Shown here: piece after piece, positions 1-64,000 of the stretch
Numbering within the stretch: the first letter of the stretch is position 1
Layout of the letters: each line of letters starts with the position of its first letter
Source of the DNA: Lentzea guizhouensis
GTDB taxonomy: Bacteria > Actinomycetota > Actinomycetes > Mycobacteriales > Pseudonocardiaceae
DNA length: 64,000 bases
Assembly (NCBI RefSeq): GCF_001701025.1
Contig: NZ_CP016793.1
Location: 6,138,001 to 6,202,000, forward strand
Direction: 5' to 3'
Made by a program: the position numbers and the translations under genes
The notes under the pieces: model-generated
Seen by the model: the letters and a program-made list of their open reading frames with translations, nothing else
Databases searched by the model: none
Told to the model about the DNA's origin: nothing

Positions 1-218
1 CCGTCGAACGCCGCCGACACGACCTCGGCGCCGAACCTGATCCGGTCGCGCACCGGGGCCGCGGTGCGCCGCAGGTAGGCGAGGATGTCGGGCTGGGCGG
101 CGTAGCGGCGCGGCCACGAGTGGTTGGGGGAGAAGGAGTACGAGTACAGCGAGGACGGCACGTCGCACGCGGCGCCCGGATAGGTGTCCCGTTCGCACCA
201 GGACAAGACCGGCCGCAC
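1..218 (-). pseudogene. Baeyer-Villiger-type flavin monooxygenase, 5'-truncated, runs off left edge
   Basis: Read on the minus strand, this stretch encodes a segment with TYPGAACDVPSSLYSYSF and then a PRRYAAQPDILAYLRR-like stretch. This is the signature just after the first Rossmann fold of FAD-containing Baeyer-Villiger monooxygenases (usual form: GGTW..N.YPG..CDVPS). In that family about 45 residues with a GxGxxG FAD-binding loop precede this motif. Here only a possible GTG at 218 lies upstream before the sequence becomes the 5' part of the divergent AraC gene. The FAD-binding N-terminus is therefore missing and the gene is probably dead. Only the first ~70 codons of what remains are inside the window, so the rest cannot be judged. 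Confidence 0.6.
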
Positions 219-235
219 GATTGACAATCGCGGCC

Positions 236-1380
236 ATGAGGACGTTGGCCGAACCGGCGACCCGGCACTGGGACTTCCCGCGCGGCATCGCGAGCGTCGC
301 GCTGCTGCTGCGCTTCGGCGCCGAGCACGGTGTGCCGCGGCCGGTGCTGCTCGACGGCAGCGACATCACCGACGGGCAGCTGGCCGACCCGGCCGCGGAG
401 ATCAACGCCAGGCAGGAGCTCGCGGTGGTGCGCAACCTGGCCGCACGCCTGCCGCACGCCGGGGTGGCGGCCGGCCGGCACTACCACGCCACCACGTTCG
501 GCGTGCTCGGCCACGCGTTCCTCAGCGCCGCCACCCGGCGCGGTCACGCCAGCGCTCCTCGACCTGGCCACCTGCCGCACGCCGGGGTGGCGGCCGGCCG
601 GCATACACGCCACCCGCGCGTGCCGGCCACGCGTTCCTCAGCGCCGCCACGATGCAGGACGCGGTCGACGTCGCACTGCGCTACCTCGACCTGAGCTTCA
701 CCTTCACCGCACCGGCCGCGGTGCTGGACGGCGACCGGCTGGTCATCACACTCGAACCCGCCGCGCTGCCCGACGACGTGCGGCCGTTCCTCGTCGAACG
801 CGACCTCGCCGCCATCCACACGGTGATCGGCGAGCTGGTCAACGGCCTGGTGCCGGTGCTGTCGGTCGACCTCACCCACCCCGCACCGGCCGACACCTCC
901 GAGCACGAGCACGTCTTCGGTCTGCGGCCCCGGTTCGCCGCGGCACGCGACCAGTCCGTTGTGGACGCTTCGGTGCTGGCGCGCGCGTTGCCGCTGGCGA
1001 GCCCGGAGGCCACGGCGTTGTGCGAGCGGCAGTGCGAGGACCTGGCCGCGCGGCGCCGCCGCAAGCCGGGGACCGCGCAGGAGGTCCGCCGCCTGCTGGA
1101 GGGGTCCGCGCGGTTCGAGGAGACCATGCCCGTGGTGGCGCGCGCACTCGGGTTGAGCCCGCGCACGCTGCGCCGCCGGTTGACCGAGGCAGGCACCAGC
1201 TACCAGGCGATGCTCGACGAGGTCAGGGCCGAACGCGCGGTGGTGCTGCTCGGCACGATGTCGGTGGAGCAGGCGGCGGGGCAGCTCGGGTTCGCCGAGG
1301 CGGCGAGCTTCATCCACGCGTTCCGGCGCTGGTACGGCACGACCCCGAGCAGCTACGCGAGGTCAGTGCTCCGGCCGTGA
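236..1380 (+). pseudogene. AraC-family transcriptional regulator, frameshifted by an internal duplication
   Basis: The gene starts at ATG 236 (MRTLAEPATRHWDFPRG) and reads in one frame to about position 534, ending ...GVLGHAFLSAAT. It resumes in another frame from about 651 (MQDAVDVALRYLDLSF) to the stop at 1380. An imperfect tandem duplication with a 116-base offset lies between. Removing 116 bases restores one frame of about 342 residues, the usual size of OruR/ArgR-like AraC proteins with an N-terminal arabinose-binding-type domain. The C-terminal third is a normal double helix-turn-helix (LSPRTLRRRLTEAGTSYQAM and FAEAASFIHAFRRWYGTTPS). It probably once controlled the divergent monooxygenase. 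Either a real pseudogene or an assembly artefact. Confidence 0.75.
449..650 (+). repeat. Imperfect tandem duplication inside the AraC gene
   Basis: A 32-base block at 449-480 recurs exactly at 572-603 (offset 123). A 24-base block at 511-534 recurs at 627-650 (offset 116). The sequence between the two copies has diverged and lost bases. The net 116-base gain is not a multiple of three and breaks the AraC reading frame. The divergence between copies suggests an old event, unless it is an assembly error. Confidence 0.85.
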
Positions 1381-1605
1381 CCAGTCGGTGCGGTGGTCGG
1401 TGTTGGCCTGGGCGACGTTGCCGGCCGGCCGCCCCTCCTCGTCGACGACCAGGCCCGTCTCGGCGGCCGGCATCCGGTACCAGCCGGAGCAGCCGTTGAC
1501 GCAGGGGTGGCTCATCTCGGTCATCGTCATGCCGTCCGGGCCGGGGACGGGTTGCATCCACGTCATCTCCCCGGTGCCGGAGCAGAGCTCGCAGGGGTGG
1601 TCCAC
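1363..1605 (-). CDS. Small cysteine-rich, probably zinc-binding protein
   Basis: This 80-residue protein starts at GTG 1605, three bases after the stop of the upstream epimerase gene, so the two probably share a transcript. Two cysteine pairs (CELCSGTG near the N-terminus and CVNGCSGW near residue 35) resemble a zinc-ribbon or DnaJ-like CxxCxGxG knuckle. Small proteins of this look are common and uncharacterised in actinomycetes. The 3' end overlaps the tail of the AraC gene by 18 bases. Function unknown; metal binding is inferred from cysteine spacing only. Confidence 0.7.
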   Translation of the reverse strand: MDHPCELCSGTGEMTWMQPVPGPDGMTMTEMSHPCVNGCSGWYRMPAAETGLVVDEEGRPAGNVAQANTDHRTDWSRPEH

Positions 1606-1608
1606 CGC

Positions 1609-2916
1609 TCACCGCCCCAGCAGGTGGCGCAGCGCCGGTTCGAGCGCGGGGTACCGGAACACGTGACCCGCCTTGGTCAGCGCGGCCGGGCGCACCAGCT
1701 GGCTCGCCTCGGCCAGCTCGCGGGCACCCTGCTCACCGAGCAGCAGCCGCGGCCCGAACGACGGCACCGGCAGCAGCGCCGGGCGGTGCAGCACCCGCGC
1801 CAGGACCTCGGTGTACTCGCTGTTGCGCACGGCTTGCGGCGCGACGGCGTTGACCGGCCCGGACAGCGAGCCGTCGTAGAGCGCGCGGTGGTAGACGTCG
1901 ACGAGGTCGTCGATGCCGATCCACGACTGCCACATCCGGCCGTCGCCGAGCTTGCCGCCCAGTCCGGTGGCGAACAGCGGGTGGAAGATCCGCAGCGTGC
2001 CGCCCGCCGGTGACTGCACCAGGCCGGTGCGGACGTTGACCACCCGGATGTCGCCGACCGCGGTCGCTGCCTCCCACTCGGCGACGACGTCGGCGAGGAA
2101 ACCGTCGCCGCGCTCGCTGTCCTCGGTCAGCTCCTCGTCGCCGCGGTCAGCGCCGTAGAACCCGATCGCGGACGCGCTGACGAACACCGGAACGGTGGAC
2201 GACGCCAGCTGCGCGAGCGCACGCGTCGGCCCGATCCTGGACTCGCGGACCGCCCTGCGGTGCTCGTCGGTGAACCGTCCCGCGATCGACGCACCGGCCA
2301 GGTGCACCACGGCGTCCACCCCGGCGAGCAGGTCCTTGGCCGGCCGGTCGGGGTCCCAGCGCCGTTCGTCCGGACCCGTCGGAGCGTGCCGCACGAGCCG
2401 GACCACCCGGTGGCCCGCGGTGGTGAGGAACGGCCCGAGCGCCCGCCCGACCAGTCCGCTGCTGCCCGTCATCGCCACCGTCAGCGGCCGGTCGCCCGCG
2501 AGCCGCGCGGCCCGCTGCGCGGCGATGTCCGCCGCGACCTGGCGGTGCCGGTACTCGAACATCGACCGCAGCAGTACGCCGGGTACGGGCGTGTCCACCC
2601 GGTCCGTCATCCGGGTGCCGTCACCCTCGGCCTGGAACTCGTGCGTGTGCCGCCACTTCAACGCCCAGCGCAGCGGAGCCGAGTCGAGCTCGTCGACGAA
2701 CCGGTGCGGCGGCTCGTACCCGGTGTGCCTGGCACCCCAGCGCAGCCCGAACGGGAAGCCCAGCACCGCGCGGCCGCCGTCCAGGGTGCTCGCCTCGCGC
2801 ACCACGCTCATCGGCTGCCACGGCGGCGACAACCGGTGGATGGCACCAGGCCGCTCGTGCCAGGCGAACACCTCGTCGAGCGGGGCGTCGACCACGCTCG
2901 AGTAGATCAACGACAT
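1609..2916 (-). CDS. TIGR01777-family NAD-dependent epimerase with N-terminal SRPBCC domain
   Basis: This 435-residue protein has two parts. Residues 1-140 form a SRPBCC/START-like ligand-binding fold (SSVVDAPLDEVFAWHERPGA, ending near VPGVLLRSMFEYRHRQV). From about 148 comes an extended short-chain dehydrogenase with the nucleotide loop GSSGLVGRAL, followed by VHLAGASIAGRFT and YGADRGDEELTED, typical of the YfcH/SDR39U1 group. The fusion is common in actinobacteria. The substrate is unknown; family members are annotated as sugar-nucleotide epimerases without direct proof. It probably forms an operon with the Cys-rich protein immediately downstream. Confidence 0.9.
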   Translation of the reverse strand: MSLIYSSVVDAPLDEVFAWHERPGAIHRLSPPWQPMSVVREASTLDGGRAVLGFPFGLRWGARHTGYEPPHRFVDELDSAPLRWALKWRHTHEFQAEGDGTRMTDRVDTPVPGVLLRSMFEYRHRQVAADIAAQRAARLAGDRPLTVAMTGSSGLVGRALGPFLTTAGHRVVRLVRHAPTGPDERRWDPDRPAKDLLAGVDAVVHLAGASIAGRFTDEHRRAVRESRIGPTRALAQLASSTVPVFVSASAIGFYGADRGDEELTEDSERGDGFLADVVAEWEAATAVGDIRVVNVRTGLVQSPAGGTLRIFHPLFATGLGGKLGDGRMWQSWIGIDDLVDVYHRALYDGSLSGPVNAVAPQAVRNSEYTEVLARVLHRPALLPVPSFGPRLLLGEQGARELAEASQLVRPAALTKAGHVFRYPALEPALRHLLGR

Positions 2917-3134
2917 GGTCCAACGCTAAGTGCGCCACACCCGGTCTGCATGATGAGTGCAATCCTCGGTACAAAACGGCCCGCCGACGTGGAATCCACC
3001 TGTCCCGCAACCGTTGCGCTACCGGCCGTGAGCTCGCCCGCTCGTCCTCCGAACTGCCCGCCGTCGTGCGGCCCGACGCCCGGCGGATCACGATGGGAGC
3101 AGGCCGCAGTTCATCCGCGAACAGGGGGACGGCC

Positions 3135-3570
3135 GTGCAGGCGACCGGGCGCACGTGGCGGGTCCTGCTCGTCGTCCTGCCGCTGGGACAGGCGGTGAGC
3201 CCGTTCGTCGTGGCGGCGCTCGGCGGCGGGGAGTTCCGCACCTCCGACCGCGCCGGCGAACCACCGATCGTGCCCGCCGCTCGAGGCGTTGCGGATCGCG
3301 CTCGCCCACCGCGCCGAGATCGCCGGCTGGTCGCAGGGACCGCAGGTGTTGCTGTGGGCGGTGCTGGGTACTTACACCGGCTGGAGCAGCGTGGCGGTCT
3401 GGGTCAACCTCACCACCGCGCTGACCGGGAGCGGAGCGCCGATCGACGGCCCGGCCGGGGTGGCGGGTCAGGCCGCGGTCTTCGCAGGTGCCACGGCGAT
3501 CGCGGTGGTGCTGGTGTCCGTGGCGGTGGCGACCGCGTGGTTCCGGATGCGCAGGCCGGCCGCGGCGTGA
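3135..3570 (+). pseudogene. TspO/MBR-like membrane protein remnant with frameshift and internal loss
   Basis: From GTG 3135, behind a G-rich ribosome-binding site, the sequence reads VQATGRTWRVLLVVLPLGQA...GGEFRTSDRAGEPPIVPA, like the first membrane segment of actinobacterial tryptophan-rich sensory (TspO) proteins. The frame then changes near 3270. The other frame gives LEALRIALAHRAEIAGW...GTYTGWSSVAVWVNLTTAL, matching the end of the same family. The middle membrane segments are absent. I therefore read it as a deleted, frameshifted remnant. The family assignment is from memory of conserved motifs and is moderately sure. A separate 93-residue membrane protein starting near 3289 is the alternative. 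Confidence 0.45.
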
Positions 3571-3621
3571 CCGAACCCGATCCGCCATCGATACGAACCT
3601 GTCGAGGAGAAGGGAGGCCCG

Positions 3622-3915
3622 GTGTCGCACCGTCACGAGCAACCCGTGCTGATCACGTCGGCCGCCCCGTCCTACGAGGACCAGCTGTCGGCCCGCAGGC
3701 GCCGGTACGCGCTGATGATGAGCCTGCGCATCCCGTGCCTGGTGCTGGCGGTGCTCTTCGCGAAGATCTGGTGGCTCGCGCTCGCCCTCGTCCTGCTGTC
3801 CGTCCCGCTGCCGTGGATGGCCGTGCTCATCGCCAACGACCGCCCGCCGCGCAGGTCGGAGACACCGCAGCAGGCGACCCGGCAGGCGATCACCGGCTCT
3901 GAGGACGCCCGATGA
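3622..3915 (+). CDS. DUF3099-type small membrane protein
   Basis: This 97-residue protein starts at GTG 3622 after a GGGAGG site at 3613-3618. A hydrophilic N-terminus (SYEDQLSARRRRYALMMSLR) is followed by two closely spaced hydrophobic helices (IPCLVLAVLFAKIWWLALAL, then VLLSVPLPWMAVLIA) and a polar tail. This is the layout of DUF3099 proteins, common in actinobacteria and of unknown role. Its stop overlaps the start of the next gene by 4 bases, implying translational coupling. Confidence 0.75.
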   Translation: MSHRHEQPVLITSAAPSYEDQLSARRRRYALMMSLRIPCLVLAVLFAKIWWLALALVLLSVPLPWMAVLIANDRPPRRSETPQQATRQAITGSEDAR

Positions 3916-4295
3916 GCGGGCTCACGGTGGTGGTCGGGTACGGCAACGCGGCCCTGGACGTGCTGCGGCACCTGCCGTTGTGCGACGACGTCGTGGTGCT
4001 CGACCAGGACCCGATCGCGCTGACCGGGGCGATCGCCAACGGCGCCAGGGTCGTGCGGGGCGACGGGCGGGACCTGTGCGAGCTGCGGCACGCGGGGGTG
4101 CAGTTCGCCGGGAAGGTGGTCGTCGCGGTGCCGGACGACCAGGACGGGATGCAGATCACACTGGCCGCGCGCAGCCTGAACCGGTCGGCGGTCGTCGTCG
4201 CGGCGGTGCGCGAGCCCGCCAACCAGGACCTCTTCGCCCGGCTGGGGGCGGACGAGGTGTTCGTGCACCGGTGCGCGAAGGAGCAGTTGCCCTGA
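3912..4295 (+). CDS. TrkA-N (RCK)-type NAD-binding domain protein
   Basis: This 127-residue single-domain protein starts at ATG 3912 in an ATGA overlap with the upstream membrane protein. The N-terminus VVVGYGNAALDVLRHL is a Rossmann strand-loop-helix with GxGxxA-type spacing. It is followed by an acidic strand end (VVVLDQDP) and GARVVRGDGRDL and VVVAVPDDQD, the pattern of TrkA-N regulatory domains that gate K+ channels and transporters. No C-terminal TrkA-C domain or channel is attached. It may act with the coupled DUF3099 protein, but this is only positional inference. Confidence 0.75.
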   Translation: MSGLTVVVGYGNAALDVLRHLPLCDDVVVLDQDPIALTGAIANGARVVRGDGRDLCELRHAGVQFAGKVVVAVPDDQDGMQITLAARSLNRSAVVVAAVREPANQDLFARLGADEVFVHRCAKEQLP

Positions 4296-4372
4296 TCCGG
4301 TGAACTCGCGTGATGAATCGGGTTCTGCGGGGTACTCACCTGTGCCCTGTCGACCCTGCCCGAGGAGCCTCG

Positions 4373-4675
4373 TTGTCCACCTGCACCGAACGCGTCGTCC
4401 AGCTGCGCACGCCGATGTCCGACGACCAGCGGTTGTCGCTCGCCGAGCAGGCCGCGCTGTGCCATCCGGCGGTGCGCGGCGCGGAGTGCTGGATGCGGTC
4501 CGGTGGCGAGGTCGTCGTCGAGGTCGTGGTGTGGCGGGGGAGCTCGGCGGAGCGGGTCCGGCGTGATCTCGGGGCGGCGCTGGACGCCGTGCTCGGCGGG
4601 GCGCCGGTGCACGTGGACGTGACGGCGGTCGCATACCGGCGGCGCGCCACCGTGCTGCTCTCGGTGTGCGCGTGA
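4373..4675 (+). CDS. Conserved hypothetical protein (101 aa)
   Basis: I chose TTG 4373 because GAGGAG at 4362-4367 is correctly spaced. An ATG at 4310 in frame lacks such a site, and ATG 4415 would give a shorter product. The sequence contains LAEQAALCHPAVRGAECWMR followed by alternating hydrophobic strands (EVVVEVVVWRG, VHVDVTAVAYRR). It resembles the small Asp23/Gls24-associated or DUF6286-neighbour alpha/beta proteins that measure about 100 residues, but I cannot name the family with confidence. Transcribed away from the preceding operon after a 77-base gap. Confidence 0.6.
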   Translation: MSTCTERVVQLRTPMSDDQRLSLAEQAALCHPAVRGAECWMRSGGEVVVEVVVWRGSSAERVRRDLGAALDAVLGGAPVHVDVTAVAYRRRATVLLSVCA

Positions 4676-4682
4676 CGAGCGG

Positions 4683-4862
4683 CTAGCGCCTGCGTGTCGC
4701 GACACCGGAGAGCGAGCCGGCGACGACGGCGACCACCACGACGGTGATCATCGTGGAGATGTTGACGGCGAGACCGCCCTCGCGCACGCTCGGGATGAGG
4801 ACACCGAGAGCGACCAGTGCGAGCAGGACCCCGCCCAGAAACCACGCCAGCCTGCGGTTCAT
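4683..4862 (-). CDS. Small two-helix membrane protein (59 aa)
   Basis: ATG 4862 gives MNRRLAWFLGGVLLALVALG followed by a short loop and a second hydrophobic helix (STMITVVVVAVVAGSLSGVA), ending in Arg residues. Two membrane helices and no other features. It converges on the upstream 101-residue gene with 7 bases between the stops. Function unknown. Confidence 0.6.
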   Translation of the reverse strand: MNRRLAWFLGGVLLALVALGVLIPSVREGGLAVNISTMITVVVVAVVAGSLSGVATRRR

Positions 4863-4923
4863 CGTTCCCCCCAAGTGGTCAGGAACAAGGAACTACCCGT
4901 GCCGGCGGGGCGCGAAACGGTGC

Positions 4924-5703
4924 TCAGGTCAGGCTGTCGATGAGGTTCTTCGCCACGTCGCGGAGCTTGACGTTGTCGTCCTGCGACCGCTTGACCAGCA
5001 TGTCGAACGCCTCGTCCTCCGAGCACGAGTGCACGGCCATGAGGATGCCCTTGGCCTGCTCGATCACGGCACGGGAGACGAGCGCGGTCTCCAGGTGCTT
5101 CACGTGGTCACGAGCGCGCTGCCACTGGTGGGCGTTGGCGATGGCGGTGCTGGCGGCCGTGGTGAACAGGCGCACCAGGCCTTCGTCGAACGGGTCGAAC
5201 GCGGCGGCGGTGTAGCTGTAGAAGTTGAGCGACCCCATGTGCTGGCGGTCGCTACGGTCCGACGTCGGCAGGACGACCGGCACGGACAGGTAGGCCCGCA
5301 CGCCGTGCTGAGCCGCGCACTCCTCGAACTCCGGCCAGATGTCGTGGTTCTCGCCGACGACCGCGCGGACGGCCGTGAGGGTGCGCGCGGACTCCAGGCA
5401 CGGCCCGCGGTTGGCTCTGAACTGTCTTTCGTCGATCGTCACGAACGCCTGGTCGCTGGCGGCGGCGGTCCGCGGCTGCTCGGGGCTCACGCAGATGGTG
5501 ACGGCGTCCGCGTCCTGGACCACCGTGACCGCGCTCTCGGCGAGCCGGTGCAGGACGTCGTCGAGGCGTTCCTCCACGGCGAAGCCGTCACGCAACGCGT
5601 CGAGCGCCGCGGTCGCCTCGTCGAGCCGTTCCACCACGTCCGGCCGGTCACCGTTCACCGACGGCGCAGCCGGCCGATCGGGGAGGGTCACCTTGTCGTC
5701 CAC
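4924..5703 (-). CDS. GAF-ANTAR transcription antitermination regulator
   Basis: This 259-residue protein starts at GTG 5703 with AAAGGTGG six bases upstream. Residues ~40-190 form a GAF sensor domain (DGFAVEERLDDVLHRLAESA, then AYLSVPVVLPTSDRS and GSLNFYSYTAAAFDP). The C-terminal ~60 residues are an ANTAR domain (ALVSRAVIEQAKGILMAVHS, EDEAFDMLVKRSQDDNVKLR). ANTAR proteins bind paired hexanucleotide loops in nascent RNA and prevent termination; the GAF part senses an unknown signal. No matching RNA double hairpin was identified in the window, so the target is unknown. About 280 bases without a gene separate it from the next gene upstream. Confidence 0.9.
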   Translation of the reverse strand: MDDKVTLPDRPAAPSVNGDRPDVVERLDEATAALDALRDGFAVEERLDDVLHRLAESAVTVVQDADAVTICVSPEQPRTAAASDQAFVTIDERQFRANRGPCLESARTLTAVRAVVGENHDIWPEFEECAAQHGVRAYLSVPVVLPTSDRSDRQHMGSLNFYSYTAAAFDPFDEGLVRLFTTAASTAIANAHQWQRARDHVKHLETALVSRAVIEQAKGILMAVHSCSEDEAFDMLVKRSQDDNVKLRDVAKNLIDSLT

Positions 5704-5983
5704 GCTGCGCCACCTTTCGCCGGATCGAGGTTGGCGCTGGGTGCTCAACGCTCGCAGCGAATGGTACGGCTCGGCGGGACACGCGGAGCCGGCCCGGCAC
5801 GGGTGCTGGGTTGTTCAACATCCGAGCCGGGCCGGCCGGTCCACCCGGAGGCGGGCCTACCGCGCATGCACGGCACCCCTCCAATACCCAACTGGATCGA
5901 GACTTACGCTCGCCGCGTCCCGTTCCGGTCCCGGACGTCGCCGGCCGCGTCCCGGCCGGCGAGGGTGAGGGTGGTCTCCCCGG

Positions 5984-8107
5984 TCAGTCCGGGCCGTGCG
6001 CGTGCAGGGCGGCCGCGATCTCCTCCAGGCGAAAGCCCAGGACGACCTTGGTGAACGCCCTGCTGACCTCCGTCGCCACGACGACACCGTTGACGTGGTG
6101 CCGGCTGATCTCGTGGTCGGTGAACCGGAACACACCGGGCCGGCCGGTCGGCGGGGGCGCTCCGTCCACGACGAAGACGACCAGGCGGGCCGGCCACTCG
6201 CCGGTGACCTCCGCCGACTCGACCTTGGACCAGGCGAGGAAGACGGTCGGGTTGCCGGGCTTGGCCGGGCGGAAGGTGATGCCCGACTCGTCGATCGACA
6301 GCCGGTTGCCCCGCAGCGCGGCGGGCACCTTGATCAGCAGCACCGCCGCTCCCGCCAGGGCGGTCAGCACCCCGGCCAGGCCGGCGACGGTGCCGCCGCC
6401 GGAGACCAGGTCGTGCGCGAACCACAGCAGCCCGGCGCCGGCCGACGCCCACACCAGGGCGAGCGCGCCGCGGACGAGCAGCCGTTCCCGCAACCACCGG
6501 TGCCGTGCCGGCCACTCGCGGACCTGCTCGGTGATCGGGAACCGGTCGGCCGGCGGCGGTTGCGGGATGCCCGCCTCCGGCTCGGGCGGTGCGGGCTCGC
6601 GGTACCTGCCGCCGGCGAAGTGGCGCAGCGCGGCGGCCAGCCGGCGTTCGTCGATCCGCAGCGCGTAGAGCCCGGCCGTGGAGAAGACCTCGCCGTTCCA
6701 CGCCCGCTCGCGCAGGCCGCTGAGGTCGAGCGGGCGACCGGCGGGGACGAGCGTGAGCCGCGGCTGTGCCGGGGTCGAGCGGATCTCCACCGCGGACAGC
6801 TCGTCCCACGTCCACCGCGCTGTCCCGGTCCCGGCCGGTTTGCGGTGGTCGGTGTAGCTCAGTCCGTCCTCGTCCACGACGGTGACGACGGTCATGGCGT
6901 TCTTCCGGGTGCCGAGCACCCGCCAGACCCGCAGCACGAGCATGAGCGCGACAGCGGTGAGCGGCAGCCACCAGCCGGAGGGGAGCAGCAGCGACACCAC
7001 CAGCAGGACCTGCCAGCCGGACTTGGTGGACATCCGGTCGACCAGACCGCGCCGCGGCCGCCGGTCACTGCGGAACACCACCGGCCCGGTCACCACGGGC
7101 GCGGGATCCGGGGCGCGGCGTTCCCGCAGCTCGGCCAAGGCCTTCTGCAGCAACCGGAAACCGCCCGCGCGTTTCGCCAGGCCCAGCGGGCGGATCGACA
7201 GCGGCACCGCCCTGTCGTCGAGGGTGAACAGCGCACCGTCGTGGCGGTAGGGCGGCAGCGTGATCCCGATGCACGCGGTGACCTCCACCGTGTGGTGCCA
7301 GTCCGCGAGGTGGTTGCGGTGCCGGTCCTCCGCGTGGCTCCAGTGCGGGGACCCCACCGCGTCCAGGCGGGCATCGTCCGAGGAGTCCGGCAGTGCCGAC
7401 ACCTGTTCCGGCATCAGGAACACCGTGCGGTCGAGCTTGCCGAGCTCGCGCAACAGCTGCATCTCCCACACCGTGCCGGGAGCGGCCGCCGGCACCACCA
7501 CGATGAGCTCCGCGGCCTCGACGAGCGCGCCGACCACCGCCTGCCAGTGCTGGTCGGCGACCGGCACCCGCCCGGCTCCCTCGACCTCACCCAGCCGCCC
7601 CACCGCGACCATCGGCAACGAGCCGACCGCGCGGCTGAGGAGGTACTCCACGTCCACGTACGGGCCAGGGGACTCGCCGTCCAGCTTCTGTGTGGACAGC
7701 CGGCCGGTGGTGGCGAACGACCGGAGGTACAGCGCGAACGGCGGGACTTGGCCAGAGCCGCAGACCACCTTGCGGACGATGGCGCGTGCCCGCCGGTCCT
7801 GCCGGACCCCTCGACGCCGCCGGTCGCGGATCGACGACAGACTCGCCAGCGTGCCGGGCACCAGCCACACGGCGATCAGGTGCAGCACCGGCGGAATCGA
7901 GCCGGACCGCAGCGCGAGCCACCCGAACAGGCACGGACCGATGACGGCGAGCAGCCAGGTCAACAGGGACTGCCGGTCACCGGTGGCACGCCGGCGCACC
8001 GCCACGCTGGCGGCCCACGAGCACAGCTGCAGGACCGCCAGTGCCGCGAGCGCGATCCGCCACCAGTGGGCGTCCAGCCAGTCCTGGGTGGGTGTCAACG
8101 TGTCCAA
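5984..8107 (-). CDS. Large membrane protein with TIR-like segment and PH-like repeats
   Basis: This 707-residue protein starts at TTG 8107 and has a weak ribosome-binding site. Visible order: two or three N-terminal membrane helices (residues ~17-95); a cytosolic alpha/beta segment (~120-245) with PFALYLRSF, VEYLLSRAVGSLPMVAVGR, an acidic W-containing helix and VWEMQLLRELGK, reminiscent of TIR/nucleoside deoxyribosyltransferase-like folds; a paired hydrophobic stretch (~375-410); a beta-rich segment like a bacterial PH domain (GLSYTDHRKPAG...WDELSAVEIRST); two more membrane helices (~535-580); and a second PH-like part (ESGITFRPAKPG...AWSKVESAEVTG). I do not know a characterised homologue. 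The TIR-like call rests on motif shape only. Sensing or defence roles are possible but unproven. Confidence 0.7.
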   Translation of the reverse strand: MDTLTPTQDWLDAHWWRIALAALAVLQLCSWAASVAVRRRATGDRQSLLTWLLAVIGPCLFGWLALRSGSIPPVLHLIAVWLVPGTLASLSSIRDRRRRGVRQDRRARAIVRKVVCGSGQVPPFALYLRSFATTGRLSTQKLDGESPGPYVDVEYLLSRAVGSLPMVAVGRLGEVEGAGRVPVADQHWQAVVGALVEAAELIVVVPAAAPGTVWEMQLLRELGKLDRTVFLMPEQVSALPDSSDDARLDAVGSPHWSHAEDRHRNHLADWHHTVEVTACIGITLPPYRHDGALFTLDDRAVPLSIRPLGLAKRAGGFRLLQKALAELRERRAPDPAPVVTGPVVFRSDRRPRRGLVDRMSTKSGWQVLLVVSLLLPSGWWLPLTAVALMLVLRVWRVLGTRKNAMTVVTVVDEDGLSYTDHRKPAGTGTARWTWDELSAVEIRSTPAQPRLTLVPAGRPLDLSGLRERAWNGEVFSTAGLYALRIDERRLAAALRHFAGGRYREPAPPEPEAGIPQPPPADRFPITEQVREWPARHRWLRERLLVRGALALVWASAGAGLLWFAHDLVSGGGTVAGLAGVLTALAGAAVLLIKVPAALRGNRLSIDESGITFRPAKPGNPTVFLAWSKVESAEVTGEWPARLVVFVVDGAPPPTGRPGVFRFTDHEISRHHVNGVVVATEVSRAFTKVVLGFRLEEIAAALHAHGPD

Positions 8108-8183
8108 ATGCCAGCACTTTAGGGCCCGTACGGCCGCCGGTGCTCAGGATTCAGGCATTCCACCTCGCACGGGAGACCGGAAC

Positions 8184-8615
8184 TCAGCGCGTGAGCGGGC
8201 ACGGGATCATCGCCCACACCGACTTCCCCATCGCACGCTTGACCACGCCCCACTGCTTGCTCAGCTGGTCCACGATCACCAGTCCACGACTGCGCACCGA
8301 GGTGGGTGAAACCGGCTGCAGCACCGGTTTCGACGACGGATCGGCGTCCTCGACCGCGACCGTCACCAGGCACGGACTGGCCGTCCGCCGCAACCGCACG
8401 CGCGCGGGGAACCGCGCGTGGTCGTAAACGTTCGACACGAGCTCGTTGACGACCAGCATCACCTCGACGAGCTCGTCCTGGTGCAGGTTCGCGAGCGTCG
8501 TCTCGGTCCACCGGCGCACCCTGCCGAGATCGGCGACGTCCTGATCCAGCTCCCAGACGTGTGCCGCGTCGCAGAACGTCTCGCTGCTCGTCACCTGGTC
8601 CTCCTCTTGCGTCAT
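8184..8615 (-). CDS. Anti-sigma-factor-type ATP-binding protein (HATPase_c, RsbW-like)
   Basis: This 143-residue protein has the single GHKL ATPase fold used by actinomycete serine kinases that inhibit sigma factors or modify anti-anti-sigma factors. The N-box ELVSNVYDHAR and the G-box RSRGLVIVDQLSKQWG are present. It ends IPCPLTR. ATG 8615 was chosen; a GTG 21 bases further in is possible. It stands alone, without an adjacent sigma factor or STAS partner. These orphan ATPases are abundant in Streptomyces relatives and usually tied to stress or development. Confidence 0.85.
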   Translation of the reverse strand: MTQEEDQVTSSETFCDAAHVWELDQDVADLGRVRRWTETTLANLHQDELVEVMLVVNELVSNVYDHARFPARVRLRRTASPCLVTVAVEDADPSSKPVLQPVSPTSVRSRGLVIVDQLSKQWGVVKRAMGKSVWAMIPCPLTR

Positions 8616-8795
8616 GCCGCGGAGGGAGTTCGTCCACACCCTGCGCCCTGTGCACGTCGGGTTCCCGCTCGTAGAGGTGGCGAATCGTTTCTCGGCGGAG
8701 TCGCGACCGCGGTGCGGCAGAAATGTCAGCTGTGGTCTGCCGCGAAGTCGGCCGACAAGGCGGCGAACGCTTCCGGTCAGTGCCGGTGACCGGAC

Positions 8796-9722
8796 TCAGT
8801 GAGCGCTGGCCTGGTTGCCGCCGGCCGAAACGGCGCCGGGTGGTTGATGACCCAGCTGGAAGTGCCAGATGACCTGAGCGGGCGCACCCGCGTTGGCGGC
8901 TCGTGTCGCTTCGGGCACCATGGCGGCCAGGCACCACGGCCACAGTTCCCACGGCCCGAGCGTCTCCGCGGGCTCCTGCCGTGTGGCGGTGGGCAGCAGG
9001 GGTTCCTCGCAGCGGCGCACGTGCAGTCCCACCGGCAGTGCCGCTCGCAGGTAGTCCCCGATCCGGTGGTGGTGGGCACTGAGCCGTCCCGGGCGGCCGT
9101 CGGCGCCGCGCACGGTGGGGACCGCGCCCTGCGCCACCCGCTCGGGGTGCATGTCGGCGATCACCAGGTGCCCACCCGGACGCAGCACCCGGGAGAACTC
9201 CGCCATCACCGGCTCGAGCGACGGGACGTGGGTCAGTGCCAAGGCGCAGACGACCAGGTCGACCTCGGCGTCGGCCACCGGGAGCCGGTGCAGGTCGCCG
9301 AGCAGGAACTCGCCCTGCGGCACCTTGGCGCGCGCCCGCGCGAGCATGTCGGGGGAGCCGTCCACGCCGATGACCCGGTGGCCGCGCCCGGCCAGGAACT
9401 CGGCGTAGCGGCCGGTGCCACAGGCGGCATCCAGGGCAACACCCACCGGCAGCCCGTTCACGATCTCCTTGACCACGGGCTCGTCGATGTCGAACGCCCC
9501 GTTGGGCTGGTCGTACGTCGACGACCACAGCCGATAGCCCGTGACCGAGTCCACCCGGTCGACCTCCACAGCCGCGTTCGCCAACGCCTCGTCGGCGAGC
9601 ACTCTGCGGATCTCCGCGATCCGCGCCTCCACGAAGTCGCGGTCGTGCTCTCCGGTGAACGCGCGCAACAAGGCGATGCCTTCGAGGCCGAGCAGGTACG
9701 CCCGCGGGTCTTCGTAGATCAC
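8796..9722 (-). CDS. SAM-dependent methyltransferase (class I)
   Basis: This 308-residue protein starts at GTG 9722. The SAM-binding motif I is ALDAACGTGRYAEFLAGRGH, then GVDGSPDMLARARAK (acidic residue for ribose hydroxyls) and the downstream LVVCALALTHVPSLEPVMAE and LRPGGHLVIADMHPER typical of UbiE/COQ5-like enzymes. About 90 extra N-terminal residues (YLLGLEGIALLRAFTGEHDR...) precede the core, a form seen in many actinomycete methyltransferases of unknown substrate. No biosynthetic partner adjoins it except another methyltransferase gene, also on the minus strand. Confidence 0.85.
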   Translation of the reverse strand: MIYEDPRAYLLGLEGIALLRAFTGEHDRDFVEARIAEIRRVLADEALANAAVEVDRVDSVTGYRLWSSTYDQPNGAFDIDEPVVKEIVNGLPVGVALDAACGTGRYAEFLAGRGHRVIGVDGSPDMLARARAKVPQGEFLLGDLHRLPVADAEVDLVVCALALTHVPSLEPVMAEFSRVLRPGGHLVIADMHPERVAQGAVPTVRGADGRPGRLSAHHHRIGDYLRAALPVGLHVRRCEEPLLPTATRQEPAETLGPWELWPWCLAAMVPEATRAANAGAPAQVIWHFQLGHQPPGAVSAGGNQASAH

Positions 9723-9894
9723 TCGCCGAACGCTATCGATGTGCTCGCGGCTGTTCCAGCGGATTAAGTACTCCTGACGGTGGGCACGGATCGAGCCCCT
9801 GCTTCCGGTGCCCGCGTCGTGCCGGCCATCCGGGGCGCAAGCGGCTGGACGACGGAACAGTGCTGTGCGGCATCCTGTTCGTGCTCTCCTGATC

Positions 9895-10635
9895 TCAGAC
9901 TGGCTTGCGCCACACGGAGATGTGCTTCGCGGAGTCCTGGGTGAACGGAGCCTCGTCCCAGTCCGCGACGCGACGTTCCAGCTCGAGGCCGGCGATCCGT
10001 GCCATCAGGTCGAGCTCTGCCGGCCAGGCGTACCGGTGCCGGGAGTTGTCGCGGCGGTAGCGGCCGTCGTCGCCGTCGCGGCTGAAGTGGTGCGAAACGA
10101 GAATCTGATCCACCAAGTCGAAGGTGTCGAAGCCGAGATGGTGCTCGGAGACGTCGAACGGCACCGCGACCTGGCCGGGCGGCAGGAACCGCAGCGGCGG
10201 CACACCCAGCTCGATCACGAAACGGCCGCCCGGCTCCAGATGCCGCGCGGCGTTGCGGAAGCACTCGACCTGCTCGTCCTGGGTGAGCAGGTTTGTGATG
10301 GTGTTGTAGACGAGGTAGACCAGGGTGAACTCACCGGGAACGACGGTGGTGGCCATGTCCCCGATGACCACCGGGAGCGTGTCCTCGTCGATCTTGCGCC
10401 GCAGCACCGCTGCCATGTGCTCGGACAGTTCGATGCCCACCACCGGCACGCCGCGTTCCCGGAGCGGGATTCCCACTCGTCCGGTTCCGATGGCGAACTC
10501 CAGTGCCCGGCCGTCTCCGGCGAGCTCGGCGAGGAAAGCGAGAGCCGGTCCGAGAACGGCAGCCGAGAACGCTTCGGTCTCCTCGGCGTCGTAGCGATCG
10601 GCGGTCGCACGGGTCCACAGTTCACTGCTCGTCAC
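9895..10635 (-). CDS. SAM-dependent methyltransferase (class I)
   Basis: I chose GTG 10635 because AAGGTGG lies six bases upstream and the product begins VTSSELWTRATADRYDAEE, the usual start of this family. Motif I reads ALEFAIGTGRVGIPLRERG, followed by GIELSEHMAAVLRRK and VYLVYNTITNLLTQDEQ, then LEPGGRFVIELGVP. About 246 residues. This group is found across actinomycetes, annotated only as class I methyltransferase, and may act on small molecules. Same strand as the 308-residue methyltransferase, but they are separated by about 170 bases and do not look alike. Confidence 0.85.
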   Translation of the reverse strand: MTSSELWTRATADRYDAEETEAFSAAVLGPALAFLAELAGDGRALEFAIGTGRVGIPLRERGVPVVGIELSEHMAAVLRRKIDEDTLPVVIGDMATTVVPGEFTLVYLVYNTITNLLTQDEQVECFRNAARHLEPGGRFVIELGVPPLRFLPPGQVAVPFDVSEHHLGFDTFDLVDQILVSHHFSRDGDDGRYRRDNSRHRYAWPAELDLMARIAGLELERRVADWDEAPFTQDSAKHISVWRKPV

Positions 10636-10795
10636 GGACAACCACCTTGCCGAGTGCCGAGGGCGCTGTCGATTCATTTACGCCGCGGCGTGAATGCACC
10701 GCCCACAACTCGTCGCCGTCCACGGCTTCGGCCGAACCACCCTGGACCCCGGCCCGTTATTCCCGGGGTGTCCAACCTCCTTGGACATAATTTCG

Positions 10796-11416
10796 TCAGG
10801 AGTCCCAATCGCGCCGGAACAGCAGGTGGTCGAGGCAGAGGTTCAGGGTGATCTCCAGGTGGTCGGCAGAACCCGTGGACAGCAGAACGCTGACACCTCC
10901 CTGGATCGCGGTGACCACAGCGGCCGCGAGCCGGTCCGCGTCAAGAGCAGAGCTGGCCTCGCCCGCCGCCTGGGTGGCCTCGATGCCCGCCCGGACGGCG
11001 TTCTGCCAGCGCCGGATCAGCTGCGCCGTGATCGCCTGGGCAGCAGGGCTGTACCGGCCCACGTCAGCGATCAGCACGCCAAGAGGACAGTGCGGGCCCT
11101 GGTCGCGGCAGGTCTCGACGATCGCGTCACGCCACCGCTCCCACGCCTCACGTGACGCGAGCTGGTTCAGGTACGGGTCCTGGTCGTCGAACACGCGCTG
11201 GGCTTCGAGCTCGGTGACCGCCAGCAGGAGCTGTTCCCGGCCCTCGGGGAAGTAGTGGAACATCTGGCTCTTGCCGGTACCGCTGCGCCGGCACACGTCG
11301 TCGAGCGTGGTGGCGAGCGTGCCGCGCTCCCGGATCTCCGCGGCGGCCGCCTCGACGATGCGCCGGCGGGTGGCGATGCCCTTCGCGGTGGTGGCTTTCG
11401 CCGTTGCCCTGGTCAC
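10796..11416 (-). CDS. TetR-family repressor
   Basis: This 206-residue protein starts at GTG 11416. Its N-terminal helix-turn-helix is clear (TRRRIVEAAAAEIRERG, then TTLDDVCRRSGTGKSQMFHY). The C-terminus GPHCPLGVLIADVGRYSPAA is like the TetR_C regulatory domains of YxaF/LmrA-type repressors. It is divergent from the quinone oxidoreductase gene and the 50-base gap contains a palindrome, so it most likely represses that gene and itself in response to a small, perhaps electrophilic ligand. Confidence 0.9.
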   Translation of the reverse strand: MTRATAKATTAKGIATRRRIVEAAAAEIRERGTLATTLDDVCRRSGTGKSQMFHYFPEGREQLLLAVTELEAQRVFDDQDPYLNQLASREAWERWRDAIVETCRDQGPHCPLGVLIADVGRYSPAAQAITAQLIRRWQNAVRAGIEATQAAGEASSALDADRLAAAVVTAIQGGVSVLLSTGSADHLEITLNLCLDHLLFRRDWDS

Positions 11417-11425
11417 CCACCAGAC

Positions 11426-11441
11426 TGTACTTGCAGGTACA
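11426..11441 (+). promoter_or_regulatory. TetR operator and probable leaderless promoter of the oxidoreductase gene
   Basis: TGTACTTGCAGGTACA is a perfect 5+5 inverted repeat around a 6-base centre. Within it TTGCAG (11431-11436) could serve as a -35 element, with TAGCTT (11454-11459) 17 bases on as -10. Transcription would then start within a base or two of the ATG at 11467, giving a leaderless message. The palindrome lies between divergent tetR and oxidoreductase genes, the classical position of a TetR site. Confidence 0.65.
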
Positions 11442-11466
11442 TTTTGCCGTACCTAGCTTGGCCCGC

Positions 11467-12420
11467 ATGAAGGCAATCGTGATTGACCAAGCAGGTGGGC
11501 CCGACGTGCTGCGGCTGCGTGACCGGCCCACGCCTCGGCCGGGTCGCGGCGAGGTCCTGGTCGACGTCCGCGTGGCAGGTGTGAACTTCTTCGACACCGC
11601 CATGCGCAAGAACGCGGCGGTGGACGTGCCGGGCCTGGAAGGTGTCGGCATCGTCGTGGAAACGGGCGAGGACGTGCAGGGCTTCGTCCCCGGCGATCGC
11701 GTCGCCTGGCTCGTCATGACCCAGGGCAGCTACGCCGAGCAGATCGCACTTCCCGCAGGCCGCGTGGTTCCGGTGCCCGACGACATCGACGACGACACGG
11801 CCACCGCTCTGCTCGTACAAGGCTTGTCAGCGCACAACTTCGCCACCGTCTCCCACCCGGTGCAACCGGGAGAGGTCGTGCTCGTGCACGCGGCCGCCGG
11901 GGGAGTGGGATTGCTGGTGACCCAGCTGGCCAAAGCGCGGGGCGCCACGGTGGTCGGTCTGGTGTCCCGGCCGGAGAAGGTGGAGATCGTCGCCGGTGCG
12001 GGCGCGGACCACGTGCTGGTGTCCACAGGGGACTCGTTCGTCGAGCCGGTGCTCGAGCTCACGGGCGGCGAGGGCGTACACGCGGTGTTCGACGGGGCGG
12101 GCGGGACCACGTTCGAGGCCTCGATCAAGGTGCTGCGCAGGTACGGCACGTTGGTGTACTACGGGCCGTTGATCGGCGAGGTGCCGACCGTGTCGATGGG
12201 CGACCTGCCGCGCAGCATCCGCATCACCTATCCCGCGGTCGAAGACCACATCACCACCACCGAAGAACTCCTGGCGCACATGGGCGAGCTGTTCGGGCAA
12301 GTCCGGACGGGCGAGCTGGTGGTGCGGATCGGCCGGCGCTACCCGCTCGCCGACGCGGCGCAGGCGCACGCCGACATCGAGTCGCGCACGACGACGGGCA
12401 AGCTGCTGTTGATCGTGTGA
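11467..12420 (+). CDS. Zinc-independent quinone oxidoreductase (MDR family)
   Basis: This 317-residue protein starts at ATG 11467 with no ribosome-binding site, in line with a leaderless message. It carries the NADPH-binding loop HAAAGGVGLLVTQLAKARGA, the N-terminal substrate domain with VRVAGVNFFDTAMRKN, and VFDGAGGTTFEASIKVLRRY. It lacks the cysteine and histidine zinc ligands of alcohol dehydrogenases, so it is a QOR/zeta-crystallin-type NADPH:quinone or enone reductase. Probably controlled by the divergent TetR repressor. Physiological substrate unknown. Confidence 0.9.
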   Translation: MKAIVIDQAGGPDVLRLRDRPTPRPGRGEVLVDVRVAGVNFFDTAMRKNAAVDVPGLEGVGIVVETGEDVQGFVPGDRVAWLVMTQGSYAEQIALPAGRVVPVPDDIDDDTATALLVQGLSAHNFATVSHPVQPGEVVLVHAAAGGVGLLVTQLAKARGATVVGLVSRPEKVEIVAGAGADHVLVSTGDSFVEPVLELTGGEGVHAVFDGAGGTTFEASIKVLRRYGTLVYYGPLIGEVPTVSMGDLPRSIRITYPAVEDHITTTEELLAHMGELFGQVRTGELVVRIGRRYPLADAAQAHADIESRTTTGKLLLIV

Positions 12421-12431
12421 CCGCCTTGCCC

Positions 12432-12463
12432 GGGTTGTGACGCCGCGGCCGCCGTCACAACCC
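12432..12463. terminator. Bidirectional terminator hairpin
   Basis: An 11-base perfect stem, 12432-12442 with 12453-12463 (GGGTTGTGACG and its complement), encloses a 10-base GC-rich loop. It sits between the convergent oxidoreductase (stop 12420) and response regulator (stop 12455) genes and so probably ends both messages. There is no T-run, as is usual in high-GC actinomycetes. Confidence 0.7.
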
Positions 12464-13138
12464 AGAGGTGTTGTGCGGTTCGATGAGGCCGTAGTGGTGA
12501 GCGAAGCGCACGGCGTGCACGCGGTCGCGCAGGTCGAGTTTGGACAGCACCCGCGACACGTGCGTTTTGATCGTTTCACCACTGACGTACAGCTGGTCGC
12601 AGATCTCGGCGTTCGTGAACCCCGCGGCCATCAACAGGAACACCTCGTGCTCGCGCGCGGTGAGCCGTTCCAGGCCGGGCGCCGCCTTCCGGGCCGGGGA
12701 GGTCGCGGCCAGGGTCTCCGCCAGCCTCGGTGCGAGCCGGCGGGTGATCGTCGGGTCGATGTAGGTGTCGCCCCTGGCCGCGACGCGGATCGCGGTGACC
12801 AGCTCTTCGGGCGGCAGGCTCTTCAACAGGAAAGCGCTGATCCCCGAGGCGAGCGCCGTCCGGACGTACTCGTCGGTGTCGAACGTGGTCAGCAGCACGA
12901 TCTTGAGGGGTGCGACCCCGGTGGAGAGGAGCTCGCGAGCCGCTGCGAGGCCGTCCAGCTTGGGCATGCGCACGTCGAGGACAGCCACGTCCGGTCGCAG
13001 GGACCGGGTCGCTTCGACCGCGCTGTACCCGTCACCGACGTCGGCGACGCACTCCATGTCCGGCTGCGCGTCGAGCACCGCGCGCAGACCGGAGCGGAAC
13101 ACCGCGTGGTCGTCGGCGATCAGGATGCGCAGGGTCAT
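12455..13138 (-). CDS. NarL/LuxR-type two-component response regulator
   Basis: This 227-residue regulator has a receiver domain (RILIADDHAVFRSGLRAVL, phosphoacceptor Asp in VAVLDVRMPKLDG, Lys in FLLKSLPPEE) and a C-terminal GerE/LuxR helix-turn-helix (LTAREHEVFLLMAAGFTNAE, YVSGETIKTHVSRVLSKLDL). ATG 13138 overlaps the histidine kinase stop by 4 bases (ATGA), so the pair is translationally coupled. Targets cannot be read from the sequence. Confidence 0.95.
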   Translation of the reverse strand: MTLRILIADDHAVFRSGLRAVLDAQPDMECVADVGDGYSAVEATRSLRPDVAVLDVRMPKLDGLAAARELLSTGVAPLKIVLLTTFDTDEYVRTALASGISAFLLKSLPPEELVTAIRVAARGDTYIDPTITRRLAPRLAETLAATSPARKAAPGLERLTAREHEVFLLMAAGFTNAEICDQLYVSGETIKTHVSRVLSKLDLRDRVHAVRFAHHYGLIEPHNTSGL

Positions 13139-14373
13139 GATCCGCTTCCGGTCGGCATCGTCACCGTGCTCTCCCAGTACTGGCCGTCCCCGACCGGTCC
13201 CGCCGACATGGAGCCGCCGAGTGCCTCCGCTCGTTTGCGCATGCCGCCCAGACCCACGCCCAGACCCTGGTGTCCTGCCGGGACGTGGCACCGGGCGCGT
13301 TCTTCGTCGCTCGACCGGATCCGGTTGCGTGCGGTCACCGACACCTGATCACCGCTGTACTCCAGTTCCACCCGTGCCACCCCTCCGTCGCCGTGCCGCA
13401 ACGCGTTGGTCATCATCTCCTGCACCACCCGGTACAACATCGTGTCGATGGCGCGCGGTACCGGACGAGGCTCGTCGTAGACGACGAAGCTGACCCGCAG
13501 CCCGGAGGCCCGCACCCCGTCGAACAGGTCCGGGAGCGTCGCGAGACCTGGCTGGTCCGGTGACGCTTCTCCCTCGTGCAACAACGAGAGCAGCCGCCGC
13601 AGGTCGATCATCGCCGCTCGGCTGGACCCCTCCACCGCGGCGAGCGAGGTCTGCACCGGGCCGGTGTTCGCGCGGTCGTGGTCCACCAGGTTCAGCCGCG
13701 CGGCCGTGGCGTGGACACCGATCGCGCTCACGTGATGCGCGATGACGTCGTGCAGGTCTATCGCGATCGCTTCGCGCTCCCGTGTCAGCGCCTGGTCCAG
13801 TTCGGCCTGCGCGTCCCGCACGGCGGCCTCCCGCTGGTTGCGCAGCTCGTCCACGTACTCCTTGCGCCCGGTGGTGTAGCGGCCGACCAGCCACGGCAGC
13901 ACCGCGTTGGCGACCACCAGCGACAGCACGTTCACCGGCTCGGTCACACCGCTGATCAACAACGACGACAGCACACCGGCCGCCAGGACCACCAGCGACC
14001 CGGTGGCGGAGCCGCCCCGCAACCAGGCGCCGGCGCGGTACGCGGCGACCAGCTGCCCGGCGGTGCTCGCGCTCCGGCCGGGCAGGACGACGGCCAGCAC
14101 CGGGACGAGGACCGCGTGGACGAGCGCCACCCACCCGGACAGCCGCGCCGTCGCCAGCGCCGCGTCGGCGACGACGATCCCGGCCAGCAGCACCAGGTTC
14201 GCCGGCCCCTCGCCAGGCCCGCGCGTCACCCAGCTCACCACGTCGGTCACCAGGCACGCGGCTGCCACCAACAACGACTGCCGGGCCAGCGAACGCGCCA
14301 CCGGCTGATCGTCCCCGGAGCGGAGCACCCGCCGGGCCGCCGTCGTCGCCAGGGCCGTCGCACTGCTGAACAT
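13135..14373 (-). CDS. Sensor histidine kinase (HisKA_3 type)
   Basis: This 412-residue kinase has an N-terminal block of about five hydrophobic helices (residues ~30-170) and no large extracellular loop. A dimerisation/phosphoacceptor helix follows (REREAIAIDLHDVIAHHVSA, with the DLHDxxxH histidine of the HisKA_3 class), then an HATPase domain with N-box VVQEMMTNALRHGDG and G-box GLGVGLGGMRKRAEALGG. It forms a coupled operon with the response regulator. The membrane-embedded sensor is typical of DesK/LiaS-like kinases that sense membrane or envelope state. Confidence 0.95.
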   Translation of the reverse strand: MFSSATALATTAARRVLRSGDDQPVARSLARQSLLVAAACLVTDVVSWVTRGPGEGPANLVLLAGIVVADAALATARLSGWVALVHAVLVPVLAVVLPGRSASTAGQLVAAYRAGAWLRGGSATGSLVVLAAGVLSSLLISGVTEPVNVLSLVVANAVLPWLVGRYTTGRKEYVDELRNQREAAVRDAQAELDQALTREREAIAIDLHDVIAHHVSAIGVHATAARLNLVDHDRANTGPVQTSLAAVEGSSRAAMIDLRRLLSLLHEGEASPDQPGLATLPDLFDGVRASGLRVSFVVYDEPRPVPRAIDTMLYRVVQEMMTNALRHGDGGVARVELEYSGDQVSVTARNRIRSSDEERARCHVPAGHQGLGVGLGGMRKRAEALGGSMSAGPVGDGQYWESTVTMPTGSGS

Positions 14374-14510
14374 CTGATCATTCTGCCGATGCGCCGGCTG
14401 CCGGTAGTCACCCCGCAGGGGGAGAAGTGATCACAGCGCGGGGCGACGATCAGCGCGTCGCGGCTCCCTACCGTCTGCATCCACCAGCTCATCCGCGGAA
14501 AGGACATCTT

Positions 14511-15647
14511 GTGACGACCGGTGTGACCGGCAAGCTCGCCGCACTCGCCTGCGGCCTGGCCCTGGTGGTGTCGTCCTGTGGTTCGGGTACCGCCCCGGCG
14601 CCGCCGCAGGCAGGTGGTGTCGTGCAACCCGAACTGGACGAGCTCACCTCCACCAACGGCGTTCCCGGTGCCGAGGCGCTCGTCCGGGACGAGGACCAGG
14701 TGCGCACCTCGACCAGCGGCGTCTCGAACCTCGCCGACAAGACACCGATGATCTCCGACGGCCGGATCCGGGCCGGCAGCATCACCAAGTCCTTTGTGGC
14801 CACCGTGGTCCTGCACCTGGTGGCGGAAGGCGAGGTCGACCTGGACACGCCGGTCGAGACGTACCTGCCGGGCCTGGTCGCCGGCAACGGCAACGACGGC
14901 ACGAAGATCACCGTCCGCCACCTCCTGCAGCACACCAGCGGGCTCCCGAACTACCTGGGCAAGCTGGCGAGCATCGATCCGGAGACCCTCCGCAACCGGG
15001 GAGCCGATCCCGCCGAGCTGGTCGCCACGGCGGTGCAGCAGCCCGCGCTCTTCGCCCCCGGCACCGGGTGGACCTACTCCAACACCAACTACATCGTGCT
15101 CGGCATGCTGGTCGAGAAGGTCTCCGGCGACCGCCTCTCCCGCCAGATCGACCTGCGCGTCGTCCGCCCGTTGAACCTGAGCAACACCTACCTCCCCGGA
15201 CGCGGCGACACCAAGTTGCCTGAGCCGCACGCTGTCGGTCACGTACCCGGGAAGAGCGGCGTGATCGACTTCAGCGACCACGACTCGACCCTCGCCTGGG
15301 CGGCAGGCGGGCTGATCTCCACGGCGAAGGACATCGCGACCTTCTACGACGCGCTGCTGGGCGGCCGCGTCCTGCCGCCCGCGCAGCTCAAGGAGATGCA
15401 GACCGCCGTACCCGCACCGAACCTCGGCGTGGCGAACGCGTCCTACGGCCTCGGCCTGTTCACCGTGCCGCTTCCCTGCGGAGGCCAGTACTGGGGCCAC
15501 GAAGGATCGACCTTCGGCTTCATGTCGATGGCCGGTGTCGGCCCGGACGGCCGCGCCGCCGTCATCGCGGTGAACGCCTACCCCGTGAAGCCCGAAACGT
15601 CGGGCGCGGTCATGTCGACGTTCGCCACCGCGCTGTGCAGCAAGTGA
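14511..15647 (+). CDS. Secreted serine hydrolase lipoprotein (beta-lactamase / D-Ala-D-Ala carboxypeptidase family)
   Basis: This 378-residue protein starts at GTG 14511 with GGAAAGGA upstream. The lipoprotein signal ends LALVVSSCGS, so Cys ~23 would be lipidated and the enzyme anchored outside the membrane. The class C/penicillin-binding triad is present: SITKS (SxxK), YSNTNY (YxN) and GHEGST (HxG). Such proteins are DD-peptidases, esterases or beta-lactamases. Its role is undecided. It faces the histidine kinase operon and ends 248 bases before the lyase gene of the biosynthetic operon, so it may be a neighbour rather than a cluster member. Confidence 0.9.
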   Translation: MTTGVTGKLAALACGLALVVSSCGSGTAPAPPQAGGVVQPELDELTSTNGVPGAEALVRDEDQVRTSTSGVSNLADKTPMISDGRIRAGSITKSFVATVVLHLVAEGEVDLDTPVETYLPGLVAGNGNDGTKITVRHLLQHTSGLPNYLGKLASIDPETLRNRGADPAELVATAVQQPALFAPGTGWTYSNTNYIVLGMLVEKVSGDRLSRQIDLRVVRPLNLSNTYLPGRGDTKLPEPHAVGHVPGKSGVIDFSDHDSTLAWAAGGLISTAKDIATFYDALLGGRVLPPAQLKEMQTAVPAPNLGVANASYGLGLFTVPLPCGGQYWGHEGSTFGFMSMAGVGPDGRAAVIAVNAYPVKPETSGAVMSTFATALCSK

Positions 15648-15895
15648 CCGCCCTCCGCGATGACGATTATCAAAAACACCAATTGCGACCCGGAACGGGT
15701 GGCGACCCGGTTCGCTGCTGCTACCGTCATCGGAACTGAAGAACCAAGTGCGACAAGGCAAACCCCGCTCGCCGCATCGATTTTTTCGACGCCGTGAAGC
15801 GCAGGCGGTCCGGCGAAGCGCAAGTGGGACTGTCCGGCGGAAGTCACGTTGCCGCAATCCTCAGCAGGCTCCCGAGAGACGGCGAGGAGATTCTT

Positions 15896-17479
15896 GTGCT
15901 CATTCGAGGTGAGGGCCTGACCATCGACGACGTCGCCCTCGTCGCCAGGCAGGAAGCCGTCGTGGAGCTCGACGAGGACCAGCTCGCCGAGGTCGAGCTG
16001 ACCCGGGAACGCCTGCAGAAGTGGGGCGCCGCCGGGCACCCCATCTACGGCGTCACCACGGGCTTCGGCGAGATGGTCCTCATGACCATCCCGCCCCACT
16101 TCGAGACGGACCTGCAGGAGAACCTGCTGCGGTCGCACGCCGCCGGCGGTGGTGAGCTGTTCCCCGACGAGGCAGTGCGGGCCATGCAGGTGACGCGGCT
16201 CAACTGTCTGGTCAAAGGACACTCCGGGATCGGCGCCGATGCGCTGCGCCTGATGGGCGAGCTGCTCAACCGGGGCATCCACCCGCTCGTCCCGCAGCAG
16301 GGTTCACTCGGCGCCAGCGGAGACCTGGCGCCGCTGGCACACCTCGCACTGCCGCTCATCGCCGCCGGGCGCGTGCGCACGGGCGCCGCCGTTCGCCGGT
16401 CCGCGGAGGTGCTCGCCGAGGAAGGGCTGGAGCCGGTCCGGCTGAGCTACAAGTCCGGGCTGGCCCTGGTCAACGGCACCTCGGCGATGACCGGAGTCAG
16501 CGCGCTGGCCCTGGTCAGGGCGCGGCGGCTGTTCCGGTTGGCGCTGTGGGCGTCCGCGGCGTTCATCCAGGTGGTGGGCGGGTCCACCGGGGCGTTCGAC
16601 GAGCGCGGGCACGCGTTGAAGAACCACCGCGGGCAGAGCCAGGTCGCCGCGTCGATCACGCGGCTGCTGACCGGCAGCCGGCTGACCCGCGAGCACGCCG
16701 AGATCATGGCCCTGGTCGGCGCGAAGGCCGGCGGTGACGAGGTCGCGCCCGCCGACGACTACCTGCAGAACGCCTACACCCTGCGCTGTGTCCCGCAGAT
16801 CCTCGGGCCCGTGCTGGACACCATGGCCTACTGCCGGCGGCTCGTCGAAGAGGAACTGAACTCCTGCAACGACAACCCCCTCATCTTCGACACCCCGGAG
16901 ACCGTCTTCCACGGTGGCCACTTCCACGGCCAGTACGTGGCCATGGCGTCCGACTTCCTGAACATCGCGCTCACCGAGATCGGCGTGCTGGCCGAGCGGC
17001 AGCTCAACCGGGTGCTCGACCCCCACCTCACCAAGAGCCTGCCCGCGTTCCTCGCCCTCGGGCAGGAAGGCCTCTACTCCGGGCTGCAGGGCTCGCAGTA
17101 CCTGGCCACCAGCATCGCCTCGGAGAACCTGGACCTGGCGGCGCCGTCGTCGATCAAGTCGATCCCGTCCAACGGCCAGAACCAGGACGTGGTGAGCATG
17201 GGCCTCATCGCGGCCAGGAAGTCCCTGCGCCTGATCGACAACGTCAACGTCATCGTCTCCGTCCTCGTGGCCGCCTGTCACCAGGCCGCCACCATCACCG
17301 GCGTCGAACGGTTCAGCCCACCCGTGCGCGGGCTGCTCGAACTGCTCGCCGCGAAGGTGCCCGGTTACCGCGACGAGGGCATCGCCTCGGACTTCCTGGC
17401 CGCGGTCAGGAACACCGTGCTCGCCGACGAGGCCGACGCGTTGCTCCCCGCCCTCGACATCCCCGCCGACGCGACATGA
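15896..17479 (+). CDS. MIO-dependent aromatic amino acid ammonia-lyase / 2,3-aminomutase
   Basis: First gene of the phosphoramidate operon, 527 residues. GTG 15896 was chosen because GAGGAG (15884-15889) sits six bases upstream; longer starts lack such a site. The Ala140-Ser141-Gly142 triad in GSLGASGDLAPL cyclises to the MIO electrophile that removes or moves the alpha-amino group. The catalytic loop Tyr51 (YGVTTGFGE) and ELNSCNDNPL are intact. TTGFGEM, FHGGHFHGQYVAMA and NRVLDPHL resemble bacterial tyrosine aminomutases of enediyne and chondramide pathways more than histidase. The product could be a beta-aryl-beta-alanine or an aryl acrylate; sequence alone cannot decide mutase versus lyase. 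The 248-base upstream gap is locally AT-richer and should hold the operon promoter. Confidence 0.88.
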   Translation: MLIRGEGLTIDDVALVARQEAVVELDEDQLAEVELTRERLQKWGAAGHPIYGVTTGFGEMVLMTIPPHFETDLQENLLRSHAAGGGELFPDEAVRAMQVTRLNCLVKGHSGIGADALRLMGELLNRGIHPLVPQQGSLGASGDLAPLAHLALPLIAAGRVRTGAAVRRSAEVLAEEGLEPVRLSYKSGLALVNGTSAMTGVSALALVRARRLFRLALWASAAFIQVVGGSTGAFDERGHALKNHRGQSQVAASITRLLTGSRLTREHAEIMALVGAKAGGDEVAPADDYLQNAYTLRCVPQILGPVLDTMAYCRRLVEEELNSCNDNPLIFDTPETVFHGGHFHGQYVAMASDFLNIALTEIGVLAERQLNRVLDPHLTKSLPAFLALGQEGLYSGLQGSQYLATSIASENLDLAAPSSIKSIPSNGQNQDVVSMGLIAARKSLRLIDNVNVIVSVLVAACHQAATITGVERFSPPVRGLLELLAAKVPGYRDEGIASDFLAAVRNTVLADEADALLPALDIPADAT

Positions 17480-18294
17480 CCATGCGCGAACGGCACGTGC
17501 GCAACGCCGCGCGGCTCGGTGCCCAGGACGTCGTCGTCGCGGCCTACTCGGGCTCCGGTGCCGCCTTGCTGAGCAACATCCTGGTGGAACTGGGGCACAC
17601 GTTCATCGACCCGTACCTCGACGAGATCGGGGAAGACGGACGACTGCGCGGGCCCAGCGACGAGGAGCTGCGGCGGTATCGCGACCGGATCGCCCACACC
17701 ACTGGGTCTGGCGGCCGGAGGTTCTTCAAGAACCACCTGCCACCTGATCACTTCCCCGACATCGCCACCCAAACCGTGGTGCTCCTCGTGCGAGACCCGA
17801 GGGACGCCCTGCACTCGTCCTACCGGTTCTTCCAGGGGTTCGCCGACACCCTGCTGTCCTACCTCACCATCGACGACGTGAGCTTCCTGGAGTTCCTGGA
17901 CGACAAGGGCGCGGTGGGGGAGCCTCCGGTCACCATCGACGGCTGGGTGGACTTCTACCGCGCCTGGGCCGAGGCGGCGCAGCGCACGTCCTGCTCGGCT
18001 GTCGTCCGCTTCGAGGAGCTGAAGACCAGCCCCGTGGCCGCGGTGACCCGGCTGCTGGAGACGCTCGGCCTGGACACCGGTCGCGCCGCCGTCGAACGGG
18101 CTGTCGAGCGCAGCAGCTTCGAGAAAATGCGGGCGCACGAGGAGAAGGTCGCCGGCGGCAGCACGGCCATGATCATGCGCCGCGGCCAGGTCGACGAGTG
18201 GCGGGAGTGGTTCGGCGACAACGAGTTGTCGGACCGGTTCCGGGCGCCGCACATGATCGAGACGGCAGCGCGTTTCGGCTACCGGATCTGTTGA
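17476..18294 (+). CDS. Sulfotransferase-fold protein, candidate phosphoramidate transferase
   Basis: This 272-residue protein starts at ATG 17476 overlapping the lyase stop (ATGA); a second ATG at 17482 is possible. The sulfotransferase fold is shown by the 3'-phosphate-binding motif VVLLVRDPRDALHSSYRFF and the late RRGQVDEWREWF (RxGxxxDW-like). The 5'-phosphosulfate loop, normally YPKSGTTW with a catalytic Lys, here reads AAYSGSGAALL: the Lys is replaced by Gly. Sulfotransferases recognise 3'-phospho-nucleotide donors. The last enzyme of this operon is predicted to make 3'-phospho-CDP-phosphoramidate, so I infer that this protein may transfer the phosphoramidate group. Ordinary PAPS-dependent sulfation remains the alternative. 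Confidence 0.8.
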   Translation: MTMRERHVRNAARLGAQDVVVAAYSGSGAALLSNILVELGHTFIDPYLDEIGEDGRLRGPSDEELRRYRDRIAHTTGSGGRRFFKNHLPPDHFPDIATQTVVLLVRDPRDALHSSYRFFQGFADTLLSYLTIDDVSFLEFLDDKGAVGEPPVTIDGWVDFYRAWAEAAQRTSCSAVVRFEELKTSPVAAVTRLLETLGLDTGRAAVERAVERSSFEKMRAHEEKVAGGSTAMIMRRGQVDEWREWFGDNELSDRFRAPHMIETAARFGYRIC

Positions 18295-18316
18295 TCGTCC
18301 GAACAGGAGGACCTGC

Positions 18317-19123
18317 ATGGTCAGCGAGTTCACCGGCCCGCCTTCCGTCCTGCCCCCTGCGGTCGACTACTCGCCGTTCGCCACCACGTACCAGGACCGG
18401 GCCGACTACGTTCCGTCCGTTGTGGACGCTCTGCTGCGAGTGGCCGAGGTGCGCCGGGGAGATGCGGTCTGCGACATCGGAGCCGGTTCCGGGCACCTCA
18501 CCGAACCCCTGCTGCAGCGCGGGTTCCACGTCGACGCGGTGGAGCCGACACCCGCCATGCGCGAGCTGGGTGAGCGGCGGACCCACGGGTACCCGCACGT
18601 GCGCTGGTACGAGGGCAGAGGCGAAGCGTCGGGGCGGGCATCCGAGGCGTACGCGTTGGTGACCTTCGGCTCCTCGTTCAACCTGACCGAACGCCCCTTG
18701 GCGCTCGCGGAGACGGCACGCATCCTGCGCGACGGCGGGTACTTCGCGTGCCTGTGGAACCACCGCGTGCTCGACGACCCGTTGCAGGCGCGCATCGAGG
18801 AGCTGATCCACGACCGGATTCCCGTTTACAGCTATGGAGTCCGTCGCGCCGACCAGACCGACGTCATCGTGCGGAGCGGCCTGTTCGAGACGCCGGTCGT
18901 GGTGTCCGGCACCCAGGTGTTCCGGCTGCCGAGCCAGGCCTGGTGCGACGCGTGGGCCTCGCACTCGACCGTCGGTCAGCAGTCGGGCAACGGGTTCACC
19001 GGCCTGGTGGACGAGATCCGCGAGCTCGTGCGCGCCGAGGCCGGAGACTTCATCGACGTCCCCTACACCACCAAGGCGTGGGTGGCCCGGCTTTCCCGGG
19101 GTGACAAGGACGCCCCGCGGTGA
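18317..19123 (+). CDS. SAM-dependent methyltransferase of the phosphoramidate operon
   Basis: This 268-residue class I methyltransferase starts at ATG 18317, preceded by an AGGAGG site at 18305-18310. Motif I is VCDIGAGSGHLTEPLLQRGF, then VDAVEPTPAMRELGERR and RILRDGGYFACLWNHR, followed by a helical C-terminal half. In Campylobacter the phosphoramidate genes are flanked on this same side by methyltransferase genes (Cj1419/Cj1420), thought to O-methylate the phosphoramidate. By position this protein may do the same here. It could instead methylate the aromatic scaffold. Its stop overlaps the glutamine kinase start by 4 bases (GTGA). Confidence 0.85.
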   Translation: MVSEFTGPPSVLPPAVDYSPFATTYQDRADYVPSVVDALLRVAEVRRGDAVCDIGAGSGHLTEPLLQRGFHVDAVEPTPAMRELGERRTHGYPHVRWYEGRGEASGRASEAYALVTFGSSFNLTERPLALAETARILRDGGYFACLWNHRVLDDPLQARIEELIHDRIPVYSYGVRRADQTDVIVRSGLFETPVVVSGTQVFRLPSQAWCDAWASHSTVGQQSGNGFTGLVDEIRELVRAEAGDFIDVPYTTKAWVARLSRGDKDAPR

Positions 19124-21474
19124 CCGCACCGCTGGTCCGGCTCGGGACCAAGGCGGACACGCTGGACCGGTTGCGGCCGTTCCTGACCACGGCCCGGATC
19201 CTGCCGCTGGTGCACTTCACCTCACGGGAGTGGCGGGACAGGCCGGACCGGCTGCTCGCCGGACTGCGCCGCCACGAGTGGGCGGCCGGACCCGTGATGG
19301 TGCGCAGCAGCGCGACCACCGAGGACACCGGGACCGACTCCAACGCTGGCCGGTTCCGGTCGGTGCCCGCGCGCAACCAGGACGAGCTCGCCGCGGCCGT
19401 GGACGAGGTGTTCGCCTCCTACGGCCGGGTCGACGCGCAGGACCAGGTGCTGATCCAGCCGCTGCTCGAACGCGTCCGGGCCAGCGGGGTGGCGTTCTCC
19501 TGCGACCCCAACAGCGGCGCGCCCTACCGGGTCGTCAACTGGAGCGCGACCGGCAGGACCGACGCGGTGACCGGCGGCGGCAGCGCGGAGCTGCACATCT
19601 CCTACGGGGCGGCCTGGGCGGACCCGGCCGAGGCACCCGACCCGCAGGTCGGCGCGGTGTGGGAGCTGCTCGCCGAACTGCACAACCTGCTGGGCGAGCA
19701 GCGGCGCCTGGACATCGAGTTCGCGTTCTCCGACCTCGGCGAGCTGATCCTGTTGCAGGTCAGGCCGCTGACGGTGACCAAGGTCGCCGTGGCCGCCGAG
19801 GAACATCGCGCGACGTTGACCGCCACCGCCCGGCAGATCACCGAGACCACCCGGTCGCGTTCCCGCGTGCTCGGCCACCGCGCGGTCTACGGCGTGATGC
19901 CCGACTGGAACCCCGCCGAGATGATCGGGCTGCGGCCCCGGCCGCTCGCGGTGTCGTTGTACCGCCACCTCATCACCGACCAGGTCTGGGCGGCCGCCAG
20001 AGCCCGGTACGGCTACCGGGACCTGACCGGCACGCGGCTGATGGTCCAGTTCTCCGGGTTGCCCTACGTCGACGTGGCTGCCAGCTTCACCTCGTTCGTG
20101 CCCCGTGAGGTGCCCGACGAGCTCGCCGGCCGGCTCGTCGGCCACTGGCTGGACCAGCTGGTGGCCAAGCCCTACCTGCACGACAAGGTCGAGTCGCACA
20201 TCGCCGTGTCCGCCGGCACGTTCAGGACCGCGCAACGCCTGGAAGCCCTGGCCGGGTTCAGCGCCGGCGAACGCGACCGGCTGGCGGGCTTCCTGCGCCG
20301 GTTCACCGGCCAGCTGGTGCGCGGCGACCTGTGGGAGCAGGACATCGCCCGGCTGCGCCTGTTGAACGAGGCTGACAACGGCGAGACGCACGCGGCCGGG
20401 TGCAGCGCCGACGACATCGGCTGCTGTGGTCCGGCGCTGGTCGCCCGGCTGGACGTCTGCGCCGCCTACGGCTCCAGCCCGTTCGCCGCCTTGGCCAGAG
20501 CCGCCTTCATCGCCACTGACCTCCTCGACGACCTCGTGCGCGAAGGTGTTCTGTCCCCGGAGGACCGGGCCCGTTTCATCGGGGGTCTCCGGCTGGTCGC
20601 CAGTGAGATGCGCCGGGACTTCGCCGTGCTCGACCGGGCGGTGTTCCTCAAGCGCTACGGCCAGCTGCGCCCAGGAACCTACGACATCCTCTCGCCCCGC
20701 TACGACGAGACGCCCGAGCGCTACTTCGACTGGTCGGCGCAGAACCGCCCGGCACCCGGTGACCACGCCACGCGTCGCCCGTTCGAGCTGAGCGGCAAGC
20801 AGCGGCGGCAGGTCGAGGCCCTGCTGGTGCGCGAAGGCCTGACCTTCGACGTCGCCCGGCTGATGGACTTCATGACCACGGCGATCCGCGGACGTGAGCA
20901 CGGCAAGCTGGCCTTCACCTCGGTCCTCGGTGACGTGCTGACCGGGGTGAGACGCCTCGGTGAGCGGTCCGGGTGCGGCGTCGACGACATGAGCTACCTC
21001 GACGTGACCACCCTCGCCACCCTCACCGGCGACCCGGCCCACGACCTGCCGGTGCTGCGCGAGGTGGCGGCGCGGGGACGGGCGGCCCACGCCGTCAGCC
21101 AGACCGTGGTGCTGCCGCCGCTCGTCACCGGCCCCGCCGACGTCAGGAGCTTCGCCCTGCCGCAGATCCGCCCGAACTTCGTCACCAGGGCCAGGGCGAC
21201 GGCACGGGTGGCCCTCGTCGACGTCGGCGACACCCCGGACGGCGCCATCGTCCTGGTCGCGAGCGCCGACCCCGGCTACGACTGGCTGTTCACCCGCGGC
21301 ATCGCCGGACTGGTGACCGCGTTCGGCGGCGCGAACTCGCACATGGCCATCCGGGCCCTGGAGCTGGGCATCCCGGCGGTGATCGGCGCGGGCACGGCGC
21401 TGTTCGACCAGTGGTCGCGGGCGAACGTGCTCGAGCTCGACGCGGCCAGCGGCCTGGTCACGGTGATCGCGTGA
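19120..21474 (+). CDS. L-glutamine kinase homologue (Cj1418-like, PEP-synthase fold)
   Basis: This 784-residue protein starts at GTG 19120 in a 4-base overlap. The N-terminal ATP-grasp domain shows VMVRSSATTEDTGTDSNAG and RRLDIEFAFSDLGELILLQV. The C-terminal swivelling domain carries the phosphohistidine motif GGANSHMAIRALELGIPAV with His741. It lacks the PEP/pyruvate-binding barrel expected of true PEP synthase or PPDK and has an unrelated helical middle. Cj1418 of Campylobacter has this layout and phosphorylates the amide nitrogen of L-glutamine (ATP to AMP + Pi). Followed by Cj1417-, Cj1416- and Cj1415-like genes in the same order, this is the committed step to phosphoramidate. Substrate is inferred from gene order, not tested. 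Confidence 0.88.
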   Translation: MTAPLVRLGTKADTLDRLRPFLTTARILPLVHFTSREWRDRPDRLLAGLRRHEWAAGPVMVRSSATTEDTGTDSNAGRFRSVPARNQDELAAAVDEVFASYGRVDAQDQVLIQPLLERVRASGVAFSCDPNSGAPYRVVNWSATGRTDAVTGGGSAELHISYGAAWADPAEAPDPQVGAVWELLAELHNLLGEQRRLDIEFAFSDLGELILLQVRPLTVTKVAVAAEEHRATLTATARQITETTRSRSRVLGHRAVYGVMPDWNPAEMIGLRPRPLAVSLYRHLITDQVWAAARARYGYRDLTGTRLMVQFSGLPYVDVAASFTSFVPREVPDELAGRLVGHWLDQLVAKPYLHDKVESHIAVSAGTFRTAQRLEALAGFSAGERDRLAGFLRRFTGQLVRGDLWEQDIARLRLLNEADNGETHAAGCSADDIGCCGPALVARLDVCAAYGSSPFAALARAAFIATDLLDDLVREGVLSPEDRARFIGGLRLVASEMRRDFAVLDRAVFLKRYGQLRPGTYDILSPRYDETPERYFDWSAQNRPAPGDHATRRPFELSGKQRRQVEALLVREGLTFDVARLMDFMTTAIRGREHGKLAFTSVLGDVLTGVRRLGERSGCGVDDMSYLDVTTLATLTGDPAHDLPVLREVAARGRAAHAVSQTVVLPPLVTGPADVRSFALPQIRPNFVTRARATARVALVDVGDTPDGAIVLVASADPGYDWLFTRGIAGLVTAFGGANSHMAIRALELGIPAVIGAGTALFDQWSRANVLELDAASGLVTVIA

Positions 21475-22079
21475 GCCGGCGGATCGGGATCACCCAGCGG
21501 TGCGTGGACGACGAACCGACCGGTGAACGCCGCTGGGCCCTCGACGCCCGCTGGTGCGAGTTCCTGACGGCCTGTGACGTCGTCGCCGTGCCGTTGCCGA
21601 ACATCGCCGCGGCAGCCGTTCAGATGGCGGAGGAGCTGAGCCTCGACGGGTTCCTCTTCACCGGCGGCGGCGATGTCGTGGAAGCGGGCGGGAAACACCC
21701 CGAACGCGACCTGACCGAGCGGACCCTGCTGGCGCTGGCGATCCGGGAGAACCGGCCGGTGCTCGGCGTGTGCCGAGGCATGCAGCTGATCGCCGTCGCG
21801 CTGGGGGCACGGCTGAGACCGGTGGCAGGACACGTTTCCACCCGCCACACCATCACCTCCGGGGAGGGCAGGCGCGTGGTGAACAGCTACCACGACCTCG
21901 CGGTCGACCGGCTTCCGTCTGTGCTGGAAGTGACGGCGTGGTGCGGGGACGTCGTCGAAGCGGTGCGGCACAAGAGCGTTCGTGTCGAGGGAATCATGTG
22001 GCATCCGGAACGGGAACCCGAGCACGCCGCGCAAGACCTGCTCATGGTCCGTCGCTTGTTCCAGGTGGAGAACCGATGA
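21471..22079 (+). CDS. gamma-Glutamyl-CDP-amidate hydrolase homologue (Cj1417-like class I amidotransferase)
   Basis: This 202-residue protein starts at GTG 21471 overlapping the kinase stop (GTGA). It has the class I glutamine amidotransferase / gamma-glutamyl-GABA hydrolase triad: nucleophile Cys101 in LGVCRGMQLI, and His178 and Glu180 in MWHPERE, plus the oxyanion strand FLFTGGGDV. In the Campylobacter pathway the equivalent Cj1417 cleaves CDP-L-glutamine to L-glutamate and cytidine diphosphoramidate. Its length and position between the kinase and cytidylyltransferase genes match that role. No synthetase partner for classical amidotransfer is nearby. Confidence 0.88.
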   Translation: MSRRIGITQRCVDDEPTGERRWALDARWCEFLTACDVVAVPLPNIAAAAVQMAEELSLDGFLFTGGGDVVEAGGKHPERDLTERTLLALAIRENRPVLGVCRGMQLIAVALGARLRPVAGHVSTRHTITSGEGRRVVNSYHDLAVDRLPSVLEVTAWCGDVVEAVRHKSVRVEGIMWHPEREPEHAAQDLLMVRRLFQVENR

Positions 22080-22819
22080 AGGCCATCGTCCTGGCTGCGG
22101 GCAACGGGGCCCGGATGAGGCCCCACACCGACGACCGGCCCAAGTGCCTGATCGAGCTCAACGGCCGCACACTGCTCGACCGCCAGGTGTCGGCACTGCG
22201 CGCAGGTGGTGCCGACGAGATCGGCGTCGTCACCGGCTGGCAGGGCGCGCGGTTCGCCGGTCTCGGCTTGCACACGTTCGAAAACCCGCGGTGGGCAGAC
22301 AGCACGATGGTCGAGTCGCTCGCAGCCGCTGGCGACTGGCTGACCGACGAGCCGGTCATCGTCTCCTACGGCGACATCGTCTTCTCCGCGGCGACCGTCC
22401 GCAGTCTCGTGCGATCGGCGGCTGAGGTCGCTGTCGCCTACGACACCGAATGGGAAACCGTGTGGCGGCAACGGTTCGACGACCCGTTGAGCGACGCCGA
22501 GACCTTCAAGATCGACGCCGACGGATGGGTGACCGACATCGGGACGAGACCGCGCAGCCTCGCAGACGTGCGCGGGCAGTACATGGGCTTGTTGCGCCTC
22601 ACCCCACCGTCCTGGGCAGTGCTGCGGAATGCGCGAGCCGCCGGCGCGGAGATCGCGGCACTCGACATGACCGGCCTGCTCGGTCACCTGATCCGCACCG
22701 GCCTGCGCGTTGCCGGCGTGCCGAACGACGGCCCGTGGTGGGAGTTCGACAGTCCGTCCGACGTGGAGCCCGGTCTGCGCGTGCTCGACAGCCTGGACGC
22801 CGAGCAGGAAGGCGAGTGA
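22076..22819 (+). CDS. CTP:phosphoglutamine cytidylyltransferase homologue (Cj1416-like)
   Basis: This 247-residue nucleotidyltransferase starts at ATG 22076 overlapping the previous stop (ATGA). Signature loop KAIVLAAGNGARMRPHTDDR is followed by PKCLIELNGRTLLDRQ, the metal Asp in IVSYGDIVFS, and DTEWETVWRQRFDDPLSDAE, a stretch I associate with phosphocholine/phosphoglutamine-type cytidylyltransferases. In the proposed pathway it joins CMP from CTP to N-phospho-L-glutamine, giving CDP-L-glutamine and pyrophosphate. Its stop overlaps the kinase-like gene start by 4 bases. A sugar-nucleotide substrate is the alternative but no sugar genes adjoin it. Confidence 0.88.
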   Translation: MKAIVLAAGNGARMRPHTDDRPKCLIELNGRTLLDRQVSALRAGGADEIGVVTGWQGARFAGLGLHTFENPRWADSTMVESLAAAGDWLTDEPVIVSYGDIVFSAATVRSLVRSAAEVAVAYDTEWETVWRQRFDDPLSDAETFKIDADGWVTDIGTRPRSLADVRGQYMGLLRLTPPSWAVLRNARAAGAEIAALDMTGLLGHLIRTGLRVAGVPNDGPWWEFDSPSDVEPGLRVLDSLDAEQEGE

Positions 22820-23352
22820 CCGCAGTGGAATCCGGAGTCGTGTGGATCACCGGTCTGTCCGGGACGGGCAAGAGCACGGTGACGTCGATCGTCAGCAGCA
22901 GGCTGATTGAGGCGGGCCGTCGCCCGGTGGTGCTGGACGGTGACCGGATGCGCCGGATCATGCCGACCACACCCGGCTACACCGAAACCGAACGGCGCAA
23001 GGTCGCCGAGTTCTACTCGCGGCTCGCGCACGAGCTGGCGGACCAGGGACACCTCGTCCTGTGCGCCACCATCTCCCTGTTCCACGACGTGCACCGCTGG
23101 AACCGGGAGAACATCGAGCACTACCTCGAAATCTGGCTGCGCGTGCCACTGGCGGTCTTGAAGGACCGCCCCGGCCGAGCAGCCTTCTACGACCGGGGGA
23201 GTGCCGGCCAAACCGCGCTGCGCAACGTGGTCGGCGTGGACGAACCAGCGCAGTTCCCCGGCGAGGCCGACCTGGTCATCGACAACTTCGGCGACACCAC
23301 CGCCGCCGACGCCTCCGACCAGATCGTCAACGCCGTCCTCGGGCGGCACTGA
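22816..23352 (+). CDS. Cytidine diphosphoramidate kinase homologue (Cj1415-like, CysC family)
   Basis: This 178-residue protein starts at GTG 22816 (GTGA overlap). The P-loop is GLSGTGKST (residues 13-21), followed by VVLDGDRMRRIMPTTPGYT and LVLCATISLFHDVHRWNREN, matching the adenylylsulfate kinase (CysC) fold. The APS kinase signature near the C-terminus (FTGIDDPYE-type) is altered to VVGVDEPAQFPGEADLVID. No ATP sulfurylase or sulfate genes are present. In Campylobacter, Cj1415 phosphorylates the 3'-hydroxyl of CDP-phosphoramidate, by analogy to PAPS formation. That activity fits the neighbours here. The product would be a PAPS-like donor for the sulfotransferase-fold protein. Confidence 0.87.
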   Translation: MTAVESGVVWITGLSGTGKSTVTSIVSSRLIEAGRRPVVLDGDRMRRIMPTTPGYTETERRKVAEFYSRLAHELADQGHLVLCATISLFHDVHRWNRENIEHYLEIWLRVPLAVLKDRPGRAAFYDRGSAGQTALRNVVGVDEPAQFPGEADLVIDNFGDTTAADASDQIVNAVLGRH

Positions 23353-23353
23353 G

Positions 23354-24553
23354 GTGCACACCGCACAGCAGCCGACGTGGACCAGGTCGGACCGCCGGCT
23401 CGCGGCCGCCACCGCGGTCCTGCTCGGAACGAGCATGGGCATCCTCTCCTACGGTCAGCCCGTCCTGCTCAAGGCGATCATCGAGGCCCGCTCGATCCCG
23501 ACCACCCGGCTCGACCTCGCCGCCAGCCTGCAGTGCCTGGTCAACGCACTCGCCGCAGCCGTCGTGGTCGTCCTGTGCCGCCGGATGCCCGCACGGCACG
23601 TGGCGGCCGGCGGCGCCCTCGCGTGCGCGGTGGCGGCGGTCCTGCTCGCCTCGACCCGCAACGCATGGCAGCTCTACCTGACGATGTCGTTGCTGGGCAT
23701 CGCGATCGCCGGTTGCGGCACCCTCGTCGTGAGCACGTTCGTCATCAAGACCGCGCACAACAGGGACCGGGTGCTCTCCGTCGCGTTCATCGGGTCGAGC
23801 GCGGGCGGGATGATCTGGGCACCGATCGTGAGCTGGGGCCTCACCGCGGGCGGCCTGGCCGGGGCCGCCGTGCTCCTCGTGCTCGGCTTCACCCTGCTGG
23901 TCGCGCTCAACGCCCTGCTCTTCCTGCGCCTGCCCCCTCACCCGAGTGTGACCGAGGCACCGCCGGCGGACGACGGCGTCACCCTGCGGCAGGCGGCCCG
24001 CACCGCCGGGTTCTGGGCACTGCTCCTCGGCAGCACCCTGCTCACCCTGACCCAGCTCGCGGGCGTCTACCACGTCCTGTTCATCTGGCAGGACTCCGAC
24101 ATCGGCACTCCGGCGATGCCCGGCGCCGTGGTGGCCGCCTTCGCCGGGATCGGCCGGGTGGCAGCGGAACTGCTGTTGCGCTCACTGTCCACTGTGTACC
24201 TCGCTGGGGTGACCTGCGCGCTCCAAACGGCCGGGTTCGTCCTGCTCGCCCAAGGCGGCACCATGCCGGTGCTGTTCCTCGGCTCGGCCCTGCTCGGAAT
24301 CGCGGTCGGCAACAGCTCCCTGGTGGTGCTGCTGCTGACCCCGGAGGCGTTCGGGCTGCGCGACATCGAGCGGATCGCCGGAACGATCTACCTGTGGACC
24401 GGGATCGGCGCGTCGTGCGGCGCGATCGTCCTCGGCCTGCTGCGCCACGAAGCCGGCGGCTACCGGCTCCCGGTCCTGTTCTTCGCCTTGCTGTCCCTGC
24501 TCGCAGGAGTGCTGCTGTCGCAGTGCAGACGCCGCACGCCCGCGAAGCCCTAG
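23354..24553 (+). CDS. MFS transporter, probable exporter of the operon product
   Basis: This 399-residue protein starts at GTG 23354, one base after the previous stop. It shows about 12 hydrophobic helices, with a cytoplasmic break near residues 195-215 (PPHPSVTEAPPADDGVTLRQ) that splits two six-helix halves. The first loop carries RRMPARHVA. The set resembles monocarboxylate/oxalate-type MFS proteins. As the last gene of a coupled biosynthetic operon it most likely exports the final product and may confer self-resistance. It overlaps the convergent FAD monooxygenase gene tail-to-tail by 4 bases, so no terminator separates them. Confidence 0.88.
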   Translation: MHTAQQPTWTRSDRRLAAATAVLLGTSMGILSYGQPVLLKAIIEARSIPTTRLDLAASLQCLVNALAAAVVVVLCRRMPARHVAAGGALACAVAAVLLASTRNAWQLYLTMSLLGIAIAGCGTLVVSTFVIKTAHNRDRVLSVAFIGSSAGGMIWAPIVSWGLTAGGLAGAAVLLVLGFTLLVALNALLFLRLPPHPSVTEAPPADDGVTLRQAARTAGFWALLLGSTLLTLTQLAGVYHVLFIWQDSDIGTPAMPGAVVAAFAGIGRVAAELLLRSLSTVYLAGVTCALQTAGFVLLAQGGTMPVLFLGSALLGIAVGNSSLVVLLLTPEAFGLRDIERIAGTIYLWTGIGASCGAIVLGLLRHEAGGYRLPVLFFALLSLLAGVLLSQCRRRTPAKP

Positions 24554-26013
24554 TGGCGCAGATTTTCGGCCTCACCGAACCACCTGCTGACAGCCTGATC
24601 GAGCTCATCTCGTCCACCGGCCCAGGCCACGACGCCGTCCGGTCGAACCAGGACGCCGTCCAGTCCGAGGTCGTCGCGAGCAGGTCCGGCCGCATGGCGG
24701 ACCCGGCTCGGCCGGCGGCGCGCGACATGGCCGAGATCGCCGCTGAAGTCGAGCAGGACGCCGCGCCCGTCCTGCAGCAGTTCGCCCAGGCGGGTGCCGT
24801 TCTCAAGGCAGAAATCCGGGGCGTTGCGGCCGACCAGCGGGTGCTCACTGCCCAGGTCGTACCGGTTCGACAAGCCCGACACCTGCTCGAACACGTAGGT
24901 CGTACCGTCCCTGGTCGCCAGCAGGGCACGGATCATGTCTTGGAGTGCCGCCGCGTTCTCGCCCGGTCGCATGACCGCCACCTGGGCACGTGACCAGTCG
25001 AGCACACGGGCCCCGACCGGGTGGCGTTCGCCGGTGTAGGTGTCGAGAAGGCCGTCGGACGCGTGCCCGTGCACGGTCGCGGCCAGCTTCCACCCCAGGT
25101 TCAGCGCGTCACCGATGCCGAGGTTGAGACCCTGTCCGCCGAGCGGGGAGTGGATGTGCGCGGCGTCGCCCGCGAGCAGCACCCGGCCGCGCCGGTAGGT
25201 CGTCGTCTGCATCGCGCGGTCGGTGAAACTCGCGGCCAGGTGGACCTCGTCCAGCGTCACGTCGGTGCCGGAGATGCGGCGCAGCACGTCCTGCAGGTGG
25301 TCGCGGGTCGGTGGCCGCGAGCGGTCGAACGCACCGCCGTCGAAGTCCATGAGGCCGATGTGCCCCTCCACCGGCGTCCGCAGGTACATCCCGCGCGGCG
25401 TGAGGGTGAAACCGGCGCTCAGCTTCTCCGGGTCGGCGATCGTGGCGAACGCGGTGTAGCCGGTCAGCTGTGGCCCGGTACCGACGAACTCGAAGCCCGC
25501 CAAGCCGCGCACCGCGCTGCGGCCCCCGTCGCAGCCGACCAGCCACCGAGCCGGGAACACCCGCCCGCCCGACCTCGCTTCCACGCCCTCCTCGTCCTGC
25601 ACGACGGCGTCGACCACCACGCCGCGTTCGACCCGCACGCCGAGTTCGGCCGCCCGGTCGGACAGGACCTGCTCGACCGCCTCGAGAGTCGTCATCACCC
25701 CTTCCAGTGCCGGACTGGGCAACGTCGCGATGTCGACGTTCGCCGGATCGAGCGACATTCCGGCGAAGTGGCTCAGGTTGCGCGGAGAGGTGTGCGGATC
25801 GTCGGCGACACCCAGGGCGGACAGCATGCCCCGCCGGTAGAACGCCTCCACCGACCCCGCGTTCAGACCGCGCATCCCGAGCGGAAGTGCTTTCCAGGCC
25901 GTGCGCGGGTCCGGTTCCCGTTCGAGGACCAGCACGTCGCACCCGGCGAGGCCGAGCTCGCAGGCCAGGAACAACCCGACCGGGCCGCCGCCCACGATCA
26001 CAACGTCATGCAT
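24550..26013 (-). CDS. FAD-dependent aromatic hydroxylase (PHBH/polyketide hydroxylase family)
   Basis: This 487-residue protein starts at ATG 26013 with GGAGGACCTCC just upstream. Conserved motifs: GGGPVGLFLACELGLAGCDV (FAD-binding), LVGCDGGRSAVRGLAG (DG motif), VLLAGDAAHIHSPLGGQGLN (GD motif). A thioredoxin-like C-terminal domain is typical of RdmE/MtmOIV-type enzymes. Such enzymes hydroxylate aromatic or polyketide substrates with NAD(P)H and O2. It is in an operon with the SGNH hydrolase gene (14-base gap) and converges on the phosphoramidate operon. It could hydroxylate the aryl part of that product or act separately. Confidence 0.9.
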   Translation of the reverse strand: MHDVVIVGGGPVGLFLACELGLAGCDVLVLEREPDPRTAWKALPLGMRGLNAGSVEAFYRRGMLSALGVADDPHTSPRNLSHFAGMSLDPANVDIATLPSPALEGVMTTLEAVEQVLSDRAAELGVRVERGVVVDAVVQDEEGVEARSGGRVFPARWLVGCDGGRSAVRGLAGFEFVGTGPQLTGYTAFATIADPEKLSAGFTLTPRGMYLRTPVEGHIGLMDFDGGAFDRSRPPTRDHLQDVLRRISGTDVTLDEVHLAASFTDRAMQTTTYRRGRVLLAGDAAHIHSPLGGQGLNLGIGDALNLGWKLAATVHGHASDGLLDTYTGERHPVGARVLDWSRAQVAVMRPGENAAALQDMIRALLATRDGTTYVFEQVSGLSNRYDLGSEHPLVGRNAPDFCLENGTRLGELLQDGRGVLLDFSGDLGHVARRRPSRVRHAAGPARDDLGLDGVLVRPDGVVAWAGGRDELDQAVSRWFGEAENLRH

Positions 26014-26027
26014 GGTGGAGGTCCTCC

Positions 26028-27173
26028 TCAGCCGAAGAGCGACAGGTCGACGGAGTCGGCCAGGGCCTGGTAGCCGGCGTCGTTGCCGTGCAGGTGATCG
26101 CCCGCGTGCAGGTCCTCCCGCATCCGGCTCGGCCGGTCCGGGTCCCGCCAGACGGCGTCGAAGTCGAGGACCGCGTCGAAGGCGCCGCTCGTGCGGATCC
26201 AGTGGTTGACCGCCTGACGCGCGGCGTCGCCAGCCGGGCTGAAGATGTCATCACCCTCGTACGGCGCCAGCGTCGCGCCGTAGATCTTCACCCCGTGGTC
26301 GTGTGCGCGGGCGATCAGCTGCTGGTAGCCCGCGATGACGTCGTCCGCGGTCACCGGGTCGCCGGGGAACATCGCGAGGAAGTCGTCGAGCGGTCCGCCC
26401 TCCCGCGGGGCGCAGGAGATCGCGAGGTCGTTGCCGCCGATCGACACCACGACGGATCCGAGACCCGGCGTGGCCAGCACGTCGCGGTCGAACCGGGCCA
26501 GCCCCGAGGGGCCCATCCCGTCGTTGAGCAGGCGGTTGCCGCTGATTCCCTGGTTGGAGACGTGGACACCGCGCTCGGCCAGCCGGTCCGGCCAGCTGCG
26601 GGCGGCTCCCACCGTGGAACCGGCCCCGTCGACGCGCGAGTCGCCCAGCGCCACGACGACCTCGGCGGGGCCGCTGGGCATCACCTCGACCGCGGAGATC
26701 AGGGCACGCACCTCCAGGGGTTCGGCGGTCGGGGGCAGGACGGTGGCGGTCACGGCGTCACCCGGGATCGCCCAGCCCACGTCCAGCGGCATGTCGTGGC
26801 CGGTGCAGGCCTCCACCCGGCCCGGCAGGTACAGGCTGGTCGACAACCGGCTGAGGGCGTCGAGCCGCAGGTCCACCGGGTCGCTGAGGATCGGCGCGCC
26901 GGCCGGGACGGTCGTCGTCGGTCGGCCCGCGAAGCTCAGCACCCGGTCACTTCCCGGCTGCACACCACCGCCGGGCGTCGCGAGTCCCAGCCTCGCCGCG
27001 CCGATGGTGACGGGGGCGGTCCCGTGCTCGTTGCTCAAGCGGACGCGCACCCGCCGCCCGCCACCGCTGATGCGGAGCTCCTGCCGCAGCGTCACATCGG
27101 TGAACACCGCGTCGGTCACCTGCGGCGACGTGCCCCAGGTCCGGACCCAGCCGGCTTCTTCGTTCTCAGTCAT
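26028..27173 (-). CDS. SGNH/GDSL-family esterase
   Basis: ATG 27173 was chosen to give a 381-residue protein beginning MTENEEAGWVRTWGTSPQV; a longer upstream reading has no ribosome-binding site. Catalytic blocks: VVALGDSRVDGAGS (block I Ser), GISGNRLL (Gly), VVSIGGNDLAIS (Asn) and DLHAGDHLHGNDAGY (Asp...His). An N-terminal beta-sandwich of about 170 residues precedes the hydrolase. The arrangement is known in actinomycete secreted esterases of the SGNH family, but no signal peptide is visible here, suggesting a cytoplasmic enzyme. Same operon as the FAD hydroxylase downstream. Confidence 0.88.
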   Translation of the reverse strand: MTENEEAGWVRTWGTSPQVTDAVFTDVTLRQELRISGGGRRVRVRLSNEHGTAPVTIGAARLGLATPGGGVQPGSDRVLSFAGRPTTTVPAGAPILSDPVDLRLDALSRLSTSLYLPGRVEACTGHDMPLDVGWAIPGDAVTATVLPPTAEPLEVRALISAVEVMPSGPAEVVVALGDSRVDGAGSTVGAARSWPDRLAERGVHVSNQGISGNRLLNDGMGPSGLARFDRDVLATPGLGSVVVSIGGNDLAISCAPREGGPLDDFLAMFPGDPVTADDVIAGYQQLIARAHDHGVKIYGATLAPYEGDDIFSPAGDAARQAVNHWIRTSGAFDAVLDFDAVWRDPDRPSRMREDLHAGDHLHGNDAGYQALADSVDLSLFG

Positions 27174-27281
27174 GCCGCAAGCGTGCGGAGGAACGCTCGC
27201 ACGGGGCGCACATGGCGCTGTCACCGGGCGCACACCGGGATCGAGGCGTCGGGTCACCGATCCGTGCGCGATGATCAGTGG

Positions 27282-30200
27282 ATGGACGGAGGTGCACAGC
27301 TCCGCGTCTCACTGCTCGGCCCCTTCGAGGTGTCCCGCGGTGAGAACGTCCTGCCCGTCGCGGGCGCGCGGCTGCAGGGCCTGCTCGTGCGGCTGGCACT
27401 CGCGGCGGGCCGCCCGGTCGAGCCGGGTGTGCTGGTCGACGCGATCTGGGGCGACGACCCGCCTGCCGGACCTGCCTCCGCCCTGCAGTCGCTCGTCACC
27501 CGGCTGCGCCGGGCGGTCAGCCCTGCCGATGCAACAGCTGACGTCGTCGTCCAGGTCCCGGGCGGATACCGGCTGGCGGTGGACGCCGAGGTGGACGCGC
27601 TGCGCTTCGAACGGCTCAGCGCTGCCGGTCGGGAACGCCTGCGCGCAGGTGACCCGGAGGCTGCGAGGTCCGACCTCGCCGACGCGGTGGCGCTGTGGGG
27701 CGACCACCCCGGCGCCGAACCCGCGGCCATCGCCGCGGTGGCCCCCGCGGTCGCCACCCGGCTGGCACACGTGTCGATCGAGGCGGTCACCGACCTCGCG
27801 GAGGCCGAGTTGGCACTGGGCCAGACCGAAGCGGCCGCCGTGCGGCTGACCAGGTTGCTGGCCGACCACCCGGTCCACGAGCGGGCCGCCGCGGTGCTGA
27901 TGGACGCACTCGCCGCTGCGGGGCGTCAGGCCGAGGCACTCACCGTCTACGAACGCGTCCGCGTCGCACTGGCCGACGTGCTGGGCGCCGATCCGGGAAC
28001 CGCCTTGCGGGAACGCCACCTGCGCCTGCTGCGCCCCGACGCGGGAACCTCGGCGCCCGCAGCCGACGTGCCGCGGGCGCCCCGGCCGTCTCACCTGCCG
28101 GCACCGCTGACCAGCTTCGTCGGCCGCGCCGACGAGCTCGCCCGCGTCAAGTCGCTGCTGGCCACCAATCGGCTGGTCACCGTGCTCGGTCCTGGCGGTG
28201 CCGGCAAGACCAGGCTGGCCCTGGAGGCCGCCCGCCGGCACCGCGACGACCACCGCGACGGCGCCTGGCTCGTCGACCTCGCGCCGGTCACCGATCCCAC
28301 CAAGGTCGCCGCGGCAGTGCTCGCCGCGATCGGGCTCCGTGGCGCCGCGGTGCTCGACGCCCGCAAGCGGATCGACGGCGACGAACTGGACGTCCTCGCG
28401 GGCGAGCTCGGCGGCAAGCGGTGCCTGCTGCTGGTCGACAACTGCGAGCACCTGATCGACGCCGTCGCCCATTTCACCGCCGAGCTGCTGTCCCGTTGCC
28501 CTGAGCTGCGGGTGCTGGCCACCAGCCGCGAACACCTCGCGGTGCACGGCGAAGCCCTCGTACCGCTGGGCCCACTCGCCCTGCCCGAACCCGGCGACGG
28601 CGTCGAGCAGGCGCGGCGGGCGGCCTCGGTCCGCTTGTTCGTGGAACGCGCCGCCGCGGTGCGACCCGGTTTCGAGGTCGACCCTTCAACGCTGCCGCTG
28701 ATCAAATCCGTCACGCGTGGCCTGGACGGCATGCCGCTGGCCCTCGAGCTGGCCGCGGCCCGGTTGCGGACGCTGTCACTGTCCGATGTGGCCGAAGGGC
28801 TCTCCGACCGGTTCCGGGTGCTCGCCACCGGCAGCCGCACCGCACCACCCCGGCACCGCACCCTGCGTGCGGTGATCGCCTGGAGCTGGGACCTGCTCGG
28901 CGAACACGAACGCGTTGTCGCGCAACGGATCGCCACCTGCCCCGGCGGCGTCACGCCCGCCTCCGCCGCCGCACTGTGCGCTGGCACCACCGTGCCGGCC
29001 GCCGAGGTTCCCCCGCTGCTCGACGCCCTCGTCGACCGGTCGCTGCTCCAGTGCGCACCGGGCACCGGCCGCTACCGCATGCTGGAGACCATCCGCGAGT
29101 ACGGCATCGGACAGCTGACCGGCATCGGTGACATGGCCACGACCCGCGATCTGGCCGCCTCCTACTTCACCGGCCTGATGGCGCGCCACGACCCGCAGCT
29201 GCGCGGACCTGACCAGCTGACGGCCATGGAGGTCATCAGCGCCGAGTACGACAACATCGTCGCCGCACTGAGCCACCTGTGCGCCGCCCACGACTCCCGT
29301 GGCGCGATCGCACTCGCCCTGAACATGACCTGGTACTGGCAGATGTCCGGCGGTCACCCGGACGGTGCACGGTGGCTGGCCGAGGCGCTGGCGGTGCCCG
29401 GCGGGCAGCCGAGCCCGGAGTGGGACTGTGCCCGAGCCGTCCACCTGCTCAACCGAGCGAACGTGGTCCTCGGCATCACCACCGAGCAGGCCGCGCACGA
29501 CCGCAACGAGATGCGCGAGCTGGCCCACCGCCTGCTCGGTCACCACCGGTTGCCCGGCCACCACCGCGTGCGCGGGCCGATCCTGCTGGCACTGCTCGAC
29601 GACGAAGCCGCGCCGGCGAGCTTCCAGGGTCTCGCCGACGGTGAGGACGTGTGGCTGTCCGGACTGGCCCACATGTTCCTCGGTGAGATCGCCGAGAACG
29701 CGGGCGAGCCCGACCGGATGAGGGTCCACGTGGAGGCGTCCCTCGCCTGCTTCCGCCAGACCGGTGACCGCTGGGGCCAAGCCGCCACGCTGCCGATGCG
29801 CGCCCAGCTCCGCCGGTACGACGACCTGGACGGGGCGCTGGCCGACCTGGCGGAGGCGCGGACCCTGGCCGGCCAGTTCGGGGTGCTGAGCCCCGGCGAC
29901 CAGCTCCACCAGGACCTGCGGTGGATCGACCTGCACCTGCGGCGCGGCGACACCGGCCAGGCGCTCGCGGTGCTCCACCTCGCCCGTGACCGGGCGCTGC
30001 ACTCGTCCTCTGTGGACATGCGGTTCCTCGTCGACGTCCGAGAAGCCGACGTGCGGCTGCGGCTCGGCGACCTCGACCGGGCCGCCGACCTGCTCGACGA
30101 CGCCGAACGACGGTTGCGCGACGACACCATCGCCCCCGCGGACCACGCCCGGACCCTGGTCAGCAGCACACGGGCCGCTCTCCGCGTGGCACAAGGCGAC

Positions 30201-30509
30201 CTGTCCGGCGCCGATACCGCGCTGCGGCAGGCCTACACGACCGCGCTGGCGACCCGCGAGATGCCGAACCTGGCCTCGGTGGCGGTGACCGCGGCCGCAC
30301 TCGCCGCAGGGAAAGGCCAGCCGCACGACTCCGCCGTCCTGCTCGGACTCGCGGCCCGCCTGCGCGGTGCGCACGACACCACCGACCCGCAGATCCGTGA
30401 ACTCACCCGTCAGGACGCGGAGTTCGCCGCCGCGTACGCGAAGGGCTGGGAGACGGATCCGCGGACAGCAGCGGAAGAGCTCGCTGCCAGGCTGTGCGAC
30501 TCGGGGTGA
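27282..30509 (+). CDS. AfsR/SARP-type transcriptional regulator with NB-ARC and TPR-like domains
   Basis: The real start is ATG 27282 (MDGGAQLRVSLLGPFEV); the frame is open far upstream but without coding character. 1075 residues. Order: OmpR-like winged helix (~5-95, SALQSLVTRLRRAV), bacterial transcriptional activation domain (~100-245), AAA/NB-ARC ATPase with Walker A GPGGAGKTRLALEAA (~305) and Walker B LLLVDNCEHL (~390), then helical TPR-like repeats to the end. This is the design of large SARP activators such as AfsR, often pathway-specific. It is divergent from the esterase/hydroxylase pair and close to the phosphoramidate operon, so control of these is a reasonable inference. Confidence 0.9.
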   Translation: MDGGAQLRVSLLGPFEVSRGENVLPVAGARLQGLLVRLALAAGRPVEPGVLVDAIWGDDPPAGPASALQSLVTRLRRAVSPADATADVVVQVPGGYRLAVDAEVDALRFERLSAAGRERLRAGDPEAARSDLADAVALWGDHPGAEPAAIAAVAPAVATRLAHVSIEAVTDLAEAELALGQTEAAAVRLTRLLADHPVHERAAAVLMDALAAAGRQAEALTVYERVRVALADVLGADPGTALRERHLRLLRPDAGTSAPAADVPRAPRPSHLPAPLTSFVGRADELARVKSLLATNRLVTVLGPGGAGKTRLALEAARRHRDDHRDGAWLVDLAPVTDPTKVAAAVLAAIGLRGAAVLDARKRIDGDELDVLAGELGGKRCLLLVDNCEHLIDAVAHFTAELLSRCPELRVLATSREHLAVHGEALVPLGPLALPEPGDGVEQARRAASVRLFVERAAAVRPGFEVDPSTLPLIKSVTRGLDGMPLALELAAARLRTLSLSDVAEGLSDRFRVLATGSRTAPPRHRTLRAVIAWSWDLLGEHERVVAQRIATCPGGVTPASAAALCAGTTVPAAEVPPLLDALVDRSLLQCAPGTGRYRMLETIREYGIGQLTGIGDMATTRDLAASYFTGLMARHDPQLRGPDQLTAMEVISAEYDNIVAALSHLCAAHDSRGAIALALNMTWYWQMSGGHPDGARWLAEALAVPGGQPSPEWDCARAVHLLNRANVVLGITTEQAAHDRNEMRELAHRLLGHHRLPGHHRVRGPILLALLDDEAAPASFQGLADGEDVWLSGLAHMFLGEIAENAGEPDRMRVHVEASLACFRQTGDRWGQAATLPMRAQLRRYDDLDGALADLAEARTLAGQFGVLSPGDQLHQDLRWIDLHLRRGDTGQALAVLHLARDRALHSSSVDMRFLVDVREADVRLRLGDLDRAADLLDDAERRLRDDTIAPADHARTLVSSTRAALRVAQGDLSGADTALRQAYTTALATREMPNLASVAVTAAALAAGKGQPHDSAVLLGLAARLRGAHDTTDPQIRELTRQDAEFAAAYAKGWETDPRTAAEELAARLCDSG

Positions 30510-30527
30510 AGCCGACTCGCTCCGGTC

Positions 30528-31193
30528 TCAGGAACGTGGCAGCACGCCCACGAGCCAGGTGATGATCCCGAGCCGCAGGGCCGCCTCCAGTTCGATGCGG
30601 TGCACCGCCAGTTCCGGCTCGGACTCGTACACCGCCAGCAGACTCGGCGGCGGCGAGGTGTAACCGGACAACGCGCCGGCCACCAGCAAGACGGTCAGGC
30701 AGAAGTGCTCCGCGCGCTCGCCGACCTCCGGCAGATACCGCCGCACGAGACCGGCCATCACCGCGAGGTTGCTCAGCGACGCCTTCTTGTGCCTGCGGAC
30801 CACTTCCACCGAGACGTTGTGCTCCAGCACCCCACCCTGCGCGCCATAGAGGTCACACAGCGCCGTCTGCTTGGCGAGCGACCGACTGAGCACGTCGGCG
30901 ACCTGCTCGGCCCGTTCCACCGCGGTTCGCTCTTCGTCGACACCGCGAGCAAGCTCCTGCTCCAGCTCGGCCAGCCAGGTCGCCGTCCGCTCGTCCATCA
31001 GGTCGAGCAGCACCGCCTCGCGCGACTCGAAGTAGCGCAGCACCGCCGTCTTGGCCAGACCCACCCGCCGGCTCAGCTCGTTCAGGCTCACCTCGGCGAC
31101 CGGCATCTCCTCGAGCATCGCCGAGGTCGTCTCCAGGATCGCCCGGCGCCGGACCTCACGCTGCTCTTCCGTGCGCGCCCGCTGGAACGTCAT
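30528..31193 (-). CDS. TetR-family repressor
   Basis: This 221-residue protein has an N-terminal helix-turn-helix of TetR type (RRRAILETTSAMLEEMP, VSLNELSRRVGLAKTAVLRY) and an all-helical ligand domain. ATG 31193 is divergent from a short-chain dehydrogenase gene. The ~100-base gap contains three copies of a GTACCGGCGGTAC-type palindrome, which are its likely binding sites. Confidence 0.92.
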   Translation of the reverse strand: MTFQRARTEEQREVRRRAILETTSAMLEEMPVAEVSLNELSRRVGLAKTAVLRYFESREAVLLDLMDERTATWLAELEQELARGVDEERTAVERAEQVADVLSRSLAKQTALCDLYGAQGGVLEHNVSVEVVRRHKKASLSNLAVMAGLVRRYLPEVGERAEHFCLTVLLVAGALSGYTSPPPSLLAVYESEPELAVHRIELEAALRLGIITWLVGVLPRS

Positions 31194-31211
31194 GACACCA
31201 CCCTAACTTAG

Positions 31212-31280
31212 GTACCGCCAGTACCTTGACACGGTACCGGCGGTACATTAGCGTTCTCGCTGTAAGTTACCGGCGGTACA
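31212..31280 (+). promoter_or_regulatory. Three-copy TetR operator array overlapping the SDR promoter
   Basis: Imperfect palindromes GTACCGCCAGTACC (31212-31225), GGTACCGGCGGTAC (31233-31246) and TTACCGGCGGTACA (31267-31280) share the core TACCGSCRGTAC. TTGACA at 31226-31231 lies between the first two and is a good -35 element; TAGCGT at 31249-31254 is 17 bases away as -10. A repressor bound to the array would cover the promoter and start region. AAAGGAG at 31282-31288 is the ribosome-binding site of the dehydrogenase gene. Confidence 0.75.
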
Positions 31281-31294
31281 TAAAGGAGACTGCA

Positions 31295-32212
31295 ATGACG
31301 AAGTGGACCGAGCAGCAGATCCCGAGCCAGGACGGCCGCGTCGCCGTGATCACCGGCGCCAACACCGGACTGGGCTTCGAGACCGCCCGGCGGCTCGCCG
31401 AACGCGGGGCAGCGGTCGTGCTGGCCGTGCGCGACACCGCCAAGGGCGAACAGGCCGCCGCCAGGATCAACGGCGACGTCTCCGTGCAGGAGCTCGACCT
31501 GACCTCACTGGAATCGGTGCGCGCCGCCGCCGCCGACCTGCGCGCCACCCACCCGCGGATCGACCTGCTGATCAACAACGCCGGCGTGATGTACACCCCC
31601 AAGCAGACCACCCGCGACGGCTTCGAAATGCAGTTCGGCACCAACCACCTGGGCCACTTCGCACTCACCGGCCTGCTGCTCGACCACCTGCTGCCCGTGC
31701 CCGGCTCCAGGGTGGTCACCGTCAGCAGCACCGGCCACCGCATCAACGCCGCCATCCACTTCGACGACCTGCAGTGGGAGCACTCCTACAGCCGATCCGC
31801 CGCCTACGGCCAGTCCAAGCTCGCCAACCTGATGTTCACCTACGAGCTGCAGCGCCGTCTCGCCGCACACGGCACCACCACCGCGGTGGCCGCACACCCC
31901 GGCATCTCCAACACCGAACTGGCGCGCAACACCCCCGCGGCCGCCCGCCGGTTGATCACCCTGCTCGCCCCGGTGATGACCCAGCCCGCCTCGGCGGGCG
32001 CACTCCCCACCCTGCGCGCCGCCACCGACCCGGCCGTCCTCGGCGGCCAGTACTACGGCCCCGACGGCCTGGCCGAGCGGCGCGGCCACCCGAGGCTGGT
32101 CACCTCCAGCCCCGACTCCTACGACCTGACCGTGCAGCAACGCCTCTGGGCCGTCTCGGAAGATCTCACCGGCGTGCGGTTCCCGGTCGGCCAGGCAGCC
32201 GCCGCGGCGTGA
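31295..32212 (+). CDS. Short-chain dehydrogenase/reductase (retinol dehydrogenase-like)
   Basis: This 305-residue SDR starts at ATG 31295 six bases after AAAGGAG. NADP-binding loop TGANTGLGFETARRLAERGA, NNAGVMYTP, and the catalytic Tyr-Lys in AYGQSKLANLMFTYEL with a preceding Ser (TVSSTGHRI). The C-terminal part DPAVLGGQYYGPDGLAERRG is typical of the WWOX/RDH-like group common in actinobacteria. Probably derepressed by the ligand of the divergent TetR protein, perhaps detoxifying a carbonyl compound. Confidence 0.93.
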   Translation: MTKWTEQQIPSQDGRVAVITGANTGLGFETARRLAERGAAVVLAVRDTAKGEQAAARINGDVSVQELDLTSLESVRAAAADLRATHPRIDLLINNAGVMYTPKQTTRDGFEMQFGTNHLGHFALTGLLLDHLLPVPGSRVVTVSSTGHRINAAIHFDDLQWEHSYSRSAAYGQSKLANLMFTYELQRRLAAHGTTTAVAAHPGISNTELARNTPAAARRLITLLAPVMTQPASAGALPTLRAATDPAVLGGQYYGPDGLAERRGHPRLVTSSPDSYDLTVQQRLWAVSEDLTGVRFPVGQAAAAA

Positions 32213-32272
32213 GCCGTGGGCTCGCCTTTGAGTGACGACGAGATCTGTGGCGCCATGATGTGACGGACGGTC

Positions 32273-32731
32273 CTAATCGGACCGTGGCAGCCGCGCGCGG
32301 GCCTTCTCCGCGAGCTTCGCCTCGATGCGACGCAGGGCCGAGATCATCGACTCGACCTCGTCCTCATCGGACACCGCGCCGTCGAGCAGGTCGCTCCACA
32401 GCTCGCTCAGCCGCCGCAGGTTGTCCTGGGCGCGGGCGGTGGGGTAGAGGCGGACGCGCCGGGCGTCCTCGGCGTCCGCCTCGCGGTGCACCAGGCCCTT
32501 GTTCTCCAGACTGCGCAACGCCCGGCTGAAGTTGCTGGAGATCTGCTGGGTGGCTTCGGCCGCCACGCGGGCCGACGTGCCGGGGTTGCGGTCGATGAAC
32601 CGCATCGCCGAGATCTCCACCGACGTCAGCGGGTCGCGGTGCAGCACCTCCTTGGAGGCGTGGATCTGCCGTCCGACCGCCGCGATCAGGTCGGCGAGCT
32701 CGAACAACCGCGCCTTCTGGTTCTGGTCCAC
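32273..32731 (-). CDS. MarR-family repressor
   Basis: This 152-residue protein starts at GTG 32731; no other in-frame start is available upstream. The winged helix reads SVEISAMRFIDRNPGTSARV, then SSNFSRALRSLENKGLVHRE and the wing DARRVRLYPTARAQDNLRRL. It is divergent from a drug exporter gene with a perfect palindrome in the gap, so it presumably represses both and responds to an exported drug or aromatic compound. Confidence 0.92.
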   Translation of the reverse strand: MDQNQKARLFELADLIAAVGRQIHASKEVLHRDPLTSVEISAMRFIDRNPGTSARVAAEATQQISSNFSRALRSLENKGLVHREADAEDARRVRLYPTARAQDNLRRLSELWSDLLDGAVSDEDEVESMISALRRIEAKLAEKARARLPRSD

Positions 32732-32749
32732 GCACTCATGATAACTTCG

Positions 32750-32763
32750 CTATCACTTGATAG
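32750..32763 (+). promoter_or_regulatory. MarR operator
   Basis: CTATCACTTGATAG is a perfect 6+2+6 inverted repeat between the divergent marR and exporter starts. Related half-sites follow: GATAGGTATC at 32760-32769 and a further TGATAG at 32773-32778, just before the exporter GTG at 32786. The TAGGAG at 32775-32780 is the exporter ribosome-binding site, so bound MarR would also block translation initiation sequences at the DNA level. Confidence 0.7.
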
Positions 32764-32785
32764 GTATCTTTTGATAGGAGATTGC

Positions 32786-34006
32786 GTGGACACCCCGTCA
32801 CGCAGTGCGGTCCCCACGCCGCTCCTGCTCGTGCTCGCCCTGCTGGCCAGCGTCGCGCCGTTCGGCATCGACCTCTACCTGCCCGCGTTCCCGCGCATGG
32901 CCGCCGACCTGACCACCACCGACACCACCATCCAGCTCACCCTCACGATGTTCCTGCTCGGCCTGGCCGCCGGTCAGCTGGTGTTCGGCCCGATCTCCGA
33001 CCGGTGGGGCCGGCGCGGCCCGCTGCTGGCCGGCTCGGCGGTGTTCGTGGCCGCCAGCCTGCTCGTCGCCACCGCACCGACGATCGAGGTCCTGTTGGCG
33101 GGAAGGCTCTTCCAGGGCCTCAGTGCCGCCGCCGGCATGGTCATCGGCCGCGCGGTCATCGCAGACCTCGCCACCGGTCGCACCGCGGCACGCGCGTTCA
33201 GCCTCATGATGATCGTCAGCGGGGTGGCGCCTGTGGTCGCGCCGTTGCTGGGCAGCCTGCTCATCGGCGGGATCGGGTGGCGCGGCGTGCTGTTCGTCCT
33301 GGCGGGCCTCGCGGTCGCGATGCTGGTCGGCTCTGTGGTGGTCGTGCGCGAAAGCCACCCGCCGTCACGACGCGGCTCCGCACGGGGCGGCGGGTTCCGC
33401 AGCCTCGGCCGCCGGGCCTACCTGACCGCGACGGCCACGTTCGTCTTCTCCTTCGCCGTGCTGATGGCCTACATCTCGGCCTCGCCGTTCCTGTACCAGG
33501 TCGTGATCGGGATGAGCGCCGTCAGCTACGGCCTGCTGTTCGGCCTGAACGCGCTCGGCCTGATCGTGAGCAGTGCGGTCGCCTCGCGGCTGCTGCGCTC
33601 CGGCAACCCGCGCCGGATCCTCGTCGCGGGCGTCACCTGGCTCTTCACCGCCGCCGTGGCGTTGCTCGTCCTCGCGCTCCTGCCGGTCAGCGCGATCTGG
33701 TTGTCCGCACCGATCTTCTTCGCGGTCGCCTCCCTGGGCTTCGTCCTCGGCCCGGCCACCGCACTCGCCCTCGACGCCGTCCCGCACGCCGCGGGCACCG
33801 GCTCGGCCGTGCTCGGCGCCGCGCAGTTCGGACTCGCCGCGGTCGTCTCGCCGGTGGTGAGCGCGGGGGAGGGCCACTCCGCACTGCCGATGGCGGTCAC
33901 CATCGCCGTGCTGGCCACGCTCGCGGCGGGCTGCTGCGCGCTGCTGAAGGGTGCGGCCGACCGCGTCGAACTGCCCGAGGTCAGCCGCGAGCCCGTGCGG
34001 TCGTGA
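32786..34006 (+). CDS. Bcr/CflA-type MFS multidrug exporter
   Basis: GTG 32786 (VDTPSRSAVPTPLLLVLALL) after TAGGAG gives about 406 residues and 12 hydrophobic helices. The first helix ends GIDLYLPAFPRMAADL, the hallmark of Bcr/CflA exporters, followed by the loop FGPISDRWGRRGPLLAG (MFS motif A) and GRAVIADLATGRTAARAFSL. Members export bicyclomycin, chloramphenicol, sulfonamides and similar compounds. Controlled by the adjacent MarR repressor. About 155 bases after the stop carry no convincing gene. Confidence 0.93.
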   Translation: MDTPSRSAVPTPLLLVLALLASVAPFGIDLYLPAFPRMAADLTTTDTTIQLTLTMFLLGLAAGQLVFGPISDRWGRRGPLLAGSAVFVAASLLVATAPTIEVLLAGRLFQGLSAAAGMVIGRAVIADLATGRTAARAFSLMMIVSGVAPVVAPLLGSLLIGGIGWRGVLFVLAGLAVAMLVGSVVVVRESHPPSRRGSARGGGFRSLGRRAYLTATATFVFSFAVLMAYISASPFLYQVVIGMSAVSYGLLFGLNALGLIVSSAVASRLLRSGNPRRILVAGVTWLFTAAVALLVLALLPVSAIWLSAPIFFAVASLGFVLGPATALALDAVPHAAGTGSAVLGAAQFGLAAVVSPVVSAGEGHSALPMAVTIAVLATLAAGCCALLKGAADRVELPEVSREPVRS

Positions 34007-34163
34007 AGCAGGATGTCCGTCTCAACCACGGAAGTAGCGGATGCCGTGCGGGCCGAGGCCGCGGGCAGCCGGTACGCCTCGAGCAGGAAGCGCCTGACGC
34101 CCGTCTTGTCGAGCTGTCGGACGGGGCGACAACTCTGGCGGTCCGCGGCTTGCCACTGCCCGT

Positions 34164-34604
34164 TCAGTGCAGCCGCGGCCGGTTCAGGAGGCGGGAGAGC
34201 ACGATCGTGCTCTCGGTCCGGTCGATCGGCTTGGTCGCGCGCACCCGTTGGATCGCCTGTTCGAGGTGCGGTATGTCCTTGGCGAGCATGTAGAGCAGAG
34301 CGTCAGCGGCGCCGGAGACGGTGCATGCTTCGACGACCTCCGGGATGTCCTCCAGCGCGGTGAGCAGGTCGGCCGGGGTGGGGTTGCCCGTGCAGTACAC
34401 CTCGACGTAGGCCTCCGTGTGCCAGGCCAGGGACTGGGGGTCGACCAGCGCGGTGAAGCCGCGGATCGCACCCGACTTGACGAGGCGGTCGAGCCGTCGT
34501 TTGGCGGCGGAGGCAGACAACCCGGCCTCCCTGCCGATCTCGGAGTACGTGGCGCGGGCGTTGCGCACGACACACCGGATGATCGCCTCGTCGATGCTGT
34601 CCAT
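34164..34604 (-). CDS. Lrp/AsnC-family regulator
   Basis: ATG 34604 gives 146 residues beginning MDSIDEAIIRCVVRNARATY. The helix-turn-helix YSEIGREAGLSASAAKRRLD is followed by the RAM effector-binding domain (AYVEVYCTGNPTPADLLTAL, VVEACTVSGAADALLYMLAK). A longer reading to 34658 lacks a ribosome-binding site. It is divergent from an M20 peptidase gene and probably controls it in response to an amino acid or derivative. The shared gap is unusually AT-rich for this window, as Lrp sites often are. Confidence 0.92.
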   Translation of the reverse strand: MDSIDEAIIRCVVRNARATYSEIGREAGLSASAAKRRLDRLVKSGAIRGFTALVDPQSLAWHTEAYVEVYCTGNPTPADLLTALEDIPEVVEACTVSGAADALLYMLAKDIPHLEQAIQRVRATKPIDRTESTIVLSRLLNRPRLH

Positions 34605-34727
34605 GAACGACCCCTTCGCGGCAGCGCAAAATCTGGCATTCGATGCCGAACTATGCAACTTTTCAGCAGTAGAACGCCAAATTTGTTGATTGTTTGTGGT
34701 GCGGCCGCGAGCTTAGTGTCGCCGCTC

Positions 34728-36005
34728 GTGACGACTGAGAACGTGAGTGATGTCGAGGCCGCCGCGCTGACCGCGGTGGACGAGCCGGCCATGGCAAGAC
34801 TGCTGCTGGACTTGCTGGCTGTGCCGAGCGTGACGGGCAGCGACGCCGAGTCCGAGCTCCAGCACGTCCTCGCCGGTCAGCTCGAACTCCTCGACCTGGA
34901 CGTCGACCTGTGGTCGATGGACCTGCCGGATCTGCGGGCGCAGTCCGCTTTCCCCGGCGGGGAGGCTCCGCGCACCGAGGCCTGGGGCCTCGTCGGCGGC
35001 ACCCGGACGCGAGGCGACGGTCCGTCGCTGATCCTGCAAGGGCATGTCGACGTCGTGCCACCGGGAGACCTCGCCCGCTGGGAGGGAGATCCCTTCAAGC
35101 CACGCGTCACCGGTGACGTGGTGCACGGCAGAGGAGCGTGCGACATGAAGGCCGGCGTGGTCGCCATCCTCGGCGCACTGGCCGCGATCCGGGCGGCGGA
35201 CGTGACGCTGCGGGGCCGGGTGTCCGCGCATTTCGTCGTCAGCGAGGAGGACGGCGGGCTGGGAGCGTTCGGCACCCTCCAGCGAGGCCACACCGGCGAC
35301 GCCTGCATCATCACCGAACCGACCGGTGGCGCGCTCATGGTCGCCAACGCCGGCGCTCTCACGTTCCGCATCGAGGTGCCCGGACAGGCGACCCACGGCA
35401 GCACCCGGTATGCCGGGGTGAGCGCCATCGACGCCTACCTGCCCATCCACCACGCGCTCGCACGTCTGGAAGCTCGCCGAAACGACAACGCCGATCCGTT
35501 GATGTCCGAGTACCTGGTTCCGTACCCGTTGTCGGTCGGCGTCCTCCGGGCCGGCGACTGGGCCAGCAGCGTGCCGGACGTCCTCGTGGCCGAGGGACGA
35601 CTGGGCGTTCAGCTGGGCGAGGACCCCGCACAGGCTCGTGCCGAACTGGAGATGTGCGTCGCCGAGGCGTGCTCGGCGGATCCCTGGCTGCGCTCGCGTC
35701 CGGCGGTCGTGACGTGGCCCGGTGGTCAGTTCGCAAGTGGACGGTTGACGGCAGGGCATCCGCTGGCGGCGTTGGTCGGTGCCGCACACGCCGATGTCAC
35801 CGGTGGAGCGTCGGCGGTCCAACGAGGTGCGCCCTACGGCAGCGATCTGCGGCTGTACTCCGGTGCGGGCATCCCCACCCTGCAATACGGCCCTGGCGAC
35901 GTCAGGCTCGCGCACGGTCCGCAGGAACAGGTCCGCATGAGCGAGGTCCTCACCGTCACCAGGGCCCTGGTACTCGCCACACTGCGCGCGGTCGGCGCGG
36001 AGTGA
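34728..36005 (+). CDS. M20-family metallopeptidase (ArgE/DapE type)
   Basis: This 425-residue protein starts at GTG 34728 (VTTENVSDVEAAALTAVDEP). Zinc-binding motifs of the M20 family are present: LQGHVDVVPPGD (His, Asp), GRGACDMKAGVV (bridging Asp), VSEEDGGLG (catalytic Glu and zinc Glu), and a late zinc His in VRLAHGPQEQV. It should remove an acyl or aminoacyl group from amino acids or peptides, e.g. acetylornithine or succinyl-diaminopimelate-like substrates; which one is unknown. Its Lrp neighbour suggests amino-acid catabolism. Confidence 0.92.
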   Translation: MTTENVSDVEAAALTAVDEPAMARLLLDLLAVPSVTGSDAESELQHVLAGQLELLDLDVDLWSMDLPDLRAQSAFPGGEAPRTEAWGLVGGTRTRGDGPSLILQGHVDVVPPGDLARWEGDPFKPRVTGDVVHGRGACDMKAGVVAILGALAAIRAADVTLRGRVSAHFVVSEEDGGLGAFGTLQRGHTGDACIITEPTGGALMVANAGALTFRIEVPGQATHGSTRYAGVSAIDAYLPIHHALARLEARRNDNADPLMSEYLVPYPLSVGVLRAGDWASSVPDVLVAEGRLGVQLGEDPAQARAELEMCVAEACSADPWLRSRPAVVTWPGGQFASGRLTAGHPLAALVGAAHADVTGGASAVQRGAPYGSDLRLYSGAGIPTLQYGPGDVRLAHGPQEQVRMSEVLTVTRALVLATLRAVGAE

Positions 36006-36073
36006 TCGCGCAACGCGCGAAGTACGTCGGCTGAGTCGTTCCCCGACTCAGTGCTGCTGCACCTGCCTTCAAA

Positions 36074-36115
36074 ACGGTTGTGTCCCCCGCACGTGCGTAC
36101 GGGGGACACAACCGT
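36074..36115. terminator. Strong bidirectional terminator
   Basis: A perfect 16-base stem pairs 36074-36089 with 36100-36115 (ACGGTTGTGTCCCCCG and its complement) around a 10-base loop. It lies between the convergent M20 peptidase and CsbD genes. One of the most stable hairpins in the window. Confidence 0.85.
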
Positions 36116-36123
36116 CTTCAGGT

Positions 36124-36294
36124 TTACTTGAAGGCGTCCTTGACCTTCTCCACCGCTTCCTTCAGGTGGCCCTTGGTCTGGTCCGCCTGGCCCTCGGCGC
36201 GCAAGCCCTCGTCGTTGGTGACGTTGCCGACGCCTTCCTTCACCTTGCCGGTGAACTCGTCGCCCTTGGCTTCCAGCTTGTCATCGGCGCCCAT
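36124..36294 (-). CDS. CsbD-family stress-response protein
   Basis: This 56-residue protein was started at ATG 36294 (MGADDKLEAKGDEFTGKVKE) because AGAGGGA sits just before it; an ATG 30 bases upstream lacks a site. The Lys/Glu-rich repeat pattern (KVKEGVGNVTNDEGLRAEGQ, QTKGHLKEAVEKVKDAFK) is the CsbD signature. CsbD proteins are small soluble helical proteins induced by general stress in many bacteria. The mechanism is unknown. Confidence 0.9.
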   Translation of the reverse strand: MGADDKLEAKGDEFTGKVKEGVGNVTNDEGLRAEGQADQTKGHLKEAVEKVKDAFK

Positions 36295-36402
36295 GAGATC
36301 CCTCTTTCCCTTGCCTGAACTCATGTCTTAACGTCTCTCCACAGGTACCCGACACGCGGGACTTCAAACGCGGTCCGTCCGCTGCAGGGTCCTCTGTGGA
36401 CG

Positions 36403-36492
36403 TCAGAGGCTCATGAACAGGTAGTAGAGCGTGCTCAGCACGAGGGCTGCGGCGATGACGACCGCGGTGATCCTTATCCAGCGCTGGTTCAT
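36403..36492 (-). CDS. Single-helix membrane micropeptide (29 aa)
   Basis: ATG 36492 opens MNQRWIRITAVVIAAALVLS, continuing TLYYLFMSL: a positively charged start and one hydrophobic helix filling the rest. GGAAG lies about 5 bases upstream. Short one-helix proteins with this pattern recur in actinomycetes and are often left unannotated. Function unknown. The call rests on hydrophobicity and start-site context only. Confidence 0.45.
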   Translation of the reverse strand: MNQRWIRITAVVIAAALVLSTLYYLFMSL

Positions 36493-36658
36493 GTTCGCTT
36501 CCGGGCTCGGCGGCAGGACTTCTCTGACGTCAGCCTGACCGACCCGACCTCGACTGGCAAGGACCATCGCCACGCCAGGACTGGACCGCGCCGACGGACG
36601 TGATGGCCTTGTCCGCTGCGGCACAGGCCTTCTGCTCCTACCGGCGCGGCGGGTGTGG

Positions 36659-37709
36659 TCAGATCGTCCGGACGCCCGTTGCCGGGCGTTCGCCAGGGCG
36701 TGACGCGAGGCCTGCGGGGAAGGGGACCTGTCGTCGCGACGGCTGGTCCCCGACCGAGTCCACCAGAGCGGTCACGGCCGGGTGCCACTCGCGGCCGGCG
36801 GGGCCGCTGAGCACGAGCGTGCGCACGACGTGCTCGCGCAGGGGCACCATGACGAGGTCGGGCGGCAGCATCGACGCCACCAGCCCCGGTACGAGCGACA
36901 GCGGTCACGGCCGGGTGCCACTCGCGGCCGGCGGGGCCGCTGAGCACGAGCGTGCGCACGACGTGCTCGCGCAGGGGCACCATGACGAGGTCGGGCGGCA
37001 GCATCGACGCCACCAGCCCCGGTACGAGCGACACGCCGACGCCCGCGCGGACCATCGCGAGCAGCGTGCCCAGCTCGCGCACCCGGTGCCGTGGCGTGAA
37101 CGGCTGGCCCGCGTGCGCCTGCCGCACGTGCCGCTCGCAGCCTCCGCGGGAGAGCAGGAACGGGTCGTCGGCCAGGTCGGCGACGCCGACGCACGGCTGG
37201 TCGGCCAGCGGGTGGTCGGTGCGCAGCAGGGCGTGGAAGGCGTCCTCGCCTGCACGCCCGCGCCGGGCGGCGGTCCACGAGCAGGCCGCCTCGACCGTGC
37301 CGCCGGCGAGCCATTCCGCCACCGTCGTCCTCTCCCTCGAACACCCTGACGGTGACCTGCGGAAACTCGGCCCGCCACCGGGTCAGCAGGTCCGGCAGCA
37401 GTCCCTGGCAGACGGTCGGCGCGGCGAGCCTGATCGTGCCGCGCGCCGCGGTCGGCGTTCGGCCAGGTCGGTGATCGCGGCCGACGCGGTCACCGCGGCG
37501 CGGGCGTGGACCAGGAGCTCCTGCCCGAACGAGGTGGGCGTGCTGCGGCCGCGCCGGGACAGCACGGCGTGACCCAGCGAGCGCTCCAGGGAGGCGACGG
37601 CGTGCGAGACCGCCGACTGCGTGATGCCCAGCGCGTCCGCGGCGGCGCCGAACCCGCCCTCGTCGACCACCGCGAGGAACGCCCTGAGCTGGGCGAAGTT
37701 CAAGGTCAT
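36659..37709 (-). pseudogene. LysR-family regulator, broken by two small indels and a 133-bp tandem duplication
   Basis: The N-terminus starts at ATG 37709 with a normal LysR helix-turn-helix (MTLNFAQLRAFLAVVDEGGF, LGITQSAVSHAVASLERSLG). The frame changes near 37455 (to GTIRLAAPTVCQGLLPDLLT) and again near 37330 (to EWLAGGTVEAACSW...). A third change comes at 36900/36901, where an exact 133-base duplication ends. Collapsing the duplication brings the last segment (ending PGERPATGVRTI) back into frame, and the sum of the pieces is about 306 residues, a standard LysR length. The regulator is divergent from the EamA exporter, its probable target. As written it cannot produce a full protein. Confidence 0.85.
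36768..37033 (+). repeat. Perfect 133-bp tandem duplication in the LysR gene
   Basis: 36768-36900 and 36901-37033 are identical as read. The unit begins GCGGTCACGGCCGGGTGCCA and ends GGTACGAGCGACA. 133 is not a multiple of three, so the duplication shifts the LysR frame. Identity between copies means the event is recent, or an assembly error. Confidence 0.9.
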
Positions 37710-37758
37710 GAGTCACTCTCATGCTTGGTCGATCGTCACTTGTTGGACTCATGATGCC

Positions 37759-38679
37759 GTGCCGGGCGACGCTTCCACCGTGGGATGGACCGGGAAGTTC
37801 GTGCTGTTGTCGGCGATCTGGGGCAGCAGCTTCGCGTTGATCAAAGTCGCGGTCGACGCGGGCGTGCCGCCGGTGCAGGTGGCACTGGCCCGCTGCCTGT
37901 TCGGCGCTGTGGCGCTGTGGCTGATCTGCGTGGCGCAGAAGGCGGCGATACCGCGTGACGCGCGCACGTGGGGACATGCTGCCGTGGTCGCGGTTCTGCT
38001 CAACTCGGTGCCCTTCACGTTGCTCGCCTTCGGTGAGTCCACAGTGGACTCCGTGTTGGCCGGCGTGTTGAACGCGACGACACCGCTGACGACGCTGGCC
38101 TTCGCCCTGCTGGTCGTACCGGGCGAGCGGGTGACGCGGACGCGGCTGGCCGGCCTGCTGCTCGGGTTCGCGGGTGTGCTGGTGCTGCTCGGCGTGTGGC
38201 GAGGTCTGGACGGTGACGTGCTGACCGGCGGTCTCGCCTGCTTGGGCGCCACCACCTGCTATGGAGCCGGTTTCGCCTACACCCGGCGGTTCCTGTCCGG
38301 TGGGCCGCACCGGGCGAGCGCGGTGTCCGCCGTGCAGATCACCTGCGCCACCGTCCAACTGGGACTGGCCGCGCCGCTGCTGTCGGGACCGCCGTCCTGG
38401 CCGGGCCCGGCCGCGCTGCTCGCCCTGCTGGCGCTGGGCGCGGTGGGAACGGGGTACGCCTACGTGCTCAACCTGGACCTGATCCGCGAGTCCGGTCCCA
38501 CGGTCGCGGCCTCGGTCACCTACGTGACACCGCTGTGGTCCACCGCGGTGGGCGCGGTCCTGCTGGCCGAACCCGTGGGGTGGCACACCCTGGCCGGCGG
38601 GGCAGTGGTGATCGGCGCGATCCTGCTCACCCGGCGCCCTGCGCCCGACCGGCAGCCCGCAGCGACGCCGACGCGATGA
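37759..38679 (+). CDS. EamA/DMT-family exporter
   Basis: GTG 37759 (VPGDASTVGWTGKFVLLSAI) gives about 306 residues; a GTG 21 bases further in is possible. Ten hydrophobic helices occur as two five-helix EamA repeats, beginning LLSAIWGSSFALIKVAVDAG and, in the second half, ACLGATTCYGAGFAYTRRFL. DMT/EamA proteins export amino acids, metabolites or drugs. It is divergent from the broken LysR gene and, if LysR was its activator or repressor, may now be misregulated. Confidence 0.88.
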   Translation: MPGDASTVGWTGKFVLLSAIWGSSFALIKVAVDAGVPPVQVALARCLFGAVALWLICVAQKAAIPRDARTWGHAAVVAVLLNSVPFTLLAFGESTVDSVLAGVLNATTPLTTLAFALLVVPGERVTRTRLAGLLLGFAGVLVLLGVWRGLDGDVLTGGLACLGATTCYGAGFAYTRRFLSGGPHRASAVSAVQITCATVQLGLAAPLLSGPPSWPGPAALLALLALGAVGTGYAYVLNLDLIRESGPTVAASVTYVTPLWSTAVGAVLLAEPVGWHTLAGGAVVIGAILLTRRPAPDRQPAATPTR

Positions 38680-38811
38680 ACGCGCATTCGCGCCGTGACT
38701 CGTTGCTCTTCCCGACGTGAACACCCGCGCACTGCGGGAGGACCTGGCGCCGGGGCGCACGGATCCACTTGGCCGACCACGGCTAAATCGTCGAGGTCGG
38801 CCACACCGGGG

Positions 38812-39564
38812 TCAGCGGGCTTCCGCGAGTCGCCGGCCGTCCTGGTTCCGGTGTGCGGTCAGCCATGTCAGCGCACGCTTGCGGATGGTGCGGGTACCGG
38901 CTCGCTCGGCGAGGTAGTGGCCGAGGAAACCCAGCAGCGGCAGGGAACTGAGCAGGCGGTGGAACCGGTTCCCGGTGGGGCGGCTGTCCAGCAGCGAGTC
39001 GATGCCGCGCAGTTCCTGGGCGAGCCGCCACAGCGCGCTGCCGAGACCCGCCTTGCCGCGGCTGGGCGGGGCTCCGGCGTCGGCTCGGGGCACCTCGGCA
39101 GCCTGCTCGGCGGTCGTCGTGGGCAGGGTGCGGTCGAACAGGACCGCCGCGAGCAGGCGCGTGCGGGCGTCGGTGTCGGTGACACCGCATTCTCCCGCGA
39201 TGGCGCAGACGATCAGGCCCTGGGCCGCGCTGCCGAGCAGGTCCTGCACGGGGAGCCGGTTGGCGAGCACACCGCCCAGGCCGGGGATGGCGGTGACCGC
39301 GGCGGTGAGCCTGCCGAAGGGGCCGGTCCACCAGCGCACGCGGCGCGCCGTGTCCATCCGCGTCCAGGCGGTGGTGCCCGGGACGCGCAGGACGGCGACC
39401 GCGCGCAGCGCCCGCCTGGGCAGGCTGAGCGGGTGTGGTGGCTGCGTGTCGGCGACGACGTCGCGCGGTCCGGACTTGCGCACCGCGTCGAGGGCGGGCG
39501 AGGCCGTGCGGACGAAGGTGCGCAGCACCGCTGAGAGGTGCTCATCGGAAACGGTTGCCGACAT
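38812..39564 (-). CDS. Conserved hypothetical protein (250 aa)
   Basis: ATG 39564 gives MSATVSDEHLSAVLRTFVRT. The middle has amphipathic to hydrophobic segments (GRLTAAVTAIPGLGGVLANR, LLGSAAQGLIVCAIAGECGV) and the end FHRLLSSLPLLGFLGHYLAERA. The look is of a helical membrane-associated protein seen in actinomycetes without known function. I do not recognise catalytic motifs. The 132 bases separating it from the EamA gene (convergent) hold no gene. Confidence 0.65.
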   Translation of the reverse strand: MSATVSDEHLSAVLRTFVRTASPALDAVRKSGPRDVVADTQPPHPLSLPRRALRAVAVLRVPGTTAWTRMDTARRVRWWTGPFGRLTAAVTAIPGLGGVLANRLPVQDLLGSAAQGLIVCAIAGECGVTDTDARTRLLAAVLFDRTLPTTTAEQAAEVPRADAGAPPSRGKAGLGSALWRLAQELRGIDSLLDSRPTGNRFHRLLSSLPLLGFLGHYLAERAGTRTIRKRALTWLTAHRNQDGRRLAEAR

Positions 39565-39791
39565 GGGTCACTCCCGCACTCGGTCATGTGGTGTGCGCAC
39601 CGGGATACCCGCGCTGCCGGGATTCCTCACACGACAGGCGGGTGAACGTGCTCACCTCGCAGGACGTGACGGTCGCCACGGCGAAGATCAACCCACCGCC
39701 GGCAACCGGCAAGAGTTGGTCCGTTCAGGCCTCCACAACTTCTCGGCGCGTGTCTACGGTCACCGTTACATCACACCAGGAGGGGGAACCG

Positions 39792-40082
39792 GTGTCGTCG
39801 TTGAGAGCGGGGTTCGTCAGGAGCTACAGGGGTAAGAAGATCGTTGTGCTGAAGACCGGTTTGACCGCTGACGGCGAGAGCGCCGTCGTGATCGCTCCGC
39901 TCAGCTCGACCAAGCCCTCCGGCACCACCCCCAACGTGGACGCGAAAACCATGTGGGCCCACTACAGGGTTCTGGTCGGCCAGGCGAAAACGGTCAAGGT
40001 CGCCGAGATCGGTACCACCTGGTACGGCCCCAACGCGCTCGATCCCAGCGTGCTCGATGCCGCCTTGAAACAGCTTCCCTAG
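39792..40082 (+). CDS. Hypothetical protein (96 aa)
   Basis: GTG 39792 follows a strong AGGAGGGGG at 39778-39786. The product (VSSLRAGFVRSYRGKKIVVL...) shows alternating short hydrophobic strands and Lys/Gly/Thr-rich loops, with AVVIAPLSSTKPSGTTPNVD and IGTTWYGPNALDPSVLDAAL. No signal peptide, helix-turn-helix or catalytic motif is recognised. Function unknown. Convergent with the downstream BTAD regulator. Confidence 0.6.
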   Translation: MSSLRAGFVRSYRGKKIVVLKTGLTADGESAVVIAPLSSTKPSGTTPNVDAKTMWAHYRVLVGQAKTVKVAEIGTTWYGPNALDPSVLDAALKQLP

Positions 40083-40152
40083 GTGCCCGGTGCAGATGCC
40101 GGCGTGCCGGCTTTGCCTGCGGGGACAGGGCATCCCGAGTCGTGGTGGACGG

Positions 40153-41823
40153 TCATACCGCGGCGAGTTCACGCAGCGTCGGTGTCACGTGGCGGGCGTA
40201 GTCGCGCACCACGGGGTGAACCGCGTAGCGGCCCGGTGACCGTGCCACGACCAGGTGGCGGTCGGCCAGGTGCTCCAGGACGCGGCCGGTCTCGCGATCG
40301 CCCGGACCGCACTCCCGCTCGGCGGCGACCGCGTGCAGCAGACTGCGCTGGCGGTCGTCCAGCTCGCGGTAGGCCGGCTCGACCAACGTGATCGCGGTAC
40401 GGGTGGTCTCCTCCTCCAGACGTGTGACGAACTGCTCCGGGGTCCACTGTGGACGCATGCGGAACAGCGCTGTGGCCACCCGCACCGCGGCAGGCAGACC
40501 GCCGGTGCGGCGGACCACCTCCCGCACGACGTCTTGGGCGGACGCCCCGGTGCCGGAGCGGAACAAGGCGGCGGTCTGCGCCGCGGGCAGAGGCGTCAAC
40601 GTCACCGGCTCGATCGCGTCCAGGTGGAGCACGCGGGTGCGGGCGGTGATCACGACCATGCAGCCGGCGCTGCCGGGCAGCAGCGGGCGGACCTGGTCGC
40701 TGCTCGACGCGTCGTCCAGGACCAGCAGCACCCGCCGCCCGGCCAGATGCGCGCGCCAGGCCGCCGCTCGTTCCGCGACCGTGTCCGGGATGTCGCGCAC
40801 CCCCGCGCCACGCAGCAGCCGCGCCAGCAGCACGTCCGCGCCGAGTGGGTCGCCATCCGGTGCGAGGTCGACGAACAGCTGTCCGTCCGGGAACTCCCCG
40901 GCGATCCGATGGGCGACGTGCACCGCGAACGCCGACTTCCCGACACCCGGCATCCCGTCGACCACGACCACCGGCACGGTGGTCCTGGCTGACCGGCTCA
41001 GCTCGGTCAGCCTCGCCGTCTCAGGGGAGCGGCCGGTGAAGTCGGGCACGTCCCTGGGAAGATCGCACCGGACGCGTTCGGTGGCGGGCTCCGCGAGGGC
41101 GTGCCGGCGGGCTTCCACGAGCGCTCGGCCGGGGTCGACGCCCAGTTCGTCGGCGAGCACGCGCCGAGCGTCGTCGTACGTCGCCAACGCCTCGCTGCGG
41201 CGGCCCGCCCGGACCAGGGCCAGCACCAGCCGTGCCACGGCCCTTCGCGCGGGTCCGCGGCGGTCAGGTCGCAGCAGCGCGATCGCCTCGCGGTGGCGCC
41301 GCACGGCGGTCAACGCGTCGGCGAGGGTCTCGCGGACCTCCCAGCGCAGTTCCTCCAGCGCCGCCACCACCGGTGCCACGACCTCGTCCGGCAGCTCGGC
41401 GAACGGCGTTCCCCGCCACAGCGCGGCCGCGAGCTCCAGGTGGTGCACCGCGCCCGCCGCGTCTCCTCGCGCCATGGCGGTCCGCCCGTCCGCGGTGTGG
41501 CGTCGGAAGCACTCGACGTCCACCTCGGCGGGGTCCGCGCACAACCGGTACGCGCCCGCCCGTGCCTCGATCCTCGGGCCGCGGTCGTGCGCGGGGAGGA
41601 GGTCGTGGCGGATCTGCCAGACGTAGTTCTTGATGTTCGACAGCGCCGACCGCGGTGGCACCCGGTCCGGCCAGATCGCCTCGACCAGGCGATCGCAGTC
41701 CACCCATTCGCCCCTGTTCACCAGCAGCCTGGCCAGCAGTGCGGCGGGCTTGCGAGCGACCCGCCGCGGCCCGTCCTCACCCTGCACCCGCGTCTCCAGC
41801 GGCCCCAGCACGTGGAACAGCAC
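40153..41823 (-). CDS. SARP-type regulator with NB-ARC ATPase domain
   Basis: GTG 41823 (VLFHVLGPLETRVQGEDGPR) was chosen over the much longer open frame because it begins exactly at the conserved SARP start and has a G-rich site upstream. 556 residues: winged helix (~1-90, SALSNIKNYVWQIRHDLLPA), BTAD helices (~95-240) and NB-ARC ATPase with Walker A VVDGMPGVGKSAFAVHVAHR and Walker B RVLLVLDDASSSDQV. It has no TPR extension, so it is a shorter relative of AfsR. It lies 80 bases downstream of a kinase-like gene on the same strand. Confidence 0.88.
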   Translation of the reverse strand: MLFHVLGPLETRVQGEDGPRRVARKPAALLARLLVNRGEWVDCDRLVEAIWPDRVPPRSALSNIKNYVWQIRHDLLPAHDRGPRIEARAGAYRLCADPAEVDVECFRRHTADGRTAMARGDAAGAVHHLELAAALWRGTPFAELPDEVVAPVVAALEELRWEVRETLADALTAVRRHREAIALLRPDRRGPARRAVARLVLALVRAGRRSEALATYDDARRVLADELGVDPGRALVEARRHALAEPATERVRCDLPRDVPDFTGRSPETARLTELSRSARTTVPVVVVDGMPGVGKSAFAVHVAHRIAGEFPDGQLFVDLAPDGDPLGADVLLARLLRGAGVRDIPDTVAERAAAWRAHLAGRRVLLVLDDASSSDQVRPLLPGSAGCMVVITARTRVLHLDAIEPVTLTPLPAAQTAALFRSGTGASAQDVVREVVRRTGGLPAAVRVATALFRMRPQWTPEQFVTRLEEETTRTAITLVEPAYRELDDRQRSLLHAVAAERECGPGDRETGRVLEHLADRHLVVARSPGRYAVHPVVRDYARHVTPTLRELAAV

Positions 41824-41903
41824 TTCCGCACCCCCTGGGTCTTCCCCGTAGTGACGACTCGAACTCTCACAGGGCGACCATGAGGATTTGATGACACAGC
41901 GGG

Positions 41904-43082
41904 TCAGGTCTTGCAGCGCGCTCCGCGGATCGACCTGGGCGGGGTTTCCAGCACGCGCGTGCCATCGGTGGCCTGGACGAGGAAGCAGTACTTGCCCGAG
42001 CCGTCCACCGGGACGCGCATCGAACGGGCGTGGGCCATCAACACCTTCGGGCTCTGGTTCTCCGCCGCCACGACGACGGCGAAGGTGAAGCCGTCCGGGG
42101 CTTGCCAGGCCAGGTCGACGTGCGTTCCGCCGTCGACCGGATCGCCGAGCGTGAGCGTGACCGGCGAGGTGGCCGAGCTCGCCGGGACCGAGGTGGTGGA
42201 CGCCGCCGACCGCGGTGCAGCCGGCTCGCCGTCGAGGAGAACCGGCATCGTGACGAGAGCCGTGGCGGCGGCGGCAACGACCCCGACGACCACCGTCCCG
42301 GCGCGCAACCGTCCGCGCTGCTCGGGGACGGGGGCATCGACCGCCTCGGGTTCGGGCACAGCATGCTCTGGTGGGGTCGGTTCGTCCTGCGGCTCCAGCA
42401 TCTCGCCGAGCTGCCGGACCACGACCTCGACCGTCGACGGGCGGTCGGCGGGGTCCTGGGCGAGCAGGCGCCGGACCAGCTTCCCCAGCTCGGCCGGGAC
42501 GTCCGGCCACGGTGCCCCGTCGCCCGGCGGGGCACCCGTCAGAGCGAGGTGCAGCACACCGCCGATCCCGTACAGGTCGGACCGTTCGTCCATCGTGCCG
42601 TCGCGCCGGGTCTCCGGAGCGGTGTACTCGGTTGCGGCGGGCGGGAACGCCCGGCGCAGGGACGTGCCGAAGTCCGCCACCACCGGCGCGCCGGACGGGT
42701 GGAACAGCACGTTGTGCGGTGTCAGCCCACCGTGGACGACACCGACGCGGTGTGCCGCGGCCACGGCCGTGGCGACCGCGTGGCCCACGCTCAGCGCGTC
42801 GGCGAGCAGCAGCGCCCCGCTGTCCGCCACCAGTCCTTCCAGCGATGCCGAGCACAGCTCCATCTGCAACGCGGGCTTGCCGTCTCCCAGCCGCACCACG
42901 TCGTCGACCGGCAGGATCGGCGCTTCGCCGCACAACGGGGCCAGCGCCTCCCGCTCGCGCCCGAACGCGTCGAGCACCTGCTCGTCGACTGGCGGATACG
43001 CCTTCAGCGCCAGGTACAGGCCGCCGTAGACGGTGGCCGCGGGGCCCGTGCCGATGAGGTTGAAGTCGTCCCCGCCGGTCAT
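41904..43082 (-). CDS. Membrane-anchored serine/threonine protein kinase homologue, probably inactive
   Basis: This 392-residue protein starts at ATG 43082, overlapping the upstream regulator stop by 4 bases. Residues 1-250 form a kinase fold with glycine loop IGTGPAATVYGG, Lys in LYLALKAYP, the metal DFG in VVADFGTSL, and EYTAPETRRDGTMDERSDLY. The catalytic loop, normally HRDLKPxN, reads VVHGGLTPHNVLF: the catalytic Asp is replaced by Gly. One membrane helix (VVVGVVAAAATALVTMPVLL) is followed by an extracellular fibronectin-like domain (THVDLAWQAPDGFTFAVVV) ending in GARCKT. I infer a pseudokinase that relays an outside signal to the regulators encoded on both sides. Confidence 0.85.
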   Translation of the reverse strand: MTGGDDFNLIGTGPAATVYGGLYLALKAYPPVDEQVLDAFGREREALAPLCGEAPILPVDDVVRLGDGKPALQMELCSASLEGLVADSGALLLADALSVGHAVATAVAAAHRVGVVHGGLTPHNVLFHPSGAPVVADFGTSLRRAFPPAATEYTAPETRRDGTMDERSDLYGIGGVLHLALTGAPPGDGAPWPDVPAELGKLVRRLLAQDPADRPSTVEVVVRQLGEMLEPQDEPTPPEHAVPEPEAVDAPVPEQRGRLRAGTVVVGVVAAAATALVTMPVLLDGEPAAPRSAASTTSVPASSATSPVTLTLGDPVDGGTHVDLAWQAPDGFTFAVVVAAENQSPKVLMAHARSMRVPVDGSGKYCFLVQATDGTRVLETPPRSIRGARCKT

Positions 43083-43777
43083 CGCGCATCCCACGGCATC
43101 GGTGCGCCGACCTCGCGGGCCGCCTTGCGCGACGCCGCCGCGGCCTCGAGCGGCCTGCCGGCGTGAGTCAGCACGTCGACCAGGCGCACCCAGGTGCGTT
43201 GCCGTTTCGGGTCCTCCGCGGTGAGCGCCTGGAGCAGCGTCACCGAGCCGGCGGTCTGGTCCATCGCCATCAGCGCGTCCACGAGGTGGTCCAGCGCGGC
43301 CCACCGCAACCGCGTCAGCCGATCCGCCTCCGCCCGGCTGTGGTAGGTGTTCAGCAGGGCGAACGGCGCGCCGCGCCACAGGTCGGCCGCGGCGCGGAAG
43401 CAGCGGGCGGCCGATTCCGGATCAGTGGGCAGCAACGCGCGTCCCTCGTGGACCAACTGCTCGAACACGACACTGTCGAGCTCGCCCTCACCGATGTTGA
43501 GCCGGTATCTCCCGCCCATGCCTTCGATCCGCGCCGACGTCTCGCCGAACAGCGGTGTGCGCCGGCACAGGTCGTGCACGTACGGCCACAACTCCTCGGC
43601 CGGACAGGTGGAGGTCCGATCGGGCCACACCGCCTCAGCGAGGCTGTCGGCACTCACCCAGGCGTTGGGACGCAACGACAACGCGAGCAGGACGTGTTCC
43701 GGCGCCCCGGCCGGGACGTCGGCCTTGCGGCCGTCCAGATGGACGACTTCGAGCGGCCCCAGTACGCGGAACAGCAT
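43079..43777 (-). CDS. BTAD-type regulator with degenerate DNA-binding part
   Basis: ATG 43777 (MLFRVLGPLEVVHLDGRKAD) gives 232 residues. It opens like a SARP protein (winged helix around APEHVLLALSLRPNAWVSAD, EELWPYVHDLCRRT) and continues with a bacterial transcriptional activation domain (FEQLVHEGRALLPTDPESAA, DHLVDALMAMDQTAGSVTLL). The recognition helix is less like classic SARPs. It is translationally coupled to the pseudokinase gene (ATGA overlap), suggesting that the two proteins act together. Confidence 0.82.
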   Translation of the reverse strand: MLFRVLGPLEVVHLDGRKADVPAGAPEHVLLALSLRPNAWVSADSLAEAVWPDRTSTCPAEELWPYVHDLCRRTPLFGETSARIEGMGGRYRLNIGEGELDSVVFEQLVHEGRALLPTDPESAARCFRAAADLWRGAPFALLNTYHSRAEADRLTRLRWAALDHLVDALMAMDQTAGSVTLLQALTAEDPKRQRTWVRLVDVLTHAGRPLEAAAASRKAAREVGAPMPWDAR

Positions 43778-43909
43778 TCGGTCACCTCCGTCACCTCTCG
43801 GCGGCCGACGGTAGGGAGGGGGTGTCCAGGAGCGGTTCATTTCCCTTGCACTCGTTCTGCACCGACCGGTGTGACCGTCCTCGTCAGGCATCTACCGAAG
43901 CGAGGAGTC

Positions 43910-44735
43910 ATGGAAGAGCCGGGCAACGGCAGCAACCTGAAGCGAGCAGCGCTGTACGGCGTCGCGGGACTGATGACGGCCGCGCTCGGCGCGTCGGCGG
44001 TCAACGTGCTCGCCACGGAGGACACCAAACCGGAACAGCGGCAGGCGGCTCAGCCGGCGCCTCCCGCCACCCCGAAGCCGGCGGAGCCCACACCGCCCCC
44101 CGCACCGAAACCGGTCCCCGTCCCGCAGGCGGAGACCACGCCGCCCGCACCGCAGCCACCGCCGGTGGCGGAAACAGCGAGTCCGATCCGCAGCCCGCCG
44201 CACGACCGGCCGCCCAACCGCCCAACCGGCCGCGCAGCCCGCCGCGCCGCTCGTGGAGCAGCCGATGGCGCCGAAACCGGTTGTGCCGCAAGCAGTCGTG
44301 GCCGCCGTCAAGACGCAGCCGCCCGCACCGCCGGTCGACACGAGCGCCCAGGCCCAGCCGGGCGAGGCGAAGGTCGTCGTGCACACGTCGTCCTCGGCTT
44401 CCGCTCCCGTCAAGAAGCCCTCGCCCGCGGATCAGGCGTTGAAGAAGGCGAAGTCCGAGGCGACCGAGGCGAAGAAGAAGGTCAAGCACGCCGAGAAGCA
44501 GCTGTCCGAGGCGAAGAAGGACTACGAGAAGAAGAAGGGCGAGATCAAGAAGATCCAAAAGCAGAAGAAGGAGGAGAAGAAGACGACGAAGAAGAAGCCC
44601 AAGCCGCCGGTCGCGCCCGTGCTGACGGCGAAGACCTCACCGGACATGCAGAAGCGGCTGCATGTGCACAGCAGCAAACACAAGTCCGGCAAGAAGGTGA
44701 CCATCACGGTGTCGTCGTCGGCACACAGCGGGTGA
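43910..44735 (+). pseudogene. Pro/Ala- and Lys-rich membrane-anchored protein, frame interrupted twice
   Basis: ATG 43910 after CGAGGAG opens MEEPGNGSNLKRAALYGVAG, one hydrophobic helix, then a proline/alanine-rich stretch (PAPPATPKPAEPTPPPAPKP). Near 44180-44215 the coding signal moves frame twice. From about 44220 it continues AAPLVEQPMAPKPVVPQAVV, then a Lys/Glu-rich coiled-coil (KKAKSEATEAKKKVKHAEKQ, KKDYEKKKGEIKKIQKQKK) and a KSGKKVTITVSSSAHSG end at 44735. Pieces together would make about 270 residues: an inner-membrane anchor, cell-wall-spanning Pro segment and charged rod. Either a pseudogene or two sequence errors in a repetitive GC-rich stretch. It precedes two more envelope genes. 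Confidence 0.65.
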
Positions 44736-44740
44736 GAGGC

Positions 44741-45181
44741 ATGCCCACGAAGCGACTGTCGTTCGACGAGTACGGCTCCTCCACAGTGGACAACGAGTTC
44801 GCCGAAGACACCAAACCGTCCTACAACTCTTACTACGTGGTCATGCCGGAGGAGGTCCGGCAGTCCGATGTCGACTCCTCGCCTGGCGATGCCGAGGACT
44901 ACGACGACGTCGAGGACTACGACGATGCTGTCGTCGGCGCGGACTACGACCACGAGCCGTCCCGGCGAGAGCCGATGAGCAGCGCCAAGGCCGGCAACAT
45001 CGGCGGGATCTCCACAGCACTGGTGGCAGGAGCTGTCCCGGCTGTGGTCTTCGACCTGCTGCCCGCCGCCCTGGCAGGTGGCCTCGCGGCCGGCCTGTTC
45101 GGCGGACTCATGGGTCGTTGCATCGGAATCGAGCTGCAGCAGCGCAGGCAGCGCAGGAGGGAGGCCGAGCACCGACTTTGA
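44741..45181 (+). CDS. Acidic membrane protein of the toxin locus (146 aa)
   Basis: ATG 44741 follows the previous stop by 5 bases. The N-terminal half is acidic and Tyr/Ser-rich (DAEDYDDVEDYDDAVVGADY). The C-terminal half has a long glycine-rich hydrophobic stretch (ISTALVAGAVPAVVFDLLPA, ALAGGLAAGLFGGLMGRCIG) and ends in basic residues. It may be an unstructured cytosolic domain tied to the membrane by a helical hairpin. No family recognised. Position before the secreted repeat protein suggests a linked envelope role. Confidence 0.6.
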   Translation: MPTKRLSFDEYGSSTVDNEFAEDTKPSYNSYYVVMPEEVRQSDVDSSPGDAEDYDDVEDYDDAVVGADYDHEPSRREPMSSAKAGNIGGISTALVAGAVPAVVFDLLPAALAGGLAAGLFGGLMGRCIGIELQQRRQRRREAEHRL

Positions 45182-45237
45182 GAGGAATGGCGGCGAGCAC
45201 CTGGCCGACCTCATCAACTGAGTCGAGAGGCGGATGG

Positions 45238-47694
45238 ATGGAAAGCACCAGGTCTTCACCCTCGAGATCGATCCTGTACGCGTTGTCGGGTAGCGCTGTC
45301 TCCGTTTTCTTCGCACTTGTCGCCGTGCAACAGGCACAGGCGGCACCCGCGCCACCTCCACCGCCCGCTCCGCAGAAGAAGGTGGTGGAGAACAGGCAGG
45401 TCGAGAACCGGAAGCGCGTGGACGCCGGCGCTTCGGGGCGCAACGAGCAGACCGGCAAGACGCAGCGCCAGGCCGCGGCGAAGAAGGTGGCGGAGAAGAA
45501 ACAGGTCGAGAACCGGAAGCGCGTGGACGCCGGCGCTTCCGGACGCAACGAACAGACCGGCAAGAAGCAACGTGCCGTCAAGGCAGAGAAGAAGAAGGCG
45601 GAAGACAAGAAGAAGGTCGAGGAGCGCAAGCGGGTCGATGCCGGTCCGTCGGGTCGTAACGAGCAGACCGGTCAGCTCAAGCGCAGGGCGGAAGCGGAGC
45701 GGAAGGCTGCGGCGGACAGGAAGAAGGTCGAGGAGCGCAAGCGGGTCAACGCTGGTCCGTCGGGTCGTAACGAGCAGACCGAGCGTGGTAAGCGTCAGCG
45801 TCAGGCGGAACAGAAGGCTGCCGAAGACAGGAAGAAGGTCGAGGAGCGCAAGCGGGTCGACGCCGGTCCGTCGGGCCGTAACGAGCAGACCGGTCAGCTG
45901 AAGCGCAAGGCGGAAGCAGACCGCAAGGCCAGAGCAGCCGAGTACAAGCGGCAGGTGGAGAACCGGCGCCTGGTCGACGCCGGCCCGTCGGGCCGCAATG
46001 AGCAGACCGGTCAGCTCAAGCGCAGGGCGGAAGCGGAGCGGAAGGCGGCCGCGGACAGGAAGAAGGTCGAGGAGCGCAAGCGGGTCAACGCTGGTCCGTC
46101 GGGTCGTAACGAGCAGACCGAGCGTTTGCAGCGTCAGCGTCAGGCGGAGAGGAAAGCGGCTGAGGACCGGAAGAAGGTCGAGGAGCGTAAGCGTGTCGAT
46201 GCCGGTCCGTCGGGTCGCAATGAGCAGACCGGTCAGCTCAAGCGCAAGGCGGAAGCAGACCGCAAGGCCAGAGCAGCCGAGTACAAGCGGCAGGTGGAGA
46301 ACCGGCGCCTGGTCGACGCCGGCCCATCGGGCCGCAACGAGCAGACCGGCCAGCTCAAGCGCAGGGCGGAAGCGGAGCGGAAGGCGGCCGCAGACAGGAA
46401 GAAGGTCGAGGAGCGCAAGCGGGTCAACGCTGGTCCGTCGGGTCGCAACGAGCAAACCGAACGTTTGCAGCGTCAGCGTCAGGCGGAGAGGAAAGCGGCT
46501 GAGGACCGGAAGAAGATCGACGAGCGCAAGCGGGTCGACGCCGGGCCGTCGGGTCGCAATGAGCAGACCGGTCAGCTGAAGCGCAAGGCGGAAGCAGACC
46601 GGAAAGCGCGAGCAGCCGAGTACAAGCGGCAGGTGGAGAACCGTCGCCTGGTCGACGCCGGCCCGTCGGGCCGCAACGAGCAGACCGGCCAGCGCGCCGC
46701 ACTTGCAGAACGCCTGCGCCACCAGCGCGCCGAACAGGCGCGCGTCGCGCAGGGCCTGGTGGACTACCACGACGCGCTGGCGGGGAGGCCGGTCGGCCAA
46801 CGGACCGGCATGATCGTGGAGAAGGTGGGTCCCGGTCTCAGCAAGGTCACCAACCCGAAGACCGGAGAGGTCAGCCTCAACAACTTCCGCCTGGGCAAGG
46901 ACGCCCCTCCTGCGGAGCGGCTGATCCCGTTGCTGAGCAGGAAGACCGAGCGGGACCTGACCTCCTGCCCACCGGACCTGTGCCAGCCCGGCCCGCCCAG
47001 TTATCTGGCCTGGAAGACGGCGAACCACCTCGGTGACCTGTGCGCCGACTCCGAGATCGAGTGTGGCCGTGAGTTCGACCAGGAAGTGGCCGCCACCATC
47101 GCCAACCTCGGCGTGCAGCCGCGGAGCCCCGAGCAGGCTCGCAACGATCTCAACGCACATGCGGTGGCAAGCTCGGTCGGCGCTGTCTCCAGAGTCCGCC
47201 CAGCCACCAGTCCTCTGCCCCGGGGCAACCCACCTCCTCCGCCGGTGGCGGAACCACGGGTCCCGCCCCAGGGACCGCGCACGGGCGGGCCGTCGAACGC
47301 ACCCGCGGCCCAGGGAGGCTCCACGCCCCCGCAGGGACCGCCGCCGGGGTCCGGGCCCAACCAGGGCGGGCAACAGCCCGGACGGCCGACGAACGGCAAC
47401 GTCGCGGACGGGCCGCGGCTCCGAGCGCAACTGGCGGGCCAGGAGATCGCCGGAGGCCACGCGTACACCAAGCACGTGGTCGAACGGGGCGAGTTCCGGG
47501 GTGTGCACACGCGGGAGCAGTTCGCCGAGGTCATCGAGAAGACGATCGCCAAAGGCGAGTCACGTCAGCTGTCGAACGGGAGGACGGCATACTGGCACGA
47601 AGGTGTGGTGGTCATCAGAAATCCCCGAGCCCCCGACGGTGGCACGGCGTTCGCGCCGACGAACGGGCGGCAATACTTCCTGACTGTGCAGTAG
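45238..47694 (+). CDS. Secreted repeat protein with C-terminal toxin-like domain
   Basis: ATG 45238 was chosen (MESTRSSPSRSILYALSGSA); 818 residues. A signal peptide ends VAVQQAQA/AP near residue 36. Residues 55-485 are twelve copies of a ~37-residue, strongly charged repeat with core DAGPSGRNEQTG. A linker domain with GMIVEKVGPGLSKVTNPKTG and four to five Cys (SCPPDLCQPGPP, LCADSEIECG) follows, then a Pro/Gly spacer. The last 79 residues (740-818) contain GHAYTKHVVERGEFRGVHTR, NGRTAYWHEGVVVIRNPRAP and TAFAPTNGRQYF. This end has the shape of small RNase-type toxin domains at the C-termini of polymorphic toxins. Nuclease activity is inference. The 66-residue gene 9 bases downstream fits an immunity protein. 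Confidence 0.78.
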   Translation: MESTRSSPSRSILYALSGSAVSVFFALVAVQQAQAAPAPPPPPAPQKKVVENRQVENRKRVDAGASGRNEQTGKTQRQAAAKKVAEKKQVENRKRVDAGASGRNEQTGKKQRAVKAEKKKAEDKKKVEERKRVDAGPSGRNEQTGQLKRRAEAERKAAADRKKVEERKRVNAGPSGRNEQTERGKRQRQAEQKAAEDRKKVEERKRVDAGPSGRNEQTGQLKRKAEADRKARAAEYKRQVENRRLVDAGPSGRNEQTGQLKRRAEAERKAAADRKKVEERKRVNAGPSGRNEQTERLQRQRQAERKAAEDRKKVEERKRVDAGPSGRNEQTGQLKRKAEADRKARAAEYKRQVENRRLVDAGPSGRNEQTGQLKRRAEAERKAAADRKKVEERKRVNAGPSGRNEQTERLQRQRQAERKAAEDRKKIDERKRVDAGPSGRNEQTGQLKRKAEADRKARAAEYKRQVENRRLVDAGPSGRNEQTGQRAALAERLRHQRAEQARVAQGLVDYHDALAGRPVGQRTGMIVEKVGPGLSKVTNPKTGEVSLNNFRLGKDAPPAERLIPLLSRKTERDLTSCPPDLCQPGPPSYLAWKTANHLGDLCADSEIECGREFDQEVAATIANLGVQPRSPEQARNDLNAHAVASSVGAVSRVRPATSPLPRGNPPPPPVAEPRVPPQGPRTGGPSNAPAAQGGSTPPQGPPPGSGPNQGGQQPGRPTNGNVADGPRLRAQLAGQEIAGGHAYTKHVVERGEFRGVHTREQFAEVIEKTIAKGESRQLSNGRTAYWHEGVVVIRNPRAPDGGTAFAPTNGRQYFLTVQ
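45400..46692 (+). repeat. Twelve tandem coding repeats with a three-unit higher-order period
   Basis: Each ~111-bp unit encodes VE-R-R-(V)-D/N-AGPSGRNEQT plus a charged helix. Units 5-7, 8-10 and 11-12 repeat a 39+37+37-residue block (about 339 bp) almost word for word: ...RKARAAEYKRQ, ...RKAAADRKK, ...RKAAEDRKK. This points to recent unequal crossing-over at the DNA level. The first two units are more diverged (AGASGRNEQTGK). Confidence 0.93.
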
Positions 47695-47703
47695 GGACGA
47701 TCA

Positions 47704-47904
47704 ATGGATGTCATCGAAGTGCACGACGACCGGGCCGTTGTCTCGCTCGGAGCGGATGAAATACGATCGATCATGAACTCCATCAACGAGGCCCTCGAAG
47801 CTGTCGAGGACTGGGAGTTCTCCACCCGCCTCGGCGTGGAGAAGGACTCCGTCAGGTCCTTGTGGACACAGCTCGACCAGGTGCGCGGCCAGCTCAAGGA
47901 CTAG
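47704..47904 (+). CDS. Small acidic protein, candidate immunity protein
   Basis: This 66-residue acidic protein (MDVIEVHDDRAVVSLGADEI, then INEALEAVEDWEFSTRLGVE and SVRSLWTQLDQVRGQLKD) begins 9 bases after the stop of the toxin-like gene. Two strands followed by helices; no membrane segment. Small acidic proteins encoded immediately after polymorphic toxins usually neutralise the toxin by binding its active site. No family is recognised, so the role is inferred from position, size and charge. Confidence 0.65.
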   Translation: MDVIEVHDDRAVVSLGADEIRSIMNSINEALEAVEDWEFSTRLGVEKDSVRSLWTQLDQVRGQLKD

Positions 47905-47996
47905 CACGGCCCGCCGACTGGACCGGCTATCAGGAACGTGCGCGCGAACGGCGGGACGTCTCGCCTGCGAGGACTGCGCGCAAAGCTGCACTGAAG

Positions 47997-48045
47997 CGAG
48001 GCCGAGGACCATGCGCCGGCAAGCCCGGCCTGGTCCTCGGCCTCG
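47997..48045. terminator. Strong terminator after the toxin locus
   Basis: A 15-base perfect stem pairs 47997-48011 with 48031-48045 (CGAGGCCGAGGACCA and its complement) around a 19-base loop that itself can pair. It ends the toxin/immunity transcript. The whole 47905-48206 stretch holds no convincing gene; a short open stretch from 48109 (VPVGEDAFTAAEVVRATLAK) has coding-like composition but no family match and no clean start, so I leave it uncalled. Confidence 0.8.
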
Positions 48046-48206
48046 GCTCGGCCGATGTGCAGACGGCGGCATCCTGGTGTCGGCACCGCGAAGGACGGCC
48101 TCTAGGAGGTGGTGCCGGTGGGGGAGGACGCGTTCACCGCGGCGGAGGTCGTGAGGGCCACGCTCGCGAAGTGGGAGGCGCGCGAGGTGGTCTGCAGTCT
48201 CGGGGC

Positions 48207-48401
48207 TCACTCCTTGGTCCGGTTGCGCCGCACCAGGTCCGCGATGCCGTCCACGAGGAATCCGCCGAGGGCACAGCCGAGCAGGACCAACACCCAGTCG
48301 GCTTCTTCGATGAACACGAACCCGATCACGGTCGCGACCAGCAGCAGCGGACCGACGATCGCGTAGTAACGTGCGGAGTGTTGCTGTGGTTGGTCCTCCA
48401 T
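48207..48401 (-). CDS. Small two-helix membrane protein (64 aa)
   Basis: ATG 48401 gives MEDQPQQHSARYYAIVGPLL with two hydrophobic helices (VGPLLLVATVIGFVFIEEA and WVLVLLGCALGGFLVDGIA) and a basic tail (DLVRRNRTKE). A longer frame to 48548 has no ribosome-binding site. Function unknown. Same strand as, and downstream of, the spore-pigment cluster, but 226 bases away. Confidence 0.6.
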   Translation of the reverse strand: MEDQPQQHSARYYAIVGPLLLVATVIGFVFIEEADWVLVLLGCALGGFLVDGIADLVRRNRTKE

Positions 48402-48627
48402 CAGAACAGTTTCGCAATCTCCGGGCAGCCGCGCGACGCCTTCGAGTGCGCCGCCCAGGCCGCCCTTCACCGTGCCGGCTCCGGCACAGCCGAGTCCGGC
48501 GGTGGCGACCGAGGCCGGAATCCCTCCGAACGCACCGGCTCCAGCCACCCCTTCGCGTCATCGTCGCCTACCAGCGAATGCGCGACCGGCTCGACCGCGA
48601 TTTCGAGCTACGTCCCCGAAACGGCGG

Positions 48628-49299
48628 TCATGTCACTGCTCCCACCGAACGGTCGGTCACCAGGGTCATCGGCCGTGCCAGCCGCGCGAACGGCGTGACC
48701 AGGCCGACCAGCGGCACCGGGGGTGACTCGTCGTCCGCCTCGGTCAGGTGCACCACCAGATCGCGACGCCGGAACACGGTGGTTCCGCCGGAGACGACGG
48801 TGATGCCGGCGAGACGCCGGGCCAGTTCGCCGGCGTGCCCTGGCAGCGACTCGTACAGGACGGCCCTGCGCGGCAGGCGACCCGTGCGGCCGTTGCCGGA
48901 CGCCACCCGCATCACGGTGGTCGCCAGGAAACGGCGGAGGCTCGCCTCGTCGGTCACGTCGCAGTCGTGGACCAGGTGCGGCCGCAGCCGCTGCTCCACC
49001 GCCAGGATCTGGGGCTGCCCCGTCAGGTGCCGGACGGCTTGCGAGGGAGGGCAGGTGATGTCCACGACCCGCACCACGACACGCCCTGCCATGAAGACCG
49101 ACGTGCGTTCCAGCAGCGCCCATCCCGTCTCCGGCCTGCACACCGGAAGGTGTGCGCACCCGAAGAGGATGTCGGCCGCAACCGCCTCCGATCCGGCCCG
49201 CACCGGGAACGTCAACGCATAGCGGTCCACGGTTCGACCGCCGGTCATCGTGACCGCCGGGAAGCCACCACGGTGGCCACCGTGAGGCCGCTCGTTCAT
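48628..49299 (-). CDS. SchA/CurD-like domain protein, second copy in the spore-pigment cluster
   Basis: This protein of 223 residues from ATG 49299 overlaps the hydroxylase stop by 4 bases. The core [38 protein letters not shown] and [20 protein letters not shown] match the SchA/CurD family, known almost only from actinomycete spore-pigment clusters (whiE ORFI, sch, cur). Function is unproven; a role in late modification or anchoring of the pigment is assumed. A clear paralogue lies at 54768-55376, at the other end of the cluster. Confidence 0.88.
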   Translation of the reverse strand: MNERPHGGHRGGFPAVTMTGGRTVDRYALTFPVRAGSEAVAADILFGCAHLPVCRPETGWALLERTSVFMAGRVVVRVVDITCPPSQAVRHLTGQPQILAVEQRLRPHLVHDCDVTDEASLRRFLATTVMRVASGNGRTGRLPRRAVLYESLPGHAGELARRLAGITVVSGGTTVFRRRDLVVHLTEADDESPPVPLVGLVTPFARLARPMTLVTDRSVGAVT

Positions 49300-50841
49300 C
49301 GGAACAGCACCTGGTCGAGCACGGTCGGCAGGACATCGGGATGGGGAGCGGCCGGGCTGCGCCACGCGATGAACCCGTCCGGACGGATCAGGACGGCGCC
49401 GTCGTCGTTGATGCCGTAGCGGCGGGTGAAGTCGCCGGTGGGGTCGTGCAGGGTGTCGCCGATGCGGTGCTGCTCGACACAGGCGCCCGAGAGGTCCGGA
49501 GCCTGCTGCCAGTCCGGGCCGACGACGAGCACCAGGCCGCGTCCCATGAGGTCGACAGTGGACAGTGTGGTGCCGTTGTGCTCCAAGGTGTGGTGAGGTG
49601 CGCGGCAGCCTGGTGCGGCGGTGGGGTGGTCGGGATCTTCCACCGGGCTGGGAGTGGGGGTGCCGTCCGGGACGAAGGCGCCTTCGGGGTAGGTGTAGCC
49701 GAACATCGTCGCCCGTTGGCGGATGGCGCTGTCGCGTGCGTCGCCCGGCTTGCCGTTGACCAGGCCGTACCGCTCGACGGTCAGCGCGGTGGTGTGCCGG
49801 GCCACGGGGAGGCGTTCGGTCTCGTAGGTGTCCAGCAGGCCTGAACCGGCCACACCGCGTTGGTGCAGTGCGATCTTCCACGCCAGGTTGAAGACGTCCT
49901 GGACAGCGGTCGCCACGCCGAAAGTGCCCACGGGCGGCATGACGTGAGCGGCGTCGCCGGCGATGAACGCCCGGCCGACGCGCATGCGGTGGGCGACCTG
50001 GCCGGAAATCTCCCACGGGATCTCGGACACGCGGTCGATCACGATCGGCAGGTCGTCGACGCCGATGGCCGTGCGCAACAGGTGCACGCACCGCTCCTCG
50101 GTGAAGTCGGCGACGTCGTCACCGGGTCCCAGGGAAACGGCGAACCGCCACCGCTTCGCGCCGTCGATGGATGTGAGGAACCCGTGCACGGCGGGGTTGC
50201 GCACGGTCAGCGCGACGATCTTGCGCCCGTCCAACGGTTCGCGGAGATCGGCGTCGAAGTAGATGTTGACCTTGCGCGCCAGGAGGTCCGAGCCGTCCTG
50301 CCCGACGTCGAGCATGCGGCGGACAGGACTGTGCGCGCCGTCCGCCACGATGAGGTGGCCGGCACGAACACGCTCTTGCCGCCCGGTGTGGTGATCGCGC
50401 ACCAGCGCGACAACGCCGTCGGGATTGTTGTCCACCGCCACCACCTCGTGGTGGTAGCGCACGTCCGCGCCGGCCTCGACGGCGTGTGCGCGCAGCAGCG
50501 GTTCGAGCTGGTTCTGGTCGATCGCGGCCCACCGGCAGGGGCTCAGCGCGTCCGAGCCGGTGTCGAGGCGGTTGGGCAGCCGCAGCAGTTCCGGGCCCGC
50601 CATGGTTTTGGCGTGGGCGACGACGGTGTGGTCGGCGATCGGTGACCGCACCCGCCCGATGGCCTGCTCCAGGCCCACGGCGCGGTAGAGCTCCATCGTG
50701 CGCGGGTTGAGCGCGCGGGCCCTGGGATCGGTCGACGGTTCGGGGTGGCGCTCCACCAGCAGGGCCGGCACGCCGTACCGGGCGAGGAACACGGCGGCGG
50801 ACAGGCCGGCCACGCCCCCGCCCGCGATCAGCACCGGGATC

Positions 50842-50849
<8 letters not shown>
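49296..50849 (-). CDS. FAD-dependent polyketide hydroxylase (WhiE ORFVIII-like)
   Basis: This 517-residue enzyme has FAD motif GGGVAGLSAAVFLARYGVPA, DG motif LIVADGAHSPVRRMLDVGQD and GD motif AFIAGDAAHVMPPVGTFGVA, plus the C-terminal thioredoxin-like part (LVLVVGPDWQQAPDLS). In the Streptomyces coelicolor whiE set a hydroxylase of this type acts last on the pigment. It overlaps the cyclase stop by 8 bases and the downstream SchA/CurD start by 4, so it is part of one translated unit. Confidence 0.9.
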
Positions 50850-51860
<1,011 letters not shown>

Positions 51861-53132
51861 TCACATACCTCCGCTGGTCGGTGATTCCGGGTGGCGCAGC
51901 ACGAGCGCAGAGTTCCCGCCGTACAGGCCGCGGGACAGCACCAAGACGGTGCGCAGGTCGACCGGGCGGGCGGCGCCGGTGACCAGGTCGAGGTCGAACC
52001 GGCATCCGCGCACGCCTGGAGTCGGCGGCACGACACCGTGTTCGAGGGCCAGCACCGCGGTGGCGACGTCCAGCACGGCCGCGGCGGCGTAGCAGCGCCC
52101 GTACCCGGCTTTGGGCGCGGTCACCGGCACCCGGCTCGCGCGCTCGCCCAGCAGGCGGAGCGCCTCGGCTTCGGCGGCGTCAGCACCCGGGTCGGCCATC
52201 GCGTCGAGGAACACCGCGTCCACGTCGTCGGGGGACAGGGCTGCCTCGGCCAGCGCGCCCGTGGCGGCTTGCAGCAGTCCCTGCGCCGACCGGTCGAACT
52301 GCCGCCGACCGGTGGTCGCGCAGTGCCCGCCACGCTTTCACGGCAGCACCCGGCGTGCGCGTCGGCGTCCTCCACGACGAGCATGGCGCCGCCCTCGCCG
52401 GGCGAACCCCGGCCCGCGGTGAACGGCTGATAGGCCGTGGCCGGGTCGCCGGAGGTGCTGAGCAGCCCAACCGAGCTGGCAGCACATGGTACGGGCAGAA
52501 CGGGGCTTCCGCGCCGCCGAGCATGGCCCGCGCGCCTCGTCGCAGCTCACCCCGGCGGCGGCGAGGACGTCCAGGCCGCCCGCCTCGTCGGCGACCAGCA
52601 CCCCGGACGGGCCGCGCAGGCCGTTGCCGATGGAGATCTGGCCGGAGCACGCCGCGTAGAACCAGGCGATCGACTGGTAGGGGCCCACGTGCTCGGGTCC
52701 GTGCCGCCACAGCCGTTCGATCTCCCGCTGGCCGAACTCCACACCGCCGCTGTAGCTGGCCGTCATCACGCCAAACTCGAAGGGCGCAACCGCCGCCGGG
52801 TCCAGCGCGGCGTCGCGCAGCGCCAGGTCGGCGGCGGCGAGGGCGAAGTGGGTGAACCGGTCGGTCTGCACGGTGATCCGCGGTTCGACCCACCCGTCCG
52901 GTCCGAACCCGGTCACCTCGCCCGCCACGGTGACCGGGTAGGGGTTGGGCTCGAACCGCCCGATCGGCGCCAGCGCGACATGTCCATCGCGCACGGCAGG
53001 CCAGAACTCGTCGACTCCCAGGCCGCTCGGGGCGATCACACCGAGACCGGTCACGACGGGCGCGGAACCGGTGGGCGCGGAACCGCTGGGCGCGGAACCG
53101 GTGGGCGCGGCGCTCACGGCGGCGGGGCTCAC
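51861..53132 (-). pseudogene. Chain-length factor (KS-beta) of the spore-pigment PKS, split across four frames
   Basis: GTG 53132 overlaps the KS stop by 4 bases. The first ~200 residues are clean (PVVTGLGVIAPSGLGVDEFW, YSGGVEFGQREIERLW, GQISIGNGLRGPSGVLVADE). After GGLDVLAAAGVSCDEAR the frame changes near 52530 (AMLGGAEAPFCPYHV), again near 52480 (LLSTSGDPATAYQPFTAGRG, GEGGAMLVVEDADAHAG), and again near 52340 (RRQFDRSAQGLLQAATGALA). It then ends normally (VTAPKAGYGRCYAAAAVLDV...GGNSALVLRHP). All four pieces are recognisably one ~410-residue CLF, so sequence errors are as likely as decay. Where most CLFs have Gln opposite the KS cysteine, this one has Glu (VADEAGGLD). Confidence 0.85.
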
Positions 53133-54385
53133 GGCTGCCCCGCTTTCGTCAGCACCACCGCGGACTGGAACCCGCCGAAGCCGCTGCCGACCGACAGCAC
53201 CACGTCCAGCAGGCGTTCCCGGGCGGTGTGCGGCACGTAGTCCAGGTCGCACTCGGGGTCCGGCGTGTCCAGGTTGGCGGTCGGCGGGACCACGCCGTGG
53301 ACGAGGGCCAACGCGCAGGCGGCAAGTTCGATGGAGCCGATCGCGCCCAGCGAGTGGCCGATCATCGACTTGATCGAGCTGACCGGCACCTGGTGCGCGC
53401 GCTCACCCAGCAACCGGTGGAACGCGGCGGTCTCGTGCCGGTCGTTCTGCCGGGTGCCCGAGCCGTGCGCGTTGACGTAGCCGATCTCCGCCGACGCCAA
53501 CTCGGCGTGGTCCAGTGCGCGCCGCGCGGCCTCGGCCATCTCGACGCCCTCCGTCGTCAGGCCGGTCATGTGGTGGGCGTTGCTGCGGGTGGCGAAGCCC
53601 GCGACCTGCGCCAGCACCTCCGCGCCCCGGCGACGGGCGTGGTCGAGCTCCTCCAGCACGAGCACGGCGGCGCCCTCCCCGAGCACGAACCCGTCCCGGT
53701 CGCGGTCGAACGGGCGAGCCGCGTGCGCGGGGTCGTCGTTGCGCGCCGAGGTCGCGCGGATCGCGTCGAAGCAGGCCACCGTGATCGGCGAGATCGGGGA
53801 CTCCGAAGCCCCCGCCACCACCACGTCGGCCTGGCCGTCCTCGATGAGGCGGGCACCGTGGCCCACCGCGTCCAGTCCGGCTGTGCACCCGGTGGACACC
53901 GTCCGCACCGGCCCGCAGGCGCCGACCCGGTCGGCGACCTCCTCGGCCAGCGTGGCGGGGGACAGGGCGCGGTGCAGGAACGGCGAGGCCGCGCCCCCGT
54001 CGACCACCCACTGCTGCCCGCGTTGTGAGGTGGCCACGTAGTCCTGCTCCAGCAGCGTCGTGCCGCCCACGGCGGAACCCATGCACACGCCCAGCCGCCA
54101 CGGGTTCGTGACGTCCATCCGCGCCTGCTGCCAGGCCTCGTCGGCGGCGACGGCGGCGAACTGGACGTAGCGGTCCATCCGGGTGATCTCCGCGGTGGTC
54201 AGGCCCGCGTGCGCCGGGTCGAAGTCGCATTCGGCGGCGATCCTCGATCGAAACCCCTCCGGGGCGAACAGCGTGATCGGCCGGGTGGCGGTGCGCCCCG
54301 AGGTGATCAGCTCCCAGAAGGACTTCGTCCCGATGCCGCCCGGTGCCACCACCCCCAGGCCGGTGACCGCCACCCGGCGCCTCAC
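53129..54385 (-). CDS. Ketosynthase alpha (KS) of the spore-pigment PKS (WhiE ORFIII-like)
   Basis: This 418-residue KS is intact. Active-site Cys is in [20 protein letters not shown], the two histidines in [20 protein letters not shown] and [20 protein letters not shown]. It condenses malonyl units on ACP together with the CLF. It starts at ATG 54385 overlapping the cupin stop by 4 bases and is coupled to the CLF gene downstream. Confidence 0.95.
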
Positions 54386-54771
54386 GACACCCGCTCCGTG
54401 TCCACGTGCCCCAGGTCCGGCCGGGGCGCCAACGGGGACAGCTGGAACAGCACGCGCGCCGGCGACGTCCCGGTGTTGCGGAGGCGGTGCCGCACCCCGA
54501 TCGGTACCAGGACCGCTTGGTCGGCGTCCACCTCGTGCGGCACGTCGTCCAGGTCCAGCACCACCGATCCCTCGAGGACGTAGAGGAACTCCTCGGAGTA
54601 CGGGTGGTAGTGCTCGTTCACCTGTTCGCCCGGCCCGACCAGCACGACACCCAAGAACCCGGAGGTGGCGCCGACCGTCGCCGGGCCGAGCAGCACGCGG
54701 ATGTCGCCACCGCGACCGGTGTTGGGCGCGACGTCGTCGGGGCTCATCGCGCGGTGGAGTTGGCCGGTCAT
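54382..54771 (-). CDS. Cupin-domain polyketide protein (WhiE ORFII-like)
   Basis: This 129-residue protein starts at ATG 54771 ([20 protein letters not shown]) overlapping the SchA/CurD stop. The cupin metal-site motif is [20 protein letters not shown] with a second motif [20 protein letters not shown]. Small cupins at this place in spore-pigment clusters are thought to assist early folding or oxidation of the chain; the exact reaction is unproven. Confidence 0.92.
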
Positions 54772-55376
54772 GCCACCGCCCCCACCACGCGGTCGGTCAC
54801 CAGCGTCATCGGGCACGCCAGCTGCACCAGCGGAGCCAGCTCGTCCGCGAGTGGCACGGCAGTTGTGCGCTCCGAGGACTCCACGAGGTGCACGACCGTG
54901 TCCCTTCGCCGAAAAACCGTTGTGCCGCAATCGGAGTCCGAGCTCCCGGCGGCGAGCAGCCGCGCCACCTCGCCGGCCTGGCCGGGCAACGCCCGGTAGA
55001 ACGCCGCCGCACGGGGCAGGTGACCAGGGTGGCCGTTGCAGGAGGAGACGAGCCGCATCACCGAGCCGGCCAGGAAACGCCGCCGGCCGTCGTCGTCGGA
55101 CAGGTCGCGGTCCTGCACCAGGTGCGGCCGCAACCGCTGCTCCACCGCCTGGATCTGCGGCTGCGCGGCCAGGTGCCGGATCGCCACCTCCGGCGGGCAG
55201 GTGATGTCCACGACCCGCACCACCACCGGTCCGACCATGAAGACCGACGTGCGGTCCAGCAGTGGGCGCGCGGCCTGTGGCCGGCCGGGCGGTGGCCCCG
55301 CGTAGTCGGCCAGGATCTCGGCGACAGCTGCCTCCGACCCCGGCCGCACCGGGAACGTCAACGCATAGCGGTTCAC
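54768..55376 (-). CDS. SchA/CurD-like domain protein, first copy (WhiE ORFI-like)
   Basis: GTG 55376 ([20 protein letters not shown]) gives 202 residues and overlaps the upstream ABM-type gene by 4 bases. [20 protein letters not shown] and [20 protein letters not shown] are nearly the same as in the second copy at 48628-49299; both end in [11 protein letters not shown]. Position at the head of the PKS genes corresponds to whiE ORFI. Confidence 0.9.
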
Positions 55377-55747
55377 GACTTCGCCTCCAGCAGTTGTCGA
55401 TCGGCTTCGGCGCCCGGCGTGGTGGTCAGGCGGACGTGGTACCGCAGGGACTCCCGCGCCGTCGCGCACGCGACCAGCGGCGCCGCCAGCCGCCGGTGGT
55501 CGGCGCCGCGCTCCCACGCGTGGAAGTGCGCCGCACTGACCCACTCACTGGTGATCACCCAGTCCTCGGGATCACCCTCCGACTGGCACAGCTGGTCACC
55601 GAGGTAACCCTCCACTTGCGACACCTGGTGCCTGATCAGCCGGTAGGCGTCGAGAAAGCGGTCCTGGTCCGTGACCGGCACGCGCAGGCGGAAGATCACC
55701 CGCAGCCGTCCGCTTCCACACTCGTGGTGCTCCGCCGTCGACGCCAT
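55373..55747 (-). CDS. ABM-type (antibiotic biosynthesis monooxygenase-like) small protein of the pigment cluster
   Basis: ATG 55747 after CGGAGGAGACGAG gives 124 residues (MASTAEHHECGSGRLRVIFR, FLDAYRLIRHQVSQVEGYLG, DWVITSEWVSAAHFHAWERG). The ferredoxin-like ABM/SchA-related fold is clear: betas with Arg-Val-Ile-Phe, then the QVxGYLGDQL helix and the W-rich strand. First gene of the coupled pigment operon. It may act as a cofactor-free quinone-forming oxygenase or a structural partner; this is inference. Confidence 0.82.
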   Translation of the reverse strand: MASTAEHHECGSGRLRVIFRLRVPVTDQDRFLDAYRLIRHQVSQVEGYLGDQLCQSEGDPEDWVITSEWVSAAHFHAWERGADHRRLAAPLVACATARESLRYHVRLTTTPGAEADRQLLEAKS

Positions 55748-55887
55748 CTCGTCTCCTCCGGGTGTGCACAGGATGAACAGGTGACCTCGTGGTGACCGAG
55801 CGTTGATTCGCCCGCGCCCGTCGGCCACTCAGGGCAGGTGATCGGTCGAACATCCACCCGATCGGGAGCGCAGACCTCGGGATTCGG

Positions 55888-56178
55888 TCAGGAAGACTTC
55901 TCCGGGTAGGAGGCGATCCGGCAGGCGTGCGAGGCCACCGCGGGCCGCACGCCCTCGTCACGCAGCATGCGGCGGCACGTCCTGGCGTCGGTTTCCTTGC
56001 CCGTCTTCGCAATCTTGCACGCCTTGAGCACGTTGCCGGTCGCCTCGTACCCGTTCTCCATCACATGGTCGATGCAGATCCCGGGATCGGCCTGAGCGGG
56101 CGGCCCCGTGAACGAGAACAAAGCTGCGGCGGTGAGCACCATGCCGGCCAGACCGGCCATACGAGGCAAACGCGACAT
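55888..56178 (-). CDS. Small secreted cysteine-containing protein (96 aa)
   Basis: ATG 56178 (MSRLPRMAGLAGMVLTAAAL) begins a signal peptide that should be cut after FTGPPAQA. The mature ~65 residues hold four Cys (GICIDHVMENGYEATG, KACKIAKTG, RTCRRMLRDEG, SHACRIASYPEKSS), enough for two disulfides. No family recognised. Lies upstream of the pigment operon on the same strand with a 140-base gap. Confidence 0.65.
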   Translation of the reverse strand: MSRLPRMAGLAGMVLTAAALFSFTGPPAQADPGICIDHVMENGYEATGNVLKACKIAKTGKETDARTCRRMLRDEGVRPAVASHACRIASYPEKSS

Positions 56179-56580
56179 CGAGTCGTCCTCTCTGATCACG
56201 CCGAACCCGGTGCTTCGCCACGTCCGGCAGGGCGTTGGTCGCCGTCGAGTACCTCAGGATGCGTTCGACAAGCCGATCCGGCTCTCTCAACCCTCGATCG
56301 AGCGCAATGCCGCCCGTACGAGGGATGAAGTCTCTGGTGGCGTACGCGGTGTGTAGGCGCCTCCGCATCCCACTGCCCGATCGAGCACCGACTCCACCAC
56401 CGGTGAGATTGCCACCGACGGCAGGCCGTCTGACATGGCTGCGTCATCCGCTGGTGCCGATTGGTCATTGGGTGACAACAGATCCAGTCCGTCGCCATAG
56501 GACGGTTGTGACCACGGTGCTCGACCGCGTCCTGCCGTCACGGTTTGCCTCGATGGCCGCTATCCGCGTCCGGCTCGCAA
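56179..56580. other. Gene-poor gap before the integration scar
   Basis: About 400 bases with short overlapping reading frames on both strands but none with a ribosome-binding site or recognisable product. Composition is less GC-biased than the neighbours. It probably consists of leftover flanking DNA from integration or loss of a mobile element. Confidence 0.5.
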
Positions 56581-56621
56581 TGGGGTCAAGGGGTCGCAGA
56601 TTCAAATCCTGTCGTCCCGAC
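56581..56621 (+). other. 3' half of a tRNA-Pro (GGG), probable attachment site
   Basis: TGGGGTCAAGGGGTCGCAGA followed by TTCAAATCCTGTCGTCCCGA then C reproduces a tRNA-Pro(GGG) from the anticodon loop, through the T-arm, to the acceptor end. One T-stem base differs from the usual form (GCAGA instead of GCAGG) and an anticodon-loop G seems missing. The 5' half is absent. pSAM2-type actinomycete elements integrate in tRNA-Pro genes and leave exactly such a 3' copy next to their integrase gene; a decayed integrase end follows here. Confidence 0.7.
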
Positions 56622-56639
56622 GGTCTGTGACCAGCGGGT

Positions 56640-56900
56640 TTACCTTTCGAGGTGAATCCGCTTGTGTCGTTTTTGACCGATTGTGGTCGCAAAGTGGTCG
56701 CACTGTGCCCTCTCGGCTTCTTGCAGTGCCGTTTCGATCGCCTTCACCGCATCGAGTGCGGCGTGCCGGAGCAGATGGCCGTGGATTTCCGTTGTTGTCG
56801 ACAAGGTTGAGTGGCGCAGCGTCTTGGACGCCATGGCCAGTGGAACTTGCGAGCTGAGCATGGTGGTCGCGGCGACATGGCACAGGCCCTCGTCACGCTG
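56640..56900 (-). pseudogene. Tyrosine integrase remnant (C-terminal end only)
   Basis: The minus strand encodes LCHVAATTMLSSQVPLAMAS, then KTLRHSTLSTTTEIHGHLLR, HAALDAVKAIETALQEAER and a basic tail ending at TAA 56640. This is the last ~85 residues of an actinomycete phage-type integrase (usual: LRHVAATTMLSSQVPL...STTTEIYGHLLRH). The catalytic Tyr of EIYGHL is His here (EIHGHL) and the Arg of LRH is Cys. The upstream catalytic part is missing: the homology stops near 56895, where an epimerase fragment begins on the other strand. It cannot be active. Confidence 0.85.
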
Positions 56901-57197
56901 GCCCCGGAAGAACGCGCGTGGGGTCGAGCCTGGCACGTGCCGTCCCCACCGGCCGTCACGATCCGCGAGCTGGCTCGGCGCTACGCCGCCGCGGCCGGCC
57001 TGCCACCGATCAAGCTGATCCAGATACCGCGTTTCGTGATGCGCACGGCCGGCCTGGCCGTGCCGATCGCCCGCGAGATGGCCGAGATGGACTACCAGTG
57101 GTACGTGCCGTTCCGCATGGACGCGACGGAGACGGCCGACACCTTCGGCCTGACCGCCACCGACCTCGACACCGCCGTTCGAGACGAAGTCAGCTGA
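56870..57197 (+). pseudogene. NAD-dependent epimerase/dehydratase, 3' fragment only
   Basis: The plus strand reads GDMAQALVTLAPEERAWGRA, HVPSPPAVTIRELARRYAAA, MAEMDYQWYVPFRMDATETA, then TFGLTATDLDTAVRDEVS and stop at 57197. This is the C-terminal third of an extended SDR/NAD-epimerase. The Rossmann part is gone, cut off where the integrase remnant starts. Insertion or excision of the mobile element probably removed it. Confidence 0.75.
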
Positions 57198-57329
57198 ACA
57201 AACGGTCAAGTCAGTGGGACGTCGCTGCGTTGGTCGGCGTCGTTCCCGTGCCGGAGCCGCCGCGCGTGGAGATGGCCGCCTTGTTGTGGGGATGAACGAA
57301 CGCGACGCTCGTCTCTTGCGCCGACCCGT

Positions 57330-57343
57330 GGTAAGCGCTTTCC
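57330..57343 (+). promoter_or_regulatory. LacI-type operator upstream of the beta-galactosidase gene
   Basis: GGTAAGCGCTTTCC is an almost perfect palindrome around AAGCGCTT, the standard LacI/GalR-family operator shape. It lies 52 bases before the GTG start at 57395. It differs from the three sites near the LacI gene (TTTGCAGCGC-type), so it may be read by another LacI-family protein. Confidence 0.6.
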
Positions 57344-57394
57344 TGAAAGGGTACGGCGTCGACCGACGAGGGAACCACTACAGGCTGGTGAGAT

Positions 57395-60300
57395 GTGGCT
57401 GTTCGACGATCGAATCGACTGTGGACCAAGTTCTGGGCACTGGTTCTCGGCTGTGCGACGGCGGCGGGGGTGTGCGCCGTCCAGGCGCCCGCGCGGGCCG
57501 CGCACGTCCAGCCGGTAGGCCGGACCGTCGACTTCACCGGTGCCTGGCAGTTCGCCCTGGTGAACACCACCGGTGACGACGCGCCACAGCCCGGTGGGCA
57601 CGACCCGTCGTGGCGTGACACGCGCTTGCCGCACGACTGGAGCATCGAGCTCGACCCGGTGCAAGGTCCGCACACCACTGCCGGAACCGGCTTCCTGCCC
57701 GGCGGCCTCGGCTGGTACCGCAAGAGCTTCACGCTGCCGTCGTCGATGTCGGGGAAGAAGGTGTCGATCGAGTTCGACGGCGTCTACATGGACTCCGAGG
57801 TCTACCTGAACGGCAACCTGCTCGGTCGTCATCCCTACGGTTACACGGGATTCGCGTACGACCTCGACGCGCGCACCGACGGCACGCCGAACGTGCTCGC
57901 GGTCAAGGTCCGCAACCAGGTGCCCAGCAGCCGGTGGTACTCGGGCAGTGGCATCTACCGCGACGTCCGGCTGGTGGTGACCGAGCCCGTGCACGTCACG
58001 CGTCACGGCGTGAAGGTGACGACGCCCGATCTGGCGGCCACGATCAGGTCCGGTCACGCCGTGATGCGGGTCGAGACCACCGCCGTCAGCGAGAGCGGTG
58101 ACACCGGAGCGGAGATCGTCTCGACGGTCAGGGATCCGCGCGGCCGGATCGTCGGCCGGGGTAGGGCGCGTGCCGCGTTGACCGCTGAACCGAGCACGGC
58201 GACCGCGGACATCAGGATCGGGAATCCCGACCTGTGGTCGGTGGACCGGCCTGACCTGTACACGGTGGACACGGAGATCCGGGTGCGCGGCAGGGCCGTG
58301 GACACCGTCAGCACCCGTACGGGCATCCGGTACTTCGCGTTCGATGCGGACAACGGATTTTCTCTCAACGGTGTGGAGATGAAGCTCAAGGGCGTCAACC
58401 TGCACCACGACCTGGGTGCGCTCGGCTCCGCGGTCTCCTCCGACGCGATCGTGCGCCAGTTGCGGATCATGAAGAGCATGGGTGTGAACGCCGTGCGCAC
58501 CTCGCACAACCCGCCCTCGCCGGAGTTCGTCAGAGCATGCGAGGAAATGGGCGTCCTCCTGCAGGTGGAGGCGTTCGACACCTGGCGCACGCCGAAGACG
58601 AAGTTCGACTACGGCCGGTTCTTCGACGACCACAGCAGTGCCGACCTCCGTGAGATGGTGCACGCGGCCAAGAACTCGCCGTCGGTGGTGATGTGGTCGA
58701 TCGGGAACGAGATCCCCGACTCCAGCGCGGCCGCGGGCCCGCCGATCGCCCGGCGGCTCATCGACGACGTGCGGGCCGTCGACACCACCCGTCCGATCGT
58801 GATGGGCAGTGATCGGTACCGCCGGGTTCCCGCGATCGGCTCGCCGCAGGACCAGATCCTGCAGATGCTCGACGGGCTGGGGCTGAACTACAACGACGCC
58901 TCGTCGATCGACTCGCTGCACGCCCGTTACCCCACCAAGTTCTTCTTCGAGGCGGAGTCGTCGTCCTCCACCTCGACCCGCGGTCGCTACCAGGACGCGG
59001 ACCAGCTCAACACAGGGGAGAACCACACACCGGGCAGGCGCAACCTGTCGTCGTACGACAACAACCTGGAGACGTGGACCTACAGTGGTGAGTACGGTTT
59101 GAAGAAGGACCGCGACCGCAAGTGGTTCGCCGGTCAGTTCCTGTGGACCGGATTCGACTACATCGGCGAACCCACACCGTACGACGTGTACCCGGTGAAG
59201 TCGTCGTTCTTCGGTGCCGTCGACACTGCCGGGTTCTCCAAGGACTTCTACCACCTGTTCCGCAGCCAGTGGAGCGGTGAGCCGATGGTGCACCTGCTGC
59301 CGATGGACTGGACCGGGCACAAGGCGGGTGAGCCGGTCTCGGTGTGGGCTTACAGCAATGCGGACACCGTGGAGCTCTACCTCAACGGAAAGTCGTTGGG
59401 CGAAAGGCGGTTCGACACCAAGACCACGGTTCACGGCAGCCGGTACCTGGAGACGACCGAGGCGACCGGCGACGACAAGACCGTGACCACGGGCCCCTAT
59501 CCCGGCAGTTACACCAGCCCGAACGGGAGCGCGGGCAAGCTGCACCTGACGTGGTCGGTGCCGTTCCAGCCGGGACGGCTCGTCGCGGTCGCGAGGCGCG
59601 GCGGCGTGGAGGTGGCGAGGGACGAGGTTCGCACCGCGGGCGAGCCGCACGCGATCAGGCTGACTCCGGACCGGAGGATGACCAGGGCCGACGGCAAGGG
59701 GCTCACCTTCGTCACGGCCGAGGTCGTCGACCGCGCGGGCGTGGTCGTGCCGGATGCGCACGACCTGATCTCCTACCAGGTCCGCGGCGGCAGCCTCGCC
59801 GGTCTCGACAACGGCCGTCAGGAGAGCGCGGAGAACTACCAGGCGGGCTCGCGCACCGCGTTCAACGGCAAGGCGCTGGCGGTGGTCCGTTCCGGACGGT
59901 CGACCTCCGTGATCACGGTGACGGCCAGGGCGCCTGGCCTGCGCACGGCGTCCACCTCGGTCGCGGCGGTCGGTGGACGGTCCGGCGCCGCCCGGCACAC
60001 CACCGCCGATGCCGCCCCGGTGCCCTCGCCCGCGCTGGGAGCGGACGCGAGCTACTCGGGTGCCCGCGACACGATCCCGGCAGCGATGCTCGACGGTAGT
60101 GGTTCGACCCACTGGTCGAACTACTACCTCAAACGCGCCACGGCGTTGCTGCCGGCGGTGAGCCGGGCACACGCGACGGACTGGGTGTCGCTGCCCGTCT
60201 CCGAAGTCGAGCAGGCCGGCTCGGTTCGGGCCTCGTTCCTCAGCGACGCCTCACACGCCCTGCCCGCCTCGATCGCGGTGTCCTACTGGAACGGTCGTGC

Positions 60301-60466
60301 GCACGTGCCGGTGCGGGACGTGAAGCTCGACTGGTCAGGCGGAACGACCGTGACCATCACGTTCACCGCGGTGCGCGGCGATCGCATCCGCTTGGACCTC
60401 ACCAGCTCCGCACCGGGGACCGCCCACGGGTTCCTCGGCATCTCGCATGCTTCAGTCGGACGTTAG
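57395..60466 (+). CDS. Secreted GH2 beta-galactosidase
   Basis: GTG 57395 gives 1023 residues with a signal peptide (FWALVLGCATAAGVCAVQAP, cut after ARA). Order: GH2 sugar-binding domain (FTGAWQFALVNTTGDDAPQP, LPHDWSIELDPV, VYMDSEVYLNGNLLGRHPYG), immunoglobulin-like domain, TIM barrel with NLHHDLGALGSAVSSDAIVR, NAVRTSHNPPSPE, acid/base Glu in VMWSIGNEIPD and GQFLWTGFDYIGEPTPY, then DUF4982/Ig-like domains (ADTVELYLNGKSLGERRFDT) and a C-terminal carbohydrate-binding-like module (GADASYSGARDTIPAAMLDG). It should release terminal beta-galactose from plant or other polysaccharides outside the cell. Next to sugar uptake genes, so linked to their use. Confidence 0.92.
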   Translation: MAVRRSNRLWTKFWALVLGCATAAGVCAVQAPARAAHVQPVGRTVDFTGAWQFALVNTTGDDAPQPGGHDPSWRDTRLPHDWSIELDPVQGPHTTAGTGFLPGGLGWYRKSFTLPSSMSGKKVSIEFDGVYMDSEVYLNGNLLGRHPYGYTGFAYDLDARTDGTPNVLAVKVRNQVPSSRWYSGSGIYRDVRLVVTEPVHVTRHGVKVTTPDLAATIRSGHAVMRVETTAVSESGDTGAEIVSTVRDPRGRIVGRGRARAALTAEPSTATADIRIGNPDLWSVDRPDLYTVDTEIRVRGRAVDTVSTRTGIRYFAFDADNGFSLNGVEMKLKGVNLHHDLGALGSAVSSDAIVRQLRIMKSMGVNAVRTSHNPPSPEFVRACEEMGVLLQVEAFDTWRTPKTKFDYGRFFDDHSSADLREMVHAAKNSPSVVMWSIGNEIPDSSAAAGPPIARRLIDDVRAVDTTRPIVMGSDRYRRVPAIGSPQDQILQMLDGLGLNYNDASSIDSLHARYPTKFFFEAESSSSTSTRGRYQDADQLNTGENHTPGRRNLSSYDNNLETWTYSGEYGLKKDRDRKWFAGQFLWTGFDYIGEPTPYDVYPVKSSFFGAVDTAGFSKDFYHLFRSQWSGEPMVHLLPMDWTGHKAGEPVSVWAYSNADTVELYLNGKSLGERRFDTKTTVHGSRYLETTEATGDDKTVTTGPYPGSYTSPNGSAGKLHLTWSVPFQPGRLVAVARRGGVEVARDEVRTAGEPHAIRLTPDRRMTRADGKGLTFVTAEVVDRAGVVVPDAHDLISYQVRGGSLAGLDNGRQESAENYQAGSRTAFNGKALAVVRSGRSTSVITVTARAPGLRTASTSVAAVGGRSGAARHTTADAAPVPSPALGADASYSGARDTIPAAMLDGSGSTHWSNYYLKRATALLPAVSRAHATDWVSLPVSEVEQAGSVRASFLSDASHALPASIAVSYWNGRAHVPVRDVKLDWSGGTTVTITFTAVRGDRIRLDLTSSAPGTAHGFLGISHASVGR

Positions 60467-60492
60467 GGGTGCCATGTTCCGCACAGCCTTCA

Positions 60493-61521
60493 TCAAGCGG
60501 GTGCTGCGCGTCCCACGGTGCTTTGGCGGGCGATCAGCCGGTGCGAGGCACGCACCTCTATGCCGGGCAGTGGTTCCTTGCTGTCGATGCGCATGAGCAG
60601 CCGTTCCACCGCCGTCGTGGCGATGGCGTCCTTGTCCGGAGAGATGGTGCTGATCGGCGGGTTGGCGTAGCGGCCTTCCTCGATGTCGTCGTAGCCGATC
60701 AGCGCGATGTCCTCGGGCACCCGCAACCCGCGTTCCAGCACCTCGTGCAACGCGCCGAGCGCCACGGTGTCGTTGTAGCCGAAGACGGCGTCCGGCGGGT
60801 CGTCCCGATCGAGCAGCGCTCGCATGGCGGCCGCACCGTCGGCGCGGTTGAACCGGAGGGTCTGGATGATCAGTGACTCGTCCACCGGCAGACCGGCGTC
60901 CGCGTGGGCCTGCCGGTAGCCGAGGGTGCGCAACTGCGCCGCCTCGCCGGTCGGGTAGGGCTGGTCGCCTATCGCGGCGATCCGGCGTCTGCCCAGGCCG
61001 ATCAGGTGCGCTGTGGCCGCGCGGGACGCCTCGACGTCGTCGATGCCGACGTGGTCGAAGAAGGCGTTGGACGACCGCTCGCCGAGCAGGACGAGCGGGA
61101 ACGTCGGATCGCTCTCGGCCAGGTCCTCCTGAGCCAGGCCGAGGGGGCTGTAGATCATTCCGTCGAACAGGGCCGCCCGCGCGCCCCGCCGGATCAGTTC
61201 TCGTTCGTGTGCGGCATCGCCGTCGGTCTGGTCGATCAGCACGTGATAGCCGCGCTCGCGGGCCCTGGGGATGATCGCCTGCAGCAGTTCGGAGAAGTAC
61301 GGCACGTCCAGGAAGGGGACGACCACCGCGATCTGCCCTGACCGGCCGTTCGCCAGGTTGCGGGCCAGCACGTTGGGCCGGTAACCCAGTTCCTTGATCG
61401 CCTTCTCGACCTTCACGCGGGTGGGCTCGGTGACCGGGGCGTAGCCGTTGACCACGTTCGACACCGTGCGCGCGGACACCCCCGCGAGCTCGGCAACGTC
61501 ACGCAGCGTGGCATCGCGCAT
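60493..61521 (-). CDS. LacI-family repressor
   Basis: ATG 61521 gives 342 residues. The N-terminal helix-turn-helix TLRDVAELAGVSARTVSNVV and hinge GYRPNVLARNLANGRSGQIA are followed by a periplasmic-binding-like sensor (VVVPFLDVPYFSELLQAIIP, DAVFGYNDTVALGALHEVLE, ALIGYDDIEEGRYANPPIST). Divergent from the sugar-binding lipoprotein gene; three operators of matching form lie in the gap. It should repress sugar uptake until a sugar ligand, perhaps galactose-derived, is present. Confidence 0.94.
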   Translation of the reverse strand: MRDATLRDVAELAGVSARTVSNVVNGYAPVTEPTRVKVEKAIKELGYRPNVLARNLANGRSGQIAVVVPFLDVPYFSELLQAIIPRARERGYHVLIDQTDGDAAHERELIRRGARAALFDGMIYSPLGLAQEDLAESDPTFPLVLLGERSSNAFFDHVGIDDVEASRAATAHLIGLGRRRIAAIGDQPYPTGEAAQLRTLGYRQAHADAGLPVDESLIIQTLRFNRADGAAAMRALLDRDDPPDAVFGYNDTVALGALHEVLERGLRVPEDIALIGYDDIEEGRYANPPISTISPDKDAIATTAVERLLMRIDSKEPLPGIEVRASHRLIARQSTVGRAAPA

Positions 61522-61557
61522 CGACTCACTCCGTCGGACCGGCGCGGCGGCCCGGTG

Positions 61558-61716
61558 CTGCAGCGCTGCAAAGCAGGGTGCCTGCCCGTCACCGCCACGA
61601 CAAGCCCGGTCCGTCGAGACGCGTGGGACCGGGACCGCGGCTCGTTCGACAGACTTGAGATTGGGTCTTGCAGCGCGGCAAAAGGCAGTCCATAGTGCTT
61701 TGCAGCGCAGCAAAAC
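61558..61716 (+). promoter_or_regulatory. Three LacI operators and sugar-transporter promoter in a 372-bp intergenic gap
   Basis: TGCAGCGCTGCA (61559-61570, a perfect palindrome), CTTGCAGCGCGGCAAAAG (61667-61684) and CTTTGCAGCGCAGCAAAAC (61698-61716) share the core TTTGCAGCGCNGCAAA. Centres of the last two are 32 bases apart, three helical turns. TTGCAG at 61668-61673 and CATAGT at 61691-61696 (17-base spacer) form a plausible promoter for the transporter, covered by both sites. The first operator lies just upstream of lacI itself. The remaining sequence of 61522-61893 holds no gene. Confidence 0.78.
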
Positions 61717-61893
61717 CCATTGCCACGGTGGCACCCGCGGTCGGTTCGCTCGAACCCGCCAGCCGTGGTGCAGCACCGCACAGACCTCAGCGGTCCTCGG
61801 TTCGTGCCTCACGGGGCCACCGCACTCCTGATCACTCACCGTGATGGCGATCGCGCATGCCCTGATGCATGCCGCGACGGAAAGGCGCTGCTC

Positions 61894-63207
61894 ATGCTTG
61901 GCACCAAATGGACGGCGAAACTCCGTGCAGGGCTCGTCGTCGCCGGCGTGCTCGCTGCCGCCGCGTGCGGCGGGGCCGCGGACAACGCCGACGGACCCGT
62001 GCGCGTGTCGGTCTGGGCCTGGTACCCGGAGTTCAAGGCCGTGGTCGACGCGTTCAACGCCTCCCACAAGGACATCCAGGTCGAGTGGACCAACGTCGGC
62101 ACCGGCCCGGACCAGTACGCCAAGCTCAAAACGGCGTTCACCGCCGGCAAGGGCGCACCGGACGTGGCTATGGTCGAGTTCCAGCAGATCCCGACGTTCG
62201 TCATCCTCGACGCGCTGGTGGACATGGGGCCGTACGGCGCCAACGACGACAAGGACCTCTACGCCGAATGGGCGTGGAGCCAGGCGACCGACGGCGACAA
62301 GGTTTATGCCATCCCGGTGGACGGCGGACCGATGGCGCTGATGTACCGGAAGGACCTCTTCGACAAGCACGGCATCCCGGTGCCGACGACGTGGGCGGAG
62401 TACGCCGACGCGGCGGCGAAGATCAAGGCCGTCGACCCGAACGCCTACATCGCGAGCTTCGGCAGTGACGGCGGCTGGCTCAACGGGCTGATGTGGCAGG
62501 CGGGCTGCCGTCCGTACGGCTACTCGCAGGCCAAGGCCAAGGACCAGGTGAAGATCGACCTGACCGCGCCCGAGTGCGAGAAGGTCGTCGAGCTGTACGG
62601 CGACCTGGTGAGCAAAGGCCTGATGGCGCAGGACAAGTTCTTCACCGCCGACGCCACCGCGGCGCTGGACTCCGGCAAGTACTGGACCTGGGCCGCGGCC
62701 GGCTGGACGCCCGGTTACGTGGCCGGCTCGCTCAAGAACACCGCGGGCAAGTGGGCGGTGGCGCCGATGCCGCAGTGGACCGCGGGCGCCGACGAGCAGG
62801 GCGACTGGGGCGGTTCGACGTTCACCGTGACCAAGCAGGCCAAGAACCCGCAGGCGGCGGCCACGGTGGCCCGCGAGCTGTTCGGCCGCTCGAAGGCCGC
62901 GTGGGACATCGGGCTGAACAAGGCGTTCCTCTACCCGCTGGTGAAGGAGGTCGCGGCTGACCCGGCGTTCACCGGCAAGGCCTATGACTTCTTCGACGGC
63001 CAGAAGGTGAACGAGATCTTCGTGCCGGTGTCGGAGAAGCTGGGCGAGTTCCAGTACACGCCGTTCCAGGACTTCGTCTTCAAGGACCTGAACGACCGCA
63101 CCGCCGAGGCGATGTCAGGCAGCAGGCAGTGGAGCACGGTGCTGGAGGAGACGCAGAAGAACGTCGTCGCGTACGCCGAGAAGCAGGGCTTCAAGGTCAG
63201 CCGGTAG
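61894..63207 (+). CDS. Sugar ABC transporter substrate-binding lipoprotein
   Basis: ATG 61894 gives 437 residues. A lipoprotein signal ends VLAAAACGGA (Cys lipidated). The mature part is a type I extracellular solute-binding protein (VSVWAWYPEFKAVVDAFNAS, VAMVEFQQIPTFVILDALVD, AIPVDGGPMALMYRKDLFDK, GGSTFTVTKQAKNPQAAATV). First gene of the LacI-controlled uptake operon, followed by a permease. Likely imports oligosaccharides released by the nearby beta-galactosidase; ligand not determinable. Confidence 0.93.
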   Translation: MLGTKWTAKLRAGLVVAGVLAAAACGGAADNADGPVRVSVWAWYPEFKAVVDAFNASHKDIQVEWTNVGTGPDQYAKLKTAFTAGKGAPDVAMVEFQQIPTFVILDALVDMGPYGANDDKDLYAEWAWSQATDGDKVYAIPVDGGPMALMYRKDLFDKHGIPVPTTWAEYADAAAKIKAVDPNAYIASFGSDGGWLNGLMWQAGCRPYGYSQAKAKDQVKIDLTAPECEKVVELYGDLVSKGLMAQDKFFTADATAALDSGKYWTWAAAGWTPGYVAGSLKNTAGKWAVAPMPQWTAGADEQGDWGGSTFTVTKQAKNPQAAATVARELFGRSKAAWDIGLNKAFLYPLVKEVAADPAFTGKAYDFFDGQKVNEIFVPVSEKLGEFQYTPFQDFVFKDLNDRTAEAMSGSRQWSTVLEETQKNVVAYAEKQGFKVSR

Positions 63208-63216
63208 TGCACCCGA

Positions 63217-63248
63217 GGCCTGGCGCGGCCCGCGGGTCGCGCCAGGCC
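63217..63248 (+). terminator. Intercistronic hairpin between binding-protein and permease genes
   Basis: An 11-base perfect stem pairs 63217-63227 with 63238-63248 (GGCCTGGCGCG and its complement) around a 10-base loop, starting 10 bases after the binding-protein stop. Such a hairpin within an operon can act as partial terminator or 3' stabiliser, giving more binding protein than permease. Confidence 0.65.
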
Positions 63249-63274
63249 GACCACCCCAGTCCAGGAGGTCCCCC

Positions 63275-64000
63275 GTGACGCGGTCCATACCGATCACGGC
63301 ACCCGCGGCCGACGACCTGCCGCCGTCTCCCCGCCCGGTCGAGAGCCGGTCACGACCCAGTCGGCGCCGGGTCACCGCGCACCCGGTGGCCGGAGCGCTG
63401 TTCGTCCTGCCGTTCTTCCTCGTCGTCGTCGCGTTCCTGGTCGTGCCGCTCGGCTACGCGTTCTGGCTCAGCCTGTCCAGCAAGAGCCTCGCGCTCGGCA
63501 CCCGGTTCACCGGCGTCGACAACTACGTGCGCGCGTTCACCGACCCGCTTCTGCTGGACGGCCTGCTGCGGGTCGTCCTCTTCGGACTGGTGCAGATCCC
63601 CGTCATGCTGGGCATCGCGCTGGCCGGAGCGTTGACGCTCGACGCCGTCACGACGAGGTTCGCGGTGGCGTTCCGGCTCATCGCGTTCATGCCCTACGCC
63701 GTGCCGGCCGTCGTCGGCGCGCTCATGTGGGGCTTCCTGTACAGCCGCACGTTCGGCCCGTTCGCGGACCTGCCGACGCTCGTCGGTGGTGACCCGATCG
63801 ACTTCTTCAGCGCCTCGCTGCTGCTGGTGTCGCTGGGCAACATCGTGACCTGGGCGTGGACCGGCTACAACATGATCATCCTGTACTCGGCGTTGCAGGG
63901 CGTGCCGCGCGAGATGTACGAGGCCGCGGTCATCGACGGGGCCACGCCGGTGCAGATCGCCTTGCGGGTCAAGGTGCCCGCGATCAAACAGGCCATCTCG
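63275..64000 (+). CDS. Sugar ABC transporter permease (MalF-type), runs off the right edge
   Basis: GTG 63275 follows CCAGGAGG (63260-63267) and stays open to the window end, 242 codons. After a polar N-terminus (SRSRPSRRRVTAHPVAGALF) come membrane helices (LPFFLVVVAFLVVPLGYAFW, FRLIAFMPYAVPAVVGALMW) and the ATPase-contact loop EAAVIDGATPVQIALRVKVP. Incomplete at the 3' end. A second permease gene is expected after it. Confidence 0.92.
   Translation, partial: MTRSIPITAPAADDLPPSPRPVESRSRPSRRRVTAHPVAGALFVLPFFLVVVAFLVVPLGYAFWLSLSSKSLALGTRFTGVDNYVRAFTDPLLLDGLLRVVLFGLVQIPVMLGIALAGALTLDAVTTRFAVAFRLIAFMPYAVPAVVGALMWGFLYSRTFGPFADLPTLVGGDPIDFFSASLLLVSLGNIVTWAWTGYNMIILYSALQGVPREMYEAAVIDGATPVQIALRVKVPAIKQAIS

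What the first reader, a model, noticed from the sequence alone, without database searches (positions are those of the whole stretch)
15896..24553. Phosphoramidate biosynthetic operon in an actinomycete, colinear with Campylobacter Cj1418-Cj1415
Seen: four consecutive coupled genes with the folds and order of the Campylobacter phosphoramidate pathway (PEP-synthase-like kinase without the PEP barrel, class I amidotransferase, cytidylyltransferase, CysC-like kinase), preceded by a methyltransferase as in Campylobacter. Known: those enzymes make N-phosphoglutamine, CDP-glutamine, CDP-phosphoramidate and its 3'-phosphate for capsule O-methyl phosphoramidate. Inferred: here the same donor serves a secreted small molecule, since the operon adds a MIO enzyme, a sulfotransferase-fold protein and an MFS exporter and has no capsule genes. 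A phosphoramidate natural-product pathway built on this chemistry would be new to me.
Basis: partly seen in the sequence, partly recalled or inferred. Interest (0 to 1): 0.95.

Follow-up and report, generated by a model that had tools for sequence, protein, structure and literature searches.

The report
Actinomycete phosphoramidate natural-product operon
A soil-type actinomycete carries gene types like those Campylobacter uses to make a rare phosphorus-nitrogen group for its capsule, here beside small-molecule genes and a remodelled sulfotransferase-like enzyme that probably attaches the group to a tyrosine-derived product.

Summary
Window 15896-24553 (+) is one tightly packed operon: tyrosine 2,3-aminomutase-like MIO enzyme, sulfotransferase-fold protein (ST), methyltransferase (MT), glutamine-kinase-like PEP-synthase relative without PEP barrel (GlnK), class I amidotransferase (GAT), nucleotidyltransferase (CyT), CysC-like kinase (CdK), MFS exporter. 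Of 83 GlnK loci, GAT occurs in 81, CyT 79, CdK 66, MT 62, ST 15; in 15 control loci around ordinary PEP-synthase-like genes GAT, CyT and ST occur in none. Nine actinomycete loci share the order ST-MT-GlnK-GAT-CyT-CdK, while neighbours differ (aminomutase, NRPS plus halogenase, ketosynthase, P450): a portable tailoring cassette rather than a capsule locus. The new point is ST, the genome's only PF00685 match. Its 105 closest relatives keep the 3'-phosphate residues, but the donor-loop lysine is gone in 104 of 104 ungapped rows. I infer that it takes 3'-phospho-CDP-phosphoramidate, a PAPS look-alike, as phosphoramidyl donor. Proposed product: (O-methyl) phosphoramidate of beta-tyrosine. No biochemistry was possible, and Campylobacter sequences were not compared directly.

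The parts
15896..17479 (+). MIO enzyme, tyrosine 2,3-aminomutase-like (start GTG 15896; the frame is open from 15794)
   Evidence: TIGR03832 514.3 bits, cut-off 501; histidine ammonia-lyase models below their cut-offs (scanned from 15794); best solved match tyrosine aminomutase 2ohy, 421.7 bits
17476..18294 (+). ST: sulfotransferase-fold protein, proposed phosphoramidyl transferase
18317..19123 (+). MT: SAM methyltransferase, proposed O-methylation of the phosphoramidate
   Evidence: PF08241 41.8 bits; relative in 62 of 83 GlnK loci
19120..21474 (+). GlnK: L-glutamine kinase-like (ATP-binding + swivel His domains, no PEP barrel)
   Evidence: NF004508 766.6 bits; His741 kept in 82 of 82 ungapped rows of 89
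21471..22079 (+). GAT: gamma-glutamyl-CDP-amidate hydrolase-like class I amidotransferase
   Evidence: best family NF045546, below cut-off; C101/H178/E180 in 82 of 82 rows
22076..22819 (+). CyT: phosphoglutamine cytidylyltransferase-like
   Evidence: PF12804 74.1 bits; solved matches: MurU-type uridylyltransferase 8hhd first, CTP:phosphocholine cytidylyltransferase 1jyk second
22816..23352 (+). CdK: cytidine diphosphoramidate kinase-like, CysC fold
   Evidence: PF01583 93.5 bits, NF004041 134.2 bits; WNR motif
23354..24553 (+). MFS exporter
   Evidence: PF07690 59.7 bits; a 74% identical stretch ends the Umezawaea cluster

Best explanation
The operon makes and exports a small molecule bearing a phosphoramidate group and works like the Campylobacter donor pathway. 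Steps inferred: GlnK makes N-phospho-L-glutamine from ATP and glutamine; CyT joins it to CMP from CTP; GAT cleaves off glutamate, leaving cytidine diphosphoramidate; CdK phosphorylates its 3'-hydroxyl. The resulting 3'-phospho-CDP-phosphoramidate resembles PAPS, and the sulfotransferase-fold ST transfers H2N-PO2- from it to the phenol of (beta-)tyrosine made by the MIO aminomutase. MT adds the O-methyl group (timing unknown) and the MFS protein exports the product. Shown here: gene content, order, family membership, conserved catalytic residues, co-location across phyla, family-wide change of the ST donor loop. Inferred: every reaction, the acceptor and the product. My estimates: donor pathway 0.85; ST as the transferase 0.65; beta-tyrosine-type acceptor 0.5.
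For: Co-location in 83 loci: GAT 81, CyT 79, CdK 66, MT 62, ST 15. Fifteen control loci around sub-cut-off PEP-synthase-like genes: no GAT, CyT or ST; CdK hits in two (172.7 bits, the genome's strongest APS kinase, and 23.7 bits); MT hits of 20.3 and 17.7 bits. Catalytic residues kept. ST-MT-GlnK-GAT-CyT-CdK in the same order and strand in 9 actinomycete loci, whose GlnKs form one clade, SH-aLRT 100. ST: 105 proteins of at least 100 bits, window included, have G 91, A 11, S 2 and one gap at the Lys position and keep the RDP Arg and the Ser in 105; 15 weaker hits have K in 12. ST is the genome's only PF00685 match. Source names of 12 of 120 listed GAT relatives read N5-(cytidine 5'-diphosphoramidyl)-L-glutamine hydrolase. 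The Umezawaea locus has A-PCP-TE and Trp_halogenase genes between CdK and MFS.
Against: No biochemistry. GAT is below the NF045546 cut-off (so are six of six GATs from other loci). ST was found in only 15 of 83 loci, so most loci must use another transferase or have it elsewhere. The KTH His is replaced in L027, L028 and L029 among the nine core loci, and in L034, L059 and L095. The Trp position keeps Trp in L031, L034 and L095. TIGR03832 is passed by only 13 bits. G581 has a GlnK over the NF004508 cut-off with no partner in the 20 kb fetched, so that model alone does not prove the pathway. Knock-outs of Cj1419/Cj1420 (recalled as the methyltransferase-type neighbours) gave no apparent capsule change (PMC11800397 passage), so the MT role is a guess. 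Some control-free choices: the 80 loci are the best of 403, and HMMs were trained on the same loci.
Confidence: 0.62

Rival explanations
1. The donor pathway is as above, but ST is an ordinary PAPS sulfotransferase and the phosphoramidate is transferred by another protein, so the product is both sulfated and phosphoramidated.
For: ST has the SULT fold and keeps the 3'-phosphate site; the genome has APS kinases, so PAPS should be present; 68 of 83 loci manage without a detected ST.
Against: Donor-loop Lys absent in 104 of 104 ungapped family rows and in 15 of 15 aligned cassette-linked STs, while weaker relatives keep it in 12 of 15; ST stands next to the donor genes in 9 loci; no other transferase gene lies in the operon.
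Confidence: 0.15
2. The cassette decorates a cell-wall or capsular polysaccharide, as in Campylobacter.
For: The same gene types do this in Campylobacter (PMC11800397, PMC3907429 passages).
Against: No glycosyltransferase among the operon genes and ten flanking genes scanned between 9898 and 32209 (the rest of the window was not scanned); partner genes are aminomutase, NRPS, halogenase, ketosynthase, P450 and an MFS exporter.
Confidence: 0.08
3. The MIO enzyme is an ammonia-lyase giving p-coumarate or cinnamate rather than beta-tyrosine, so the product is an aryl-acrylate phosphoramidate.
For: Lyases and aminomutases share the fold; a Streptomyces P-N metabolite called cinnamoylphosphoramide exists (PMC6429109, PMC6212887 passages).
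Against: Passes the tyrosine 2,3-aminomutase equivalog cut-off and its closest solved structure is tyrosine aminomutase; the Umezawaea relative sits with A-PCP-TE and a halogenase, which I recall as the C-1027 arrangement.
Confidence: 0.25
4. Ordinary sulfur metabolism: PEP-synthase-like, sugar nucleotidyltransferase and APS kinase genes that happen to sit together.
For: Automatic names say adenylyl-sulfate kinase and sulfotransferase.
Against: as above.
Confidence: 0.03

Closest known systems
Campylobacter jejuni O-methyl phosphoramidate pathway (Cj1415-Cj1418 with transferases Cj1421/Cj1422)
   Same: Same four enzyme types in the same order (per-gene roles partly recalled), with a methyltransferase neighbour (recalled)
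   Different: Small-molecule partner genes instead of capsule genes; SULT-fold transferase candidate; exporter
C-1027-type beta-tyrosine supply (tyrosine aminomutase SgcC4; recalled)
   Same: Tyrosine aminomutase; in Umezawaea also adenylation and carrier domains and a flavin halogenase
   Different: Phosphoramidate cassette added; no enediyne genes among the genes scanned
Cytosolic sulfotransferases (SULT) and glycopeptide sulfotransferases StaL/Teg12
   Same: Fold, 3'-phosphate site, KTH-type His in the window protein
   Different: Donor-loop Lys replaced and, in most of the actinomycete family, Trp replaced
Nucleocidin/ascamycin sulfamylation (PMC10946740 passages)
   Same: Installs an amino-oxyacid ester using sulfotransferase-fold proteins
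   Different: Needs PAPS genes and nine genes of its own cluster; no glutamine kinase in the passages seen
(S)-Cinnamoylphosphoramide, phosphoramidon/talopeptin and other Streptomyces P-N metabolites (PMC6429109 passages)
   Same: Actinomycete P-N natural products
   Different: No link to a glutamine-kinase cassette appeared in my search listings; whether this route makes any of them is unknown

Membership tests
Phosphoramidate donor pathway (Cj1415-Cj1418 type) | Kinase with PEP-synthase-like ATP-binding and phosphohistidine domains and no PEP barrel | tested here: met
Phosphoramidate donor pathway (Cj1415-Cj1418 type) | gamma-Glutamyl-CDP-amidate hydrolase, curated equivalog cut-off | tested here: not met
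   Best family NF045546 but 103.3 of 250 bits; six of six GATs from other loci also only 92-117 bits. I therefore claim 'works like', not strict membership in that model
Phosphoramidate donor pathway (Cj1415-Cj1418 type) | Class I amidotransferase with intact Cys-His-Glu triad adjacent to the kinase | tested here: met
   82 of 82; 81 of 83 loci
Phosphoramidate donor pathway (Cj1415-Cj1418 type) | Cytidylyltransferase using CTP | tested here: inconclusive
   Fold family only; nucleotide preference not decided
Phosphoramidate donor pathway (Cj1415-Cj1418 type) | CysC-fold kinase distinct from APS kinase | tested here: met
Phosphoramidate donor pathway (Cj1415-Cj1418 type) | Direct sequence similarity to Cj1415-Cj1418 | not tested
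Phosphoramidate donor pathway (Cj1415-Cj1418 type) | N-phosphoglutamine and CDP-phosphoramidate 3'-phosphate formed | not testable with these tools
   needs enzymes and 31P NMR
PAPS sulfotransferase (PF00685) | Fold and 3'-phosphate-binding Arg/Ser (roles recalled) | tested here: met
PAPS sulfotransferase (PF00685) | Lys of the 5'-phosphosulfate loop, YPKSGTTW (role recalled) | tested here: not met
   Gly26 in the window protein
Tyrosine 2,3-aminomutase | TIGR03832 equivalog cut-off | tested here: met
   514.3 of 501 bits, a narrow pass

The most novel reading that the evidence does not exclude
A sulfotransferase-fold family has switched donor from PAPS to 3'-phospho-CDP-phosphoramidate. With MT, GlnK, GAT, CyT and CdK it forms a portable six-gene cassette that puts O-methyl phosphoramidate groups on unrelated actinomycete scaffolds: beta-tyrosine, halogenated aryl-NRPS products, fatty/polyketide products and P450 products. 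This would be an undescribed class of natural organophosphorus compounds.
Probability: 0.5. Interest if true: 0.92.

Novelty: new variant of a known kind. Interest (0 to 1): 0.82.

Why it matters
A 2022 review calls the glutamine kinase C. jejuni-specific (PMC9561416 passage). These data put a kinase of this type together with GAT and CyT in Actinomycetota, Bacillota, Pseudomonadota, Spirochaetota and other phyla, with CdK in 66 of 83 loci. If right, there is a genetic hook for P-N natural products, a testable phosphoramidyl transferase with an explicit residue prediction, and a way to ask where natural methyl-phosphoramidate (pesticide-like) compounds come from. In Campylobacter itself the decoration of the capsule with this group is listed as still to be elucidated in vitro (PMC12409886 passage).

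Tried and rejected
Sulfur reading: rejected. Capsule reading: no glycosyltransferase among the operon and ten flanking genes scanned. NRPS and halogenase elsewhere in the genome: the closest match to the Umezawaea A-PCP-TE is 47% identical and about 1.1 Mb away; the strong Trp_halogenase match is about 3.1 Mb away; so I treat the window operon as the short version. NF004508 over cut-off as sole proof: rejected because of G581. Trp-to-Leu as proof of a pyrimidine donor: weakened, since L031, L034 and L095 keep Trp. Promoter/terminator scan: nothing above chance. Matching contig lengths of ST and GAT records as a proxy for linkage: 17 lengths shared between 105 ST and 120 GAT records; the GAT list shows 120 of 3913, so this is a lower bound. 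Lentzea NPDC058450 has its listed MIO on another contig than its ST and GAT, which counts against a constant MIO link or reflects clustering at 90%. The first control set (L002-L004, L007-L023: 20 loci of 2.6-4.0 kb) was too short and was replaced by 15 regions of 11-20 kb picked from the best sub-cut-off matches, not all of them. Gene calling by GC frame mis-called several cassette genes; tblastn and HMM results were used instead. PF13469-type sulfotransferases were not searched in the genome. The protein search finds only relatives sharing short exact words, so the family of 105 is a minimum and its sharp edge may partly reflect that. Literature: searched open-licence PMC papers; in the rows listed none describes a glutamine-kinase cassette in an actinomycete natural-product cluster, but listings were capped (for example 20 of 310) and subscription papers and preprints were not searchable, so absence from print is not shown. 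PMC5938747 and PMC5629633 are not held.
Full report
Anatomy. The window lies in a 9,997,872-base single-contig genome whose closest named protein matches are from Lentzea. Eight genes run on the + strand from 15896 to 24553: MIO, ST, MT, GlnK, GAT, CyT, CdK, MFS. Five of the seven junctions are 4-base overlaps. GlnK has the ATP-binding and swivel domains only; solved PEP synthases match it only at residues 694-761. GAT has the Cys-His-Glu triad, CyT is a MobA-like NTP transferase, CdK has the CysC fold.

Is it the donor pathway? I could not obtain Campylobacter sequences, so the test is indirect. A scan of a collection with one genome per species gave 403 stretches encoding a GlnK relative, of which the best 80 were kept. 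With the window's own locus and two relatives' loci this makes 83. HMMs built from the window genes and their hits in these same loci find, within 9 kb of GlnK and above 30 bits, GAT in 81, CyT in 79, CdK in 66, MT in 62 and ST in 15; several loci are cut by contig ends and a few hits are weak. A longer fetch of one relative (L110) adds ST and MT there; the other (L109) has neither. Fifteen control regions around ordinary PEP-synthase-like genes, two of them from this same genome, hold no GAT, CyT or ST; CdK hits occur in two (172.7 bits, which is the genome's strongest APS kinase, and 23.7 bits), MT hits are 20.3 and 17.7 bits. GAT triad 82 of 82; GlnK His741 82 of 82 ungapped of 89 rows, a few of which are sub-cut-off relatives; CyT Lys23 and Asp100 79 of 79. 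NF045546, named gamma-glutamyl-CDP-amidate hydrolase, is the best family for the window GAT and the only one reported at 1e-15 for six of six other GATs, always below its cut-off. Twelve of 120 listed GAT relatives carry the source name N5-(cytidine 5'-diphosphoramidyl)-L-glutamine hydrolase; most others are called PuuD-like or putative glutamine amidotransferase, or have no name.

It is not sulfur metabolism. The genome has three stronger APS kinases, 233, 185 and 182 bits against 93.5 for CdK. These three read ISPFR or IAPFR where the 66 CdK rows read TiS followed by a WNR motif that the three lack.

Cassette and scaffolds. ST-MT-GlnK-GAT-CyT-CdK stands in this order on one strand in nine loci: the window, Umezawaea (L024), Streptomyces cellostaticus (L025), Saccharothrix (L026), Actinomadura (L027), two Amycolatopsis (L028, L029), Kibdelosporangium (L030) and S. 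caatingaensis (L086). Their GlnKs form a clade, SH-aLRT 100, quick method. What differs is the neighbours. MIO is next to ST in the window and L024; in L024 A-PCP-TE and Trp_halogenase genes stand between CdK and the MFS gene. L025 and L026 have a ketosynthase upstream of ST. L030 has an AMP-binding protein and an aldehyde-dehydrogenase-family protein; L086 has similar genes (one by blastp; one by eye) about 6-8 kb upstream of ST, plus a KS-ACP protein and a thioesterase. L028 has a P450 and a cyclase-like protein with counterparts in L029. In L027 no frame passed my filter directly upstream of ST and a transposase-like frame, judged by eye, lies beyond it. That these neighbours belong to one pathway is inferred. 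The cassette kinase is rare near the source: 3 of 149 relatives over the cut-off, 3 of 397 genomes of the order, and 2 of 394 of the class, one of which (G581) shows no partner in the 20 kb fetched; the window's own genome is counted in each.

Product. The aminomutase call is moderate: TIGR03832 514.3 over 501, best solved match tyrosine aminomutase. The simplest product of the window operon is beta-tyrosine O-phosphoramidate, perhaps O-methylated by MT. Known Streptomyces P-N compounds such as cinnamoylphosphoramide, reported to inhibit BChE (PMC6429109 and PMC6212887, passages), show that such groups occur; no link to this cassette is claimed.

Literature seen as passages only: PMC6429109, PMC10971088, PMC6212887, PMC7762395, PMC6681047, PMC11800397, PMC12409886, PMC3907429, PMC11419355, PMC10919079, PMC9561416, PMC10946740. 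The primary glutamine-kinase and CDP-phosphoramidate-kinase papers were not held and are known here from reference lists and recall.

Noticed in passing
L036-L103, largely Lachnospiraceae and Oscillospiraceae: The glutamine-kinase gene set is common in gut-type Bacillota and occurs in many other phyla, although a review calls the kinase C. jejuni-specific.
   Followed up: partly
L024:6592-19450: Umezawaea endophytica version of the operon with an A-PCP-TE protein and a Trp_halogenase-family gene between CdK and MFS.
   Followed up: partly
L047, L057, L093, L109, L110: A second Pseudonocardiaceae GlnK clade with other gene orders; ST in three of the five, with Ser at the Lys position in the two aligned (L047, L093); ABC-transporter-like frames nearby, judged by eye.
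   Followed up: partly
L111/L112 (G581): GlnK-like protein over the NF004508 cut-off with no GAT, CyT, CdK, MT or ST in the 20 kb fetched; probably another function.
   Followed up: no
window 27291-30509 +: Large BTAD-domain (AfsR/SARP-type) regulator downstream of the operon; a link to the operon is untested.
   Followed up: no
window 24550-26013 -: FAD monooxygenase whose best family is rifampin monooxygenase, below cut-off (360 of 800 bits), convergent with the MFS gene.
   Followed up: no
L025:6801-8159, L026:7099-8337: Single ketosynthase gene of similar sequence (by eye) directly upstream of ST in two genera.
   Followed up: no
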